DNA from: Mesoplasma entomophilum
GTDB taxonomy: Bacteria; Bacillota_I; Bacilli_A; Mycoplasmatales; Mycoplasmataceae
Assembly: GCF_002804125.1 (NCBI RefSeq)
Contig: NZ_CP024966.1
Span: 248,001-312,000, forward strand
Length of the DNA: 64,000 bases
Direction: 5' to 3'
Positions 1-64,000 of the stretch are shown here, in pieces; position 1 is the first letter of the stretch, and each line of letters begins with the position of its first letter. Both the position numbers and the translations under genes were made by a program. A model generated the notes under the pieces. The model saw only the letters and a list, made by a program, of their open reading frames with translations, searched no databases and was not told the origin of the DNA.

Positions 1-229
1 TATTATTAAATCAAATGGAATTTTGGAATTTAAAACTGATAATGATGGCCTATTTGCATTTTCCTTAGAAGAAATTTCAGAAAACAAGAACTGAGAATTA
101 ATTTATCAAACAACAGATCTATATTCTGATCAAACTGCTTTAAAAAATAATATTCCAACTGAGTATGAAACTAAATTTCATAATATTGGAAAAAACATTA
201 ATAAATTAATAATTAAAAAAACCTTTTAA
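1..229 (+). CDS. Unknown protein, C-terminal fragment
   Basis: An open frame runs from the window edge (codons in phase with base 2) to a TAA at 227-229, giving the last 75 residues of a protein whose start lies outside. One internal TGA is read as Trp. The tail is rich in Asn, Lys, Ile and aromatic residues, has no membrane segment, and shows no motif that I recognise. A strong terminator follows at once, so this is the last gene of its transcription unit. The composition would fit a surface or secreted mollicute protein, but that is only an impression. Confidence 0.7.
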
Positions 230-231
230 TT

Positions 232-256
232 AACTTGGAGAAATCCAAGTTTTTTA
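232..256 (+). terminator. Intrinsic terminator
   Basis: An 8-bp stem (AACTTGGA / TCCAAGTT) with a GAAA loop is followed by a run of T. It separates the partial first gene from the next unit. Confidence 0.85.
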
Positions 257-280
257 GTTAATAACTTATGAGGTGAAAAT

Positions 281-1633
281 ATGATTAATTTAATACTTAT
301 TTTTTTATCAACTATTTTTGGTTTTAATCAATTTGAGAATATGAACTATGTCTCAGAGAAAAAAGAATTAAAATCCAATGATAATCAAGATATTAAATAT
401 CCTACAAAAGAATATTCAACAAATATAAATTTTGTTCAAAATGTTGTTTACAACGGACATTTATGGAAAACAAATTATGACTACACATTTGTTGTTAATT
501 TAAATGATTTCGATAAATATTCATTTGAGTATTTTGATTTCAAAATACAGTTTGAAATTTTAGAAAGACTTGTCGATATAAATAATCAATCTTATTCTAC
601 AAAAAATATTGTTGAGCTTATAGTGTATAAAAACATTGCTTCTAAAGTAATCATACAAAATCATTCTTATAAAGAAAAAGGAACCAATAGAATAATCAAT
701 TATCAAAGCTTAATAATTGCCGAATTAAGCAAAAAAGAAAATTATCAATTAACAGTGTTAGTTTCAAATAATTTAGCAAATGATCAATCACTTAAAAATC
801 TAATTATATTCGAACAAAGAATATTAAATATTAATAAAATGACTATTTTGCTTATACCAAAGATTGATTATTCTATGTTTGAAAAGGCAAGAATTACTGT
901 TTATTATGATCCTACGAAAATTGGTTTAAATGCAGCTGAAATAAACAAGCAAATAAATATAGAATTAATTAATTTGTTAGATACATTAAGTATTGATTCA
1001 AAAGTATTTTATTATTTATTTTCGGGGATTAGTTTAGTTAATAGTGACTTATCAAAACTTTCTTCAATTAGTAAAGATCTAGTCCAAATATTTAAAATTG
1101 AGTGTAGCAAAAGTTATTTAGTAGAAAAAGATTCATTTTTAAACTCCTTAACATCTCCAACTATAAAAATAGAATTTATACAAAAGTTTAATATAAATAA
1201 CTTGGGATTTAAAAAAATAATTTATGTCGATGATTACTCAACAGTTACAAATAATTTAATAATTTTAAATTTTAGCTCACATAGTTTTTTATTTGAGGAA
1301 ATACTCTTACTTGAAAAAATTAATGATCAAAAATGATTAGCTAAAGTTAATCCAAAATACAAAAATAATATATTTGGTGAATTTGAAATTAATTTAGTTT
1401 TAAAATCAAGCAATTGAAGTGAATCCAACAAAGAAAATATTGACAGTGAAAACCCTTCTTGAATTGAAGGTGAAAAAGCAGATGATAATCCTGAATTAAA
1501 AACAAATAAGCAAAGTAAATATTTAAAATCAATTATTCTATTTTTATTTAGTATATTCATGTTTAGTTTTATTTTGTTACCTGAATTATTGAAAAAACTA
1601 AAAAAGATATATCGAAAAAATGATAAAATATAA
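281..1633 (+). CDS. Unknown membrane-anchored protein upstream of the PrpC/PrkC pair
   Basis: This 450-residue frame starts at an ATG behind AGGTGA and reads through three TGA(Trp) codons to TAA. A hydrophobic N-terminus (about residues 3-15) resembles an export signal. A single strong membrane segment lies near residues 417-437 and is followed by a Lys/Arg-rich tail, so the long middle part is predicted to face outward with the C-terminus inside. I recognise no family. The gene sits 26 bases ahead of the PP2C phosphatase gene with no terminator between, so it probably shares the transcript of the phosphatase/kinase pair. It could be a partner or target of that signalling module; this is inferred from position only. 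Confidence 0.8.
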
Positions 1634-1659
1634 AAAGAAAAAGTTGAGGGATATCGCGC

Positions 1660-2424
1660 ATGAGATACAAAATTCAATCACTAACTGACATAGGTAGAGT
1701 TAGAAAATCAAATCAAGATTTTTTAGGATACACAGAAAACAACGAAGGTTGTCTTTTTGCTATTGTTTGTGATGGTATGGGTGGTCATGCTTATGGCGAA
1801 TTAGCTTCTAAAATGGCAGTTGAAACATTTATTAGATTATTTGAAAAATCTACTTTTTTAGAAAAGAGTGATAATGAAATAAATCAATGATTGAGAGAGT
1901 CTGTAAAGCAAATAATTCAAGAAATGAAAAATCATGTTGATGTTTTCTTTGAAACTAATGATATGGGAACAACATTAACTGCTGTACTTTTTGTTGAGAA
2001 AAAAGCATTTGTTATAAACATTGGTGATTCAAGAACATACAGAATTAAAGATGGTAAGTTAAGTCAAATAACAGTTGATCAAAATTTATGAAATGATAAA
2101 GAAAATCGTGAAAAAAGAAAAGAAGAAATAAAAAACCATTTAGGGCCTAGATTTAACGAAATGACATATTGAAAAGTTCTAACAAGTGCTTTAGGACCAA
2201 ATAAGAATACAAAAATCGATACTTATTTGCTAACTGATAATGTGGGTACTTTTGTCTTAACAACTGATGGTGTTCATGACTACATTGATGCAGAAACTTT
2301 TACTGAAATATTAACTTCAAAAAGAAGATTAAAAGCTAAAGCAAAAGAAATCATTGAGTATGCGTTAAATAATTTTTCAACTGATAACTTATCATTGCTA
2401 ATTGTAGAAATGATGGGTGAATAG
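1660..2424 (+). CDS. prpC: PP2C-family serine/threonine phosphatase (PrpC/Stp)
   Basis: This 254-residue protein carries the metal-binding motifs of bacterial PP2C phosphatases: NQD at 18-20, CDGMGGH at 37-43, GTTLT at 103-107, GDSR at 122-125, TTDG at 201-204 and a final DN at 242-243. The family removes phosphate from Ser/Thr residues in the cytoplasm and counteracts PrkC-type kinases. Length matches the family. The start ATG lies 10 bases after GAGGG. The next gene, the kinase, begins two bases after this stop, the usual arrangement in Firmicutes. Two TGA codons are read as Trp. Confidence 0.95.
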
Positions 2425-2426
2425 AT

Positions 2427-3593
2427 ATGCAAGATAATAATCAAAAATATACGAGAATTGATCAAATCCCAGAAGACTATTTTGCTAATAAAAAAATAAA
2501 TGGCAGCTACTTGTTGATAAAAGAAATAGGTAGAGGAACTTTTGGTCTAGTCTATAAAGCGAAAGATTTAAGCAATCCAACGAATTATTCAAAAGATAGT
2601 TTTTTAGCTATTAAATTAATGTTTGTTCCCAACATTAAAAATGAAAATGACAGATTGAGAGAGCAAGAAGTAAGAGATGAAATTAAGAAATATTCAACTC
2701 AAATATTTAATCCAAGAGTTGTTAAAATTCAAGATTATCTACAATGAGATAATTTTTTATTAATTGTTATGGAATATGTGGATGGTCAGTCATTGCAAGA
2801 CATGTTAAAAGAAAAGGATGGTACTTTAACTTTTGAAGAAATAATTTACTACTTTAGCGAAATAGCTTTAGGGTTACAAGGTGTTCATGATATGAACATG
2901 ATCCACCGTGATATTAAACCAGGTAATATTTTGTTAACAAAGGATAAAAAGATAAAGATAACAGACTTTGGAATTTCACATGTTAAAGGATTTGTTTATG
3001 AGGGAGGAAGCGCTAAAAGAACATTGAAACCTTCATCGCCAGGAACACCTAGATTTGCATCTCCAGAACAATATATTGAATCTGACGCTTCAAATGATGA
3101 TAAAATATCATTCCAGTCAGATATTTATTCATTAGGGGTAATGATGTATGAAGCAGCAACTGGTGTCGAACTAATTAAAATTAATGATTCTAGATTATTT
3201 ATGCCAAAAAATGATAGAGATAGAAAAGACAAAAATACTTATCTTTTAGATCAAAGTTTAGTTGCAGAGATTATTTTGCCCTCAGTGATTAATCCAACAA
3301 TTGACAAAAATTTAGAAAGCATAATTATGAAGTGTCTTGAAAAAAATGTTGTTGATAGATACAAAACAGCTAATGAAGTGGCAAAAGATCTTAAAGCAAT
3401 TGGTAAAGGCGAAAAAATAGCAATTAAAAAGTTCAAAAATGAACCTTATAGAAATGAAAATATTAAAAAATTTGAAAATGAAAATATGAAATTTAAGAAT
3501 TTTATATCAAGTTTTATTAATACAAAAGTTGTACCAGTAATTGTATGCATTTTCGTAATATTAGTTTTATTTATGCTTGTTTTAATATGATAG
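2427..3593 (+). CDS. prkC: Membrane-anchored serine/threonine protein kinase (PrkC-like, no PASTA domains)
   Basis: The 388-residue protein has a full Hanks-type kinase domain: glycine loop GRGTFG at 35-40, the ATP-binding Lys in AIK at 61-63, the catalytic HRDIKPGN around Asp162, DFG at 181-183 and the TPRFASPE substrate loop near 207-214. A single membrane segment occupies about residues 367-387 at the very end. PrkC of Bacillus continues outside the cell with PASTA repeats that bind peptidoglycan fragments. Here the protein ends straight after the membrane segment, as expected in an organism without a cell wall. The last codon is TGA(Trp), directly followed by TAG. It is tightly linked to prpC and rsgA. 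Confidence 0.93.
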
Positions 3594-3605
3594 GAGGTAA
3601 AAATT

Positions 3606-4502
3606 GTGAATGGAAAAATTATTCAAATAGATAGCAATATAAGTTTTGTTCTTGCTAAAGATGGTAAAGTATATGAAGTATTTATCAAAGGCAATGTTAA
3701 AAAAGAAACTAAACCCTTAGTCGGAGACGATGTAGAATTTGAGTTTATCGAAGATTTAAAAGGTAATATAACAAAAATAATACCTAGAAAAAATGAAATA
3801 TATAGACCAAGAATTGCCAATGTTGATCAGGTTATTATAGTTACATCTTTATTTGAACCATTATTTGCATCATATATTTTGAATAAATATATTTTTATGA
3901 TTGAAGCCAAAAAAATAAAACCAATTCTTTTATTTACAAAAAATGAACTATTGAATAAAACAAAATTTTATGAAGAAGTAATGCAAAAAGTAAATTCTTA
4001 CAAAGATATAGGATATGAAGTATTCATACTTGATAATATAGAAAATGAAAAATATAATGAAGAAATAAAGAATTTAAGATTAAAATTAGTTGATAAAGTT
4101 TCATTTTTTACAGGACAAACAGGTGCCGGTAAGTCTACAACACTTAACAATTATTTAGTTGATTATCAAATTAAAACTAATGAAATATCTTTGAAACTTA
4201 ATAGAGGTAAGCACACAACTACGAATGTAAAAATATATAACTTACCTGATAATATTTTGATAGCTGATACTCCAGGTTTTTCAAGTTTTGAACTTGTTAA
4301 TCTTGAAGTTGAAAATATTTTGAGAACTTCAAAAGTATTAAATAAGTTTAATAACAACTGTAAATTTATCGATTGTATTCATATTCATGAAAAGAAATGT
4401 GGTGTAAAAGATGCGGTTGAAGCAGATGATATACCATTATTTATATATGAAGATTATAAAAAGATTTATGAGGAAATATCAAACAGGAAGGTGAAATACT
4501 AA
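3606..4502 (+). CDS. rsgA: Ribosome small-subunit-dependent GTPase RsgA
   Basis: RsgA is a circularly permuted GTPase that helps mature the 30S subunit. The 298-residue protein shows the N-terminal OB-fold (about 1-70), then G4 (TKNE, with Glu where Asp is usual), G1 GQTGAGKST, G3 DTPGFSSF and the C-terminal zinc knuckle (Cys-x4-Cys-x-His-x5-Cys pattern). The start is a GTG preceded by AGGAGGT eight bases upstream; no ATG fits the conserved N-terminus. Its TAA overlaps the ATG of rpe by one base. Position after prkC matches Bacillus. Confidence 0.95.
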   Translation: MNGKIIQIDSNISFVLAKDGKVYEVFIKGNVKKETKPLVGDDVEFEFIEDLKGNITKIIPRKNEIYRPRIANVDQVIIVTSLFEPLFASYILNKYIFMIEAKKIKPILLFTKNELLNKTKFYEEVMQKVNSYKDIGYEVFILDNIENEKYNEEIKNLRLKLVDKVSFFTGQTGAGKSTTLNNYLVDYQIKTNEISLKLNRGKHTTTNVKIYNLPDNILIADTPGFSSFELVNLEVENILRTSKVLNKFNNNCKFIDCIHIHEKKCGVKDAVEADDIPLFIYEDYKKIYEEISNRKVKY

Positions 4503-5173
4503 TGAAAGAAATAATTATTGCACCAAGTTTTTTATCTGCAAACTTTGCTGATTTAAAAAAAGAAATAGCGCGATGCGAGTTAGCTAAAATTGAATGAATA
4601 CACTATGATGTAATGGACTATGATTTTGTTCCAAATTTAACATTTGGTTCAAAAATATTAAAAGATATCGTAAATTCAAGTAAGTTTAAAATTGATATTC
4701 ATTTTATGGTTAAAGTAAAAACAGTGAAATTTGAAGATTTTTTTGCTGAGTATATTAAATGCAATCCAAGTATGATGACTATGCATATCGAGTCAATGAC
4801 AAAAGAAGAAACTCAAAAATTTTATGAGTTGTGTAAATCAAATAAGATTATGTTTAGCTTAGCTGTTTCACCAAAAACAGATATTCATGTTTTAGATGAG
4901 TGATTAGATAAATTAGATAATATTTTAATAATGAGTGTAGAACCTGGATTTGGTGGCCAATCATTTATACCTGAAGTTTTAAAGAAAGTGGAATTCTTAG
5001 CATCTTTAAAAAAAACAAATCAGTTCAACTACACAATTGAAATTGATGGTGGAATTAACGAGCAAACAAGTAAAAAAGCCATTAATGCTGGTGTTGAAAT
5101 GATGGTTGCAGGAAGTTATTTATTTGAGAGTGAAAATTTTATAGAGAAAGTTGAAACATTAAAACATGATTAA
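4502..5173 (+). CDS. rpe: Ribulose-phosphate 3-epimerase
   Basis: Rpe interconverts ribulose 5-phosphate and xylulose 5-phosphate in the pentose phosphate pathway. The 223-residue TIM barrel begins with the family start IAPSFLSANFADL and contains the metal and catalytic segments HYDVMD, DIHFMV, MSVEPGFGGQ and EIDGGI. Length is normal. The ATG shares its A with the rsgA stop codon, and the end overlaps the next gene by eight bases, so translation of this run of genes is probably coupled. Two TGA codons encode Trp. Confidence 0.96.
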
Positions 5174-5789
5174 AAATATTGTTATTGTAACTTCTAAAAC
5201 TAAAATAGATTTAAGTGTTTTTAATAATGATCAAACTTATATAATAGGTATTGAACGTGGATGTTTAGATTTAATTGAAAAAAATATAAAAATTGATTTA
5301 GCAATTTCTGATTTTGATCAGGTATTAGATGAAGAATTAGAAATGATTAAGTCTTATTCAAAAAGAATTCAAATACTTTCAGGCGAGAAAGACTTGTTGG
5401 ATGGTGAAGTGGCAATAAAAGAAGCTAAAAAAATCTCTTCAACAGCTAATATTTTATTTATAGCTAATCCAACAAAAAGATATGACATGAATTTTTCAAT
5501 TTTAAATCTTATATTTAAATATGGAATTAAATTATTAAACGATGAAAGTGTGATTTTCAAAATACCATCAGGTAAAACAGAATTAGAATTTAGTAATTTT
5601 CAAATCTACACTTTTATAAGTTTCTTTTCAAAAGTTGATACTACAATAACTTTAAAAAATTTAAAATATGAATGTGATAAATTGGAATTAAAGGCTTGAG
5701 AAAATACTTGCATATCAAATGCCATGGTATTAAGTAAAAATCCAATAATTAATACTAATAATGAAATAATATGTATTGCAACAAAATAA
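5166..5789 (+). CDS. thiN: Thiamine pyrophosphokinase
   Basis: This 207-residue protein fits the thiamine pyrophosphokinase family, which converts thiamine and ATP to thiamine diphosphate. It shows SDFDQV (canonical DFDS region), EKDLLDGEVA (canonical EKDxTD region, here with a Leu substitution) and a C-terminal SNA near the residues that hold thiamine. Divergence is marked, as usual in mollicutes, so the call rests partly on position: in Bacillus the homologue yloS/thiN also follows rpe. The start overlaps rpe by eight bases and a bidirectional terminator follows. Confidence 0.85.
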
Positions 5790-5790
5790 A

Positions 5791-5818
5791 AAAAAGGAAA
5801 TTAAATTTCCTTTTTTTC
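5791..5818. terminator. Bidirectional terminator between thiN and the opposing gene
   Basis: A GGAAA / TTTCC stem with a TTAAA loop is flanked by A and T runs on both sides. It can end thiN on the plus strand and the DUF2188-like gene on the minus strand, whose stop codon lies inside the stem. Confidence 0.75.
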
Positions 5819-6238
5819 CTGCAGTTTAATCCTTTTTTCTGCTGCCTTAAGATTTAATTTAGCTTTTTTAAGTCTAATTTTAGCATTTCTAACCTTAGCC
5901 TTAAAAGTTATTTTTTCAAATTCATTTTTGTTACTTTTTAATTCTTTTTTTCTTTGATCTAGTTCAAGTTTAGCAACGTTGACTTCTGCCTTAGCTAACT
6001 TTAATTCACTTAAAGACCTTTCATGAATTTCTTGAGAATTAAAAAAACTAGTGTAGTCAATTGTCATTTCATCAGTTGAATGAGTATTTTCTCTATTGTC
6101 ATATATTTTAGCAACTAATTTATGCTCCCTAGCTAATTTTTTTGCTTCAGCAATTGCATCATCTTTTTCTTTAAAAGAACCTAAATCATCATTAGTTACA
6201 ACTACTTCTTTTTCAGTTTTAACAATTTTTCAAGGCAT
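5801..6238 (-). CDS. DUF2188-like N-terminus with Lys-rich coiled-coil C-terminus
   Basis: Reading TGA as Trp, the protein is 145 residues and starts with MPWKIVKTEKEVVV, a beginning similar to DUF2188 proteins (MPxxxVxP...W.V), followed by the family-like SFKEKDDAIAEAKKLAREHK stretch. From about residue 60 onward it is a charged helix with heptad-like Ala/Leu and Lys/Glu spacing, probably a coiled coil. No membrane segment. The function is unknown. It has its own promoter, RBS (AAGAG) and terminator, so it is a single-gene unit convergent with thiN. Confidence 0.8.
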
Positions 6239-6262
6239 GACATTCACTCTTTTCTTTTTAAT

Positions 6263-6291
6263 ATTATATTAAAAAGTTTAGATAAAAACAA
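6263..6291 (-). promoter_or_regulatory. Promoter of the DUF2188-like gene
   Basis: On the minus strand TTGTTT (6286-6291) and TATAAT (6263-6268) are separated by 17 bases, 25 bases upstream of the start codon. Confidence 0.65.
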
Positions 6292-6308
6292 ATAATACTT
6301 TAGCAAAT

Positions 6309-6333
6309 AAAAAAGGGTATTTATAACCCTTAA
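6309..6333 (-). terminator. Terminator of the tRNA-Leu gene
   Basis: On the minus strand AAGGGT / ACCCTT with a 7-base loop is followed by a T run, just downstream of the tRNA. Confidence 0.75.
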
Positions 6334-6345
6334 TATTTTTATAAA

Positions 6346-6430
6346 TGGTGCCTCCTATCGGGGTCGAACCGATACGAGTTTCCTCGTCAGATTTTGAGTC
6401 TGATGCGTCTGCCAATTCCGCCAAGGAGGC
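6346..6430 (-). tRNA. tRNA-Leu (anticodon CAA)
   Basis: The 85-base minus-strand sequence folds into a class II tRNA. The acceptor arms GCCTCCT and AGGAGGC pair, the anticodon stem TCAGA/TCTGA closes the loop CTCAAAA (anticodon CAA, reads UUG), a long variable arm is present, and GGTTCGACC marks the T arm. The 3' CCA is encoded. It stands alone between its own terminator and an upstream -10 element. Confidence 0.95.
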
Positions 6431-6438
6431 ATATAACA

Positions 6439-6446
6439 ATTATAAT
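6439..6446. promoter_or_regulatory. Palindromic -10 element ATTATAAT
   Basis: ATTATAAT is its own reverse complement, so TATAAT is present on both strands. On the minus strand it sits 9 bases before the tRNA 5' end, a good -10 for the tRNA. On the plus strand it could serve the membrane protein gene at 6485. I see no good -35 on either side. Confidence 0.5.
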
Positions 6447-6484
6447 ACATTTTTTGGTAAAATATTTCTATTGAAAGAGGTATT

Positions 6485-7228
6485 ATGAAAAAACAAACTA
6501 TTAAAATATTAATACTAAATATATTAAATGCAATATTCACGATCTTGTTCAGCTTATTAATTATAGCTACTATACTGGTTATTTGCATATCGTTAAAACA
6601 AACATTTGTTGCGATATTAGCAATTTTGCCAATATTCTCTTTTATTTCAATTATTATTTTTTATGTAATATCATACAAAAAAAGAAAAATAGGGATAACA
6701 AATTTATTATTTTTTATGTGTTCACTAAATATATTTTCATTGCTGATAAGTTATAAAATAGTTTCTGAACTAGAATCTTTAGATATTTTACAGAGTCAGG
6801 ATAATGAAAAAGCTTTTGAAGAAAAAAATATTTTAATGGCTGGTTGAGAAATAGAACTTGAAAAAGCAAAAATAGATAAAAAGCTGGCAAAGTTAAACTT
6901 AACTGATGAAAATAAAAAAGCTTCTAAAAAAAATATTGCAAAAAAATTAGAAGAAAATAAAAGAGAAGTCTACAAAAGTTATACTAAATTTGTTTATAAG
7001 AAAGTATTGAAAAAATATTCAGAGGAAAAAAATACATTTAAGATAATCACCTTAACATCAAATTCTCTAACTAATTATGAATATGTTGATCAATTTCTTA
7101 AACAAGAAAAACTAATTAAAGACTTAGAAAAATTTGGTTGAACAAAAGAAGAAATAGTTCAATTAATCACAATTAATGATATAGAACAAATAATTACAAC
7201 GTTTAAGGAAAACAGAAAAGATTTTTAG
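6485..7228 (+). CDS. Unknown membrane protein with three membrane segments and a charged tail
   Basis: The 247-residue protein has three predicted membrane segments (about 9-33, 36-62 and 68-88). A cytoplasmic Lys/Glu-rich helix follows (about 100-190), then a short C-terminal block containing FGWTKEEIVQL. An ATG behind GAGG at normal distance defines the start. I do not recognise a family. It is a single-gene unit closed by a bidirectional terminator against rpmB. Genes of this shape are common lineage-specific genes in mollicutes. Confidence 0.75.
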
Positions 7229-7231
7229 AAA

Positions 7232-7259
7232 AAAACACATGCAATTAAGCATGTGTTTT
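7232..7259. terminator. Bidirectional terminator
   Basis: ACACATGC / GCATGTGT with an AATTAA loop is flanked by A and T runs, serving the plus-strand membrane protein gene and minus-strand rpmB. Confidence 0.85.
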
Positions 7260-7264
7260 ATTAA

Positions 7265-7465
7265 TTAAGCAACAACAACGTTTTGTTTTTTTAAAGTTCT
7301 TAAAGTTCTTGCTGAAACTTTGATAGTAAATACATTACCGTTTTCGTCCATAACTTTAACTTTTTGTAAGTTCAAATTTCATTTTCTTTTTGTTGCATTT
7401 AAAGCGTGTGATCTTGAATTACCAGATAACGCACTTTTACCAGTTAACATATCTTTTCTTGCCAT
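7265..7465 (-). CDS. rpmB: 50S ribosomal protein L28
   Basis: The 66-residue protein reads [16 protein letters not shown] at the start and ends [17 protein letters not shown], the expected features of bacterial L28, with the basic [12 protein letters not shown] stretch in between. The RBS AGGTGA precedes the ATG. The gene is inverted relative to its neighbours yet lies between thiN and yloU, as in Bacillus subtilis, so both position and orientation are conserved. Confidence 0.96.
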
Positions 7466-7510
7466 CTCATTTCACCTCTGTCTATAGTTAAGATTAATAA
7501 CACTAAAAAA

Positions 7511-7539
7511 ATAATACTAAAAATAAAGAGATAATACAA
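7511..7539 (-). promoter_or_regulatory. rpmB promoter
   Basis: On the minus strand TTGTAT (7534-7539) and TATTAT (7511-7516) are 17 bases apart, upstream of rpmB. Confidence 0.6.
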
Positions 7540-7556
7540 CATATATAAATAAAATT

Positions 7557-7584
7557 TTGCTTTTTTTCCCAACTTTTATATAAT
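7557..7584 (+). promoter_or_regulatory. Promoter of the yloU-fakA unit
   Basis: TTGCTT (7557-7562) and TATAAT (7579-7584) are separated by 16 bases, about 38 bases before the GTG start of yloU. Confidence 0.6.
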
Positions 7585-7621
7585 ATTGTTAAAATAATAT
7601 AAGTGAAAGTAAGGTGATTTT

Positions 7622-7933
7622 GTGAACACAATAGATAAATCAGTGATTAAAGTAATTAAAGATGCCATAGTAACTGTGCCTGGTGTAGTTTCATTTTCTA
7701 ATTTTAATGCAGATTCATATGATGAGATCGCAACAAATGATATCAACAATGCTATTGAGTTTACAAATACCGACAATATAACTCGTTTTAGAATACATGT
7801 TATAATATTATCTGGTGTTAACATTAAAGATGTTATTAAAGAAATTCAAATTAGAGTAAAATATGAACTAGAAAAAATTTCAAAATTTACTATGAAATAC
7901 ATGGTAGATGTTGTAGTAGATGATTTAGCTTAA
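7622..7933 (+). CDS. yloU: Asp23/Gls24 family protein (YloU-like)
   Basis: The 103-residue protein belongs to the Asp23/Gls24 (DUF322) family of small proteins, linked in Firmicutes to envelope stress and often paired with FakA. It shows the family start with an Ile/Val-rich helix, the VPGVVSFSNF segment, and the amphipathic end (VIKEIQIRVKYELEK...). The start is a GTG preceded by AAGGTGA; no ATG gives the full domain. The next gene, fakA, follows after 27 bases, as yloU-yloV in Bacillus. Cellular role here is not established. Confidence 0.85.
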   Translation: MNTIDKSVIKVIKDAIVTVPGVVSFSNFNADSYDEIATNDINNAIEFTNTDNITRFRIHVIILSGVNIKDVIKEIQIRVKYELEKISKFTMKYMVDVVVDDLA

Positions 7934-7960
7934 AAGCAAAGTAATAGGTGAAGGAATAAA

Positions 7961-9607
7961 ATGGAAAAATTAATTTTGATAAAAGACTCAATGACGAGTG
8001 CTGTAAACAATTTATATAACAATTATCCACATATTGATAAGTTAAATGTATTCCCTGTTCCAGATGGAGATACAGGAACTAACATGAATTTAACTGCTAC
8101 TAATGGATATAATGATGTAAAAGATATTGAATTTAAAACAATCGGTGAATTTTTAAATGCTTTTTCTAGAGGTTTAATTATGGGTGCTAGAGGTAACTCT
8201 GGTGTTATTTTTTCTCAAATTATTAAAGGTTTAGCAAAAGGAATGAACGATGCTACTGAATTGAATGCAGCAGAATGAAAAAAAGGGTTTGCAGAATCTA
8301 AATTGATAGCTTATAGAGCAGTTATGAAACCTGTTGAAGGCACAATTTTAACAGTTATTAGAGAAGTTGCTGAACAATCAGCATTATTGCCTGATGACAT
8401 GGAAATAAAAGAATTTTGAAACAAAATAATATTAATCGCGAATGAAGCATTAGAAAATACTCCAAACTTATTACAAGCGCTTAAAGATGTTGGTGTTGTT
8501 GACTCAGGGGCTTATGGATTAGTTAAATTTTTAGAAGGTATGAACTCAGTAATTCAAACAAATAAAATAATAGCTAAGACAGATAAACTTGAAATCAATG
8601 AAGGCGGGAACATCGAAATGGAAATTGAAGCCGAATTTGGTTACTGTACTGAAGGTATTGTAATGTTAAATGAGGAATGAATTAACAAACTACAAACTAG
8701 TGCAATCAGAGATCAATTACAAATTTATGGAAATACTTCAATCGTAGTTGTTATTGACGAGGATATCTTAAAAGTTCATACTCATGCTTTAAGCCCGGGA
8801 CAAGTCTTAATGTTCTTACAACAATATGGTGATTTTAGAACTATCAAAGTTGATAACATGAACTTACAAGCTGATAAGCAAGTTAAAGGTAGCGAAGGTT
8901 CTGGATGACAAGAAAACACATCAATTAAACTTGAAAGAAATCTTAATAATGATTATGCAACAATTGCTGTTGTATCATCACCAGAAATGAAAAAATACTT
9001 TGAAAAAGAACTTGGTATTGATATAGCTATTGATGGAGGTTCAAAAATGAATCCTTCAACTAATGATTTCTTAAAAGCTATTGAAGAAGTTGATGCTAAA
9101 GCTGTTTACTTAATGCCTAATAATGGAAACGTTTTATTAGCAGCAAAACAGGCTGAAAAAGAAGAAACAAAATCAAAAATTATTGTTATTCCAACAAAAA
9201 CTATTCAACAAGGAATGACTGCAGCATTATCATTTGATCCATCTGCAACAACTGTAAAAAATACTAAAGCAATTACTTCAGCAATTAAAAATGTGATTTC
9301 TTTTCAAGTTTCACAAGCTGCTAAAGATTCAGTTGTTAATGGAATTAAAATTAAGAAAGACCAACAAATGGCTATTGTTGATGGAAAAATTGTTGGTACA
9401 GCAAATGATATTGGTATATTATTTGAAAAACAATTATCAAGATATATAACTAATAAAACAGAAATTATAACTATTTTTATTGGACAAGATGCTTCAGCAA
9501 AAAGTGTTAGTCAATTAAGAAAATTTTTAGATGAAAATTTTGATGTAGAATATGAGATCATTGAAGGTGGTCAAAAAGTTTACAGTTTTATAATTGCAGT
9601 AGAATAA
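7961..9607 (+). CDS. fakA: Fatty acid kinase catalytic subunit FakA (YloV, DhaL domain)
   Basis: FakA phosphorylates fatty acids bound to a FakB (DegV family) carrier; the acyl-phosphate feeds phospholipid synthesis. The 548-residue protein has an N-terminal DhaL-type kinase domain with VFPVPDGDTGTNMNLT (about residues 29-44) and GARGNSGVIFSQ, then the central and C-terminal YloV domains. Its length equals that known for the family. Several TGA codons encode Trp. The next gene, plsX, handles the acyl-phosphate in the same pathway, which supports FakA over the older label dihydroxyacetone kinase. The RBS AGGTGAAGG is strong. Confidence 0.93.
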
Positions 9608-9613
9608 TTTATT

Positions 9614-9641
9614 AAAGCACCAAATTGGTGTTTTAATTTTA
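9614..9641 (+). terminator. Possible weak terminator after fakA
   Basis: A short hairpin (CACCA / TGGTG, extended by A-T and one G-T pair, loop AAT) is followed by a T-rich stretch. It may only partly stop transcription into plsX. Confidence 0.5.
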
Positions 9642-9674
9642 TAAAATAAAGAAAAAAGAAGGAAGGTACTACAA

Positions 9675-10670
9675 ATGTATAAAATAGCGTTTGACGTAAT
9701 GGGATCAGATAATGGTAGTTTAGTTGCTATTGAAGCAGCAAGCAAATTTATTAAGACAAAAAAAGAATTATATCTTATTTTTGTTGGGGATAAAGAACAA
9801 ATAGAAACATCATTGAAAAAATTTCCTATTGATGAATCAAGATATGAAATTCTTGCAACTACAGAGTTTATTGATATGAATGGTTCAATAATGGATATTA
9901 GAAGAAAAAAAGACTCATCAATGGTAAAAGCACTTGAAGCTTTAAAAGATAATAAAGTTGATGCTATGATTACTGGTGGTAACTCTGCAGCTTTCATTGC
10001 AGGATCACATTTTATCCTTGGTGAGTTAAATGGTATATCAAGACCTGGTTTCATGCCAACACTTCCAACTGCAGTAAATAATAAACTAACTTTATTATTA
10101 GATGTAGGAGCAAATCTTGAAGCAGACGTTGAAGATATCATAGGTTATGCTAAAATGGCTAATATATACTCTAAAAGCGTCTTAAAAATTGAAAATCCTT
10201 CTATTGCTCAATTAAATATTGGTGAAGAAAAGTCAAAAGGTACTTTATTACAAAAAGAAATCTATAAAGAGCTAGAAGCAGATGAAAATATAAACTTCTT
10301 TGGTAATCTTGAATCAAGAGATATTTTAGCTGGTAAAGTTGATATTATTGTTACTGATGGTTACACAGGAAATATGTGTTTAAAGGCATTTGAAGGAGCT
10401 TCAAAAATTTTAATGACTGAAATTAAATCTCAGTTATACAAAACAATTTTTACTAAGTTAAAGGCTTTAACACTTAAAAAATCATTTAATAATGTTTCAA
10501 AGAAATTTGATTATAAAAATCACTCTGGAGCTATTTTATTAGGTGTTAATGGTATTGCATTTAAAGCACATGGATCAAGTGATGTTAAATCATTTGAAGC
10601 AACATTAAGAATGACTTGTGATGCTATTGAAAATGATGTTTTAAATAAAATTAAAAAGGAATTAATATAA
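9675..10670 (+). CDS. plsX: Acyl-acyl carrier protein/phosphate acyltransferase PlsX
   Basis: PlsX interconverts acyl-carrier and acyl-phosphate, the donor for the first acylation of glycerol 3-phosphate. The 331-residue protein starts with [11 protein letters not shown] and contains [49 protein letters not shown] and HGSSD, all expected in PlsX. Length is normal. The RBS GAAGGAAGG lies before the ATG, and the stop is one base from the rnc start. In mollicutes without fatty acid synthesis the substrate is supplied by FakA/FakB, consistent with the neighbour. Confidence 0.96.
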
Positions 10671-10671
10671 T

Positions 10672-11367
10672 ATGACAATGCACGAATTCTTTGAAAATTT
10701 TGGTATTAAAATTAATGACTCAAAAATTTTTAGCACAGCATTAACTCATAATTCTTATGCCAACGAAACAAAAACAAAAGAAACTTATCAAAGACTGGAG
10801 TTTCTAGGTGATGCTGTTTTACAAATGTATGTATCAAAATTTTTGTATTTAAACTTTTCAAATGCACCAGAAGGTAAATTAACAAAAACAAGATCTGATA
10901 TTGTTAGACAAGAAACATTAAGTGAAATTGCTAAAATGATTGATCTTGGTAAGATTATTAGATTAGGTCAAGGAGAAATAAAATCAAAAGGTTATGAAAA
11001 ACCTTCGATTTTATCTGATGTCTATGAAGCAGTAACTGCTGCTATTTATTTAGATCAAACTGAAGAAATATTAATTTCTTGAATTAAAGCAACAATATTC
11101 AAATACATTGAAAAAAATGATTACAAACAACTTAATCATGATTACAAATCTGAGTTGCAAGAGATCATTCAAGCTGAGATTAGAAGTGATTTAGAATATA
11201 AAGTTGAAAACCAGATCCACATTGAAAAAGATAATAAAATACAATATACTGTTAGCGTTAATTTAGATGGACAGAAGTATGGAGTTGGTATTGGTTTTTC
11301 TAAGCAAGAAGCATCACAAAATGCTGCAAAGGATTGTTTAAATAAATTAAAAAAACCAACAAAGTAA
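10672..11367 (+). CDS. rnc: Ribonuclease III
   Basis: This 231-residue enzyme cleaves double-stranded RNA in rRNA processing. It has the nuclease motif [10 protein letters not shown] (41-50, with Glu43 and Asp47) and the second metal site [13 protein letters not shown] (Asp116, Glu119). A C-terminal double-stranded RNA-binding domain ends with the [16 protein letters not shown] helix. A second ATG lies two codons downstream of the first; I chose the first because it abuts the plsX stop. It precedes smc, as in Bacillus. Confidence 0.96.
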
Positions 11368-11371
11368 TGAT

Positions 11372-11399
11372 AAAAAGTGAGCTGAAAACTCACTTTTTA
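11372..11399 (+). terminator. Terminator after rnc
   Basis: AAAAAGTGAG / CTCACTTTTT with a 7-base loop and a terminal T run. Confidence 0.88.
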
Positions 11400-11467
11400 T
11401 TTATTATAAATTATTCTTTTATACATAGTATAAGGATATTAAAATCAATTATTTTTTTAGGTTTTTT

Positions 11468-11476
11468 TGGTATAAT
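11468..11476 (+). promoter_or_regulatory. Extended -10 promoter of smc
   Basis: TGG directly before TATAAT forms an extended -10 element 40 bases upstream of the smc start. No convincing -35 is visible, only T-rich DNA. Confidence 0.55.
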
Positions 11477-11515
11477 TTTATTAGTTATTATATTTAAAGA
11501 AGGAGTTACAAATTT

Positions 11516-14503
11516 ATGCTATTTTTAAAACAAATTAGAGCAGTTGGATTTAAATCGTTTGCTGAGCCTACAACATTAAACTTCACAAAAGAAATGATTG
11601 GTGTTGTTGGACCAAACGGATCAGGTAAATCAAACATTACAGACTCTATAAGATGAGCTTTAGGAGAGCAATCAACTAAATCATTACGTGGTTCAAACAT
11701 GGATGATATTGTTTTTTCAGGAAGCGCTGATAAGCCTGCTGCTGACTTTGCAGAAGTAACATTAGTTTTTGATAATCAAAGAGATATTTTTTCTACTATC
11801 AAAACAAATGTTGTTGAAATCACGAGAAGATTTAATAAAAAAACTCGTGATAGTGATTTTTTTATTAATGGTGAAAAATGTAAATTAAGAGATATCCAAG
11901 ATATAGCATTAGAAACAGGATTAACTAAATCAAGTATAGCAATTATTTCACAAGGAACAATTTCAACATTTGCTGAAGCTAAGCCTGATGCAAGAAGAGA
12001 AATTTTTGATGAAGCTGCGGGATTAGCAAAATACAAAAAAAGAAAATTAGAAGCTCTTAAACAATTAGCAAAAACAACTGAAAACTTAACAAGAATTACT
12101 GATATTAAATCTACTTTGGAAAAAAGATTACCAAGAGAAAAAGAAAAAGCTGAAAAAGCTGCCAAATATAAAGATAAAATTGAAGAATTACAAAAAATTG
12201 AATTGACAATTTTAGCAAGTGATGCTTTAAGGTTTGAAACTGAATTATCTTCATTAAGAGATAAAAGACGTCAATTAGATATAGAAGTTCAAAAATTAGC
12301 AAATGAAATTAACTTATCACAAGATGAATTAGATGTAATGTTATCTAAAAATGGTGATGCAGATAAAGAAATAACTCAATTAAATTTAAATTTCCAAAGA
12401 ATTGTTGAAAGAATAGCAAGTTTAAAAGCTCAAAAACAGCAAGTTGAAGCTAGAGAAAATTCAGAAAACGTTAACCAAAACGTTGATGATATAAAAGCTA
12501 GAGCTATTAAAAAAGAATTTGATGAAAAATCAATTTCATTTAATAGTGAAAAAGATCTTGTAGCAAATCTTGAAAAAACAGAATTAGAATTAAAAAGAAG
12601 ATATGACGAAGTTAATGACCAGTTTAGAACTTTTCATATGCAATCTCAAGAAATTGAATCTGAAAAAAACAAGTTGCAATACCGTTTAGAAGAATTGGAA
12701 CATAAACAAAATACAAATAACTTAAATCCAATGTCAGGTGCAAAGGCAATTATTGATAATGCAAAAAGATTGTCAGGAGTTGTAGGAACTGTTGGTTCAT
12801 TAATTGATGTTAAAGAAGAACACCAAATAGCTATTTCATTAATAACAGGTAACCATTTACAATCTGTAGTTTTTAAAACAAGCGATGATGCTAAAAAAGG
12901 AATTGAGTTCTTAAAAAATCAAAGATTAGGTAGAGTAAACGCATTACCTATTGACACTTTAAATCCTTCTTCAATAGCAGGGCCACAAAGAGACATAATA
13001 AAAAGGGCTCCTGGATTCGTTGGGTTTGCAAACGAATTAGTTGAAATTGAAAAAGACTGTCAAATTGTGTTGGATTATATTTATGGTACAACAATTGTTA
13101 CAAGAAACTTTGATGATGCAACTAGACTTGGAAAAAGCATAAACTTCCGTTATGGAATAGTTTCATTAGATGGTCAAAGAGTTTTACCAAGAGGAGCAAT
13201 GAGTGGTGGTTCTGTTAATAAAGCATCAAACATTTTTGCTGCTAAAAAAATTGATGAATCATTTGACCCAGAATCAATTAAAACAAAAATTGCTACTTTA
13301 GATAAAATTTTTAATGAGAAACAAAAAATATTTAATGATTTAAAAGAAGTAAGAGAAAAATTAGTTGATGATATTAACCAGACAGCATCAAACATTAGAA
13401 TTGGTAAAAACTCAATTAATATTCTTAATTCTTCTTTAATTGAATTATCTGATAACTACAAAATTATTACAGGTAAAGATTTATTAAATAACCAGGTTGC
13501 TTCATCATTTGATGAATCAGAATCAATTAGATTAGCTAGAGAAATTGCTAAACTTGAAACTGAAAGAAATGAAATTTCAATCAAAGTTAATAGTTTATCA
13601 GAGTCTAAAACTAAAACAACTGATCGTCAACATGAATTAAATAAAGAAAACAAAGAAAAACGTGAAATTTTAAATAATTGAAAAGACGAACTAGCTAATG
13701 TTAAATCTGATTTAACAATTTTAGAATCAACAAATATTCAAATTCTAAAAAGATTATCAGAGGGATACAACTTGTCATTAGATGCTATTAGAGAAATGCA
13801 TTTTGATGAAATAGAAAATCCTGAGGAAACAAGAGTTAGAATTCAAGAATTAACTATTGAATTAAAATCAATTGGAGAAGTTTCAATGGATGCAATTCAA
13901 GAGTATGAAGAAACAAAAAAAGAATATGAATACTATGTTTCAAATTTAAATGAAGTTCAAGAATCAGCAGATAAACTAAATGAAATAATTTTAAACATTG
14001 ATATAGAAATGAAAACTCAATTTAAACGTATTGTTGATGATGTCAATGCAGCATTACCAGAGGCATTCCAAAAATTATTTAATGGTGGAACTGCTCGTTT
14101 AATTTACACAAACCCAGACGATATTTTAGAAACTGGAATTGATATTGAGGTTAATCCTCCAGGCAAAAAAATTACTAACTTAAACTTATTAAGTGGGGGA
14201 GAAAAATCATTGGTAGCATTATCAGTGCTATTTTCAATTTTAAAAGTAAGACCATTACCACTAGTTATCTTAGATGAAGCTGAAGCTCCATTAGATCCAG
14301 CAAACGTAACAAGATTTGCACGTTATGTAAGAGACTTTGTTGATAACACTCAATTCATTATTGTAACTCATCGTGAAGGTACAATGGAAAACTGCGATAT
14401 CTTATATGGTGTAACTATGGAGACAAAAGGAATTACAAAAATAGTTCAATTAGCTTTAGATATTGATAAAATTAAAAAGCTAATCAATAAAAATAAGGAA
14501 TAA
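11516..14503 (+). CDS. smc: Chromosome segregation protein SMC
   Basis: SMC dimers organise and segregate the chromosome. The 995-residue protein has a Walker A GPNGSGKSN at 32-40, two long charged coiled-coil arms, a hinge domain near residues 405-570, the signature LSGGEKS at 892-898 and Walker B PLVILDEAEAPLD at 915-927 with the catalytic Glu. It is shorter than Bacillus SMC because the arms are shortened, as known for mollicutes. The ATG lies 10 bases after AAGGAG. Only TGA codons interrupt the frame. It has its own promoter and terminator and is followed by the pst genes. Confidence 0.97.
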
Positions 14504-14507
14504 GTTC

Positions 14508-14534
14508 AAAATTGCACTAATATGCAATTTTTTT
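14508..14534 (+). terminator. Terminator after smc
   Basis: AAATTGCA / TGCAATTT with a 6-base loop is followed by seven T. Confidence 0.85.
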
Positions 14535-14611
14535 GTTAAATTATTAACCCTTTAATCTATGATTAAACAAATAATCTAAAAGTATATTTTTTACTAATTG
14601 CATACTTAAAT

Positions 14612-14620
14612 TGGTATAAT
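14612..14620 (+). promoter_or_regulatory. Extended -10 promoter of the pst operon
   Basis: TGG-TATAAT lies 32 bases before pstS. I see no clear Pho-box-like direct repeats between the smc terminator and pstS. Confidence 0.5.
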
Positions 14621-14651
14621 AATATTAATTATTTCTAAATAGGAGAAAAAC

Positions 14652-15761
14652 ATGAACAAGAAATTCTTTTTAGTAATGGTGATAGTTGTAGGGGCTATTG
14701 TTGGTCTATGATCATGAACTTTAGCAGCACCGAATAACTCAATAAGCATTGGTGGTAGTGCCAGTGTTCAGCCTTTATTGAAGAAACTTACTGATAAATA
14801 TAAAACTGAAGATGGTAAAAAATTTGTTTATTCAGCAACTGGTTCAGGTGCTGGAGTTACAAATGTCAAAGAAGGTGTTTATGATATTGGATTTATTTCA
14901 AAAGATATTAAAAAAGATGATTGAGAAAAAGAACCCATTAACGAAAACGAAGCGTTATTTAGTAATCTTTCAAAACAAGCAATTAATGATAAAAAATGAT
15001 ATTCAAACAATTTAGCAATGACTCCAGGTGTGGAAGGCACATATCGTTCAATAGAGTTTGCAAGAGATTCAATTGTATTTGTTTACAATGATAAAGGAAC
15101 GGGTTTTGATGAGTTTTTAAGAAAATCAAACTTAGAATTTAAGTTTGAAGTTGATGAAAATGGAAAATTTGTTAAAGAGGGAAAAAGTTATAAAATTCTT
15201 AATGCAATTTATAAACCAGATTCACAAAATGATTTAATAAGCTGAAATGATTTAGCAAAATTAATTGCAAATGAATTTTCACTACCAGAAACTAAGGAAG
15301 CAAATTTATCACTCGCAGAAGAAGTTTCAAATAAAGTTAAAGTAACACCTTATTCATCAACAAGTGGGTCAGGGACAAGAACTTCGTTTTCAAATTTAAC
15401 AGGAATAGAACCTGGTAATGCTGTTAAAGAATACGGAGCTAATGGAACTATTTACAGCCAAATTGAGAAATCTCCAGGATCAATCGGGTTTGTTTCAATG
15501 TTATATGGTTCAGCAAATTCATCTACTGTTAAATCAGTAAAAATTGGCAAAGGTGAAAAAACTTGAGATCCTTCAAATGATTCGTCTCAAGAGTTAGTGG
15601 ATTACCCTTTAACAAGACCTTTTATAGCAATTTATAAATATGACAAAAACAACAAGGATTTAAATAGTATGCTAGACTTCTTGTTTTGAATGGCTTCAAG
15701 CCCAGAAGTTGAAAAAATATATGCATCTGTTGGCTTAATACAGTCTGTTCAAGCTAAATAG
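14652..15761 (+). CDS. pstS: Phosphate-binding protein PstS with a non-lipidated N-terminal anchor
   Basis: PstS delivers phosphate to the Pst ABC importer outside the membrane. The 369-residue protein has the PstS signatures GSASVQPLL, SATGSGAG, ARDSIVFVYN and SSTSGSGTRTSF, and an SPGSIGFVS segment. The first 25 residues form one hydrophobic segment, but no lipobox cysteine follows; the sequence after the segment is LAAPNNS. It therefore appears to be held by an uncleaved membrane anchor or released by a signal peptidase, unlike most Gram-positive PstS lipoproteins. It heads the pst operon behind AGGAG. Confidence 0.92.
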
Positions 15762-15800
15762 TCAAAAAAGAAATAATTAATAAATGGAAAGGAGATACCC

Positions 15801-17945
15801 ATGTTTGCAAATAAAAAGAATGAAGAAAATGCTTTTAAAGCTAAAATATTTAAGCCAAAACAAAATTTTAATGCTAAATTTTTCAAATCAATTATTTATT
15901 CACTAACTTTTACTGTTATTGCTATTTTATTAGTTTTAGTTATTTTTGTTGTTTTAAAATCAACTCATGTTTTTAAAGAACAAGGTTTCTGAAGCTTCAT
16001 AACAGGTACAAATTGAAAACCTGGTAAAGATGGGGGACAATATGGTATAGGATTAATTATTTTAATGACCTTAGTACTTTTAACTATATCAATGATGTTT
16101 TCCATTCCATTAACAATATTTACAACTTTGTTTATTTCTGAATACCTATCAATAAGTATGCAGAAAAAAGTACTAACAGTTATTAAACTACTAGCCAGTG
16201 TACCATCAGTTGTTTTTGGGCTTTTTGCAAGAGATCAAATTGGAGCATTATTTCAATTAATGGGTGCTCCAAATAATGATAACTTGATGGTTGCTTCAGT
16301 GACAATGACTTTTATGGCAGCCCCAACAATGATAAGTTTGAGTTATAATGCCGTTCAATCTGTTCCCGAAGGCTATCGATTAGGTAGCTTAGGTTTAGGT
16401 ATTTCTAAAGAAAAAACAACATTTAAAATTATTAGAAAATCAGCTTCAGCTAAAATTATTTCAGCAATTATATTAGGTATGGCTAGAGTAATTGGAGAAA
16501 CAATGGCTATCATGATGATTGCAGGTAATTCAACTGGTGGTTTTATAACAAACAGTGGAATAAGTGGTTTCTTATTTTCATCTATTAGAACATTAGCTGC
16601 AACAATTGGTCTTGAAATGACAGAAAACAGTGGTTCAACTCATCAATCAGCATTATATGCAATTGGTTTAATTCTTTTCTTATTGGTTTTTATTATTAAT
16701 ATAGTTATTTTATTTATGTCTAATGTTGATAATATTAAATACTCAAGAAGAATTAAAAGGGAAGAAAAAATTAATAAGGACTCTTCAAGAAAAATTAAAG
16801 CGCCTAAATATGTTTACGATAAGCGAATGTTAGGAATGATGGTTCATAATAGAACAGAAAATAAATTCTTTAAAAAAACTTATTCGTCAATAATGTTAAT
16901 GTTGATGTGAATTTCAACTGCAATTATTATTTCATTTACGTTTTGAATTTTGGGTGATGTCATTATTAGAGGATTAATAGGACTATCAGATCCTGTTGCA
17001 TTTATTCACATGGACACTGAAAATAGAACAGGTGGAGGAATTTTTGCAGCATTACTTACAACAATCTTATTAGTTGTTTGTACTTTAGTATTTGCTATTC
17101 CTTTTGCTTTAGCAGCCGCAATTTATTTAAACGAATATGCAAGAAAAAGTTCAGCGTTAACTAAAACATTTAGATTTTCAATTAACTTATTAGCGTCAAC
17201 TCCATCAATTGTTTTTGGTATATTTGGTTTATCAATATTTATTGTTCTTTTAGGTTTACCGTTTAGTATATTAGCTGCTGGTCTAACAATGACAATAGTT
17301 GTTCTTCCAATGTTAATTTCTAATTTCGAGGATGCGCTGCAACAGGTACCTCATCAATACCGTGAAGCTGGTTCAGCTTTAGGTTTAACAAAAATTCAAA
17401 TATTATTTAAAATTATTTTGCCTAATGCAATGGAAGGTATAATTACTGGGATTATCCTAGCGATGGCTAAAATAATAGGAGAATCTGCTCCAATTTATCT
17501 AACTCTTGGAACAGATATTCAAATGCCAGCGCAGGGATTCTTATCTCAAGGAACAACATTAACTACCGGAATCTATATGATGGTGGCTGAAGGAATACCT
17601 GGTCATGGTCAAGGAACAATTTACTTAATGGCATTAATTACAATTATATTAATTATTGGATTGAATTTTACTTCTGGAAGACTTTCATCATTGCTTGTTC
17701 AAAAAACAAAAGATTTAAAAGCAAAATCAAAAATTAAACGTAAAGAATTTAAAGTTAAAACTAAAGCAAGAATTAAGAAACTAAAGCCTTCGCTTAAATT
17801 TAAATGAATGAAATTGCAAAGCAAATTAAGAAAAGGTGAAGTTGAATTGAAATTCTTTAAAGAGATTTCAGCAAAGAATAAAGCTTGAATCAAACGAAAA
17901 AAACAATATAGAAAATTAAAAAAAGGAGTTATAGATAATGAGTAA
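15801..17945 (+). CDS. pstCA: Fused phosphate permease PstC-PstA with a basic C-terminal tail
   Basis: One 714-residue frame carries two permease domains of the phosphate importer. Residues about 25-310 resemble PstC ([25 protein letters not shown]). Residues about 370-627 resemble PstA ([27 protein letters not shown]). They are joined by a charged linker at about 315-365. The last 87 residues or so are very rich in Lys and Arg and presumably cytoplasmic. No stop other than TGA(Trp) separates the domains, so the fusion is real unless an assembly error removed a stop; mollicutes such as M. genitalium are known to have one large PstA-type permease. The end overlaps pstB by eight bases. Confidence 0.93.
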
Positions 17946-18798
17946 TACACTTAAAAAAGATGAAACTTTCAAAGGCTTAAATTTAAATAAAAATTTAAAA
18001 GAAGATAAGCCAGCAAAATTACCAGCTCTTTCAAAAAGAGCTGATGTTATTAAAGTAACAAACTTTAACTTTTTCTATAAAGGTAAAAAACAAGCTTTAT
18101 TTGATATCAACATGGATATTAAAGAAAATTCTATTACAACTTTTATCGGCCCTTCAGGGTGTGGTAAATCTACACTTTTAAGATCAATTAACAGAATGAA
18201 TGATTTAATAAGTGGCTCAACTGTTGAAGGATCAATTGAAGTATTTAATGAAGAAATTTATAAGCAAGGAACAGATGTTTCAAAATTAAGAACTGAAGTT
18301 GGTATGGTTTTTCAAAAAGCTAATCCATTTCCTTTATCAATTTATGAAAATGTAATTTATGGACCAAAAACACAAGGGGTTAAAAGCAAAAAAATATTAG
18401 ACCAAATTTGTGAAGACTCACTAAGAAAAGCAGCACTTTGAGAAGAAGTAAAAGATAAATTAGAAACTCCAGCGCTTGGTCTTTCTGGTGGACAACAACA
18501 AAGACTATGTATTGCTAGAGCTATTGCAATGCATCCAAAAATTTTATTAATGGATGAACCAACATCTGCGTTAGACCCAATTGCAACTTTAAAAGTTGAA
18601 GAATTAGTCTTAGAACTTAAAAAAGAATATACTATAGTTATGGTTACTCATTCACTACAACAAGCAACAAGAATTAGTGATATGACAGCTTATTTCTTAA
18701 AAGGTGAGTTAATAGAATACAATACGACTAAAAAAATATTTATTAGTCCAAAAGACTCAAGAACAGAAGATTATATTTCAGGAAGGTATGGTGATTAG
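17938..18798 (+). CDS. pstB: Phosphate ABC transporter ATPase PstB
   Basis: This 286-residue ATPase powers phosphate import. It shows Walker [10 protein letters not shown] at 71-79, the Pst-type [10 protein letters not shown] helix, signature LSGGQQQR starting at 182, Walker [14 protein letters not shown] and the H-loop [15 protein letters not shown]. About 36 residues precede the usual start and form a polar extension. The ATG has a strong AAAGGAG upstream and lies within the end of the permease gene. Confidence 0.96.
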
Positions 18799-18801
18799 AA
18801 T

Positions 18802-19488
18802 ATGTCAATTAACAAAATTTTAGATAATGATATTCGACAACTAAGAAGCATGCTTGAAGACATGATTAAAGAAACTAAAGTTCAATTTGCTGAAACATTT
18901 GAAGTTATTACAAAAAATAACGTTGAAGGTGCAGCAATGATCGTAGAGCATGACAAAATTATTAATGATAAGTTGAATGAATTTACATCAACAGCACTTT
19001 GAAAAATTGCAAAACAACAATTAGTTGCTCGTGACCTAAGACTTGCTGTTGGAGGTATACTATTAGCTAGAGAAATTGAAATCATTGCGGATTACTCTAA
19101 AAAATTATGTATCTTTTTTTCAAAATTTAAACCAACAAAAAAATATACAACATCAATTCTAAATCTTTTTCAGTTAGTTATAGATATGTTAGATAGTTTT
19201 TCAGAACTATTTTCAAACTTTGATACAAATCTAGTTGTTAAAGTTATGGAACTTGAATCACAAATTAATAAAGAATTTGAAGACTTATATTCATATTTAG
19301 TAAAAGCTCTTAAAAAAGCTGAAACAAATGAAGAAGTGATAGAAATTTCAGAAGCTATGAAACAAGCTAAAAATCTGGAAAGAGCTGGAGATCACTTATT
19401 AACTGTTCAAGAAATTGTTTCATTCATTAGAACAGGAAGATTTGAAGAAACTTCAGAAATATATGACAATTTAAAAACATTGATGTAG
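18802..19488 (+). CDS. phoU: Phosphate signalling protein PhoU
   Basis: PhoU is a cytoplasmic regulator of the Pst importer. The 228-residue protein consists of two similar three-helix bundles, each with the conserved pattern seen at RDLRLAVGGILLAREIE in the first and AKNLERAGDHLLTVQEIV in the second, where Glu/Asp residues bind metal. It follows pstB after three bases and ends the operon. No PhoB/PhoR pair is present in this window, so the protein may act directly on the transporter. Confidence 0.94.
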
Positions 19489-19494
19489 TAAATT

Positions 19495-19520
19495 AAATTC
19501 TGTTTAATCAGAATTTTTTT
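19495..19520 (+). terminator. Terminator of the pst operon
   Basis: AAATTCTG / CAGAATTT with a 6-base loop is followed by a T run. Confidence 0.85.
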
Positions 19521-19569
19521 AATTTTATGATAATTTGATAAAATAATAATTAGTAGATAGAGGTATATC

Positions 19570-20670
19570 ATGGGTTTTTGAAATAAGTTAAAAGATAAAA
19601 TATCTGGCAATCAAACAGAAAAACAAAATAATGAGGAAAAGACAGTTAAAACTGAACCTATTATTGAGCAAAAACAACTAACTGAAAAAGAAATTGCTAA
19701 AAAACAAAAGCAAAAAGCAAAAAAAGAAAAGGCCGAAAAGGCAATTGCAAAATCAGCTTTAGATTTTTCAAAGGATATTAAAAAACTTTCTAAAAAATAT
19801 AAAAAGATGGATGATGATTTCTTTGACGAACTTGAAGAAGTTTTAATTAAAACTGATATGGGTATGAAAATGGTTTTAAAAATTTCCAATAATATTAGAA
19901 GAAAAGTAAAAAACACGTCTGAAGCAAATGAATTTAGAGAAATTCTTGCTGAAGAAATTTATGATATTTATACAGACGGTTCTAAAAAAGTGGAAGAATT
20001 AAATTTCGAAGACAAAAGATTAAATGTTTTTATGGTTATTGGTGTAAATGGAACTGGAAAAACTACTTCATTATCAAAAATTGCAAATTTTTACGCTGAA
20101 CAAAACAAAAAAGTTTTAATAGCGGCTGCTGACACATTTAGAGCAGGAGCTATTGAACAATTAGAAGAATGAGTTGATAAAAGACTTGATAATAAAGTTG
20201 ACCTAGTAAAGGGAAAAAAACAAAATCAAGATCCTGCAAGTGTAGTATTTGATGCTTTAGAAAAGGCAAAAGCAGAGGGATATGATTTATTATTGATTGA
20301 CACTGCTGGTAGATTACAAAATAAAGTTAACTTAATGAAAGAGTTAGAAAAAATGTATCAAATAGTTCATAAATTTGATAAAAAAGCACCACATGAGCTT
20401 TTATTGGTGATTGATGCAACAACAGGTCAAAATGGAGTTATGCAAGCTCAAGAGTTTAACGAAGTTGCTGACATTTCTGGTATTGTTTTAACAAAAATGG
20501 ATGGAACAAGTAAAGGTGGTATTGCACTATCAATTAAAGATCAATTAAATATACCTGTTAAATTGGTGGGTGTTGGAGAACAAGTTGATGATATTGAAAA
20601 ATTCGATGTAGACCAATATGTATATAATTTAGTAGTTGGTTTCATGGAAGAAAGAGAAGAAGATGAGTAA
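19570..20670 (+). CDS. ftsY: Signal recognition particle receptor FtsY
   Basis: FtsY is the GTPase receptor for SRP at the membrane. The 366-residue protein begins with MGFWNKLKDK, an amphipathic start, followed by a Lys/Glu-rich A region (about 15-75). The NG domain follows, with G1 GVNGTGKTTS, DTFRAGAIEQL, DTAGRL and TKMDGTSKGG. The fourth codon is TGA(Trp), so a reading with the standard code would miss the true start. It overlaps ylxM by eight bases. The order ftsY-ylxM matches Bacillus, but ffh does not follow here. Confidence 0.96.
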
Positions 20671-20989
20671 AATAACATTAGAAAAAACTTTGGAGTTATC
20701 ATCACTATTTTATTTATATAAAAATATGCTAACTGAAAAACAAGTTGAATATTTTGAATTATATTTTGAAGAAGATTTGAGTTTTCAAGAAATAGCTGAT
20801 CAACTAGCAATATCTAAAGCAGCAGCACATGATGCAATTAATAAAATTATTAAATCATTAAATGATTTAGAAGGTAAGCTACAAATGAATGAACGAAAAA
20901 TAAAAATTCAAGGTATTATTGAAAAACACAATAGTTCTGAGAATAAAGAGGTTTTGGAACTTATAAAAGAAATAGAAGAGGTTATCTAA
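20663..20989 (+). CDS. ylxM: YlxM-family helix-turn-helix protein (UPF0122)
   Basis: The 108-residue protein matches the YlxM family, which resembles region 4 of sigma factors. The region LTEKQVEYFELYFEEDLS is followed by the helix-turn-helix EIADQLAISKAAAHDAIN. YlxM genes are nearly always beside ftsY or ffh, and the protein is thought to assist the SRP pathway. I start it at the ATG at 20663, inside the end of ftsY, rather than at an upstream alternative start at 20636, because the family begins with this segment and a GAGAAG motif precedes it. Confidence 0.93.
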   Translation: MSKITLEKTLELSSLFYLYKNMLTEKQVEYFELYFEEDLSFQEIADQLAISKAAAHDAINKIIKSLNDLEGKLQMNERKIKIQGIIEKHNSSENKEVLELIKEIEEVI

Positions 20990-21753
20990 TGAAAGTACTT
21001 ATGGTAGGAGATATCTTTGCTAAGCCAGGCAGAGAAGTCTTTAAAAAAAATATTAAAAGCCTAATTAAAGATAATCAAATTGATATTGTTGTTGTTAATG
21101 GAGAAAATACAACACATGGTAAATCGATTTCAAAAGAACATTACCATTTTTACAAGGAAAATTACGTTGATGTAATAACAAGTGGTAATCATATATTTAA
21201 AAATGCAGAAGTTCTAGAGTATATAAACCAGACTCCTGATTTGTTAAAACCATTAAACATGTATAAAACACCAGGTAACGGATATGTGATTATTGAAAAA
21301 AATAATAAAAAAATATGTGTATTGAATTTAATGGGTAATAACTTTATGGATCCTTCAAACAGTGTTTATGAAACTATGGATGATTTTTTATCATTAAAAT
21401 TATCATATGATATATTATTAGTTGACTTTCATGCTGAAACAACAGCTGAAAAAATAGCTTTTGCATTAAACTATGACGGAGTTATAACTGCTTTTGTAGG
21501 AACTCACACTCATGTGCAAACTGCAGATGAAAGAATATTACCAAAGGGTACAGCATTTATAACTGATTTAGGCATGAGCGGAGTAATTGATTCTGTTATT
21601 GGTATTGAAGCAGCTGATGCTATTTATAAACAAAAAACAGGATTGATAAGACGCTTTCAACCAGCAAAAGGTGAAGCAAAATTGAATGGAGTAATTATTC
21701 AAATTGATGAAAAGTCAAATAAAGCTATAAGCATTAATAGAATAAGTATTTAA
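20989..21753 (+). CDS. ymdB: YmdB-family metallophosphoesterase
   Basis: This 254-residue protein belongs to the YmdB family (TIGR00282), known in Bacillus as a cyclic-nucleotide phosphodiesterase with two metal ions. Visible ligands are in VGDIFAKPGR, VNGENTTHG, TSGNHIF, DFHAETTAEK and GTHTHVQTADE. Length is typical. Its ATG overlaps the ylxM stop by one base, so it belongs to the ftsY unit, which ends with a terminator here. Confidence 0.93.
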   Translation: MKVLMVGDIFAKPGREVFKKNIKSLIKDNQIDIVVVNGENTTHGKSISKEHYHFYKENYVDVITSGNHIFKNAEVLEYINQTPDLLKPLNMYKTPGNGYVIIEKNNKKICVLNLMGNNFMDPSNSVYETMDDFLSLKLSYDILLVDFHAETTAEKIAFALNYDGVITAFVGTHTHVQTADERILPKGTAFITDLGMSGVIDSVIGIEAADAIYKQKTGLIRRFQPAKGEAKLNGVIIQIDEKSNKAISINRISI

Positions 21754-21775
21754 AAGCAAATTATTTGCTTTTTTA
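21752..21775 (+). terminator. Terminator after ymdB
   Basis: AAGCAAA / TTTGCTT with a TTA loop and T run, overlapping the ymdB stop codon. Confidence 0.85.
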
Positions 21776-21776
21776 T

Positions 21777-21805
21777 TTCAGATTTTTAATCGGATTTAGT
21801 ATAAT
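21777..21805 (+). promoter_or_regulatory. metK promoter
   Basis: TTCAGA (21777-21782) and TATAAT (21800-21805) are separated by 17 bases. The leader is about 30 bases, too short for a SAM riboswitch. Confidence 0.6.
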
Positions 21806-21839
21806 TTATATTGATATCGCAGAAGGGAAAAATGGAAAA

Positions 21840-22973
21840 ATGAGAAAATTATTTACTAGCGAAAGTGTTTCAGAAGGACATCCAGACAAAATATGTGATC
21901 AGATATCTGATGCGATATTGGATGAAATATTGAAACAAGACCCAAACGCTAAGGTAGCCTGCGAAACATTTGCTACCACAAACTATTTATTAATTGGCGG
22001 ACAGATTACAACAATTGCAACTGTTGATTATGAAAAAATTGCACGTGATGTATTAAGAAAAATTGGATATAACAATGATGCTTATGGAATCAATGCCGAC
22101 ACTTGTCAAATTGATATCAAAGTTGAACAACAATCAGCCGATATTGCCTTAGGAATCGATTTAGATACTGAAGTAATTGGAGCTGGTGACCAAGGAATTA
22201 TGTTTGGATATGCTACAAATGAATCTAAAACTTTCTTACCATTAGCTATTACTATTTCACATGAGTTAGTTTATTTAGCTTCTAAGCTAAGAAAAGAAGG
22301 AAAATTTAAATGAGCAAGACCTGACATGAAGTCTCAAGTAACAATTGATTACACTGATGAGTCAAATCCTAAAATTGATACAATCTTGATGTCAATTCAA
22401 CACGATGATGAGATGATTGAAGAAGAATTTAAAAATTTTATAAAATCAGAAATCATGGATGTTGTTGCTAAAGAGTTTAAATTAAATACTGATTTTAAAG
22501 TACTGATTAACCCAACAGGTAGATTTGTTATTGGTGGACCTCAAGGGGATACTGGATTAACAGGAAGAAAAATTATTGTTGATACATATGGAGGCTACTC
22601 ACGTCATGGAGGAGGAGCTTTTTCAGGAAAAGATGCAACAAAAGTTGATAGAAGTGCTGCTTATATGGCGAGATATGCTGCTAAAAACTTAGTTGCTGCT
22701 GGTTTGGCTGATAAAATTGAAATTCAAGTTTCATATGCTATTGGTAAACCAGAACCAGTTTCAATTTTTATCGAAACATTTGGAACAGAAAAAGTAAGCA
22801 AAGAAATTATTGCAAAAGTACTAAATGATAATTTCAATTTTTCAGTTAATGAAATTATTAAAAAATTAGATTTAAGAAAACCGACATTTTTGAAAACTGC
22901 AACTTATGGACACTTTGGAAAACATGAATTAACATGAGAACAATTAGATAAAGTTAAAGCAATTAAAAAATAA
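21840..22973 (+). CDS. metK: S-adenosylmethionine synthetase
   Basis: MetK makes S-adenosylmethionine from methionine and ATP. The 377-residue protein begins [17 protein letters not shown] and contains [28 protein letters not shown] and [20 protein letters not shown], the expected ATP, methionine and metal sites. I place the start at 21840 because upstream in-frame starts would run into the promoter. Two TGA codons encode Trp. Single-gene unit. Confidence 0.97.
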
Positions 22974-22977
22974 AAAC

Positions 22978-23004
22978 AAATCACTTTTTAAAAGTGATTT
23001 TTTT
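22978..23004 (+). terminator. Terminator after metK
   Basis: AAATCACTTT / AAAGTGATTT with a short loop and seven T. Confidence 0.85.
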
Positions 23005-23038
23005 GTTATAAAATATTAATTAATAAAAGGAGAAAAAA

Positions 23039-23521
23039 ATGAATAAATTAATAAGCAATAATTTTTTTAGAATATTAGTCTTGTATTTTACAGTTTCATT
23101 TTTTCTACCAAAATTAGGATTTTTAGTGCCTTTAATTGTAGTGTTTTCACTTTTTTATTCAGTTTTTAAAATTTTTAAAGAAATTAGAGTTAAGCCTAAA
23201 TTTATAGGAATATTCTTTATTCTTTTCTTTCTTTGGACATTGTTTATTCTGGTTTTTACAATTGCAATTTTATTAGTTATATTTAAAAATAATAGTACAT
23301 TATTAAACTTTAAATTATCAGTTACAATATTTTGTTCACTAATAATGGTATTTAATTTTAATCCATTTATGAAAATAACAATCTTAAGTGATAAAAATAA
23401 CTTTAGATTATATGTTTTTTTTACAAAAATTATTAAAAATATTAATTACTCATGTTTCTGAGGAAAATTGATTGTCCTTAAAAAATTAATTTGGTATAGA
23501 CAAGATATTTCTTCTATTTAG
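23039..23521 (+). CDS. Unknown small membrane protein preceding an ABC transporter
   Basis: This 160-residue protein is almost entirely hydrophobic, with about four membrane segments (near 10-24, 27-43, 56-82 and 94-114) and a polar C-terminus ending KKLIWYRQDISSI. It shows no recognisable family. An AGGAG lies before the ATG. Two TGG codons occur in addition to one TGA(Trp), slightly unusual in this genome. Its TAG is the first part of a 17-bp hairpin leading into the ATPase gene, so it probably forms one functional group with the next two genes. Confidence 0.75.
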
Positions 23522-23561
23522 AATCCTTCTATTTTAACAAAAAATAAAATAGGAGGATTCT
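23520..23561 (+). promoter_or_regulatory. 17-bp hairpin enclosing the RBS of the ABC ATPase gene
   Basis: AGAATCCTTCTATTTTA (23520-23536) pairs with TAAAATAGGAGGATTCT (23545-23561) over 17 positions with one T-G wobble and an 8-base loop. The 3' arm holds the AGGAGG Shine-Dalgarno of the ATPase gene, whose ATG is two bases further on. No T run follows, so it is not an ordinary terminator. If it forms, ribosomes could not reach the start; release could depend on translation of the upstream gene, whose stop lies in the 5' arm, or on a factor. Confidence 0.8.
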
Positions 23562-23562
23562 C

Positions 23563-24270
23563 ATGAAAGAATTAATCAAAATAAACAATATAAAAAAAAC
23601 AAATATTTTACAGGAAATAAATTTAAGTGTTTTTGAAAATGAATGTATTTCAATTATGGGCAATAGCGGAGTGGGTAAATCAACACTTTTAAACATCTTG
23701 TCAGGTATTGAAAAACCATCAGAAGGAAGCATTATAATTGATGGAACTAATATATCAGAATTGAAGGAACCTAAATTAACAAAATTTAGATCAAAAGAAA
23801 TATCATACATTTATCAAGATTATAAATTAATTGAATATTTAACTGTTGAACAAAATATAAAATTTGTAGAGAAAAATAATAAAAACATAATTAACGAACA
23901 AAAATATTTTAATTTACTAAAAGAACTTGGATTAATTGAAAAAGAAAAGATTATTGTATCTAAGTTATCAGGTGGACAAAAACAACGTGTAGCAATTGCA
24001 CGAGCATTACTTGGAAATTCAAAGATAATATTGGCAGATGAACCAACAGGAGCTCTTGATTTAATCAACACTAAAAAGGTATTAGAAGAATTAGTAGTTA
24101 ATAGTAAAAAATTGGGAAAAACTTTAATTATAGTTACCCATTCACCACAAGTTGGACTTGAAACAGAAAAGATTATTTTAATGAATAATGGAAAAATAAC
24201 AGAAGAAATTAAAACTAAAGAAATAACAATGGCTAAATTAGAAAAAAAACTACTTATTGAAAATGCATAA
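23563..24270 (+). CDS. ABC transporter ATPase, MacB/LolD/BceA type
   Basis: The 235-residue ATPase has Walker A GNSGVGKST, a Q-loop in YIYQDYKL, signature LSGGQKQR, Walker B IILADEPTGALD and H-loop VTHSPQ. The Q-loop and the LADEPTGALD form are typical of the LolD/MacB/BceA branch, which works with FtsX-type permeases in lipoprotein handling or peptide-antibiotic resistance. The permease gene overlaps it by eight bases. Its AGGAGG is inside the preceding hairpin, so expression may be controlled at translation. Substrate unknown. Confidence 0.92.
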   Translation: MKELIKINNIKKTNILQEINLSVFENECISIMGNSGVGKSTLLNILSGIEKPSEGSIIIDGTNISELKEPKLTKFRSKEISYIYQDYKLIEYLTVEQNIKFVEKNNKNIINEQKYFNLLKELGLIEKEKIIVSKLSGGQKQRVAIARALLGNSKIILADEPTGALDLINTKKVLEELVVNSKKLGKTLIIVTHSPQVGLETEKIILMNNGKITEEIKTKEITMAKLEKKLLIENA

Positions 24271-25540
24271 TAGTAAAATATTTAAGCAATTAAAGTTTTA
24301 TAAAAGTTATAACATACCAATATTCATAACATTATTTTTATCTTCAGTGTTTACTAATTCATCTTTATTTTTATTTATTTCTTCGCTTAAACAGTTTGAT
24401 AAGAATTCTAACATGTCTTTAATTTTTATTATCCTTTTTGGACTATTACTATTAATTTCAATATCAATGACTACATTAATAATAAGTATAAATTTTAATG
24501 TCAGAGAAAAAGATCTAATAAATAGAAGATTAATAGGATTGTCTTTTAAAAATTTATTTAAAAATTTATTGCATGAACAGCTAATCATAATGGTTCCGAG
24601 TTTTATTTTAGGATTTTGTTTTTCAATAGTCTTAAATAAACTGCTTATTGCAAATTTAATTCAAAAGTCTATACTTCAACAAGACTTTTTAATAAACTAT
24701 TCATTTTTAAATATAATTTTAGTACTTTTAATAAGTTTTGTAACTTTGTTTGCAATTATTTATGCATCAACAAAAAAATACCAATGAATTGAAGAAAGCA
24801 ACAAAGATAATAAAAAGAAAACCATTAAAAGTCAAATTATTAAAATTGTATTAGGATTTATGTTTATCATTTCGTATTTTCTACTAATTGTATTTAATAA
24901 TACAGAGGTTTTATATTTATTTGGAGGAATATTCTTTATTATAGGCCTACATCTATTGTTAGAAATTATGATAAAAATAATTACCAAAATACTTTTTCGT
25001 GTTTCTACAAGTTCATTTGTATTCTCTAGTTCAATAAAAAATATGCAATATAATGCATCTCTAATAACTAAAATTATTTTAATGCTTGTTAACTCAATGA
25101 TTTTTTTAAATTTTTCAATTAACGTAATAGGCAAAATGGGTGTTCAAAGTTATGAAATAAATCCTAACACTCAATATATAAATGGTTTGATATTTTTAGG
25201 AGCATATTTAAACATTGTATTTGTGAGTTTTACATTTGTTATTATAGTCAACGGTTTTTTAATGTATTTAAGAAGTTTAGAAAAAGAAAATTTTATATTA
25301 AGACAACTAGGCTTTACTAGAAAAAAAGTTTTTGTCAGAAATGTTTTACAATTTATTATAATTTGATTTCTTTATGTAATATTAGCATTTACAGCAACAG
25401 TTTTAATATCATTAATTTGAAATGATAAAGCAGCTTTATCCAATTTTATATACTGAATTATTGAAATTTTTGCGGTTCTAATACTTATGTTGCTACTATG
25501 CTTAAGTAATTGATTTTTTAAAATTATTAAAAATAAATAA
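24263..25540 (+). CDS. ABC transporter permease, FtsX-like
   Basis: The 425-residue membrane protein follows its ATPase with an eight-base overlap. It has about eight membrane segments arranged as a group of four, a cytoplasmic linker near 175-195, and a second group. An NRRLIGLSFKN segment in the first half and ILRQLGFTRKKVF in the second resemble the coupling loops of FtsX-type permeases. No large extracellular domain is present, so it resembles the BceB/FtsX core without the MacB periplasmic domain. I choose the ATG at 24263 over a TTG two codons earlier. Substrate unknown. Confidence 0.82.
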
Positions 25541-25544
25541 TTTT

Positions 25545-25567
25545 GACGTCTTAATTGACGTTTTTTT
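25545..25567 (+). terminator. Weak terminator after the ABC pair
   Basis: ACGTC / GACGT with a 6-base loop is followed by seven T; the stem is short. Confidence 0.6.
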
Positions 25568-25602
25568 ATTATAAAATAATAACTAATAAAAGGAGAGTTT
25601 AT

Positions 25603-27501
25603 ATGACAAAAATTAGACCACAAGATAATTTCTATGATTCAGTAAATAAAGAATGAATAGATAATAATGAGTTACCAGATGGATATGCATCATGAGGTAG
25701 TTTTGAAATGCTACAAAAGAAATCAACAGACGATATCAAAGCAATAATCAATGAACTTGTTAGCGCAAAGAGCTTAGATAGAGAAAGTCAAATGATTGCT
25801 AACTTGAGATCAAACTATTTGAATAATCAAGCAAGAAATCAGCAAGGAATTAGTCCAATTATTCCAATTTTAAATAAAATAAAAGAATTAGCTGATAAAA
25901 CTCAATTAACAGCTTTATTTATTGAATTATTTAAAGGTTGAGGAATTTCTTTATTCCATTCAAAAGGAGTTGACTCAGATTTTAAAGATAGTAATCTAAG
26001 GGCATTAATGATTGATTCTATGGGATTAGGAATGTCTGATAGAGATTTTTATGAAGCAACTCACCCAAGACATGAAGAAATTAAAAAAGCTTATAAAAAT
26101 TACATTGAAAATTTAGTTAAACTTTCAAAAGTAGATTTGAAGACTTCAGATATTTTTACTTTGATTTATAACTTTGAAGAAAAAATCTCAAAATCAATGT
26201 TTAAGCAAGAAGAATTACGTGAACCAGAAAACATTTATAATGTTGTAACCATTCAAGATTTAAATACTATATGTCCAATTATTGACTGAACATCATACCT
26301 AAGCCAAACAGGATATGATAAAGCAGCAAAAATTATACTAACTGAGCCTAAATATTTTGAAAAGCTAAGCGAAATGATTGAAGAAATTAGTTTAGATGAT
26401 TTAAAGGATATCATGTTATATAAAATAACTAGTTCTTATTCAAGAATGCTAACAATTGATTTATATGAAAATGCATTTAAATATGGATCAGTATTTAGTG
26501 GTGTTAAGAAAATGAAACCTATCGAAGATAGAGTTGTTGAATTTATTGATAGCACACTTGGAGAATTAATTTCAAAAGAATATGTAAAACGTCATTTTTC
26601 AGAAGATGCAAAAAAAGATGTTTTAAAAATGGTTAATGATTTATTAAAAGTTTATGAAAATAGAATTAATGCATTAGATTGAATGTCAGAAGAAACAAAA
26701 ATTAAAGCTATTGAAAAATTAAAGTCTTTTACTATTAAAATTGGTTACCCAGATAAATGAGAGGATTTAAGTGATGTTGAAATTCTTAGTTATGAAGAAG
26801 GCGGAAGTTTATTTGAAAACATGCAAAGCTTAGCAAAACACTACATTAACAAAGAATTAAAAGAAATCAATTTACCAGTTGATAAAACAAAATGATATAT
26901 GGATGCTCAAACAGTTAATGCTTATTATAATCCAACGTCAAATGAAATTTGTTTCCCTGCAGGAATTTTGCAAAAACCATTTTATGATGTAAATCAATCA
27001 CATGCTGCTAATCTTGGTGGAATTGGTGCAGTTATTGGTCACGAAGTAAGTCATGGTTTTGATGATGAAGGAAGTAAATTTGATAAAGATGGAAATTTTG
27101 AAAATTGATGAACTCAAACAGATAACGAGCAATATAAGTTAAGAACTCAAAGAGTTGTTGATCAATATAATGAATATCAAATTAATGGTTCTAATGTTAA
27201 TGGTAAATTAACACTTGGTGAAAATATTGGTGACTTAAGTGGAGTTGCTGCTGCTTTAGATATATGCAAGGCACAAAGCCCGGAAAACTTAAAAGATTTC
27301 TTTACAAACTATGCTTTAGTATGAAGAAGAAAAGCAACAGATGAGCAAAAAAACACAAGATTACTAGTTGATCCTCATTCGCCTGAAGAATTCAGATGTA
27401 ATGGTGTATTGGTAAATATAAATGAATTCCACGAAGTTTATGAAACTAAACCTGGTGATGGTATGTATAAACCAAAAGAAGAAAGAACTAAAGTTTGATA
27501 A
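25603..27501 (+). CDS. pepO: M13-family zinc endopeptidase (PepO)
   Basis: This 632-residue protein matches the neprilysin-like M13 peptidases, which cut oligopeptides. The zinc site is [18 protein letters not shown] (HExxH), the third ligand lies in [12 protein letters not shown], and the substrate-binding [16 protein letters not shown] precedes them. It lacks a signal sequence, so it is cytoplasmic, like lactococcal PepO. The C-terminus ends KVW, near the conserved RxW end. The final Trp and about ten others are TGA. AGGAGAG precedes the ATG; the gene is flanked by terminators. Confidence 0.95.
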
Positions 27502-27511
27502 TAAACTAATT

Positions 27512-27537
27512 AAACCATCTTAAAGATGGTTTTTTTC
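27512..27537 (+). terminator. Terminator after pepO
   Basis: AACCATCT / AGATGGTT with a TAA loop and T run. Confidence 0.88.
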
Positions 27538-27579
27538 TTGTTTTAACTTATAATTTTATATAGAAGTAAGAGGTATATC

Positions 27580-28908
27580 ATGCAAAAAGAAGTGAATATT
27601 ATAGGAGCAGGATTGGCAGGTTGTGAAGCTGCTTATCTATTAGCCAATAATGGAATAAAAGTTAATTTATATGAAGTTAAATCTTTAATAAAAAATGATA
27701 TTCAAAAAACTAATGACCTAGGGGAATTAGTTTGCTCAAATACTTTAAGAAGCAAATCCAAAAAAAACGCAGCAGGAATTTTAAAAAATGAAATGAAATT
27801 ATTAAATTCATTAGTTATACAGGCAGCATTAGCAAATGAAATTCCTGGTGATGATGCTTTAAGTGTTGACCGATTTGGATTTAGTAAATATATTACTGAA
27901 AAAATTAAGAATCACGAAAATATAACTTTAATTGAACAAGAAGTTTTTGAAATTGATTATACAAAAGTAACTATTGTAGCTTCAGGGCCTTTAACAACAG
28001 AAAAATTAGGTAAGAATATCGAATTAATGACAGGAAATGAAAAATTATTCTTTTTAGATGCATCTGCTCCTATCATCACAAAAGATAGTATTGATTTTGA
28101 TAAGGTATATTGAGCAAGCAGACATAATGAAGGCAAAGATGGTCAATATATTTGTATACCGCTGAATGAAGAACAATTTAACACATTTGTAAATGAGTTA
28201 AAAAATGCTGATACAGTTAAATTAAAATCCTTTGAAAAAGAAATATATTTTAAAGGATGTCAACCAATTGAGCAAATAGCTAAAACTAGTAAAAAAGTTT
28301 TATTAAATGGTCCATTATCACCAAATAATTTAGTTGATCAAAACGGTGAAACTCCATTTGCAGTTATACAACTACGACAAGATGATGCAATTGATTCACT
28401 TTATAATTTTGTTGGTTTTCAAACAAACATTAAATGGCCAGAACAAAAAAGAATTTTACAAACATTACCTGGTCTTGAAAATTTAAATATTATTAGATAT
28501 GGAGTTATGCATAAAAACTATTACATCAACTCACCCAAATTGCTTAATAGAGCACTGCAAGTAAAAAGAAATAAGAATGTATTTTTTGCAGGGCAAATAA
28601 CTGGTGTCGAAGGATACATTGAATCTGCAAGTAGTGGAATCTTAACTGCAATCAATGTATTAGCTTATCTAAATAATAAGAAAATAGAGCAACCATCAAG
28701 AAAATCAATGTTAGGGGCTTTAAATTTTTATATAACAAATCCTAAGCACGAAAAATTAAAACCAATGAAATGTAACTTAGGGATTTTAGATCAACAAAAC
28801 AAAACTGCTAAATCAGAATTTTATTCATTCGATGAATCAGAAAAAGAAATAAAAGCATTTATTAAAATAATAAGCAGTTTTGCAAAAATAGGTGATACCA
28901 ATGAATAG
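27580..28908 (+). CDS. trmFO: Folate/FAD-dependent tRNA(uracil-54) methyltransferase TrmFO
   Basis: TrmFO uses methylenetetrahydrofolate and FAD to make ribothymidine at position 54 of tRNA; related mollicute enzymes can act on 23S rRNA. The 442-residue protein has the FAD-binding start [16 protein letters not shown], the [11 protein letters not shown] segment with its conserved Cys, [15 protein letters not shown], and the C-terminal [18 protein letters not shown]. The length is normal. It overlaps ung by eight bases. Confidence 0.95.
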
Positions 28909-29551
28909 AGAATGAAATAATTTTCTAGCGAATAATAATCTTTTAAAAAAAATTGAAGAATTAATAAATAAAGCATACAAAACTAAAGAAACTATTTATC
29001 CATCAAAAGAAGATTGCTTAAGGTTATTTAATTTAATATCTCCAAAAGAAGTTAAAGTTGTTATTATTGGTCAAGATCCATATCATAACCCTAAACAAGC
29101 AAATGGAATTGCTTTTAGTGCTAGTAATGAAATTAAAACGCCTAAAAGTTTAATTAATATTTTTAAAGAGTTAGACAGTGATTTAAATATTAAACATTAT
29201 GATAATAATGATTTAAGTGGTTGAGTTGAACAAGGTGTTTTATTAATAAATACTTGTTGAACAGTTATTGAAAATAATCCTGGAAGTCATGCTAAACTAG
29301 GTTGACAAGAAATAGTTAGCGTTATTTTAAGTAATTTAAATAAAAATAATCCAAATTTAGTTTATTGTTTATGAGGTAACTATGCGAAAAGAGTTTATGA
29401 AAACTTAGAGTTCAAAACGTCTAATGTAATTAGCTCAGCTCATCCATCACCATTTAGTTACCTAAAAGGTTTTAAAGAATCAAAGCCTTTTTCAAAAATA
29501 AATGCAATTTTGCTTAATAATGATTTAGAACCAATAGATTGGTCTAAATAA
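28901..29551 (+). CDS. ung: Uracil-DNA glycosylase
   Basis: Ung removes uracil from DNA. The 216-residue family 1 enzyme has the catalytic [17 protein letters not shown] (Asp of the water-activating loop), [16 protein letters not shown], and the Leu-loop region [11 protein letters not shown]. Length is standard. It is translated from an ATG inside the end of trmFO. The last Trp is a TGG codon, unlike the others. Confidence 0.96.
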
Positions 29552-29577
29552 GGTAAAATAATAATAAGGAGTTACAT

Positions 29578-30558
29578 ATGAAAAAAATAAATGAATTAAA
29601 TAACACAGTGTCTTCAACTGACTTAGTTGTTAGATTAGAAAAAGTTATTGTTTCAACAGCAACTAATGGCTCATCGTATTTAATTTTAAATTTATCAGAT
29701 AAAACTGGTAGAGTAGAAGCTAGAAAATGAACTGTAACTGATGAAGATAAACAATTATTGCAACCAAATGCTTTTGTTTTATTCAAGAATGCTGCTGTGA
29801 ACGAATTTAGGGGCGTATTGCAGCTTAAAGTAAGCGATTATAGTATTCTTAGCGAAGTTGATTTAAATCACTTTGGATTAGAGGGAAAAGACTTTTTTAT
29901 TGAAGCACCGATTAACATTGAAAAAAACTATGCGGAGTTAATGAGTATTCTTGAAAGTTTAACAAATCAAACTTATCGTGAATTAACAATTAGCTTAATT
30001 AAAAAATATGAAAAAGAATTTTTAACTTACCCAGCTGCAATGTCAATTCACCATAATGTTAAAGGCGGATTATTCTGACATAGCTTCACACTAGTTAAAA
30101 ATGCTCTAGCTTTAAAACCAAGTTATGCTTATGCTTCAATTGATTGAGAATTGTTGATTTGTGGAGCAATCCTACATGATATAGGTAAAGTAATTGAAAT
30201 TATTGATTCAACTGGAACTGATTATAGTTTACAAGGTAAAGTAATTGGACATATTAGTATTGGTAATACTGAACTTAACAAAGTTGCAGAAGAATTAAAT
30301 TTGTACAAAGATGAACAGGGAAATATAAATGAATCATTAACTTTATTGCAACATATGATTATTGCTAGTCATGGTAAAAAAGAATATGGTTCACCAACTG
30401 AACCAGTTATTATTGAAGCAATCATGTTGTCAATGTTTGATGATCTAGATGCTAAAGTATTTAAAATAAATGATGAATTAAATAAAGTTGAACATAAAAC
30501 ATGAACACCAAGAATTATTAGCGTTGATGGGAAAATGTTTTATAAACATAAAAAGTAA
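29578..30558 (+). CDS. yhaM: YhaM-type 3'-5' exoribonuclease (OB-fold plus HD domain)
   Basis: The 326-residue protein combines an N-terminal OB-fold (about 1-95, binding single-stranded nucleic acid) with an HD metal-dependent domain: HHNVKGGLFWHSFT, AILHDIGKV, and HMIIASHGKKEYGSP. This arrangement is that of YhaM, a 3'-5' exonuclease acting on RNA and single-stranded DNA ends in Firmicutes. AAGGAG lies before the ATG, 26 bases after ung. Two terminators follow. Confidence 0.93.
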
Positions 30559-30581
30559 TGTAACACTTAAGTTACATTTTT
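30557..30581 (+). terminator. Terminator after yhaM
   Basis: AATGTAAC / GTTACATT with a 6-base loop and T run, beginning in the yhaM stop codon. Confidence 0.83.
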
Positions 30582-30600
30582 ATATTCAAAAGTGTATGAA

Positions 30601-30626
30601 AAAAGATGACTTAATTGTCATCTTTT
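30601..30626. terminator. Second, bidirectional terminator between yhaM and hit
   Basis: AAAAGATGAC / GTCATCTTTT with a 6-base loop. On the minus strand it ends the lipoprotein-hit operon and overlaps the hit stop codon; on the plus strand it backs up the yhaM terminator. Confidence 0.85.
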
Positions 30627-31032
30627 ATTTTGTTATTTCATTAAACACATCTTCTAAGGTTGCATATTTAAGATTAACGTTCTTATCATGTAAGAAACCT
30701 TCATCTTCTTTAAACTTAGGTAATATATGTTCGTGATAATGGAATATAACCTGCTTAGCTATTGCTTCTTGATTAGAAATATAGTTAAAACCTTTAACAC
30801 CATTCAGTTTTGATTGTAGTATTTCAGCAACTATTTTTCTTGCTTTGCTTACTTCAACTAAATATAAATCTGGAGTTTTAGTTAAGTTTTCAGCATGTAC
30901 TTTTGGAATTACTAAAGCATGACCATCAGATACAGGATTAATGTCTAAGAACGCGTAAACATACTCATTCTCATAAATTTTATATGAAGGAATTTCTTGT
31001 TTTATAATTTTACAAAATAAACAATCATTCAT
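30625..31032 (-). CDS. hit: HIT-family nucleotide-binding protein (HinT-like)
   Basis: The 135-residue protein starts CLFCKIIKQEIPSYKIYE and carries the histidine triad as HYHEHILPKF near residue 98, so it should hydrolyse nucleoside phosphoramidates or similar compounds in the cytoplasm. Its ATG shares a base with the stop of the upstream lipoprotein gene (TAATG), so it is translationally tied to two large surface lipoproteins. Mycoplasma hominis has a comparable arrangement, the hitABL locus, where HinT interacts with the P60/P80 surface proteins. An equivalent role here is inferred. Confidence 0.94.
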   Translation of the reverse strand: MNDCLFCKIIKQEIPSYKIYENEYVYAFLDINPVSDGHALVIPKVHAENLTKTPDLYLVEVSKARKIVAEILQSKLNGVKGFNYISNQEAIAKQVIFHYHEHILPKFKEDEGFLHDKNVNLKYATLEDVFNEITK

Positions 31033-33125
31033 TAGTCTGAACTATTCCCTTCGTCTTCTTTAATATATTTAGAAATTTCATCATACAGACCTTGGAATAA
31101 AACATTATCTCCATCCATAATGTATTTAGTATAAAGTTCTTCTTTAGCTTCAGTAGTATAATCAGTATCCCCAGTCACTAAACCTTTTTCAATTTCTGAA
31201 ATTAATAATTGTTTGTTAGTAGCAGACAAGTTTTTAATATCTGAACTTGTTTTATCAGAGTTATTTCAATTAGTTGTTAATTGCGAAATACTTTTTGGAT
31301 CTGAGTTTCTAGCTAATAAAATAGAGAATAAGATTTTATCTGTGTCTTTTACTTTAGCTTGTGCATCTTCATCAAAACTAGAAGTAAAACTTGAATCAGC
31401 TTTGTTAATTGTTTCATGAATACCTAACATAGTATCATCTTTTGATTTAACTGTAATAGTAGTTTTTCTATTTTTACCTAAAGTTATTTGTCCAGATTCT
31501 TGCCCGTCTTGAACCTTTATGTAAAGATTCCCACTTTTATCTTTTATAACATCAATATTATTTGGGTTTGAATATTCCTTCATGTCATCAATGCTTTGGC
31601 TGTATTTGTCACCAAGAGGTAATCAAGTATTTTCAGGAATTGACATTTCAGCTTTACCGTTTATTGGCAGAATAGTTACATTTGTAGCGTCATAAATATC
31701 ATTTAAATATAATGGTAGAACTAAAACAATTTCACTCTCACCTTTATCACCAACAGCAAAACCTTGACCTTTTGGACCAGTTAATAAAGTTGGCTGATTA
31801 ACTGATTTAGCAGCAGTTTGAGCATCTGTTGAAATACTTAGTGAACCACTAATTGCTTCAACTCCAGTGTCGTTATTTTTAACAATACCGTTATATCCTT
31901 TTAAGCCGATTGAAAATGGATCCATTCCTAACTTAGTAGTATTAACTAATTTATCACCAGCTTCAGTTGAATTGAAATTATCTCTTAAGATTTTTATGCT
32001 GTCATCTTTTAGAATAACATTACCAGCTGCATTTGGGTCATTTAATGCTTTTTTGTATGAATTAACTCACTCAGTTGCATCTTGTGAAACATCAGCTTTG
32101 AATGATCAAATTAATTTAATATTTGAATTTACAGAAGTTGGAGCAGCTGTTAAAGAGTTTTGGAAAGATGAAACTAATTTGTTAGTAGTATTTAATCTAG
32201 CAAATGATCTTGTATAGTTAGTATTTGTTAGGTTTGTTGTGTATAAATTACTATCTAAATAAGCTAAGCTAATTAATTGAGTATAAATATCAGGTATAAT
32301 TTTTGCGTTAATATAAGATTGAAAACGATATTTCATAATCTCTTTACCAGTAAATCAATCTTGACTTTCTGATGGTTTTACTAAAAAATTGCCATTAATA
32401 TCACTAACTGAAGTTTCTTTATTTAAAACTTTTGAAATACTAGGTTTTGCAGTAAGTGCAGGTACATGTCCTTTTTTATCTGTCGAACCAACAATATAAA
32501 ATTTATTATTATTTAAAGTTTCAAAGCTTGGTATGTTTCAATTATTTTCTCCAAACTCTCCACGTACTTGTCATCTAGTCAAAGAACCACTTGTTGTTGT
32601 TTTTGAATCTTCACTATTTTCAAAATAAATTGAGTAACTTATTTTAGCATCATCTTTAAATAAATCAAAGGGGTTTAAAGAATGATTGTTTGAGTAATTA
32701 TAGTCATTAACTAAACCTTTACTATTACCAATGATAGCAGCAGTATACTCGCTAAAGAATTGATTAGTTGCTAAATCATTTAGCAATTTATTTGTAATGT
32801 TTTCTTTTACATCTTTTTCTTTAACTTTGAATGTAGAAGCTAATGTAGAACTAGTTGCTTTATACTCTTCTTCTGCAATTTTTCTATCTAATATTTTTAA
32901 AACGTCAGTAATAATTTCAGAGTCGCTTATTTTTAAGAACTTTTGTGCTTGAGAAACACTAATAAATTCATTATCTAACATTTTTAAAATTAAGGTATCA
33001 TAAATTTTTTTATCACTGAAATTCAATTTTGAAAATCTATTTACTGTAGTTGTACAAGAAACAACAACTGAAGAAGTAGTAGCAGTTAATCCGACTGCTG
33101 CTATTATAGCTAATAATTTTTTCAT
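31032..33125 (-). CDS. Large surface lipoprotein, second gene of the lipoprotein-HIT operon
   Basis: Seven or so TGA codons split this frame under the standard code; read as Trp it is 697 residues without a break. It starts MKKLLAIIAAVGL and has a lipobox ending in VVVSC with Cys24, so it should be exported and lipid-anchored on the cell surface. The rest is rich in Asn, Ser, Thr and Lys with no recognisable domain. A very strong GGAGGAG precedes the ATG, which shares its A with the upstream stop codon. By position it would correspond to P80/HitB of M. hominis, but I cannot show sequence similarity. Confidence 0.88.
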
Positions 33126-35962
33126 TATTTTACTCCTCCTTTATGTTTATTTAAACTATTGATAATGATTTCATCATTATAAAAATAATCTGATACTTTA
33201 TAAATAAAAATAGAATTTGTTTTTCCTTTAGAAATTTCTGTTATTCAAATTTTACTTGAATCAATATTTTCTAAAGGTACTTCAATTGCATAGTTAGGAA
33301 TGAATTTTCTAGAAACTTTAGTTTCTAAATCATGATATTGCTTATTGTAATTATCCTTTACAGATTCAATTCACTTGTCATTTTGATCATTAAAATTCAT
33401 TGTGAATTCTGAAATTTTGTTTTGTTGATTTTCAATAACACTTAATAATTCTGCAACTGCTTTTTTATCTACATTCTCACCGTCTGTTGCAAAAAATGAA
33501 CCAAATAATTCTTCGCCATCTTTACCTAAAATTTCACCTAAATATATTCATAATCATTGACTCAATAATCCAAAATTTTCAGATGTTGAAATTGTTGACT
33601 TGGCATCAGCTAAAATATCAAAATTGTAGAATAAATTATTTTTATCATTATCACTTGATAACATTCCTTTAGCAACAGTATTGTTAACTAAAAATCTCTC
33701 ATAATCGTTAGTAATTGAATAGTTTATTATTTTACTGTAGTCATTTCCAAAACTTGTTCCCATACCCTCAATGATTTCTTGTTTACTTATATCAGCGTTT
33801 GTTCCGGGAGTTGGAGTTGTAGCACTTTCAGTCCCATTATCAACTTTAACAATACTATTTTGAGTAGTAGGCTTATCACTTTTAATTTTAGGATTTAATA
33901 AATAAGGTACTAACTCTTTATTAGTTTTTGAAAGAAGATCATAAGCCATTGATTGTTCTTTATCTTTATTTTCAGTTTTAGTTTCTGAGTTAAATAGACT
34001 GTAACCATCAATTTTCATGAAATGTAATCCATCAGTATCAATAAAAGCAATTATTCCATCTTTATCATTTAATACTTTATATGGTTTTGGTGCTTCTGCA
34101 GAAGTATTACCTTTTGCAGAAGTTGATTCAGGAAGGTGTCTTCCTAAGTCATTAACAAGTGTGAATAATAAATTCATACCAGCTACTGCATTAGCATTAT
34201 CTTTCATCTTTTCCATTTTTCCCTTGAAGGTATCTCAATTATCTATATTAGTTGTTGATGAATCCCAATCTGTTTTTATTTGAGGTTCATATTGAGTATT
34301 TTCTGAAGTTAAAAAATCATAAACAGAATACTTAGCAAGGTTTGAATAAGTTCCAGCAGTTGTATCATAGTCTAGTGTTAATAATTTTTCATTATTTTTT
34401 GCTGTTAAAAATGATCCAATACCAGTATCAGTTTGATTTTGACCTAATTTTCAAAGGTTTCCTTTATTTGCACCTCTGTAAAATGTTTCAAAATCAGTTA
34501 ATCCAGTAGTTGAACTAGTTTCTGCATTTGAATAAATACTTGTAGCACTTTGTTTATTATTACTTCCACCAACGCTATTTGAAATATAAGCTGTATAGAA
34601 ATTGTAGAAACCTTCAAAGTATTTAATTAATTCATCAACTGTACTAGATGTGTTTACAAATTGTGCAGGACTTATTTCTTTATTAATATCAGGAGTTGAT
34701 GAACTATTAATTTTTGAAAAGTCTAAAACAATTTCAGAAGTTGCTACAGGTTTTTTTGCTTCAAAGTAATTATCAATTAAGTATCTTTGAGAATTTGATA
34801 AAATATTTATTTTTTGATTATCTTTTTTTGAATTTAATATAGGTGCAACAGAAACAATTTGTGTTTTATTAAGATTTCTAGATGATATTCCTTCGTAATT
34901 ATAAAAATCTTTATATTCATTTTTCTGATCTAATTTTATTGCAGTAACATTTGAAATGGTAAATATATCTTTCATTTCAGAAATTTTACCTAACATTTTA
35001 TTGTTAGCAAAACTTAAACTAATGCCTGATAAGAAAGTATTTCATGTTAAATTAGTAAAGAAAGTGTCATTAATATTTTCAATAAAATCAATTTTGAAAC
35101 CATCAGTTGTATCAGTTGTAGAATTAAACGCGTTTTTTCCACCTAAAACATTTATTAAATTAATAATAGAAGTTTTTTGAGATTCGCTTGTTGCTTGTTT
35201 TATTACAGGTTCATTTAAAGAAGTATTATCTATATTAACATCTGCATTTACAGATAAAAATGTTGCAAGTAATGCAGAAATTTCTGTATCATTAACTTTA
35301 ATTGTATTGTAACCATTAGATCAAGTAGAATCAGTAGCACCAAATCCTAAAGTTTTAGACAAGTTTGCATATGCTGAGTTAGTTGAATCAGTTAAAATAT
35401 AATTTGAAATTCAAGCATTTTCTAATGCAGTTTGATCACCATTAACTCAAGGAAATTGACCTTTTAAATATTTAACTCAAGCTTTTGTACCTTGTTTTTT
35501 ATTATCAAGATATTCTTTTCTTGCATTTTCCATTTCATTATTTGCACGACCATAAATAGTATTAGCAGCTTTTGATTTCTTACCATATTGAGTTTCTAAA
35601 CTTTTTGCAAACTGATTTCCATCTTCAATACCTTCATCATTTAAATATTCATTTATATAACCATTAGATTTAGTTGTTTTACCTTTGAAAACGCTATTTT
35701 CTGTGCTTGCATTTTCATAAACTGCAACTGCAAAGATGTTATAAAATTCTACTAAGAATTTTTGTGGGTCTTTACCTAAGCGACCATAAGTATCATTGTA
35801 TCAATTTAATAAATCTTCAGTAGTAATTTTAAAATCACCATCATCATTAATGAAAATATTTCCATATTTGTCATCATCATCTTTATTTGAACATGAAATT
35901 AAAACACTTGTAGCACTAGCTGTCAAAGTAAAAGCACCAATTAGTGATAGTAGTTTTTTCAT
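33125..35962 (-). CDS. Large surface lipoprotein, first gene of the lipoprotein-HIT operon
   Basis: Read with TGA as Trp, this is a 945-residue lipoprotein with signal MKKLLSLIGAFTLTASATS and lipobox VLISC (Cys24), followed by a SNKDDDDK linker. No catalytic motif or repeat is evident; the body is polar and probably forms a surface domain. The first ten residues are nearly the same as in the second lipoprotein, but the bodies look different. GGAGG lies before the ATG. It shares the transcript with the second lipoprotein and hit through 1-base overlaps. By position it may be the counterpart of P60/HitA of M. hominis. Confidence 0.87.
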
Positions 35963-36031
35963 TATATTTTCCTCCTGCGAAAATTGTTTCTGTTAACGCT
36001 TTATTTTTATATAAATATAAGCATTGATAAT

Positions 36032-36037
36032 ATTATA
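36032..36037 (-). promoter_or_regulatory. -10 element of the lipoprotein-hit operon
   Basis: TATAAT on the minus strand lies 70 bases before the first lipoprotein start. A TTGATA 19 bases further upstream is a possible but poorly spaced -35. Confidence 0.45.
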
Positions 36038-36081
36038 ACTCAAAACAATATAAATTTATCAATTTTTTTTGTTCTAAATAG

Positions 36082-36087
36082 TATAAT
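36082..36087 (+). promoter_or_regulatory. -10 element of the sufS unit
   Basis: TATAAT lies 28 bases before the sufS ATG. The two divergent promoters share the 150-base gap 35963-36114. No good -35 is seen. Confidence 0.45.
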
Positions 36088-36114
36088 TACCTAGATAGAA
36101 AAGAAGGTTTGTGA

Positions 36115-37341
36115 ATGAAAGATTTAAAAAAATATTTTCCATTTTATGATAAACAAAGTAATCTGATTTACTTTGACAGTTCAGCAACTAGTCTTAAAAT
36201 TAAGAAAGTAATTGATGCTGAAATGCAATTTCTAACTGAAAATGGCACAAATCCTCATGCTGTTGACTACAAAAAAGGCTATCAAGCACTTGAATTAATT
36301 GAACAAGCAAGGCAATTAACAAAAGAATTTATAAATGCTAAAAAACCTGAAGAAATAATTTTTACAAGTGGTACAACTCACTCAATAAATTTATTGGCAA
36401 ATGGACTTAAAAAATTAATTAAAAAGGGTGATGAAATTATAGTAACTGAACTTGAACATTCAGCAAATTTATTACCATGAATAGTTTTGGCAAAATCAAA
36501 TGGTGCAAAAGTTAAAAAAGTTGAGTTAAATGATGATTTTACAATTGATATTGATTCGTTTAAAGCAATATTATCAAGTAAAACAAAAATAGTTTCATTT
36601 GCAAGTATTTCAAATACTATCGGAGCAAAAAATGATATTAAACTAATTACTAAAGTAATTAAAGATTTTAATAAAGATATAATTGTACATGTAGATGCAG
36701 CACAATCAATAGGGCATATAAGAACAGATGTAACTGATTTAAATATTGACTTCATGTCATGATCGGCACATAAAATGTATGGTCCTTTTGGTCTGGGTTG
36801 TTTATATGGGAAATATGACTTATTGAATCAATTAGAACCATTATTTTATGGTGGTGGAATGAGCTTAAAAATTGAAAGTGATTTAATAAATTATTCACTA
36901 GCAACTTTACCTGAAAAATTGGAAGGTGGTACACCAAATATTAGCGCAATAGTAGGGTTTATAGAATCAATTAAGTTTGTAAATTTAATCGGCTTAGAAA
37001 ATATTGAAAAATATGAACTTGAACTTAAAAAATACTTTGTTGATAAAGTTAAAGAAAACAATCTTGAAAAGCATATCATTTTTTATAATTTAGATATTAA
37101 AACACCGATCATTTTGTTTAATGTAAAAGGAGTAAATCCTCAAGATATAACTAATTTTTTAGATGATAAATACAATATTTTGGTTCGTGGTGGGGCCAAT
37201 TGTGCTAGAAGAATTGAAGGTGTAATCAATACAAAAATAGCTATTAGAGCTAGTTTTGGTATTAACAATAATAAAGCTGAAATTGATAAATTTATAGAAG
37301 CTTTAAAGAATACAAATAGTTTTTTAGATGTACTATTTTAA
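36115..37341 (+). CDS. sufS: Cysteine desulfurase SufS
   Basis: SufS releases sulfur from cysteine and passes it to SufU. The 408-residue PLP enzyme has the cofactor lysine in SWSAHKMYGP (Lys220), the DAAQSIGH aspartate segment, and the active cysteine in RGGANCARR (Cys363). The class II (SufS/CsdA) form is indicated by the short RGGxxCA loop. An AAGAAGG precedes the ATG. It is followed by sufU ten bases later, the minimal Fe-S or sulfur-relay pair of mollicutes. Confidence 0.95.
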
Positions 37342-37350
37342 AGGAGAAAA

Positions 37351-37779
37351 ATGATAGATATTAATGATGATATTTTATTGAGAAAAATTTTAATGAAACA
37401 TTTTACTGAACCAATTAACAAAGGTTTAAAAAATAACAAAAAAGCCATAATTAAAGATGCAAAATCACAAACTTGTGCTGATGAAATGCAAATTGAAATA
37501 TTGATTGAAAATGATATTTTTAAAGAAATTAGCTTTGAAGGAACTGCCTGTGCAGTTGCAACATCAAGCGCTGATATTTTTTTTGAATTGATAATTAACA
37601 AATCAAAAAGTGATGTAAAAAAAATTATAAATCAGTATAAAATTTTTTTAAATACTGGAGAGGCATCAAAAATTGAATTATTGGATAAGTTAATAGTTTT
37701 TAAAAACATTAATAAACAAAAAAATCGTATATTATGTGCCAATTTAGCAATTGATGCAATAAATGAAATTATAGAATAG
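37351..37779 (+). CDS. sufU: Sulfur acceptor / Fe-S scaffold SufU
   Basis: The 142-residue protein matches SufU, which takes sulfur from SufS. It keeps the three cysteines of the family: Cys42 in QTCADEM with Asp44, Cys67 in EGTACAVATSSAD, and Cys129 in RILCANLA. The first motif normally reads NPxCGD, so this copy diverges around Cys42. A good AAGGAG precedes the ATG. The end of the gene is covered by a 16-base tandem duplication. Confidence 0.93.
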   Translation: MIDINDDILLRKILMKHFTEPINKGLKNNKKAIIKDAKSQTCADEMQIEILIENDIFKEISFEGTACAVATSSADIFFELIINKSKSDVKKIINQYKIFLNTGEASKIELLDKLIVFKNINKQKNRILCANLAIDAINEIIE

Positions 37780-37802
37780 CTTGTTTATAGAATAGCTTGT
37801 TT
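37771..37802 (+). repeat. 16-bp perfect tandem duplication
   Basis: ATAGAATAGCTTGTTT occurs twice in a row (37771-37786 and 37787-37802). The first copy contains the sufU stop codon. The duplication lies just ahead of a TATAAT (37806-37811) that could serve the next gene, with the TTGTTT of the first copy 19 bases upstream. Confidence 0.9.
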
Positions 37803-37852
37803 ATGTATAATTAAATTATGAAATAATTAATTATTTAATAAAAGGAGAAACC

Positions 37853-38500
37853 ATGAGTAATAAAAATCAAATTAGAGATAAATTTCTTAAAACAAGATCT
37901 TTTTTATCTAAAGCTTATAAAGAAGAAGTTAATAAAATAATTGAAAGAAAAGTTAATCACTATATTGAAAGATATAATTTAGAAAAATTTGCAATTTATC
38001 TTTCAACTGAAAACGAGCCAAATACTTTAAATGTCATTGAAACAAGTCTAAAAAGAGGGATTGAAGTTTATGTTCCGTTAATTGTTGATGAAAATAAAAT
38101 GGAATTTAGAAAAATCACTAATTTAGAAACTGATTTAGAAGAAAATAAAGTACTAAATATTTTGCAACCTAAAAAAACATGTGAATTATTGTCAGAAGGC
38201 AATTATATTAATACTATGTTTATTCCCCTAGTAGCTTTTGATAAACAATTAAACAGATTAGGTATGGGAAAAGGCTTTTATGATCGTTGAATAAATGAAA
38301 ATAACTATTCAGGTTATAAAATTGGTTTATCTGCTTCTTCACAATTATCAAATGAAAATATAGATGCTGAAGAATTTGATGTTAGATTAGACAATGTAAT
38401 TACTGAAAAAGAAATTTATGTTCCTTTTATTGAAGAAGAACAAGAATTTGATTATGATGTTACTTATTCTGTATTCAATGATGAAACAATTGTAGGTTAA
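37853..38500 (+). CDS. 5-formyltetrahydrofolate cyclo-ligase
   Basis: The enzyme converts 5-formyl-THF to methenyl-THF with ATP. The 215-residue protein shows the N-terminal basic region IRDKFLKTRSFLSK, the middle VYVPLIVDENKMEFRKI, and the hallmark NRLGMGKGFYDRW. It extends about 25 residues beyond the usual end with an acidic tail. AAAGGAG lies before the ATG. It may be transcribed from a promoter in the duplicated repeat or from sufS. Confidence 0.93.
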
Positions 38501-38505
38501 TTTTT

Positions 38506-38529
38506 AATAGGCAATGCCTATTTTTTTTT
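38506..38529 (+). terminator. Terminator after the cyclo-ligase gene
   Basis: AATAGGC / GCCTATT with an AAT loop and a long T run. Confidence 0.87.
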
Positions 38530-38537
38530 ATTTTATA

Positions 38538-38568
38538 TTGCATTAAAGTAAGTTTAATCTTTTACAAT
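38538..38568 (+). promoter_or_regulatory. MerR-type promoter/operator 1 (merR)
   Basis: TTGCAT (38538-38543) and TACAAT (38563-38568) are 19 bases apart, the over-long spacing typical of promoters activated by MerR proteins. The spacer holds the perfect dyad ATTAAA-GTAAG-TTTAAT (38542-38558). It lies directly upstream of the merR reading frame. Confidence 0.8.
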
Positions 38569-38597
38569 AAATATAAGTAACCTTAAAGGAGTTAAAT

Positions 38598-38954
38598 ATG
38601 GAAAAGCTATATATGAAAGATATATCAAAGGAATTAGGTGTTCCAGAATATATTTTAAGATTTTAAGATTCAAAAGGATTATTTCCATTTTTTGAACGAG
38701 ATGAAAATAATTATAGATTCATTAAAAAAGAAAAACTAGAATGGATTAGAATGGTTTTATGTTTAAAAAAATCAGGTATGTCTTTACTTAAAATAAAAGA
38801 ATATATAAATTTGGCTTTAGAAGGAAATAACACTTATTCTAAAAGACTTAAAATGATGATAGAACAAGAAAAAATTGTTAAACAAAAGATAAAAGAACTA
38901 CAAGAACAACTTGAATATATTAACTATAAGAAAAATTTATACAAAAATAATTAA
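38598..38954 (+). pseudogene. MerR-family regulator broken by a TAA at codon 23
   Basis: From the ATG behind AAAGGAG the frame gives 22 residues of a MerR helix-turn-helix (DISKELGVPEYILRF), then TAA at 38664-38666, and continues in the same frame for 96 codons to TAA. The later part matches the family: DSKGLFPFFERDENNYRFI, then WIRMVLCLKKSGMSLLKIKEY and a coiled-coil C-terminus. The family has Tyr where the TAA stands (FYD; one base from TAT). The form with Cys at full-length position 55 recalls AdhR/NmlR-type, electrophile-sensing MerR proteins. TAA is a true stop in this code, so no intact regulator would be made; a sequencing error is the alternative. Confidence 0.85.
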
Positions 38955-38962
38955 AAATGTTA

Positions 38963-38993
38963 TTGCATTAAAGTAGGTTTAATGAAATATGAT
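38963..38993 (+). promoter_or_regulatory. MerR-type promoter/operator 2 (aldo/keto reductase)
   Basis: TTGCAT (38963-38968) and TATGAT (38988-38993) are again 19 bases apart, and the spacer carries the dyad ATTAAA-GTAGG-TTTAAT (38967-38983), nearly identical to the one before merR. Confidence 0.82.
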
Positions 38994-39026
38994 GAGAATG
39001 AGTTTAAAACTCAAAGGAGTTAATTT

Positions 39027-40013
<987 letters not shown>

Positions 40014-40030
40014 TTAAAATATTCATTAAA

Positions 40031-40052
40031 GAATAGCAATTGCTATTTTTTT
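40031..40052 (+). terminator. Terminator after the aldo/keto reductase gene
   Basis: AATAGC / GCTATT with an AATT loop and T run. Confidence 0.8.
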
Positions 40053-40064
40053 ATTTGATAAGAG

Positions 40065-40070
40065 TATAAT
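40065..40070 (+). promoter_or_regulatory. -10 element of pgi
   Basis: TATAAT lies 36 bases before the pgi start, right after a terminator; no clear -35. Confidence 0.45.
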
Positions 40071-40105
40071 AATTCTTGTAAAGTAAAAATTTAAGGAGAA
40101 AATAT

Positions 40106-41386
40106 ATGATTAAAGTTGATTTACAACACTCAGGACTTTCTATAGCTGATTTAAATGAAGCAAAAGTTAAAAAAGTTCATGAGATGATAATTAATAAAAC
40201 TGGAAAAGGTAATGATTTTTTAGGATGAATTGAATGACCAAAAACATTTGATAAAAAAGAATATGAAGAAATGAAAAAAGTTGCTTCTTCATTAAGAAGT
40301 AAAATTGATGTATTAGTAACTGTTGGAATTGGTGGTTCATACTTAGGTATTAGAGCTGCTGATGAAATGATTAGAGGAATTAATCATTCTGATAAAGTTC
40401 AAGTAATTTATGCAGGACATACAATGAGTTCAACTTATGTTGCTCAGTTATCAGATTACTTAAAAGGTAAAAAATTTGGAATTTGTGTTATTTCTAAATC
40501 AGGAACAACTACAGAGCCAGGGATTGCTTTTAGAGCATTAGAAAAACAATTAATTGAACAAGTTGGAGTTGAAGCTTCAAAAGAATTAATTGTAGCTGTA
40601 ACAGATTCATCAAAAGGAGCTTTAAAAACTCTAGCTGATAATAAAGGTTATCCAACATTTGTAATCCCAGATGATATTGGAGGACGTTTTTCAGTTTTAA
40701 CACCTGTTGGAATTTTCCCATTATTAGTTGCAGGAGTTAATACTGATAATATTTTTGCAGGAGCTATCAAAGCAATGGATGAATTAGTTCAAGGCGATTT
40801 AACAAATGAAGCCTATAAATATGCTGCTGCTCGTAATGCTTTATATAATGAAGGTTATAAAGCTGAAGCTTTAGTTGCTTATGAACTACAAATGCAATAT
40901 ACTGCTGAATGATGAAAACAATTATTTGGAGAATCAGAAGGAAAAGACAATAAAGGTTTATATCCTACATCAATGATTTTCTCAACAGATTTACACTCAC
41001 TAGGACAATGAGTTCAAGAAGGTGAAAGAAACGTATTATTTGAAACAGTTATTAAAGTAAAAGAACCAGTAGCTAATATGTTAGTTGAAGCTGATGCTGA
41101 TAACTATGATGGTTTAAATTACTTAGCTGGTAAATCATTCCACGAAATTAATTCAACTGCTATTGAAGGAGTAATTGATGCTCACGTTAATACTGGAAAA
41201 ATGCCAAACATTGTATTAGAATTTGACAAAATGAATGATGTACAATTTGGATACTTAGTTTACTTCTTCGAAATAGCTGTTGCGATGAGTGGATACTTAT
41301 TAGAAGTTAATCCATTTGATCAACCAGGAGTTGAAGTTTATAAATACAATATGTTTAAGTTACTAGGAAAACCAGGAGTTAAATAG
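40106..41386 (+). CDS. pgi: Glucose-6-phosphate isomerase
   Basis: Pgi interconverts glucose 6-phosphate and fructose 6-phosphate in glycolysis. The 426-residue protein has [50 protein letters not shown] and a C-terminal block with [12 protein letters not shown] and its catalytic Gln/Lys region. Length fits the short bacterial form. An AAGGAG lies before the ATG. The single-gene unit ends with a very strong terminator. Confidence 0.97.
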
Positions 41387-41415
41387 TAAAAACCAAAAAA
41401 ATCCATTATTATTTT

Positions 41416-41460
41416 AAAAAAAAGAACTTTTTCCAAAAAAGTTCTTTTTTTTTTTTTTTT
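41416..41460 (+). terminator. Strong terminator with 16-base T tract
   Basis: An A-rich AAGAACTTTTT / AAAAAGTTCTT hairpin is followed by 16 consecutive T (41445-41460), the longest homopolymer that I noticed in the window. Confidence 0.9.
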
Positions 41461-41500
41461 GTGAGTAGAATAAGACCTATATACAAAGAAGGGGAAACTA

Positions 41501-42205
41501 ATGATAAGTATAAATAATGTAAGCAAAAAATATGGAGAAAAAGTAGGAAACTTTAATATAAATATAGAAATTAAAAAAGGCGAAATTTATGGAATAATAG
41601 GTCCTAATGGTGCTGGTAAAACTACTTTAATTAGGCAGATATTAGGTTTTGTAAAACCTGATGATGGCAATATAACAATTAATTCTATGCATTCATGAGA
41701 AAAAAGACAAGAAATAATGGAATGAACAGGTTATATAGCTGGTGAAGTTAGTATTTATGAAGACTATACAGGAATGCAGTTTCTAAAATTAATGTCTAAT
41801 TTAAAAGCTAATGTTGATTGATCTTTTGTTGAAAAACTAATTGAATATTTTGAACTTGACACATCAAGAAAAATAAAAAAAATGTCAAAAGGAATGAAAC
41901 AAAAAATAGCTATAATATCAGCAACTATGAATAAACCAGCTTTTTTAGTATTGGATGAGCCAACATCAGGATTAGATCCAATAATGCAACAGAGATTTAA
42001 TGAATTGATTTTAAAATTAAAAAGAGAAAACAACTCAACAGTTATAATTTGTTCTCATATTTTTGAAGAAGTTGTAGCACTTGCTGATAATGTAGGAATG
42101 ATTAAGTCTGGTGAATTAATAGAAGAGTTTGTAATTAAAGAAAAAAATATCGAAATAATTAGAGAAAAATTTAAAAGTGTTTTTATTAAGGAGAGTATTT
42201 TATAA
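41501..42205 (+). CDS. ABC transporter ATPase, ABC-2 exporter type
   Basis: The 234-residue ATPase has Walker A GPNGAGKTT, a degenerate signature MSKGMKQK typical of ABC-2 drug and lantibiotic-immunity exporters, Walker B FLVLDEPTSGLDP and the H-loop CSHIFEEV. Three TGA codons encode Trp. The start ATG follows AAGGGGA. The permease gene overlaps its stop by one base. Substrate unknown. Confidence 0.93.
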
Positions 42206-43170
42206 TGGTTAAAAAAGTTTCAGGGTTTCAAATAATAAAAACTCATTTAAAGTCTAATTGAAAACTAATTTTATTTTTATTTTTAATTGCTCTTGCAGGA
42301 TCAGTTCTTGTTTTATGAATTTTTCTTCTTGGAGATCAAGGCAGAAAATATATTGCTCCATGAAGTCTTACTGTAACAAGCTCAGGTCCTTCAGGATCAG
42401 GAACATCTTTAAGTGGTGGAATGGGTCTTCAGTATCCAATTAGTTCTATATTATTAAGTGCGGGTTGTGTATCAATATTCAGTATATTATCTTTAATTTT
42501 TATTTTTATAACTTTCAATAAAGAAGTTAAGACAACTCAAATAAGTATTTGACTAACGTCTCCAATATCTAAAAAGAATATTATGCTATTTAAATTTTTA
42601 TTTGTTATTTTAACTTTATTTTTAATTTATTTACCTATGTTTTTTTCAATAATTATATTTGCTTCTTTATCATATGATGCAGATAAATATTTCATTAATG
42701 TATTTGGGCAATTAATTTATTTCTTTGTATTTGTTATTCTTATAAGTGCAGTTTTCAGTATAATTTTGACTACTTTATCAGACAAAGTTACTTTAGCTAT
42801 AATTCTTTGTGTAGCCATTTTGGTTTGAATGTTTCTTACTTCAATAATAATTAGTTTTTCTCATATAACTAAAACGCATCAAGAAGACATTGAAGGAACA
42901 ATAGTGAATGTTTATACAAGACCTTATAAATGGTTAGAAAATTTCAAATATATTGCTCCACAAACTTTATATGCTCAATTTTTAACTTTTAATATTGATA
43001 AATATATATCAGACGAATCACTTAACTCAAATGAAATATATGAGGTAGCTACATTAAATATTGCAAAAACATGATGATTAGTAATCTCTTTATTTATTAA
43101 TATAACTTTAATTTGTTTAATTGAAACTTTAAATTTAAAAATTGTAAATAAAAAAGATTTCAATATCTAA
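42205..43170 (+). CDS. ABC-2 type transporter permease
   Basis: The 321-residue protein has about six membrane segments (near 20-45, 85-110, 130-160, 170-195, 200-225 and 295-313) and no large soluble domain, as expected for the permease partner of the preceding ATPase. A Gly/Ser-rich outward loop follows the first segment and a polar loop of about 60 residues precedes the last. It is translated by one-base overlap with the ATPase gene. I assign it by topology and position. Confidence 0.87.
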
Positions 43171-43174
43171 AATT

Positions 43175-43195
43175 GGCATTGCTGATTTTTTTTAT
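43175..43195 (+). terminator. Possible terminator after the ABC-2 exporter
   Basis: A weak hairpin (GC-ATT-GC core with wobble-extended flanks) is followed by eight T. The remaining gap to 43280 holds a TATAAT at 43249-43254, probably the -10 for the next gene. Confidence 0.4.
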
Positions 43196-43280
43196 TTCAA
43201 TACCTTTATTTCAATAATTAAATATTTTATAAGATAAAATCATTAATATATAATATTTAAAATTAATAAGGAGAACATAT

Positions 43281-43784
43281 ATGATTAAAAAAGAAACACT
43301 TAAATGATTAAGTGAGCAACAGGAATTTTTAGATAATAAAATAATAGAAAAACATAATTTAACTTTAGATCACGAAATTTTTAGAAAAAAACTTATTGCT
43401 TTTTGAGTAGAATTAGGTGAATATGCTAATGAAGAAAAGAGTTTTAAATATTGAAAACAAGGAGCACCCAGTGCTAAAGAAGTTCAATTAGAAGAATACA
43501 TTGATGGATTACATTTTATCATAAGTTTGGGAAATCAAATTAACTATAATTTTGACAACTTTAATTTTATTGATTTGGGACATAACAATAACATTGATTG
43601 TTACTTTGAATTAATAAAAGATTTAACTGCTCTAGTTGATAATCCAAATAATGAATCATTTGCTAAAATTTTTAATTCATTTTTACAAATTGCAAAAGTT
43701 CAAAATTATTCAGAAGAAGATTTAATCAAAACTTATAAAGCTAAACATGAAAAAAACCAACAAAGACAAGTAGAAAATTATTAA
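43281..43784 (+). CDS. All-alpha dimeric dUTPase-like pyrophosphatase
   Basis: The 167-residue helical protein resembles the dimeric dUTPase family (dUTPase_2), which hydrolyses dUTP to dUMP and keeps uracil out of DNA. The metal-binding pattern appears as ELGEYANE followed by FKYWK, and later as EYIDGLHFIISLGN. An AAGGAG precedes the ATG. The SpoU-family gene begins one base after its stop. Related NTP pyrophosphatases are possible; Ung in the same window makes dUTP removal a sensible role. Confidence 0.85.
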
Positions 43785-43785
43785 A

Positions 43786-44541
43786 ATGGAAAAAATAACA
43801 TCAACATCAAATAACAAAATCAAAGATTTAATCAAATTAAGAGATGATAAAAAAATCCAAATGATTGAAAATCTTTTTGTAATCGAAGGATTGCATATGG
43901 TTAATGAAGCAATTAAAAGAAATATTGTCAAAACTATATTTTTGGAAGAAAAAATGTTAAGCAAAATTTATGATATTAATAATTTTGAATGTATCTTAAT
44001 TTCAGAAAATGTTTCAAATAAAATTTCTTCAACCAAAACAAGCCAAGGAATTTTTGCAACTTGCACATTGGAAGAACAAGAAATTAATATGTCAGAAAAT
44101 ATATTAATTTTAGATCAAATTCAAGATCCAGGTAATATGGGTACTTTAATTAGAAGTGCAGCTTCTTTTGATTTTCAGACTGTGATTGCTTCAAACAATT
44201 CTGTTAGTTTTTATAATCCTAAGGTTTTAAGGTCTACTCAGGGAAACTTATTTTCAATAAATTTAATAAATGATGATTTAATTAAAGTTATTAGCAAATT
44301 GAAGCAAAATGATTACCAAATCATAGGAACTGTTTTAAATGATGAATCAAAATTTCTGAAACAAATAGAATTTAGCAAAAATCAAAACTATGCGTTAATA
44401 ATAGGCAATGAAGCAAAAGGCATAAGTGAAGAACTTAAACCTTTAATAGACATTAATTTAAACATAGAAATGAGCAATGAAGTTGAATCTTTAAATGCAG
44501 CAATTGCAGGTTCAATCATTATGTATAACATTAAAAAATAA
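43786..44541 (+). CDS. SpoU/TrmH-family RNA 2'-O-methyltransferase
   Basis: The 251-residue protein has an N-terminal substrate-binding domain (ITSTSNNKIKDLIKLRD, FVIEGLHMVNEAI) and a SPOUT knot domain with the three family motifs: LDQIQDPGNMGTLIRSA, IIGNEAKGIS and ESLNAAIAGSIIMYNI. It methylates a ribose in rRNA or tRNA; the fusion resembles the RlmB/TsnR group, but the exact target cannot be read from sequence. Co-transcribed with the dUTPase-like gene. Confidence 0.92.
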   Translation: MEKITSTSNNKIKDLIKLRDDKKIQMIENLFVIEGLHMVNEAIKRNIVKTIFLEEKMLSKIYDINNFECILISENVSNKISSTKTSQGIFATCTLEEQEINMSENILILDQIQDPGNMGTLIRSAASFDFQTVIASNNSVSFYNPKVLRSTQGNLFSINLINDDLIKVISKLKQNDYQIIGTVLNDESKFLKQIEFSKNQNYALIIGNEAKGISEELKPLIDINLNIEMSNEVESLNAAIAGSIIMYNIKK

Positions 44542-44560
44542 TTAAATTTTTATTTTTGTA

Positions 44561-44591
44561 TTGCCTTATAGTAGGTTGAATGTTTTAAAAT
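44561..44591 (+). promoter_or_regulatory. MerR-type promoter/operator 3 (gapN)
   Basis: TTGCCT (44561-44566) and TAAAAT (44586-44591) are 19 bases apart. The spacer contains TTATA-GTAGG-TTGAAT, matching the right half and core of the merR and aldo/keto reductase operators while the left half is degenerate. Confidence 0.72.
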
Positions 44592-44622
44592 TAAATTACA
44601 ATCAAATAAAGGAGAATTTAAT

Positions 44623-46041
44623 ATGGAAAAATTCAAAGCAATAATTAACAATCAAGAAATAGAATCTAACTCTTGATTAGATATTATGGACCCAACAACT
44701 GATGAAGTTTATGCACAAGTTAGTGCACTATCTGCTCAAGAAATAGACTCAGCATTTAAGGCTGCTAAGGCTGCTCAAAAAAACTGAGAAGCAATTGGTA
44801 TTGAAAAAAGAATTGAGTTTTTAACTAGATGAAGAGATCTAATGTTAAAAAACGAAGAAGATTTAGCAACAACAATGATGCATGAAATTGCAAAAGCCTA
44901 TAAAGATTGTTTAACTGAAGTTCGTAGAACAGCTGAATATATAGATTTAACAATTTCAGAATATAATGATTTACAAGTTTTAACTTTTGATAAAAATTCT
45001 AAAGGTATCAACGAAGATATAATTGCTGAATACAAAAGAATAGCAAAAGGTGTTGGTGTTGGTATTTCACCATTTAACTACCCTATTAATTTAGCTGTTT
45101 CTAAATTAGCACCAGGATTATTAACTGGAAATACATTTGTATTTAAACCAGCAACTCAAGGAAGTATTGTAGGTATTAAAATTGGTCAATTAGCAATTGA
45201 AGCCGGTATACCAGCTGGTGTATTAAACGTTGTAACTGGGCGTGGAAGAGAAATTGGAGATGTTATTGTAACAAACCCATTAATTGACTTTATTTCATTT
45301 ACAGGAAGTGTACCTGTGGGTAGAAGATTAATGGAAATTTCAAGCTCAAAAGACTTAGTTTTAGAATTAGGTGGGAAAGATGCAGCTATTTTATTAGATG
45401 ATCATAACTTAGAAAACATTGCTAAAGATATAGTTGCAGGGGCATTTAGTTATTCTGGACAAAGATGTACAGCAATTAAAAGGGTTATTACTACAAATGA
45501 TATAGCAGATAAACTAACACCGTTAATTAAGGCAGAAGTTGCTAAATTAACTGTTGGATTACCAAGCGAAAATCCTATCATTACACCTATGATAGATAAA
45601 AAAAGTGCTGATTTTGTAACTGACTTAATTAATGATGCTATTAAAAAAGGAGCAACTTTGGTTTATGGTGGATCTAGAGATAAAAACTTATTGCAACCTA
45701 CATTGTTGGATAATGTTACAGTTGAGATGAATGTAGCTTGAGAGGAACCATTTGGTCCTGTGCTTCCAATTATAAGAATAAATGAAATTGAAAACATGAT
45801 TAATATTGCTAACAAATCAAATTTTGGTTTACAAACTTCAGTTTATTCAAAAGATGTAGACTTAGCTTATAAAGTTGCTGAACAATTAGAAGTTGGAACT
45901 GTAAATATTAATAGAAGAACTCAAAGAGGGCCTGATGTTTTACCATTCTTAGGAGTAAAAGACTCAGGATTTGGTGTTCAAGGAATAAAAGAAACTATTT
46001 TATCAACAACAAGATATAGAGGAATAATAATTAAAAAATAA
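44623..46041 (+). CDS. gapN: NADP-dependent non-phosphorylating glyceraldehyde-3-phosphate dehydrogenase
   Basis: GapN oxidises glyceraldehyde 3-phosphate to 3-phosphoglycerate, making NADPH without ATP. The 472-residue aldehyde dehydrogenase has Glu248 in LELGGKDAA and the catalytic Cys282 in YSGQRCTAIKRV. The GapN-type C-terminus NRRTQRGPDVLPFLGVKDSG favours GapN over other aldehyde dehydrogenases. It lies behind the third MerR-type promoter and an AAAGGAG. In an organism without an oxidative pentose pathway it would be a main NADPH source, useful to the aldo/keto reductase under the same type of promoter. Confidence 0.94.
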
Positions 46042-46047
46042 CAAACT

Positions 46048-46076
46048 ATAAGGGTCTTAAAACCCTTATTTTTTTA
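46048..46076 (+). terminator. Terminator after gapN
   Basis: ATAAGGGT / ACCCTTAT with a 6-base loop and T run. Confidence 0.87.
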
Positions 46077-46123
46077 TTTTTAGTATTTAAATTGACCTCT
46101 TTTTTTATCTAAATATCTAAAAA

Positions 46124-46132
46124 TGGTATAAT
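46124..46132 (+). promoter_or_regulatory. Extended -10 promoter of the lipoprotein-permease unit
   Basis: TGG-TATAAT lies 48 bases before the lipoprotein start. A TTGACC is visible further upstream but is 29 bases from the -10, too far to pair with it. Confidence 0.5.
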
Positions 46133-46179
46133 AATATAAATATTTTTAGTTTATATTAATCAAAGGAAAGGGAGTTAAT

Positions 46180-48654
46180 ATGAAAAAAATGCTTTTAAGC
46201 TTGACTGCTGTTAGTATGTTAGCTTCATCAACTGCAACTGTTAGTTGTACTTATACGATGAAAGCTAAAAGTGAATTTGTAAAAAGTATTCAAAAGATAA
46301 TTAATGTTGCAAATGTTTCTGCTGAAGCACAAATATTAACTTCAAGTAATATGCCAAACTCTAATTTGGCTATTAATGACTATAATAACAACAGTAAAAA
46401 AATAAACGGAATTGAATATTCAACAACTAATGCAAACATTGGTTATTCATATACATTAAATAACTTTAGTGGCATGAAAGCTAGTCAATTTTTGCCTAAA
46501 GAAGATTTATTACTTTCACCTTCAAATAAACCTAATGATGATAATACAAAGATGGATCGTTATTTATTTAAAAACTATGGGAGTAATTGAGTCAATAACA
46601 TAAATTCATCAAGTATAACAAATGATAATTCACATAAAGGTAAAAAGACAGGTTCAAGTTCTATAACTACAACTGCAGGTATAGTTTCATCATTAATTGG
46701 TGTTGTTTTAGGAAGTGACTTTAGTGTTTCAGAAGCAGGGTTTTTAAATGATAATATTGCTACTATTTTAAACCAATTGCCTAGCGCAACAAAACAAAGT
46801 TTAGCAAAAACTTTAGAGGATTTATCATTAAAATTTGAAAAACTTCCTGAAAGTTTGAAACAAAGTTTTTCTAATCCTTTAAATAAATATGTTGGTAAAA
46901 CAAAATATGAAGCAATAAATGAAATATCGAGAAATTTTTGGACAGAGATTTTCAATAAAGGTAGTGGTGATAGTGGAGAAAACTCAATAAATGAAGAATC
47001 TAGAGCACTTAGCAAAATGTCATCAGCATTTCAGTACATATTTACGCTAATATGATACATTCAAGAATTTGCTGATATTATAGATACAAATATTACTCCA
47101 GATAATTTAAGTGATGTTTTAAGTCAAAAGATAAATGCTAATGATGTTAAAAATTATGATCAAATAAATCTTAATAAAACTTTTAAAATTTTAAATAATT
47201 TTTTAAATCCAGGAAGAGACATAAGAAAAGCAAAAAACCTTGTTATTGTTCTTTTTGGTATTCCAACATCAACTGCTGATTTTAAACCAAAGTCTAATAT
47301 AATTGTTGAACCAATATTTCAAGCTTTATCAAGTAATTCTTCAACTACTCCTGAAACTTATAGTTTCAAATCTAATCAATCTAAAATGTTTGGCTTAAAC
47401 ATAACAGAAATAATAAAATTTTTAACTGAGATTCTTAAAGTAAATAATTCTTTACCAAAGGAAATTGTTAAAGAAATAATTAGATTACTTGGTGTTTTAC
47501 AAGAAATTTTAGCAAATGAAAATAAAGATATGTATACAATAATTCAGTCTTTATTGAATGAAGCTGTTTTTAGACCATTAACAGAAGATGGGAAATCAAT
47601 ATTATTGATAGGTGATATATTATATTTACTTGCAGAATCAGTAAATGCTAAAAATCACAATAAAGTTGTTATTGATTCAGCTCCATTGTTAAAAATATCA
47701 AGTTTAACAGGATCTCAAAACCCATTTAAAGCTTTATATGATGGTGGATTACTGAAAAGTATTTTCCAAACTATTAATTATTTTACAACTAAAGATGGTT
47801 CAAAAAAACCTATATTTAGCGATGTTGTAATTAAAAATTTTAAGGATTTAAGTTCAATTTTTAATACTAAAATGGATATAATTTTCACTCAAATGTTAAA
47901 TATTGATTATGATAATAATATGCAATTTTTATACGGTATGAAAAATTCTTCAATAGCTACTATTGTAGACACTATCTCTAAACAATTTATAGACCCAATA
48001 GAAGGAAAAGAATACTTCCTTGATTTAGGTGCTATTAGAAATATTATTCTTTCGTTTTTCAATAGTTCTTATAAATCTATCTCAATTAACAATGAGCATT
48101 ATACAGATCCAAATAATTTATTTGCAACTTTAAAAGTTGTTTCAGCAGCATTAAAAAATGAGTCAGTTACTTTTGATAACAAAGTAGTTAATGATTCAAA
48201 GTCAATAGTAAATGTTTTAGGTTTAAATCCTGAAAATCCAAATAAATTTATGGAGGGTTCAATATTTGACTCAATAGCTCAAGCGTATGGTCATGGTGTA
48301 ATTGTTGATGGAAAACGTGTAGAAATACCTGAAAAAAGAGAAAATACAATTAAAATGATTTCTGTTATGCTTGAGGGAATATCATGAATGTCAAAAACAT
48401 CGGAAAAACAATATTATAATGATAATTTTGGTCATTTCTTTGATCAAGAGAACTGAACAACTCAAATTCTCAATTATTCAAATTTTGACAAAATTCATAA
48501 TGATGCCGAAATAAAATATAACTTAATTTACAAAAATAAAAAATACAAAATTAAAGAGACTTATCAAGTTACTTTAAAAAGAGATAAAGTTCCAATGAAT
48601 GAATCAATAGGAAATAAATATTTCTATATTTCAAATATAACTAGAAAAAAATAA
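46180..48654 (+). CDS. Large surface lipoprotein preceding the giant permeases
   Basis: With TGA as Trp this is an 824-residue protein. It has a lipoprotein signal MKKMLLSLTAVSML and lipobox TVSC (Cys23). A hydrophobic stretch near residues 165-182 (TTAGIVSSLIGVVLG) is followed by a long, mostly helical, Leu/Ile/Asn-rich body with no recognisable domain. AAAGGAAAGGGAG precedes the ATG. The giant permease starts 26 bases after the stop with no terminator, so the two are probably co-transcribed and may act together at the surface. Mollicute genomes often pair such lipoproteins with FtsX-type permeases. Confidence 0.85.
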
Positions 48655-48679
48655 ACAGAAAAAAGGAAAGGATGCTTTT

Positions 48680-51600
48680 ATGAAAAAAACAAGTAATTGA
48701 TTACTTTTTAAGCAAGGTTTAAAAGGTATATTTAAATTTAAAATTCAATTTGTTATTATTTTAATTCTTTCTTTTTTATCAATTTTTATTTTGACAACCT
48801 CTATTTCTTTAAGAGATAGATTAAACCATACTTACAACGAAGTTGTAAAAAGTGTTGATAAGTTTGATTATGAATATGCTGATGAATTTTTTGGTATCTC
48901 TGGTGGGGTTACATCAAATAGTGTTTCACAAAATCCAATGATAATGTTTGTTGACCCAGAATCATACTCAACAATTAATGGAGATTCTAAAACTTTTAAT
49001 ATTTCTTTTAATGAAATATATGGTGGTAAAACTTTTATAACTGAAGCATTTCTAGATCAAAAAATGAAAAGCACATATGAAACAAGCGATTGAGATCTTT
49101 TAACTAGTAAAGATTTTATGGTAAAAACAAGAAACATATTATTAAATTATTTTTACTGTGATTTAGTTGCAGCTTTAAATGGAAAAGAAACAGAAAGTTC
49201 TCTCAATTTAGAAAAAGCACCAATTTTTGCTTATGCTTTATCTTTAAACAAAGATGAAATAAGATCTGATTATGAAGTTATTAAAAAATACCAATCAATA
49301 TATCCAATTGATATGTATGAAATAAAAGAAAAGGATTTGTTTTATTTTTCAACAATAGCATTTAGCAGTATTGCCGCATACATTTCTGAAATTAATAATA
49401 CGTACAATTTGAATGAAACAAATCCAGGTCAACTTGCAGATGTAACATATGAAATAATTACAGGTAATAGTTTAAGAGAAACTCCTATTAATCCTAATTT
49501 AATTGTTAATAATCAAAATAAATATTCACTTAGAGTAAACAATTCAACAAATAGTGATGCCTTAATAAAAATTAATTCAAACTCTACACTGGACATTGAA
49601 CAGGCTATAAAAACAAATGGATTAAAAGGCATATCTACTCCAACATTTGTTCAAAAAAATAACAAAAATAATAAAGTTATAAACCTTAATTCATTTAAAT
49701 TACAATCAGCTGCAAATGGTGATGATTGGTCTGCTAGGCTAACAGCGTTTGACTCTACTAAAATTAATGAAAGCTTCTTTAATGAGTTAATGAATGATTC
49801 TAATTATGATTGAATTTTGCAAGGCAAGAATTATGCAAATATGAATAATAAAGTAGCTAATATATTATCTTTTACATACAAAATGCAATCTGATATTGCA
49901 GCAATTGCTTCAAATGTAGATACAGAGTTCAGAAAAGAATTTTCAGTATTTGATAATTCATCACAAGTTCAGTATAAAGTTGTTGTTTTAGATGAAATGA
50001 ATCACTCAAATTTAAAAATATTAAATCCCGATAAGGGAGGAAGAAAACCAATTGCAAAAGGTGAGATATTAATTTCTGAACAATTTGCTAGAGCAAGAAA
50101 AATACCGTTATTTTCAGATTTAAAAGTAGGAGCTCAGAACTTTACTGTTGTTGGATATGCTACAGATACATTTTCATATTATCCTGTTGTAAACGATGAC
50201 TTACCAATACCACAACCTAAAAACACGGGAATTATTTATGCATCATTAGATACAATAAAACCATTAAGTCAAGATGCACCTTCTTCAAATGGAGAAAAAA
50301 TAACTAAAACATATGCAAAAAGATTTGTTTGAACAAATGAAAAATCAGACATGAGCTTATTCAATTATTTATTTGCCACATCTCAAAAACCAAAAACATT
50401 TTCTGAATCTGTATACAGATTTTCTTGAGACTTACAGCCTCAAGTTGTATTGGCATATAGTTTATTTACCATCATAGTATCATTGATAATAGGTGCAATA
50501 GCTTTATCTGGTTTATTGATATCACTTAAAAAGTCAATCAAGGCAAATACAAAACAAATAGGTATTTTAAAAGCATTGGGTGTGGAACCACATAACATTG
50601 CTTTATCTTACATAGCACAATCAGTTATTATTGCTATATTTATTATTCCATTAAGTTGAGCTATAGGATTACTAGTTCAATCTGGATTTGTACATTTATT
50701 TATTCCATATTTCAGTATTCAATTATATCAAATCCAAGTTTCTGCTTTACCACTTATTTTGGGATTCATATTTTTTGGTTTATTGTCTGTGATCGTTTCA
50801 TTCTTGGTTGCATGAAGACTAACAAATAAACCTGTTATTGAAATTTTAAGGGTTGAAGAAACTAAAAAAACTCATTCTTGAATTTTAAATAAAATGAAAA
50901 ATACAGTTTTCAATAAATCTAAATTTACTTTAAAATTTAGTATAACTCTAGCTTCAACAAATAGAAAAAATATATATTTAATGACAATAGTTATTTTTAT
51001 AACATCATTTTTAGTTTCAATAGGATTCACTATTCCAGCAACTGTAAAAACAGCTCAATCTGCATATTATAAAAATGTTGAATATTCAAATAGTTATAAT
51101 TATATTGACAACGTTTCTAATGCGCCATTGTCTAAAGGCACAATAAGTTATTCAAAAGATCCTAATGTAATAGACAAAGATTATACTAAACATGGGGACA
51201 TTTATTCATATTCAAATCCTTCAAATTATTTTGAATCAACGTATGATTCATCACCAATTTCTAAGTACTTGTATAATGGAATGAGTGCTAATGATAAACC
51301 TGTATTTTCAAATACAGTTAAGTATTTAGTTTCTGATTCAGCAAACATGCCATCAAACAGTGAAGGTGAAACTGAAGCTAAAACTGGATTATTCCAAATT
51401 ATTACAGAACAATTTGGTAATAACTTCGCTAATGGAATAGGTTCTCAATTTTCAATCGGAACTATTGAGCAAATTTTTGGTCTTTTATCAAGTTCACTTT
51501 ATGATGCAACTACACTAAAACCTGAAACAAATATTGCTCAAGAAGCATATTTAACTGACGCTTTAGTTCAAAAGAAATATGATGTTATTACTAAGAACTT

Positions 51601-53737
51601 AACTCAAGCTATTCCAATGATATTAGGAAGCATATTAGGATCAAACACAAGTGGTGGTGAAAAAGATTGAAAAGAACAAATATTATCAGTTATATCATCA
51701 GCAGCCCCAGCATTTGTTCAAAGTTATATTCAAGACCCTTCAAGAGTCCAACAGTATGGATTTGGATATGGTGTTAAAAAAATTTTTAAAGACAGTGAAA
51801 CTTTTGCAACAAATATTCAAGTTTCAAACAGTAAAAATAATATTAATCTAACTGGTTTGGAAAAAAATCAAAAAGCATTTACAATAAATGATAATTTAAA
51901 AAATAAACTTTTTGTAAGTGAAGAGACTTTAGACAAAATAAATAATGTCTTCAATGGCACAAAATATGATTCTGATATTGTAGAAAATGGCTTTAAATAT
52001 TATGATCATGAAACAAACACAATAAATGTGCCGATCTTACCTAATAGACAAGCTTTAAATTCATATGAGTTAAATAAAAATGCCACAATTGATAATATTT
52101 TCACAAAACAACAACAAATTTTATTCGAACATAAAAATGAAAATAACACAACATATGATGTTCTGCCAAAAGAAGCATGAATATATGATGATTCTGATTT
52201 TATTAATTCAAATTACTTTAATAATTCTTTTGGTAAAGATAGCGAAAAAGCTAAAACTATAACAAATGATAGAACAGGTACATATCAAACAGATAAAAGT
52301 TATTTAAGTTTATATGATTTAGATAATAATAAATTCACATATAAATATTTATACGATGACCAGAATATCCTTCAAAAGGATAGCTATTTATTTAATGATT
52401 TTGCTGTTAAAAATAATGAAGGAATTTCATATGTTAGACCATATTATGAATTCTCAAATATTAAATTGTTCCTGCCTAAGGCATTATTAAATGAAGAAGA
52501 AAAAAATGGAATAAATAAATGAGCAAATTTTAACAAAAAAAATGGTGTAAAAGCTGAAGGATACTTTGAAAACAATGTAGCCTCAAACAATATACCATCA
52601 GCTACTAAAAAAGCATGAGAATCAGTTTATGGAACTGAAGCTAGTTCTAAAGGCTACATAATGATAAAGCCTTATTCATTGGAATATAGTTTTTCTAAAG
52701 AAGAATCAATTAACAGAGGTTTAGCAAATATCGTACAAGGACAACCTTTGTGATTTACTGATGCAATGAGAGCAAACTTATTTAAACAAGAAATAACTCA
52801 AGTTAAGTATGCAAATACTGATTTAAAAGTTAGTTTAAAATCTGTTGGGAGTCTTGATTCATATAATGGTCGTTTAACAATTGTTGATCAGGGATTAGCA
52901 AACTTAATTGGTAATTTCTCAATTAGCAAAAAATACGATGTTAATTATAATTTCTTTGAGCCAGAAATTGTAATTAAAGCAGGACAAACTATTAACACTA
53001 ATGGTGCAGCATTTACATCTAATTATGATAAGTATAAATTGCATAACGAAAATGAAGATTTATATGTTTCAGATTATACAAAAATGCTAAATAATGGTGC
53101 TGATTCGCTTAGTTATACACAAATGATGTGAAACAATGCTAAATTTTCTAATATTGATGAAGCAGTTGATCTAACTACTGGATTCTTTCAAACAACACAA
53201 GAGAATAATGGTATTCTGCATTTATCACAAGTACCAATAGGTAATATATCTAAAGAAGAATTGAGATTGCAAGTAGCTGATCAAAAATTATTAAGTATTG
53301 AAAAAGACTTAATAACGCAAATTTCTCAATTAGCAATTTCAATTGCAATGTTAATTATTGTAAGTGTTATCATAACATCTTCGTTACTAATTATATTAAT
53401 CGGAGATATTTATATAACGCATTATGAAAGATTTATGATTTTAATGAAATCATTTGGTTATTCAAATTGAAAAGTTCAGAAATACTCATTTGGAACAGTA
53501 ACTATTTTATCTATTATTGGATGAATATTAGCTACATTACTAGCATGTGGATTAATAGCATTAATTATGTTCATGCTTAAAATGACAGGATTTGCTGTCC
53601 CATTCATTATTTCTTGGTGACCATTTGTAGCCAGTTTAGCTGTTGTTTCTTTTTCTTATTTTGGAAGTTTAATTTTAATTTCTAGAAAAGTAAGAAAAGG
53701 AGATCCAGCAGGTCTGTTGATGGAAACTCACGAATAA
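48680..53737 (+). CDS. Giant FtsX/MacB-type ABC permease, copy 1
   Basis: About 20 TGA codons fragment this gene under the standard code; read as Trp it is one 1,685-residue frame. It contains two MacB-like units. Each unit has one membrane segment (near 25-47 and 767-790), a very large extracellular region (about 60-570 and 800-1525), then an FtsX-type block of three segments (starting near 592 and 1540). The coupling-loop forms GILKALGVEPHN and LMKSFGYSNWK lie between the first two segments of each block. No ATPase gene is adjacent. The C-terminus RKGDPAGLLMETHE is shared with copy 2. It probably moves or releases surface lipids or proteins; substrate unknown. Confidence 0.9.
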
Positions 53738-53742
53738 AAAAT

Positions 53743-53788
53743 AAAACTTACCACTTTGGAATTTATCCAAAAAATTGGTAAGTTTTTT
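53743..53788 (+). terminator. Terminator between the two giant permease genes
   Basis: An outer stem AAAACTTACCA / TGGTAAGTTTT encloses an inner TTTGGA / TCCAAA hairpin and is followed by T. It closes the lipoprotein-permease unit. Confidence 0.8.
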
Positions 53789-53800
53789 GCTATCATATTG

Positions 53801-53806
53801 TATAAT
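53801..53806 (+). promoter_or_regulatory. -10 element of giant permease copy 2
   Basis: TATAAT lies 27 bases before the ATG at 53834, directly after the terminator; no good -35. The RBS (AAAGG) is weaker than elsewhere. Confidence 0.45.
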
Positions 53807-53833
53807 TTTATTAAAAGAAATAAAGGCAATAAT

Positions 53834-56800
53834 ATGAGTAAAATAAAAAATAATTGGTTATTTTTTAAACAAAGTTTAAAATCCATATTTAAGTTTAGGA
53901 TTCAATTCCTAAGTATTTTGTTATTGTCTTTTATGTCTATAGTAGTCTTAACAAGTTCACTTACAATAAAAGATAGACTTAATCATACTTATAATTCAGT
54001 TGTAGGAGATGTTAAGAAATTTGATTATCACATTTCTGATCAATTATCTTTCATTAAAAATCAACCTTCAACTAATAAAGTTTCAAAACAATTAATCCTT
54101 AGTTTTTTACCAATTGATTCAAGAACAATTGTCAATCAAGTAGAAACAGTGAACATTAACTTTAATTCAATATATGGAAGAACATTTATTACAGAAGCTT
54201 TTGAAAAAGATAACAGAATGCTAAATACTTTTATTTCAAATACTTACAATGAAGATTCAAGTAGCAATTGAAATGCTTTTACATCAAATGCATTTTTTTG
54301 AACAACAAGAATGTTATTATTGGAAAGTTTTTATACAGATTTAGATCTTTACTATAATCATAAAGACTCAAGTGTAGATTATTTAAATTATGTTCCTATT
54401 GTTAGTTATATAAACCAAATAGAAGATAAAAGCTTTATAGAACATGATTTAAATAATATAAAAATAAATCTTTCAACCAAAAAATTTAATGAGAATATAA
54501 ATGAAAATAACACTGCTTTTGCCCTTAACGATTTAAATAATAATAATTGACAGATTAATGATATTATTGGAATTGAAAATAAGGATATCTACTTATATGC
54601 ATCAAATGCTTTTTCAAGTGTGTTTGCTTTTATAAGAGATTTTTTAAATAATTCTATTTGAGGTTTTGCAAGAGAAAATAGAGGAAAAGCTATTTTTCAA
54701 TTTTTAACAGGTCAGGATATTCTATACAACTGAAATCAATCAAATGTATCCGAAGAGTGAATAGTTAATGAGCAAAACAAATTGTATGATTCTGTAGTAA
54801 CAGGAGATACAAAAGAAAAAAACTACATATATGTGGGAAATGATAATAGTTCTGGTGTTCATGCAGAAATTCAAAAAAGTGGTTTAAAAGGTAAATCAAC
54901 CCCAATTATTGCATTCTATGATGAAGAAAATAAAATAACTAAAGCTTCATCTGAATATATCAATTTAAATCCCTTAAGTTTAAATTCAGATAGTTTAAAT
55001 GATGATTGAAGTGGTAAGTTCAGTGCAATTAATAATTCCGACATGTCTGATTATTTTTTTGCTAATTTATTTTCGGAAAGAAATATTGAATGATTAACTT
55101 GAAGTCAAAACAGTTATTCATTATTTAGTGATAATAGTCCATGAACAAATAACATGTCAAATAATTATAGAATGTTTTTAAAAATTGCAGCATCATACTC
55201 AAATTTTGATATTGAATTTAGAAAAGAATTTAATGTATTTGACAATTTAAATCAAATACAATATAAAGCTGTCATACTTGATGAATATAATCACACTAAC
55301 TTAAAAATATTAAATGAAAATGAAGGTGGTAGATTACCTTTAAGTCATGGGGAAGTATTAGTTTCTGAACAGTATGCAAAAGCGCATAAAATTAAGAATA
55401 ATTCAGTCATTAAAATAGGCCCTCAAGTTTTAACCGTTGTAGGTGTTGCGACTGACACATTTTTTTACTATCCAATTGTTGATGAAAATGTGCCATTACC
55501 TCAATATAGAAACTCAGCAATTATATATGGTAGTGAAGAAACTTTATTTCCAATAGTTCAAAATTCACAATCAACTTCAAAAGAACAAATATCTAATACA
55601 AATATTAATTATTTTTTATGATCTAAAGATGATAATGTTCTAAAAAACTTTGAAACTTTTAAATCATTTACTCCGTTATCACAAAATGTTAAAACTTTTG
55701 ATAAATCAAGTTACAGAATGAATTGAATCCTTCAACCATTAATAGTTTCAGGGTTATTAATAGCTATGATATCAATATCTGTTATTGTTGGTATCATATC
55801 ATTATTAGGAGTTATAATTTATATTAAAAAAATGGTTAATGCAAATATAAAGCAAATAGCAATATTAAAAGCCATGGGAGTGAATTCGTTCTCAATAGCA
55901 AAATCATATGCTGTTATTGGTTTAATAATAACCTTCATTGTAATACCTGTTGGTTGAATAGTTGGAACATCAGTACAACTAATATTTATTAAAATGTTTG
56001 TTCCGTATTTTAGTGTACAAATTTCACAAATATCAATTTCAATTATTGCTTTATTAATTGGAATATTTGCATTTGGTTTTGCTGTAATTATTTTGTCTAT
56101 TTTGTTTGCATACATTGAAACAAGAAAAGATGTTACTTTAATGCTGAACAAGGTTGGTAAAATAAAACAACAAGCTGCAATAATGAACTGAATAAATAGA
56201 GTTTTTGCAAATTCAAAATTTACTTTAAGATTCAGTTTAATTGTAAGTGCATCGGCAATTAGAAATACAGCAACAACAACATTTGTAATTTTTATTTCTT
56301 CTTTCTTGATTTTCTTTGGCCTATCGATTCCCGCTTTAGTTGAAACAACTAAAAATGGTTACTATAACCATTTGAACTATAACAACTATCATAGATTTGC
56401 AGAAAATGTTTATAACGCGCCGTTGTCGAAATCGACAATTAGTTATACTGAAGATTTAAAAACAATAGACAAGAATTTTAAATCTACAGCTTTAATGGAT
56501 TATTATTCAAATCCAACATATAGTTATGATTCATCATTTGATGTTTCTCCATTATCTAAATATGTTTATTCAAAAAACCAAGATAATAATGGACAAATCA
56601 CAAATACATTCAAATATATTGTTAATGATTCAAGTAATAATGCGATTTATTCAACAGATACAGAAGAAAATACTAATAATACAGGATTATTTCAATTAGT
56701 TACTGAACAATTTGGTAATAACTTTGCAAATGGTATAGGTTCACAATTTAGTGTTGGTATGATAGATCAAGCATTGAATGTTATTATGAATTCTTATTAT

Positions 56801-59005
56801 GATGCGACTGCTTATGGCACAAATGCTTATTCAAGAATAAATAGTGACATGGATAACTTAAATAAGTTTAATATTATTACAAAAAACTTAACAGATGCAA
56901 TACCGATCATACTTGGTGCTATCTTGGGTGGAGGTTCAGGAGAGTCAACAGGTAATTGAAAAGAAGATATTCTGTCAATTATTTTAAAAAATGTTCCTCC
57001 TTATGTAGAAAAATATTTACAAGATCCCTCACGTAAAGAACAATATGCTTTTGGATATAATGTTAAAAAAGTTACTAAAAATCAAGATTCATTAGCTACA
57101 AATATAAATGTTGATACTGAAAAATTTAAAAATATGAATTTTACAGGTATAAACCCAAATCAACAAGCATTTGAATTGGACAATGAAAAAATATTTGTAA
57201 GTGCTAAAACAGCAACTCAAATTGAAATGTTAATAAATAATCAATGAGATATGACAAAATCAATTTCAGAAAATGGTTTTGTCTATTATGATGCCCAAAC
57301 AAAAACTTTAACAGTTCCTATAATGCCAAATAATCAAGCAAAAAATAAATATGGCTTATCAAATAACAAAATTTTACAAAATGAAGGTGTGTTTGGAAAT
57401 CAATTAAAATTTAAATCAAAAAATGATAATCAATTTTTAAGTTTACCAAAACAAGCTTGAGTATATAATGATTCAGATTTCTTGAATTCAGATTACTTTA
57501 AAACTAATTTAAATCAAAAAGATAAAGATTCAAGCATTAAAAGTAATAGAACAGGTGTTATAAGTGATAAAAACTATTTAGATCCTGCAAATCTTGATAA
57601 CAATAAATTTACTTATAAGATCCAATATACTGGTGAAAATGAAAACATATTATTAGATAATAATGCGTACATGTTTAATGATTTTGCTATTGATGACAAT
57701 GAAAATGGTGTAAGTTATGTTAGACCATACTATCAGTACGAAAATATTGAGTTATATATCCCCGAAAATTTAATTGGCTCAGTTGATGAATGAGCTAACG
57801 TTTCAAGTAAACAACCAGATAAATCAAAATACTTTGAATCAAATATTAGTGGTGATAATATACCAGAAGATGTTAAACATGCTTGAGAAAGCATGTACTC
57901 ATCAGCAAAAGATTCCAAGTATATTAAAATTAAACCTTATTCTTTAAGTTATAAAAAAACTGATTACAAAAACAAAGGTTTAGCAAACTTGTTAGAAAAA
58001 GAATCTAATTATGTTTGATATGCAAATGCCATGAGAGATAATTTATTTAAACAAGAAAATGATACTGTTAAGTATTTAAATTCAGATTTAAATATAGACT
58101 ATAAAGTTGTAGGAACATTAAATTCTTATAATACAAGTCTAATATTAATGGATCAAAAGATGGCTAATATTCTTTCAAATTATTCTCTAGCAAAAAAACA
58201 AGATGTTAAAAATAATGTTTTTGAAGATACTCCAAAAGTTAAAGCAGGAGAAACTATAACAGATAATAATGGAAATCAAATTGTCAGTGAGTTTGATAGA
58301 TATGAATTGCGCGATGATAATCAAGATATTTATTTAAATGATTGAACTAATATGTTATCAAAAGGTACAAACTCAACTCAATATACTCAATACATGTGAA
58401 GCAATACAAAATATTCAAATGTTGAAGAAACAATTGATTTAACAACAGGTATTTGACAAAGTGTTTCAGAAAATAATGGATTATTAATGTTAAGTCAATC
58501 ACCAATTGGAAACATATCTCAAGCATATACAACAAGTGGAATTATCAGTTCTAAGCTTCTTTCAACAGAAAAAGAATTGATTAAGCAAATAACAAGTTTA
58601 GCTATTATTTTAGGTTCATTCTTTATCATAATCGTAATTATCACAGCATCTTTATTAATAATGTTAATCGGAGATATTTACATAGCTTCACTACAAAGGT
58701 TTATGATATTAATGAAGTCATTCGGATATTCAAATTGAAAAACGCAGAAATATTCATTTGGGGTAGTTAGTATCCTGGCAGTATTTGCTTGATTTATATC
58801 AACACTATTAGCAACTGCAGCAATGTCTTCAGTTTCAATAATATTAGCCTCATATGGGCTTGCCATACCAATGGCTCTAACTTGATGACCATTTATTGTT
58901 TCAGCTATTATTATAGGATTATCTTTCTTTGGAAGTTTATCTGTTATAACTAGAAAAATAAGAAAAGGTGATCCAGCTGGATTATTAAGTGAAACTCACG
59001 AATAG
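53834..59005 (+). CDS. Giant FtsX/MacB-type ABC permease, copy 2
   Basis: This 1,723-residue frame is a paralogue of the preceding gene. Shared segments include IKDRLNHTYN near residue 50, NAPLSKSTISYTED, QFGNNFANGIGSQFSVG, VRPYYQYENI, IMLIGDIYIA and the C-terminus RKGDPAGLLSETHE. The two-unit topology is the same (membrane segments near 22-44, 645-790, 820-843 and 1560-1700). I start it at MSKIKNNW, which aligns with copy 1, not at an upstream in-frame ATG inside the terminator. It has its own promoter and is followed by the DJ-1 family gene after eight bases. No ATPase is adjacent. Confidence 0.9.
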
Positions 59006-59013
59006 GAGAAGTT

Positions 59014-59559
59014 ATGAAAAAAGTAGCAATTATTTTGCATAAAAATTTTGAAGAATCAGAAGCTATTGTAACAATAGATATATTGAGAAGATCTGAAATC
59101 ATTGTAGATATATACAATCTTCAAGAAAAAGATTTTCAAGTAGGTTCTCATAATATAATTGTAAAAACAGAATATAAGGTTGAATCATTGAATTCAGATG
59201 ATTATGATGGAATCGTTATACCTGGAGGACCCGGGGTAAATGATTTATTTGATAATGAAATATTATTAAATTTAATAAGAGATTTTAATAGTAGTAACAA
59301 AATGATTAGTGCCATATGTGCTGCACCACAAATCTTAGGTCAAGCTGGCATTATTGATGGTATTAAAATTGTAAAATTCCCTACTTCTAATAAATATTTA
59401 GAAAAAGCTTTTATTCAAGAAAAAGATAGTATTATAGACAAAAATATCGTTACAGGATCAAGTATTGGAACAGTAGTCCCATTTGCCTTAAATATAATAG
59501 AATATCTACAAGGGAAAGAACAAAAAGAAAAAATTAAACAACAACTTGTAATTATTTAA
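59014..59559 (+). CDS. DJ-1/PfpI family protein
   Basis: The 181-residue protein has the DJ-1/PfpI fold motifs: an acidic FEESEAI near residue 14, VIPGGPGVNDL, and the reactive cysteine in ISAICAAP (Cys102), then GSSIGTVVPFALNII. Members act as deglycases, chaperones or peptidases, and are often linked to oxidative or carbonyl stress; the activity here is open. It follows the giant permease after eight bases (AGGAG within the gap) and ends at a terminator, so it is co-transcribed with permease copy 2. Confidence 0.93.
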   Translation: MKKVAIILHKNFEESEAIVTIDILRRSEIIVDIYNLQEKDFQVGSHNIIVKTEYKVESLNSDDYDGIVIPGGPGVNDLFDNEILLNLIRDFNSSNKMISAICAAPQILGQAGIIDGIKIVKFPTSNKYLEKAFIQEKDSIIDKNIVTGSSIGTVVPFALNIIEYLQGKEQKEKIKQQLVII

Positions 59560-59560
59560 C

Positions 59561-59596
59561 AAAATCACCTTACTAATACAGTGAGGTGATTTTTTT
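59561..59596 (+). terminator. Terminator hairpin carrying the RBS of the C39 transporter gene
   Basis: AAAATCACCTTAC (59561-59573) pairs with GTGAGGTGATTTT (59581-59593) with one T-G wobble and a 7-base loop, and seven T end at 59596. It looks like the terminator of the DJ-1 unit, but GAGGTGA in the 3' arm is also a near-ideal Shine-Dalgarno five bases from the TTG start of the next gene. Confidence 0.82.
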
Positions 59597-61412
59597 GAAG
59601 ATAGTGAGACAAACCTCATATCAAGATTGTGGTGTAGCTTGCATAGCAATGATGATAAATCATTTTTATAAGTATGAAATAGATTTACAACAAGTTAAAA
59701 ATTACTTATCAATTCATGATGATGAACTAAGTTTTTATGACATTATTGATTTAGCTAGTAATTTTTATTTGAAAGGAGATGCTTTTAAAGTAGACCAAGA
59801 TTTTTTAGAACTAAAAAATAAAGTTCCCTTTTTAGCACAAGTAGTTAATTCTGATGGACTATTGCATTTTGTTATAGTCGAAAGTATTTTGCAAAATGAT
59901 TTAATTATATTTGACCCTAGCAAAGAAAAAAAGACAAAGCAAAGTTTGCCTGAATTTTTAAAAAGTTTTAATGACAATGTAATAATTTTTAAATCTAATA
60001 TTAAAGAATTTAATAACGACTTTAAATTTAATTTTAAAAAGTTTTTGAATATTTTCAATTTTGATTTTATTCTTTACTTAATAATAAACTTAATATCAAC
60101 AATTTTATTTATTTTAGATACACAATTTTTGAAGATGTTTTCAAACTCATTATCTGAAAAAACACAAGACTTTTTGATTTACTTATTTCCACTAATTATT
60201 TTACTATTCAATATTCTATTCAAGAATATATCAATTCATATCATTAATATTAATTATAAAAAAAGAAAATATTCTTTATTGAAAAAATTTTCAAATCTAA
60301 TTGAAACTACAAATTCAGAAGATTTATTTTATTTATATCAAGAAATAAAATGAGTATGTCAATATGAAAACTACAGTTTAAAAAGCAGCGTTTCATCACT
60401 TATTTCTGAAATAGTAAGTTTAATTTTTATTTATTTTATTATTAAAGAGTTGTTTTTAATAATACTTATATCCGACATTATTTATATATTTATAAATATT
60501 TGTATAAACAATTTTGTTAAAAAAGATAATTTAAGTTCTGATAAGGAATGATTTAATTTTTTAAGTAATATACAACACATAAAAAATATTTGTGCTGAAT
60601 ATGATGTATTAAATGAACTTATTAAACTAGAAGAAAAAGACAAATTAGCTAACTCAACACTTAATTGAATTGAAGTTTGAGATAAAGCTGGGTTAATATT
60701 AATTTATATTATTAGTTGGTCTTTATTAAAAAATGGCAATTTAGAGTTTTCATTTTTCTTTATAATTTTGTTATTAAAAAACTTTAGCAGAGTTAATATT
60801 TTTAATTTGGGTCAAACCATAATCTGAATAAAAAAATATAAAATAGCGATTATTAAATTTGAAAAGATTTTTATTGAAAATAATTACATTAACTTTAATG
60901 AAGATATAAACAATATTGAAATTTCAAGCACAGAAGAAAAAATAAAATTAATTAAAGGGCTAAACATAATAAATTCAAAAATTGATTTAGGTAATATAAA
61001 TAAAACTAAAAATGACACAAATGTTAACGTCTACATAAATAATAAAAACATTAGTAATTTAAAAACATCTGATTTACGTAAACACATTTATTATTCAAAA
61101 AATTTTCAAATTAAATTTGGAACAATTTTTCAAAATATAACTTCATCAAATAAGCAAGGCATAAATATTTTTACTATTAAAGAAATTAATGACCTTTTAA
61201 ATAAATATTCAATTAAAATAACTAAACTAGTTAAACCAGAAACTAATACTCAACTTGAAAAAGAAATAATTAAATTATTAAATGTGTTTTACATTAATAA
61301 AAAAGTAATATTGATTAAAAATGATTTTCAAATAATAAGTTTTGATGAAATAAAGTCCATTTTAGCTATCTTTACTAAATTAAGTGATGATAAATTTTTG
61401 ATTTTGTCTTAA
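59595..61412 (+). CDS. C39 peptidase/ABC exporter with degenerate ATPase domain
   Basis: The 605-residue protein has the layout of peptidase-containing bacteriocin exporters. Residues about 1-130 form a C39 peptidase with Gln6, Cys12 (QDCGVAC), His91 (LHFVIV) and Asp107 (FDPS), which normally cleaves double-glycine leaders. Membrane segments follow (about 155-420). The last 160 residues correspond to the ATPase domain: an INNKNISNLKTSDLRKHIYY block resembles the segment after Walker A, but Walker A itself, LSGGQ and Walker B are all missing. The frame is intact to TAA. I choose the TTG start at 59595 because of GAGGTGA; a GTG at 59586 is an alternative. No precursor peptide gene is visible nearby. 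Confidence 0.85.
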
Positions 61413-61444
61413 AATTAATATAATAAAGTAAAAAAAGGATAAGA

Positions 61445-61954
61445 ATGATAAATATTGATTTTATAAATGAAACTGATTTAAAAGTAAAAGAATGAGAAGA
61501 ATTAGCTATGCAGATAATTAAGTCAGGTTTTAAATATCTGAAACTAAAAAATAAAATAAATTTATCTATTACTTTTTTAGATAGCGAACCAGCTCAAAAA
61601 TTAAATCAAGAATATAGAAACTATTCTTACATACCTGATGTAACTTCTTTTCCAATAGAAATGTCAGAACAAGAAATAAAAGCTTTGGGTTATCAAGAAA
61701 TAGGAGACATCTTTATTTGTATTGAAGAAGCTGAAAGAAAAAGCATTAAGTATGAGCACTCTTTAAAAGAAGAAATGGGATTTTTATTCACTCATGGTTT
61801 TTTACACTTAATGGGTTATGATCATGAAGAAAATGAAAAAGATGAAGAAGAAATGTTTTTCATTCAAGATGAGATACTTAAAATGAATAAAATAAATTAC
61901 ACAATCAAATTTACAGAAGAAGATTACAAAGAAATAGAGGACAAAGATGAATAA
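61445..61954 (+). CDS. ybeY: Endoribonuclease YbeY (rRNA maturation)
   Basis: YbeY is a zinc-dependent RNase needed for rRNA maturation. The 169-residue protein has the metal motif HGFLHLMGYDHE near residue 119, and the preceding VTSFPIEM segment (TDVLSFP in others). The C-terminus is slightly extended and acidic. An AAAGGA precedes the ATG. It overlaps era by eight bases, and ybeY-era-recO is a common Firmicute order. Confidence 0.95.
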
Positions 61955-62852
61955 AATTAAATCAGGATTTATATCTATAGTTGGTAGACCTAATGTTGGT
62001 AAATCAACTTTATTAAATAAAATAATAGGTCATAAGATTTCAATTGTTACAAATAAAGCTCAAACAACAAGAAATAATATAAGAGGTATTCTGACAGAAA
62101 AAGAATATCAATTAATATTTGTGGATACACCTGGGATACACACATCAAAAAATCAAATTGATAGATTTATGAATTCAAGTGCTATGAGAAGTATGAAAGA
62201 AGTAGATGTTGTTGTATTTATGGCACCAGCTGATGAAACAATAGGAAAAAATGATTTATTTATTTTAAATGAATTATCAAAAAAAAATGACATTAAAAAA
62301 ATACTTGTTATTTCAAAAGCAGACGTTGTTAGCAAAGAAAAACTATTTTTAAAAGCAACTGAATGAAACACATACGAAAAAATCTTTGATGAAATAATTA
62401 TTACTTCTTCAACTGAAAATATTAATATTGATAAATTAATAGAAACAATAGTTGGTTTTTTACCTGAAACAGGACATTATTTTTATGACGAAGATTCTAT
62501 AACAGATCAACCTAATCGTTTTGCAATTAGAGAAATAATAAGAGAAAGTGTACTTTTAAAAGCTGGACAAGAAGTTCCTCACTCAGTTGCTATACTTGTT
62601 GATGAACTTGAAGAGACAGAAGATGAAATTAATATTGTTGCATCAATTATTGTTGAAAGAAAATCTCAAAAGGGAATTATTATAGGCCATCAAGGTAAAA
62701 AAATAAGTGATATTAAATATAAATCAAGAAAACAAATAAAAGAGCTTTTTGAAAAAGATGTGAACTTAGAATTATTTGTAAAAGTTCAAGAAAATTGAAG
62801 AAACTCTGCAAGTTTAATTAAGAAGATGGGATATGACAAGGATAAATACTAA
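61947..62852 (+). CDS. era: GTPase Era
   Basis: Era binds 16S rRNA during 30S assembly. The 301-residue protein has G1 GRPNVGKST, the switch TTRNNIRGI, G3 DTPGIHTSKN, a G4-like SKADVV (Ser in place of Asn), and a C-terminal KH domain around KGIIIGHQGKKISDIK. Length is normal. The stop overlaps the recO start by one base. Confidence 0.96.
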
Positions 62853-63655
62853 TGAGTGAAATAAAAATAAAAGCTGTTGTTTTAGATTCTTTTAATTATG
62901 AAGAAAATGACAAAATAATTACAGTTTACTCTAAAGAATTCGGTAAACTAAGCTTTATTGCGCTTGGAGCAAATAAACCTTCAAGTAAAAACAATTACTC
63001 ACTTAATCTGTTTTCAGTAGCTAATTTTGAAATATTTAAGTCAAGAAAAGCTCAATCTATTTCAAAGTTAAAAACCGGAACACTAATAAATGACAATTTT
63101 AAAATAACTAAATCATACAATAACTATTTGTTTGCTAGTATTATATCTTCAGTCATTTTGCAAGAAGATTTATTTTACAATAAAGACCCTAAGTGGTTTG
63201 ACATGCTTCAAGAAGCAATTAAGAACATTAATGACGAAATAAATCCCTTTTCAAATATGGTTTGATTCCTATTTTATTCGTTAAAAAACTTTGGTGGAAA
63301 TTGAGAACTAAAAAAATGTTATAGATGTAATAAACCAAGTAAAATATACAGAAGATTTGATTTAAATAATTTTGGTCTTGTTTGTCCAAACTGTATTTAT
63401 GAAAATGAAGAAGAACAAGACTTTGAGTTTATTAAGTATTTGCAAAGGATGGATAATAACACATTTTTCACAATACAAAAATTCTCTATAAACGTATCTT
63501 ATGAAATAATTATCTCTAAATTAATCTTAGGATATTATTTAAATGAATTAGGAATATATTCATTCCCAATAAAAGAGATTTTAAAAAAAGAAGTATATAA
63601 TGAAAACACGTTTTGAGAGTACTCTCATAGAGTGTTGACAAACAGTAGTATTTAA
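62852..63655 (+). CDS. recO: DNA repair protein RecO
   Basis: RecO helps load RecA and anneals DNA during repair. The 267-residue protein has an N-terminal OB-fold (KAVVLDSFNYEENDKIITVYS), a helical middle, and a zinc-finger-like Cys pattern: Cys-x2-Cys in KKCYRCN and Cys-x2-Cys in LVCPNC. Three or more TGA codons encode Trp. It follows era with a one-base overlap, the usual order. Confidence 0.93.
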
Positions 63656-63664
63656 AGATAGAAT
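63635..63664 (+). promoter_or_regulatory. glyS promoter overlapping the end of recO
   Basis: A consensus TTGACA (63635-63640) and TAGAAT (63659-63664) are 18 bases apart; the recO stop codon lies in the spacer. It would give a leader of about 75 bases for glyS. An additional TATAAT is at 63669-63674. Confidence 0.55.
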
Positions 63665-63689
63665 AATTTATAATTGAAATAGTTTCATT

Positions 63690-63718
63690 GTCAGCCAATA
63701 GCTGACTTTTGTTATTTT
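63690..63718 (+). terminator. Terminator-like hairpin before glyS
   Basis: GTCAGC / GCTGAC with a CAATA loop is followed by TTTTGTTATTTTT. It can end the ybeY-era-recO unit; because the likely glyS promoter lies upstream, it could also sit in the glyS leader. Confidence 0.7.
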
Positions 63719-63745
63719 TACATATAGACAATAAAGGAGAAAGAT

Positions 63746-64000
63746 ATGGAGAAATTAATTGCCCATTTAAAATCTCAAGGTTTTATTTTTCAGGGATCAG
63801 AAATTTATGGAGGACTAGCTAATTCATGAGACTATGGTCCATTAGGAGTAGAAGTTAAAAATAAATTGAAACAAGCTTGATGAAATCATTTTGTTAGAAA
63901 AAATCCTTACAACATTGGTTTGGATAGTTCAATCATTTTAAATTCAAGTGTTTGAAAAGCGAGTGGTCACATCGATGGTTTCAATGACCCATTAATTGAT
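63746..64000 (+). CDS. glyS: Glycyl-tRNA synthetase, N-terminal part
   Basis: The first 85 codons are present; the gene runs off the window. The start MEKLIAHLKSQGFIF, then [21 protein letters not shown], and finally SGHIDGFNDP are characteristic of the dimeric, class II (alpha-2) glycyl-tRNA synthetase of Gram-positive bacteria. The AAAGGAG lies before the ATG. Five TGA codons already appear as Trp, including two in a row in AWWNHF. Confidence 0.95.

What the first reader, a model, noticed from the sequence alone, without database searches (positions are those of the whole stretch)
23520..23561. A 17-bp hairpin buries the Shine-Dalgarno of an ABC ATPase gene
Seen: a 17-pair stem with one wobble and an 8-base loop spans the stop codon of the upstream membrane-protein gene and the complete AGGAGG of the ATPase gene, ending two bases before its ATG. 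There is no T tract, so termination is unlikely. Inference: translation of the transporter is off unless ribosomes finishing the upstream small membrane protein, or a factor, open the stem. The upstream protein could thus act as a leader that couples its own synthesis to the transporter. The symmetry could alternatively be a protein-binding operator.
Basis: partly seen in the sequence, partly recalled or inferred. Interest (0 to 1): 0.75.

Follow-up and report, generated by a model that had tools for sequence, protein, structure and literature searches.

The report
Ribosome-opened hairpin gating a transporter gene
In a small-genome bacterium, the mRNA start signal of a membrane-pump gene is folded into a hairpin that a ribosome finishing the preceding gene would pull open, and distant relatives keep the same arrangement with different letters, which suggests that the two genes' protein synthesis is linked on purpose.

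Summary
A 17-bp stem (16 Watson-Crick pairs, one G·U, 8-nt loop) runs from the TAG stop of a 160-aa membrane-protein gene across the whole AGGAGG of an ABC ATPase gene (z = -6.3). No other clear-SD gene in the window matches it (SD opening cost 17.3 against a median of 1.8 kcal/mol).

The operon (small membrane protein, ATPase, FtsX-type permease) exists in 14 genomes of several genera of the family, including Spiroplasma. All 14 predict a stem pairing the ATPase's SD with sequence around the upstream stop codon, although the arm sequences are unrelated between lineages. Distant homologues without the small membrane gene mostly lack the hairpin. The permease start overlaps the ATPase stop in all 13 intact operons, so one hairpin would gate the whole transporter.

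Best explanation: translational coupling by RNA unfolding. A ribosome ending gene 1 displaces the 5' arm and exposes the SD. This is a new member of a known kind, well supported by comparison but untested at the bench. Unrelated arm sequences argue against a sequence-specific factor or a DNA operator. The 'leader' idea is weakened: the upstream gene is an ordinary conserved membrane protein.

The parts
22974..23004 (+). intrinsic-terminator-like inverted repeat with T run after metK; separates the operon from metK
   Evidence: (I21), sequence
23039..23521 (+). gene 1: small membrane protein (160 aa, code 4), no Pfam/NCBIfam match; own SD AAGGAG is unstructured (opening cost 0.2 kcal/mol)
23519..23521 (+). 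TAG stop codon of gene 1, overlapped by the stem
23520..23536 (+). 5' arm of the hairpin (anti-SD arm)
23537..23544 (+). 8-nt loop ACAAAAAA
23545..23561 (+). 3' arm of the hairpin, holding the whole SD of the ATPase gene
23551..23556 (+). Shine-Dalgarno AGGAGG of the ATPase gene, 6 nt before the ATG, fully paired
23563..24270 (+). gene 2: ABC ATPase (235 aa), MacB/LolD/FtsE-like, nearest NCBIfam model L_ocin_972_ABC (below its cut-off)
24263..25540 (+). gene 3: FtsX-like permease (425 aa); ATG overlaps the ATPase stop by 8 nt
25545..25572 (+). terminator-like stem and T tail closing the three-gene unit

Best explanation
The hairpin is a translational-coupling gate inside a three-gene transporter operon. 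SHOWN from sequence: the ATPase's SD is paired with sequence at the end of the upstream gene; this is conserved across the family while the arm sequences are replaced; the 5' arm always lies from about 24 nt before to 18 nt after the upstream stop codon; the permease start overlaps the ATPase stop. INFERRED: gene 1 is translated from its own open SD. A ribosome finishing gene 1 covers or melts the 5' arm, exposes the ATPase SD for a short time, and lets a ribosome (new or re-initiating) start the ATPase. The permease then follows by termination-reinitiation at the overlapping stop/start. Without translation of gene 1 the transporter is made poorly. The likely benefit is fixed stoichiometry or ordered synthesis of three parts of one membrane complex.
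For: Stem strong and unique in the window. Fourteen genomes of the family have the operon, and all predict an SD-pairing stem with different sequence: e.g. CCTCTTTAAATTAAAAAA/TTTTTTAATTTAAAGAGG in G023, TTTCTTTTTTTA/TAAAAAAGGAGA in G021, and in G031 a stem whose 3' side ATTTTAGAAAGGG pairs with coding-end sequence. SD opening cost: median 6.3 against 1.8 kcal/mol for 38 control genes (Mann-Whitney P = 4e-6; 4e-5 with 11 roughly independent lineages). Within operons gene 2 exceeds gene 1 in 12 of 13 (P = 2e-4). Upstream-shuffle P combined over six lineages that leave out the focal genome and its close relatives: 0.0025. 5' arm position relative to the stop is conserved. A footprint of -15..+12 at the stop removes the stem. 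Distant ATPase homologues without gene 1 mostly have open SDs. Gene 3 overlaps gene 2 by 8-17 nt in all 13 intact operons. No Rfam match apart from chance metazoan miRNA models.
Against: No expression data. Taken one by one, several relatives' stems are not significant (upstream-shuffle P > 0.1 in G001, G002, G021, G064, G031, G072, G074), and in the arm-swap matrix only 5 of 14 genomes prefer their own arm over all others. In three close relatives the stem is only 8-10 bp and covers 3-4 of the 6 SD bases. A terminating ribosome might itself occlude the SD where the gap is short (26-31 nt in G031, G022, G064).
Confidence: 0.72

Rival explanations
1. Static attenuation: the hairpin simply lowers ATPase/permease output to a fixed fraction of gene 1, by equilibrium breathing, with no real dependence on upstream translation.
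For: SD burial is conserved but of very different strength between relatives (opening cost 1.3-17 kcal/mol), as expected if only a rough reduction is selected.
Against: The 5' arm sits at the upstream stop/coding end in every lineage, where passing ribosomes would open it; a static attenuator could use any 5' arm. At 17 kcal/mol in this genome breathing alone would give almost no product.
Confidence: 0.12
2. Conditional switch: the stem is opened only under some condition (ribosome pausing near the end of gene 1, temperature, or a factor), so that gene 1 acts as a sensing leader for the transporter.
For: In Spiroplasma-type operons and in an unrelated second operon the 5' arm encodes a C-terminal Pro-Pro, a classical EF-P-dependent pause motif; EF-P is present. 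PP is rare (3 in 20148 residues of 49 window proteins, none within 12 residues of a C-terminus).
Against: The focal gene 1 has no PP and ends ISSI. No shared arm or loop sequence that a factor could recognise. Gene 1 is a full-length conserved membrane protein.
Confidence: 0.11
3. mRNA processing or stability element (RNase III-type site) between gene 1 and the ATPase.
For: A long stem between cistrons is a typical place for it.
Against: Stems of 7-10 bp in relatives are too short for RNase III; what is conserved is pairing with the SD, not stem length.
Confidence: 0.04
4. DNA operator (inverted repeat bound by a transcription factor) or intrinsic terminator.
For: Dyad symmetry; a weak promoter-like match overlaps the 5' arm (23497-23524, 10 of 12).
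Against: Arms unrelated between lineages, loop length 3-53 nt; promoter-like matches are no more frequent than in shuffles (22 found, 26.6 expected); no T tract; operon terminators lie elsewhere.
Confidence: 0.01

Closest known systems
Translational coupling by RNA unfolding (phage f1 VII-IX, MS2 coat-lysis, E. coli rpmI-rplT; review PMC12548453)
   Same: A structure over the downstream RBS has its 5' strand in or just after the upstream ORF, so upstream translation disrupts it. rpmI-rplT has +52 nt spacing, comparable to the +41 here.
   Different: Those pairs were studied by experiment; here there is only sequence and comparison. This is a membrane-transporter operon in a Mollicute with repeatedly replaced stem sequence; the 5' arm shifts between coding end and spacer among lineages.
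Termination-reinitiation at overlapping gene pairs (PMC6728339, PMC10666635)
   Same: The permease start overlaps the ATPase stop by 8-17 nt in all intact relatives.
   Different: This is the ATPase-permease junction; the hairpin junction has a 26-83 nt gap, too long for classic overlap coupling.
Translation attenuators with leader peptides (erm/ABC-F type; from general knowledge)
   Same: SD hidden in a hairpin whose 5' arm belongs to an upstream reading frame; ribosome position decides.
   Different: The upstream frame is a conserved 160-aa membrane protein gene, not a short stall peptide; no alternative regulatory hairpin set was identified.

Membership tests
RNA-unfolding translational coupling | both genes on one transcript, same strand, short gap | tested here: met
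   gap 41 nt, no terminator between, terminator-like elements only outside the three genes; transcript itself not measured
RNA-unfolding translational coupling | inhibitory structure over the downstream RBS | tested here: met
   SD paired with probability 1.0, opening cost 17.3 kcal/mol
RNA-unfolding translational coupling | structure disrupted by a ribosome translating or ending the upstream gene | tested here: met
   in silico only: footprint at the stop removes the stem, one 10 codons earlier does not; 5' arm position conserved
RNA-unfolding translational coupling | pairing conserved through sequence change (supporting, not strictly defining) | tested here: met
   14 genomes, unrelated arms; statistics, with several single genomes not significant
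RNA-unfolding translational coupling | downstream translation depends on upstream translation | not testable with these tools
   needs reporter fusions or ribosome profiling
Intrinsic terminator | T tract right after the stem | tested here: not met
   stem is followed by C-ATG; terminator scan empty here
Known riboswitch / cis-regulatory Rfam family | covariance-model match above gathering score | tested here: not met
   no match in the region except chance metazoan miRNA models far below cut-off
Leader-peptide attenuator | short upstream ORF encoding a stall peptide | tested here: not met
   upstream ORF is a 160-aa membrane protein conserved in 3 same-genus species over its full length (52-76% identity)
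Lactococcin-972-type export ABC ATPase (TIGR03608) | score above curated cut-off | tested here: not met
   189 bits against a cut-off of 255

The most novel reading that the evidence does not exclude
The 5' arm doubles as a pause codon pair: in Spiroplasma-type operons (SPP/APP near the C-terminus of gene 1) and in a second, unrelated ABC operon of the same genus (NPP/TPP), a ribosome paused at Pro-Pro would hold the anti-SD arm open while standing short of the ATPase RBS. It would thus act as a timed or EF-P-sensitive gate for transporter synthesis. Codon changes that keep PP but weaken RNA pairing (CCTCC to CCACC or CCGCC in G001 and G002 of the second operon) suggest that PP itself is selected there.
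Probability: 0.1. Interest if true: 0.6.

Novelty: new member of a known kind. Interest (0 to 1): 0.42.

Why it matters
It is a comparatively well-supported example of inter-cistronic structure kept by selection while its sequence turns over. Mollicutes have few transcription regulators, so translation-level control of operon stoichiometry may carry more weight there. It gives a compact natural series (stems of 8-18 bp, gaps of 26-83 nt, arm before, across or after the stop codon) for testing RNA-unfolding against ribosome-scanning models of coupling, a question that the 2025 review (PMC12548453) leaves open.

Tried and rejected
DNA operator and terminator readings: rejected (no shared arm sequence, no T tract). 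Rfam: nothing real. A whole-genome pattern scan for TCCT..AGGA..ATGAA gave 13 places against 3 for the reversed pattern; of those folded, only the finding and the second ABC operon (L002/L070) clearly paired SD with an anti-SD at the end of an upstream gene, and two others were T-box-like terminators. The arm-swap test with a fixed 25-nt cut was too crude: it split several stems and gave mixed results, so SD opening cost was used instead. AlphaFold model of gene 1: pLDDT 62, pTM 0.33, all-helical, too poor for a fold search, which was not run. Profile comparison of Mesoplasma-type and Spiroplasma-type gene 1 did not establish homology, so gene 1 may be one fast-evolving family or two; the synteny is conserved either way. 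A weak promoter-like match overlapping the 5' arm was considered and dropped.

Full report
WHAT IS THERE. The window belongs to an 848-kb genome that reads TGA as Trp, a Mollicute of the Mesoplasma/Spiroplasma group; the genus name Mesoplasma is my inference from genome size, code and kinship, not a tool result. Between two terminator-like elements (22974-23004; 25545-25572) lie three co-oriented genes: a 160-aa membrane protein without family match (23039-23521), an ABC ATPase (23563-24270, MacB/LolD/FtsE-like; TIGR03608 189 bits, below its cut-off) and an FtsX-type permease (24263-25540). The hairpin fills the gap between gene 1 and the ATPase: arms 23520-23536 and 23545-23561, 16 Watson-Crick pairs and one U-G, loop of 8, from the second base of the TAG stop to two positions before the ATG. 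The SD AGGAGG (23551-23556) is entirely in the 3' arm.

IS IT MORE THAN CHANCE? The region folds 6.3 sd below dinucleotide shuffles, 0 of 200 as stable. Among 49 gene starts in the window, only this one and an ordinary terminator before a mis-called start reach z < -4. Among 38 other ATG starts with a clear SD the cost of freeing the SD has median 1.8 and maximum 9.0 kcal/mol; here it is 17.3.

RELATIVES. Searches with the permease alignment found the operon in 14 genomes of the family, in several genera, one of them decayed (G074); locus G022 matches Spiroplasma sp. TIUS-1, NZ_CP048387.1. A small membrane gene is upstream of the ATPase in all 14, and within the genus it occurs only in the genomes that have the transporter. 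In every one the MFE structure pairs the SD region with sequence around the gene 1 stop: G000 AGAATCCTTCTATTTTA/TAAAATAGGAGGATTCT; G003 TCCTATTTTA/TAAAATAGGA; G002 CCTATTTT/AAAATAGG; G021 TTTCTTTTTTTA/TAAAAAAGGAGA; G032 TCTTTATTA/TAATAAGGA; G023 CCTCTTTAAATTAAAAAA/TTTTTTAATTTAAAGAGG (18 perfect pairs); G074 CTTTTTTTAT/ATAAAGAGAG; G072 a long stem over an 83-nt gap; G064, G031, G069, G022 with the 5' arm wholly or partly inside the last codons of gene 1. The stems are not alignable as sequence between lineages, so pairing has been kept through wholesale replacement of both arms.

STATISTICS AND THEIR LIMITS. SD opening cost, orthologues against window controls: median 6.3 against 1.8, P = 4e-6 (14 against 38), 4e-5 with 11 roughly independent lineages. 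The ATPase exceeds gene 1 of the same operon in 12 of 13, P = 2e-4. Shuffling only the sequence upstream of the SD and keeping the SD: P below 0.05 in G000, G023, G032, G069, G022; combined P = 6e-6 over 11 lineages and 0.0025 over six lineages that exclude the focal genome and its near relatives. Several single genomes are not significant, and a crude arm-swap matrix is mixed. Controls come from one genome. Seven distant homologous ATPases in other contexts, without the small membrane gene, mostly have a cheap SD (opening 0.2-1.9 kcal/mol in six, 4.9 in one; 65-nt window).

GEOMETRY. The 5' arm lies between about -24 and +18 of the first base of the gene 1 stop codon in every case, the stretch covered or melted by a ribosome reaching the stop. 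Forbidding pairs in -15..+12 of the stop removes the hairpin in the window sequence (remaining fold -1.8 kcal/mol); a footprint 10 codons earlier leaves it intact (-20.4). The footprint size is from general knowledge. Gene 1 has its own accessible SD (0.2 kcal/mol), and the permease start overlaps the ATPase stop by 8-17 nt in all 13 intact operons. One gate therefore probably sets the translation of both transporter genes.

MECHANISM. Translational coupling by RNA unfolding: gene 1 is translated freely; the ribosome ending it opens the stem; the ATPase is initiated; the permease follows by reinitiation. This matches the RNA-unfolding model in the 2025 review of translational coupling (PMC12548453), where f1 VII-IX, MS2 coat-lysis and rpmI-rplT are given as examples. 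Dependence on upstream translation was not and could not be tested here. Whether the SD is then used by a fresh ribosome or by the terminating one is open; the 37-45-nt gaps in the Mesoplasma-type operons leave room for both.

WHAT IT IS NOT. Not a terminator (no T tract), not a known Rfam element, not a protein or DNA-operator site with a conserved sequence, and not a leader-peptide attenuator in the usual sense, because gene 1 is a conserved full-length membrane protein.

A POSSIBLE EXTENSION. In four operons with the arm in the coding region, gene 1 ends in SPP/APP plus a few residues. A second ABC operon of the same genus (L002; upstream 214-aa membrane protein P0004, ATPase 304 aa) ends in NPP/TPP, again with CCNCC facing the downstream GGAGG. 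There PP is invariant in five species although two have codons that weaken the RNA pairing. PP is rare in this proteome sample (3 in 20148 residues), and EF-P is encoded. A ribosome paused at PP would open the arm without covering the RBS. This is suggestive only.

VERDICT. Real, conserved and mechanistically coherent; an additional member of a known class of regulation, in a setting for which my literature searches found no description.

Noticed in passing
L002 (G000:C1:529021-532076), minus strand; hairpin region 530552-530605: A second ABC operon of the same genome has a 214-aa membrane protein whose coding end (AATCCTCC, residues NPP) can pair over a ~30-nt loop with the SD AAGGAGG of the next gene, an ABC ATPase; its start region is 84% identical to that of the finding over 56 nt.
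   Followed up: partly
L058-L062 and L027-L030, ends of the upstream membrane-protein genes: C-terminal Pro-Pro motif ([SNTA]PP followed by 2-7 residues) in two apparently unrelated membrane proteins that precede ABC exporter ATPases; PP kept in five species although codons change.
   Followed up: partly
L025 (G074:C1:1035777-1037022): Decayed copy of the operon (many in-frame TAA/TAG in ATPase and permease) that still has the small membrane frame and a 10-bp SD-pairing stem.
   Followed up: partly
window 23497-23536: The gene 1 coding end TCTTCTATTTAG nearly repeats the 5' arm CCTTCTATTTTA, so a second, competing anti-SD arm (9 bp with one G-U) exists inside the coding region.
   Followed up: no
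window 59586-61412: ORF whose N-terminus (SYQDCGVACIAMM) looks like a C39 peptidase domain of a bacteriocin-type exporter; its listed start lies within a strong terminator-like hairpin (59555-59599), so the true start is probably different.
   Followed up: no
L065 and L069 (G000:C1:210463 and 466955): T-box-like sequence (GGATGGTACCGCG) with a terminator hairpin ending just before a strong SD.
   Followed up: no
window 63605-63636: Palindrome AACACGTTTTGAGAGTAC/GTACTCTCATAGAGTGTT, 83% complementary, arms overlapping.
   Followed up: no

Follow-up and report, generated by a model that had tools for sequence, protein, structure and literature searches.

RESULTS

One stop codon interrupts the merR frame

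In the insect-associated Mesoplasma entomophilum, a gene for a MerR-family regulator (merR) directly upstream of an aldo/keto reductase (AKR) gene contains a single in-frame TAA, which raises the question of whether the regulator has been lost and what such a loss would do to the promoters that it served. Its loss would be informative because Mollicutes keep very few regulators; PMC7745072 gives a count of 6 transcription factors for M. florum. We examined a window of 64,000 nucleotides (G000:C1:248001-312000) of a finished single-contig assembly (chromosome, 847,966 bp) and compared it with M. tabanidae (G001), M. chauliocola (G002), M. coleopterae (G003), M. florum L1 (G004), E. melaleucae (G005), M. 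grammopterae (G006), M. syrphidae (G021), and W. somnilux (G025). Searching the contigs for another strain of the window species turned up none, the only matches being M. grammopterae and a distant one to Simiduia.

The merR features, all on the forward strand, are as follows:
38585-38591, +, ribosome binding site AAAGGAG of merR, read directly
38598-38954, +, merR gene (NmlR/AdhR-like), interrupted at codon 23, from the reading of the frame and orthologue and family matches
38664-38666, +, in-frame TAA within the recognition-helix motif RFYD, from the reading of the frame and the orthologue alignment
38751-38954, +, 67-codon frame past the stop, starting at the next ATG and lacking the DNA-binding helix

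The frame of 118 codons reads MEKLYMKDISKELGVPEYILRF*DSKGLF..., and the TAA at codon 23 is its only lesion, so that the frame is open on either side of the stop and the ribosome binding site is intact, as the initial annotation had described. Read through the stop, the protein matches seven orthologues over its full length at 66 to 83% identity, and we therefore regard the frame as a real gene; all seven orthologues are uninterrupted under translation table 4. The stop replaces a tyrosine that is conserved in 7/7 orthologues, encoded by TAT in four and by TAC in three, and that also stands in each of the 12 remaining rows of a broader MerR alignment, which took in 12 of the 30 other places matching merR. 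Table 4 assigns no amino acid to TAA, and this codon terminates 38 of the 49 nonoverlapping window frames of at least 100 amino acids, which makes it a working stop here and agrees with the earlier statement that it is not reassigned. We also scanned the window for interruptions using frames of at least 90 amino acids from four relatives (33, 28, 29, and 48 frames), and the merR stop was the sole interruption of a conserved frame. Another stop was flagged at 35995, but the window gene there starts at 35962, leaving the stop upstream of it. As assembled, the merR gene is disrupted relative to intact orthologues in the manner of a pseudogene.

merR encodes an NmlR-like regulator with a conserved cysteine

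With an X at the stop, the translated frame matches the N-terminal MerR winged helix-turn-helix (HTH) domain (PF13411) at 39.5 bits against a cutoff of 21.6; the interrupted gene cannot make this domain whole. The closest solved relative of the protein is HI_0186 (E value of 3.5e-25). Cys55, in a CLK motif, is present in the window frame and in 7/7 orthologues, at the position characteristic of NmlR and AdhR. PMC4776306 reports that the cysteine (Cys54 of HI_0186, Cys52 of AdhR) is absolutely conserved in the NmlR clade, for which a role in sensing oxidative or carbonyl stress is proposed. The cutoff of the NmlR equivalog NF041849 of NCBIfam (175 bits) is far above the observed scores of 65.8 (an orthologue) and 62.3 bits, for which reason we use the label “NmlR-like” rather than NmlR. 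By its sequence, merR is an NmlR/AdhR-like regulator that probably senses reactive aldehydes. It resembles HI_0186 of Haemophilus influenzae and AdhR of Bacillus subtilis in its sequence and its CLK-motif cysteine, in adjoining an oxidoreductase gene, and in the dyad within a 19-bp spacer described below. It differs from that clade in that the neighbor is an AKR gene rather than adhC, the equivalog cutoff is not reached, and the window copy carries a stop codon.

The merR and AKR promoters retain identical operators

The rest of the circuit is in place:
38538-38568, +, merR promoter, -35 TTGCAT, dyad in a 19-bp spacer, -10 TACAAT
38963-38993, +, AKR promoter, -35 TTGCAT, dyad in a 19-bp spacer, -10 TATGAT
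39027-40013, +, AKR gene, intact, presumed main target

Both promoters contain TTGCATTAAAGTAnGTTTAAT with 19 bp from -35 to -10, the arrangement of a dyad operator in a 19- to 20-bp spacer by which MerR-family targets are recognized; the operators had been called intact, and they are. Across the genome, the exact 21-mer occurs only at these two promoters, with two weaker sites at 2 and 3 mismatches. The full 21-mer is specific in that these four matches are all forward with none in reverse, and the reversed-pattern control gave 0 and 1. A looser dyad search was discarded as support for the operators because sites with 3 mismatches were not enriched (36 found versus 43 expected), and a candidate further target at G000:C1:531901 was rejected since it lies inside a coding frame of the other strand. 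Dyad and 19-bp spacer are alike at both promoters in seven of eight genomes, and in M. chauliocola both sites have changed identically. In each of the eight merR-bearing genomes, counting that of the window, the AKR gene lies directly 3' of merR; E. melaleucae lacks both genes while retaining the flanking ones.

MerR proteins are described in PMC8113463 as activating suboptimal promoters with 19- to 20-bp spacers by reshaping the spacer, and nmlR mutants of H. influenzae are reported in PMC3499171 to have undetectable activity of the target enzyme. The initial annotation left it undecided whether AKR would be freed from or deprived of its regulator. Deprivation is the likelier outcome, and release the less likely one, because a promoter with a 19-bp spacer needs a MerR protein for good use. 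Derepression of AKR could nevertheless follow from the loss of merR, and we count this against our main reading. Most M. florum promoters have no clear -35 box according to PMC7745072, so spacer length may matter less there than in Escherichia coli. Among the titles and abstract openings that we searched, none described a merR/AKR regulon in Mesoplasma; the search on Mesoplasma and MerR gave only a general census, and that on Mollicutes, aldo-keto reductase, and MerR gave nothing.

An intact paralogue is associated with a second operator class

A paralogue acting on the same sites had been proposed as a substitute. A second MerR gene does exist, intact, at G000:C1:204853-205332 (start according to the longest frame), 46% identical to merR and followed by two short-chain dehydrogenase (SDR) genes. 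The operator of the first SDR gene is TTGCCCTATAGTTACTATAATG, again with a 19-bp spacer. The paralogue is like merR in that its best match is NmlR-like and an operator with a 19-bp spacer adjoins it; it shares most of the HTH with merR, and its operators share the outer letters of the dyad. It is unlike merR in being intact, in having Leu at the NmlR cysteine column, and in its operator class: all 14 merR/AKR sites of seven genomes have A9 and T17, whereas 7/7 SDR sites have T9 and A17, a count from which the two merR/AKR sites of M. chauliocola were excluded because their sequence differs. The proposal thus holds for the existence of the gene and poorly for its action at the merR/AKR sites, since a protein without that cysteine and with a different class of neighboring operator is unlikely to replace merR at AKR. 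W. somnilux lacks the paralogue and has no SDR-class site; genome G007 also lacks it, yet has two SDR-class sites at 2 mismatches, contrary to this rule.

A gene for a RamC-like lanthipeptide synthetase (G000:C1:197849-201802; L092:1850-5803) lies a few kilobases before the paralogue; its product combines RamC_N, LANC_like, and kinase domains, and an ABC transporter gene comes next. A small protein without a Pfam match (L093:10828-11220, reverse strand) has what we take to be a bacteriocin-like leader, KEIKGG.

The third promoter of interest belongs to a gapN-like gene of the window:
44561-44591, +, promoter of the gapN-like gene, hybrid operator (44561-44582), 19-bp spacer
44623-46041, +, gapN-like aldehyde dehydrogenase (PF00171, from a family match; exact substrate not settled)

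In six of seven genomes, the gapN operator combines a left half of the SDR/paralogue class with a merR-class right half; in M. chauliocola, the whole operator is of the SDR/paralogue class. Because of this hybrid or paralogue-class makeup, gapN is not clearly a target of merR, nor clearly deprived of its regulator, as had been supposed. As a long shot, the two MerR paralogues might read two related operator classes that meet at the hybrid gapN operator, as a site for a heterodimer or for competition. If this were true, the loss of merR would be a natural experiment that turned a two-input gapN promoter into a one-input promoter.

The sister species probably acquired its merR by recombination

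M. coleopterae is the sister of the window genome at AKR (96.4% nucleotide identity), the gene at 29578-30558 (94.8%), and gapN (95.6%), with tree support of 98 to 100. Its merR is instead 96.6 to 97.8% identical at the nucleotide level to those of M. florum L1 and M. grammopterae. Over about 30.5 to 39.0 kb of the window, M. coleopterae is M. florum-like, at 93 to 99% in conserved genes and 78 to 87% in two long fast-evolving genes. Approximately unbiased (AU) tests, with groups picked after the identities had been seen, rejected a clade of the window genome and M. coleopterae for merR (P = 1.3e-4) and for two genes that we presume to be a cyclo-ligase (P = 1.5e-8) and sufS-like (P = 6.4e-5). 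These sequence comparisons are most simply explained if M. coleopterae BARC 779 took up a tract of about 8.5 kb with an intact merR and a breakpoint near the AKR promoter. With a merR region that traces to an M. florum-like donor, the sister cannot be used to date the stop. The low identity of merR to M. coleopterae (74%, versus 96% for AKR) had suggested fast decay in the window, an explanation that we dropped since pairwise matrices and trees make the tract of the sister the odd one. In the window, the stretch at 31032-35962 on the reverse strand encodes two long fast-evolving proteins without a Pfam match, 64 to 71% identical to those of the four nearest relatives.

The stop may be templated and probably arose late

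The stop lies within a short repeat:
38652-38667, +, perfect 8-bp tandem repeat, ATTTTAAG twice, containing the stop

The tandem repeat is absent from the M. tabanidae orthologue. Of the possible substitutions, those that create such a repeat are rare in six neighboring genes, at 10 of 17,991, but less so in merR itself, at 10 of 1,071. That the stop completes a perfect repeat suggests strand misalignment copying the neighbor, i.e., a stop templated by the adjacent repeat copy, although the argument is post hoc.

The initial annotation took the good conservation of the frame as a sign of a recent event. The evidence supports this, with the limit that conservation is seen only against relatives at a DNA distance of about 15% or more, because the sister copy was replaced by recombination. 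The dN/dS of merR between the window and seven relatives is 0.10 to 0.18, near that of intact neighbors and within the range among the relatives (0.06 to 0.24); the value for AKR against M. coleopterae is 0.08. From a crude estimate, 0.14 of the window branch was unconstrained, with an upper bound of about 0.32, which puts the stop in the later part of the branch without proving it to be very recent.

Other measures would fit an older loss in which merR drifted unconstrained for a sizeable part of the lineage, a decidedly improbable account. The window merR has a mild excess of lineage-unique nonsynonymous changes, 15 against 4 in M. tabanidae (P = 0.019), with 15 and 14 synonymous ones, respectively, and its tree branch is 0.18 against 0.04. 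It alters 4, the stop included, of the 59 columns that do not vary among the other seven sequences; leave-one-out controls gave 0, 0, 0, 1, and 2 in five genomes, whereas the two most distant ones gave 11 and 7. The M. florum L1 lineage, however, has a ratio similar to that of the window (19 synonymous, 16 nonsynonymous), and a Fisher test against both lineages gave a P value of 0.36. The small unconstrained share and the lack of a frameshift or second stop in merR likewise speak against long drift.

DISCUSSION

The merR locus most likely holds a null allele of an NmlR-like regulator, ordinary in kind and fairly recent, that would leave AKR at a basal level and uninducible, a reading to which we assign a probability of about 0.65. 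In the intact circuit, a reactive carbonyl would act on the cysteine of MerR, which would untwist the 19-bp spacers of the merR and AKR promoters and so turn detoxification on. One recent base change, for which the repeat may have served as template, would have placed TAA in the recognition helix; translation would halt after 22 residues, no DNA-binding protein would be made, and AKR would be expressed only basally from its poorly spaced promoter.

The main rival is that the base is a sequencing or assembly error and the gene is intact in the living strain. One base is the sole lesion, and the frame and most of its constraint are retained, just as an error would leave them; PMC10884336 gives a TAC assembly with a chromosome of 847,967 bp, one base more than the one used here, so that two differing versions would exist if the strain is the same. 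We nevertheless consider an error unlikely, as the contig is finished, the compared part of the window holds no further interrupted conserved frame, and it is this base that makes the tandem repeat perfect, as would be expected of a replication event. Takeover of the merR/AKR sites by the paralogue is quite improbable: its intactness, its shared HTH, and the shared outer dyad letters would permit it, but the operator classes differ consistently at positions 9 and 17, and it has Leu in place of Cys.

A full-length protein could still be made if the TAA were read through or recoded, and the frame after the stop does keep family residues. We give this very little credence, given that TAA is a working stop here and that no internal TAA was seen in another conserved frame. 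It is hardly conceivable that translation restarts at the ATG at 38751 to give a functional C-terminal fragment, for although its 67-codon frame is open, no ribosome binding site was seen before it, and the DNA-binding helix and wing are lost.

Pseudogenes of regulators with a single nonsense mutation occur in reduced genomes. The window merR resembles them in its one lesion, intact neighbors, and kept operators and differs from them in nothing categorical. A parallel is found in E. melaleucae (C1, about 200756-201300), where a TAA and a frameshift disrupt the paralogue and the SDR gene is damaged as well, while operators can still be recognized ahead of both the SDR remnant and the gapN-like gene. 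This parallel implies that small circuits of this sort have decayed more than once in the genus and that operators outlive regulators.

If the only NmlR-like sensor with a cysteine that we found here has been lost, the locus would illustrate the order in which a minimal stress circuit decays, with the regulator going first and the operators and enzyme later. It also defines a specific regulon, comprising both operator classes and the hybrid, that is testable in M. florum L1.
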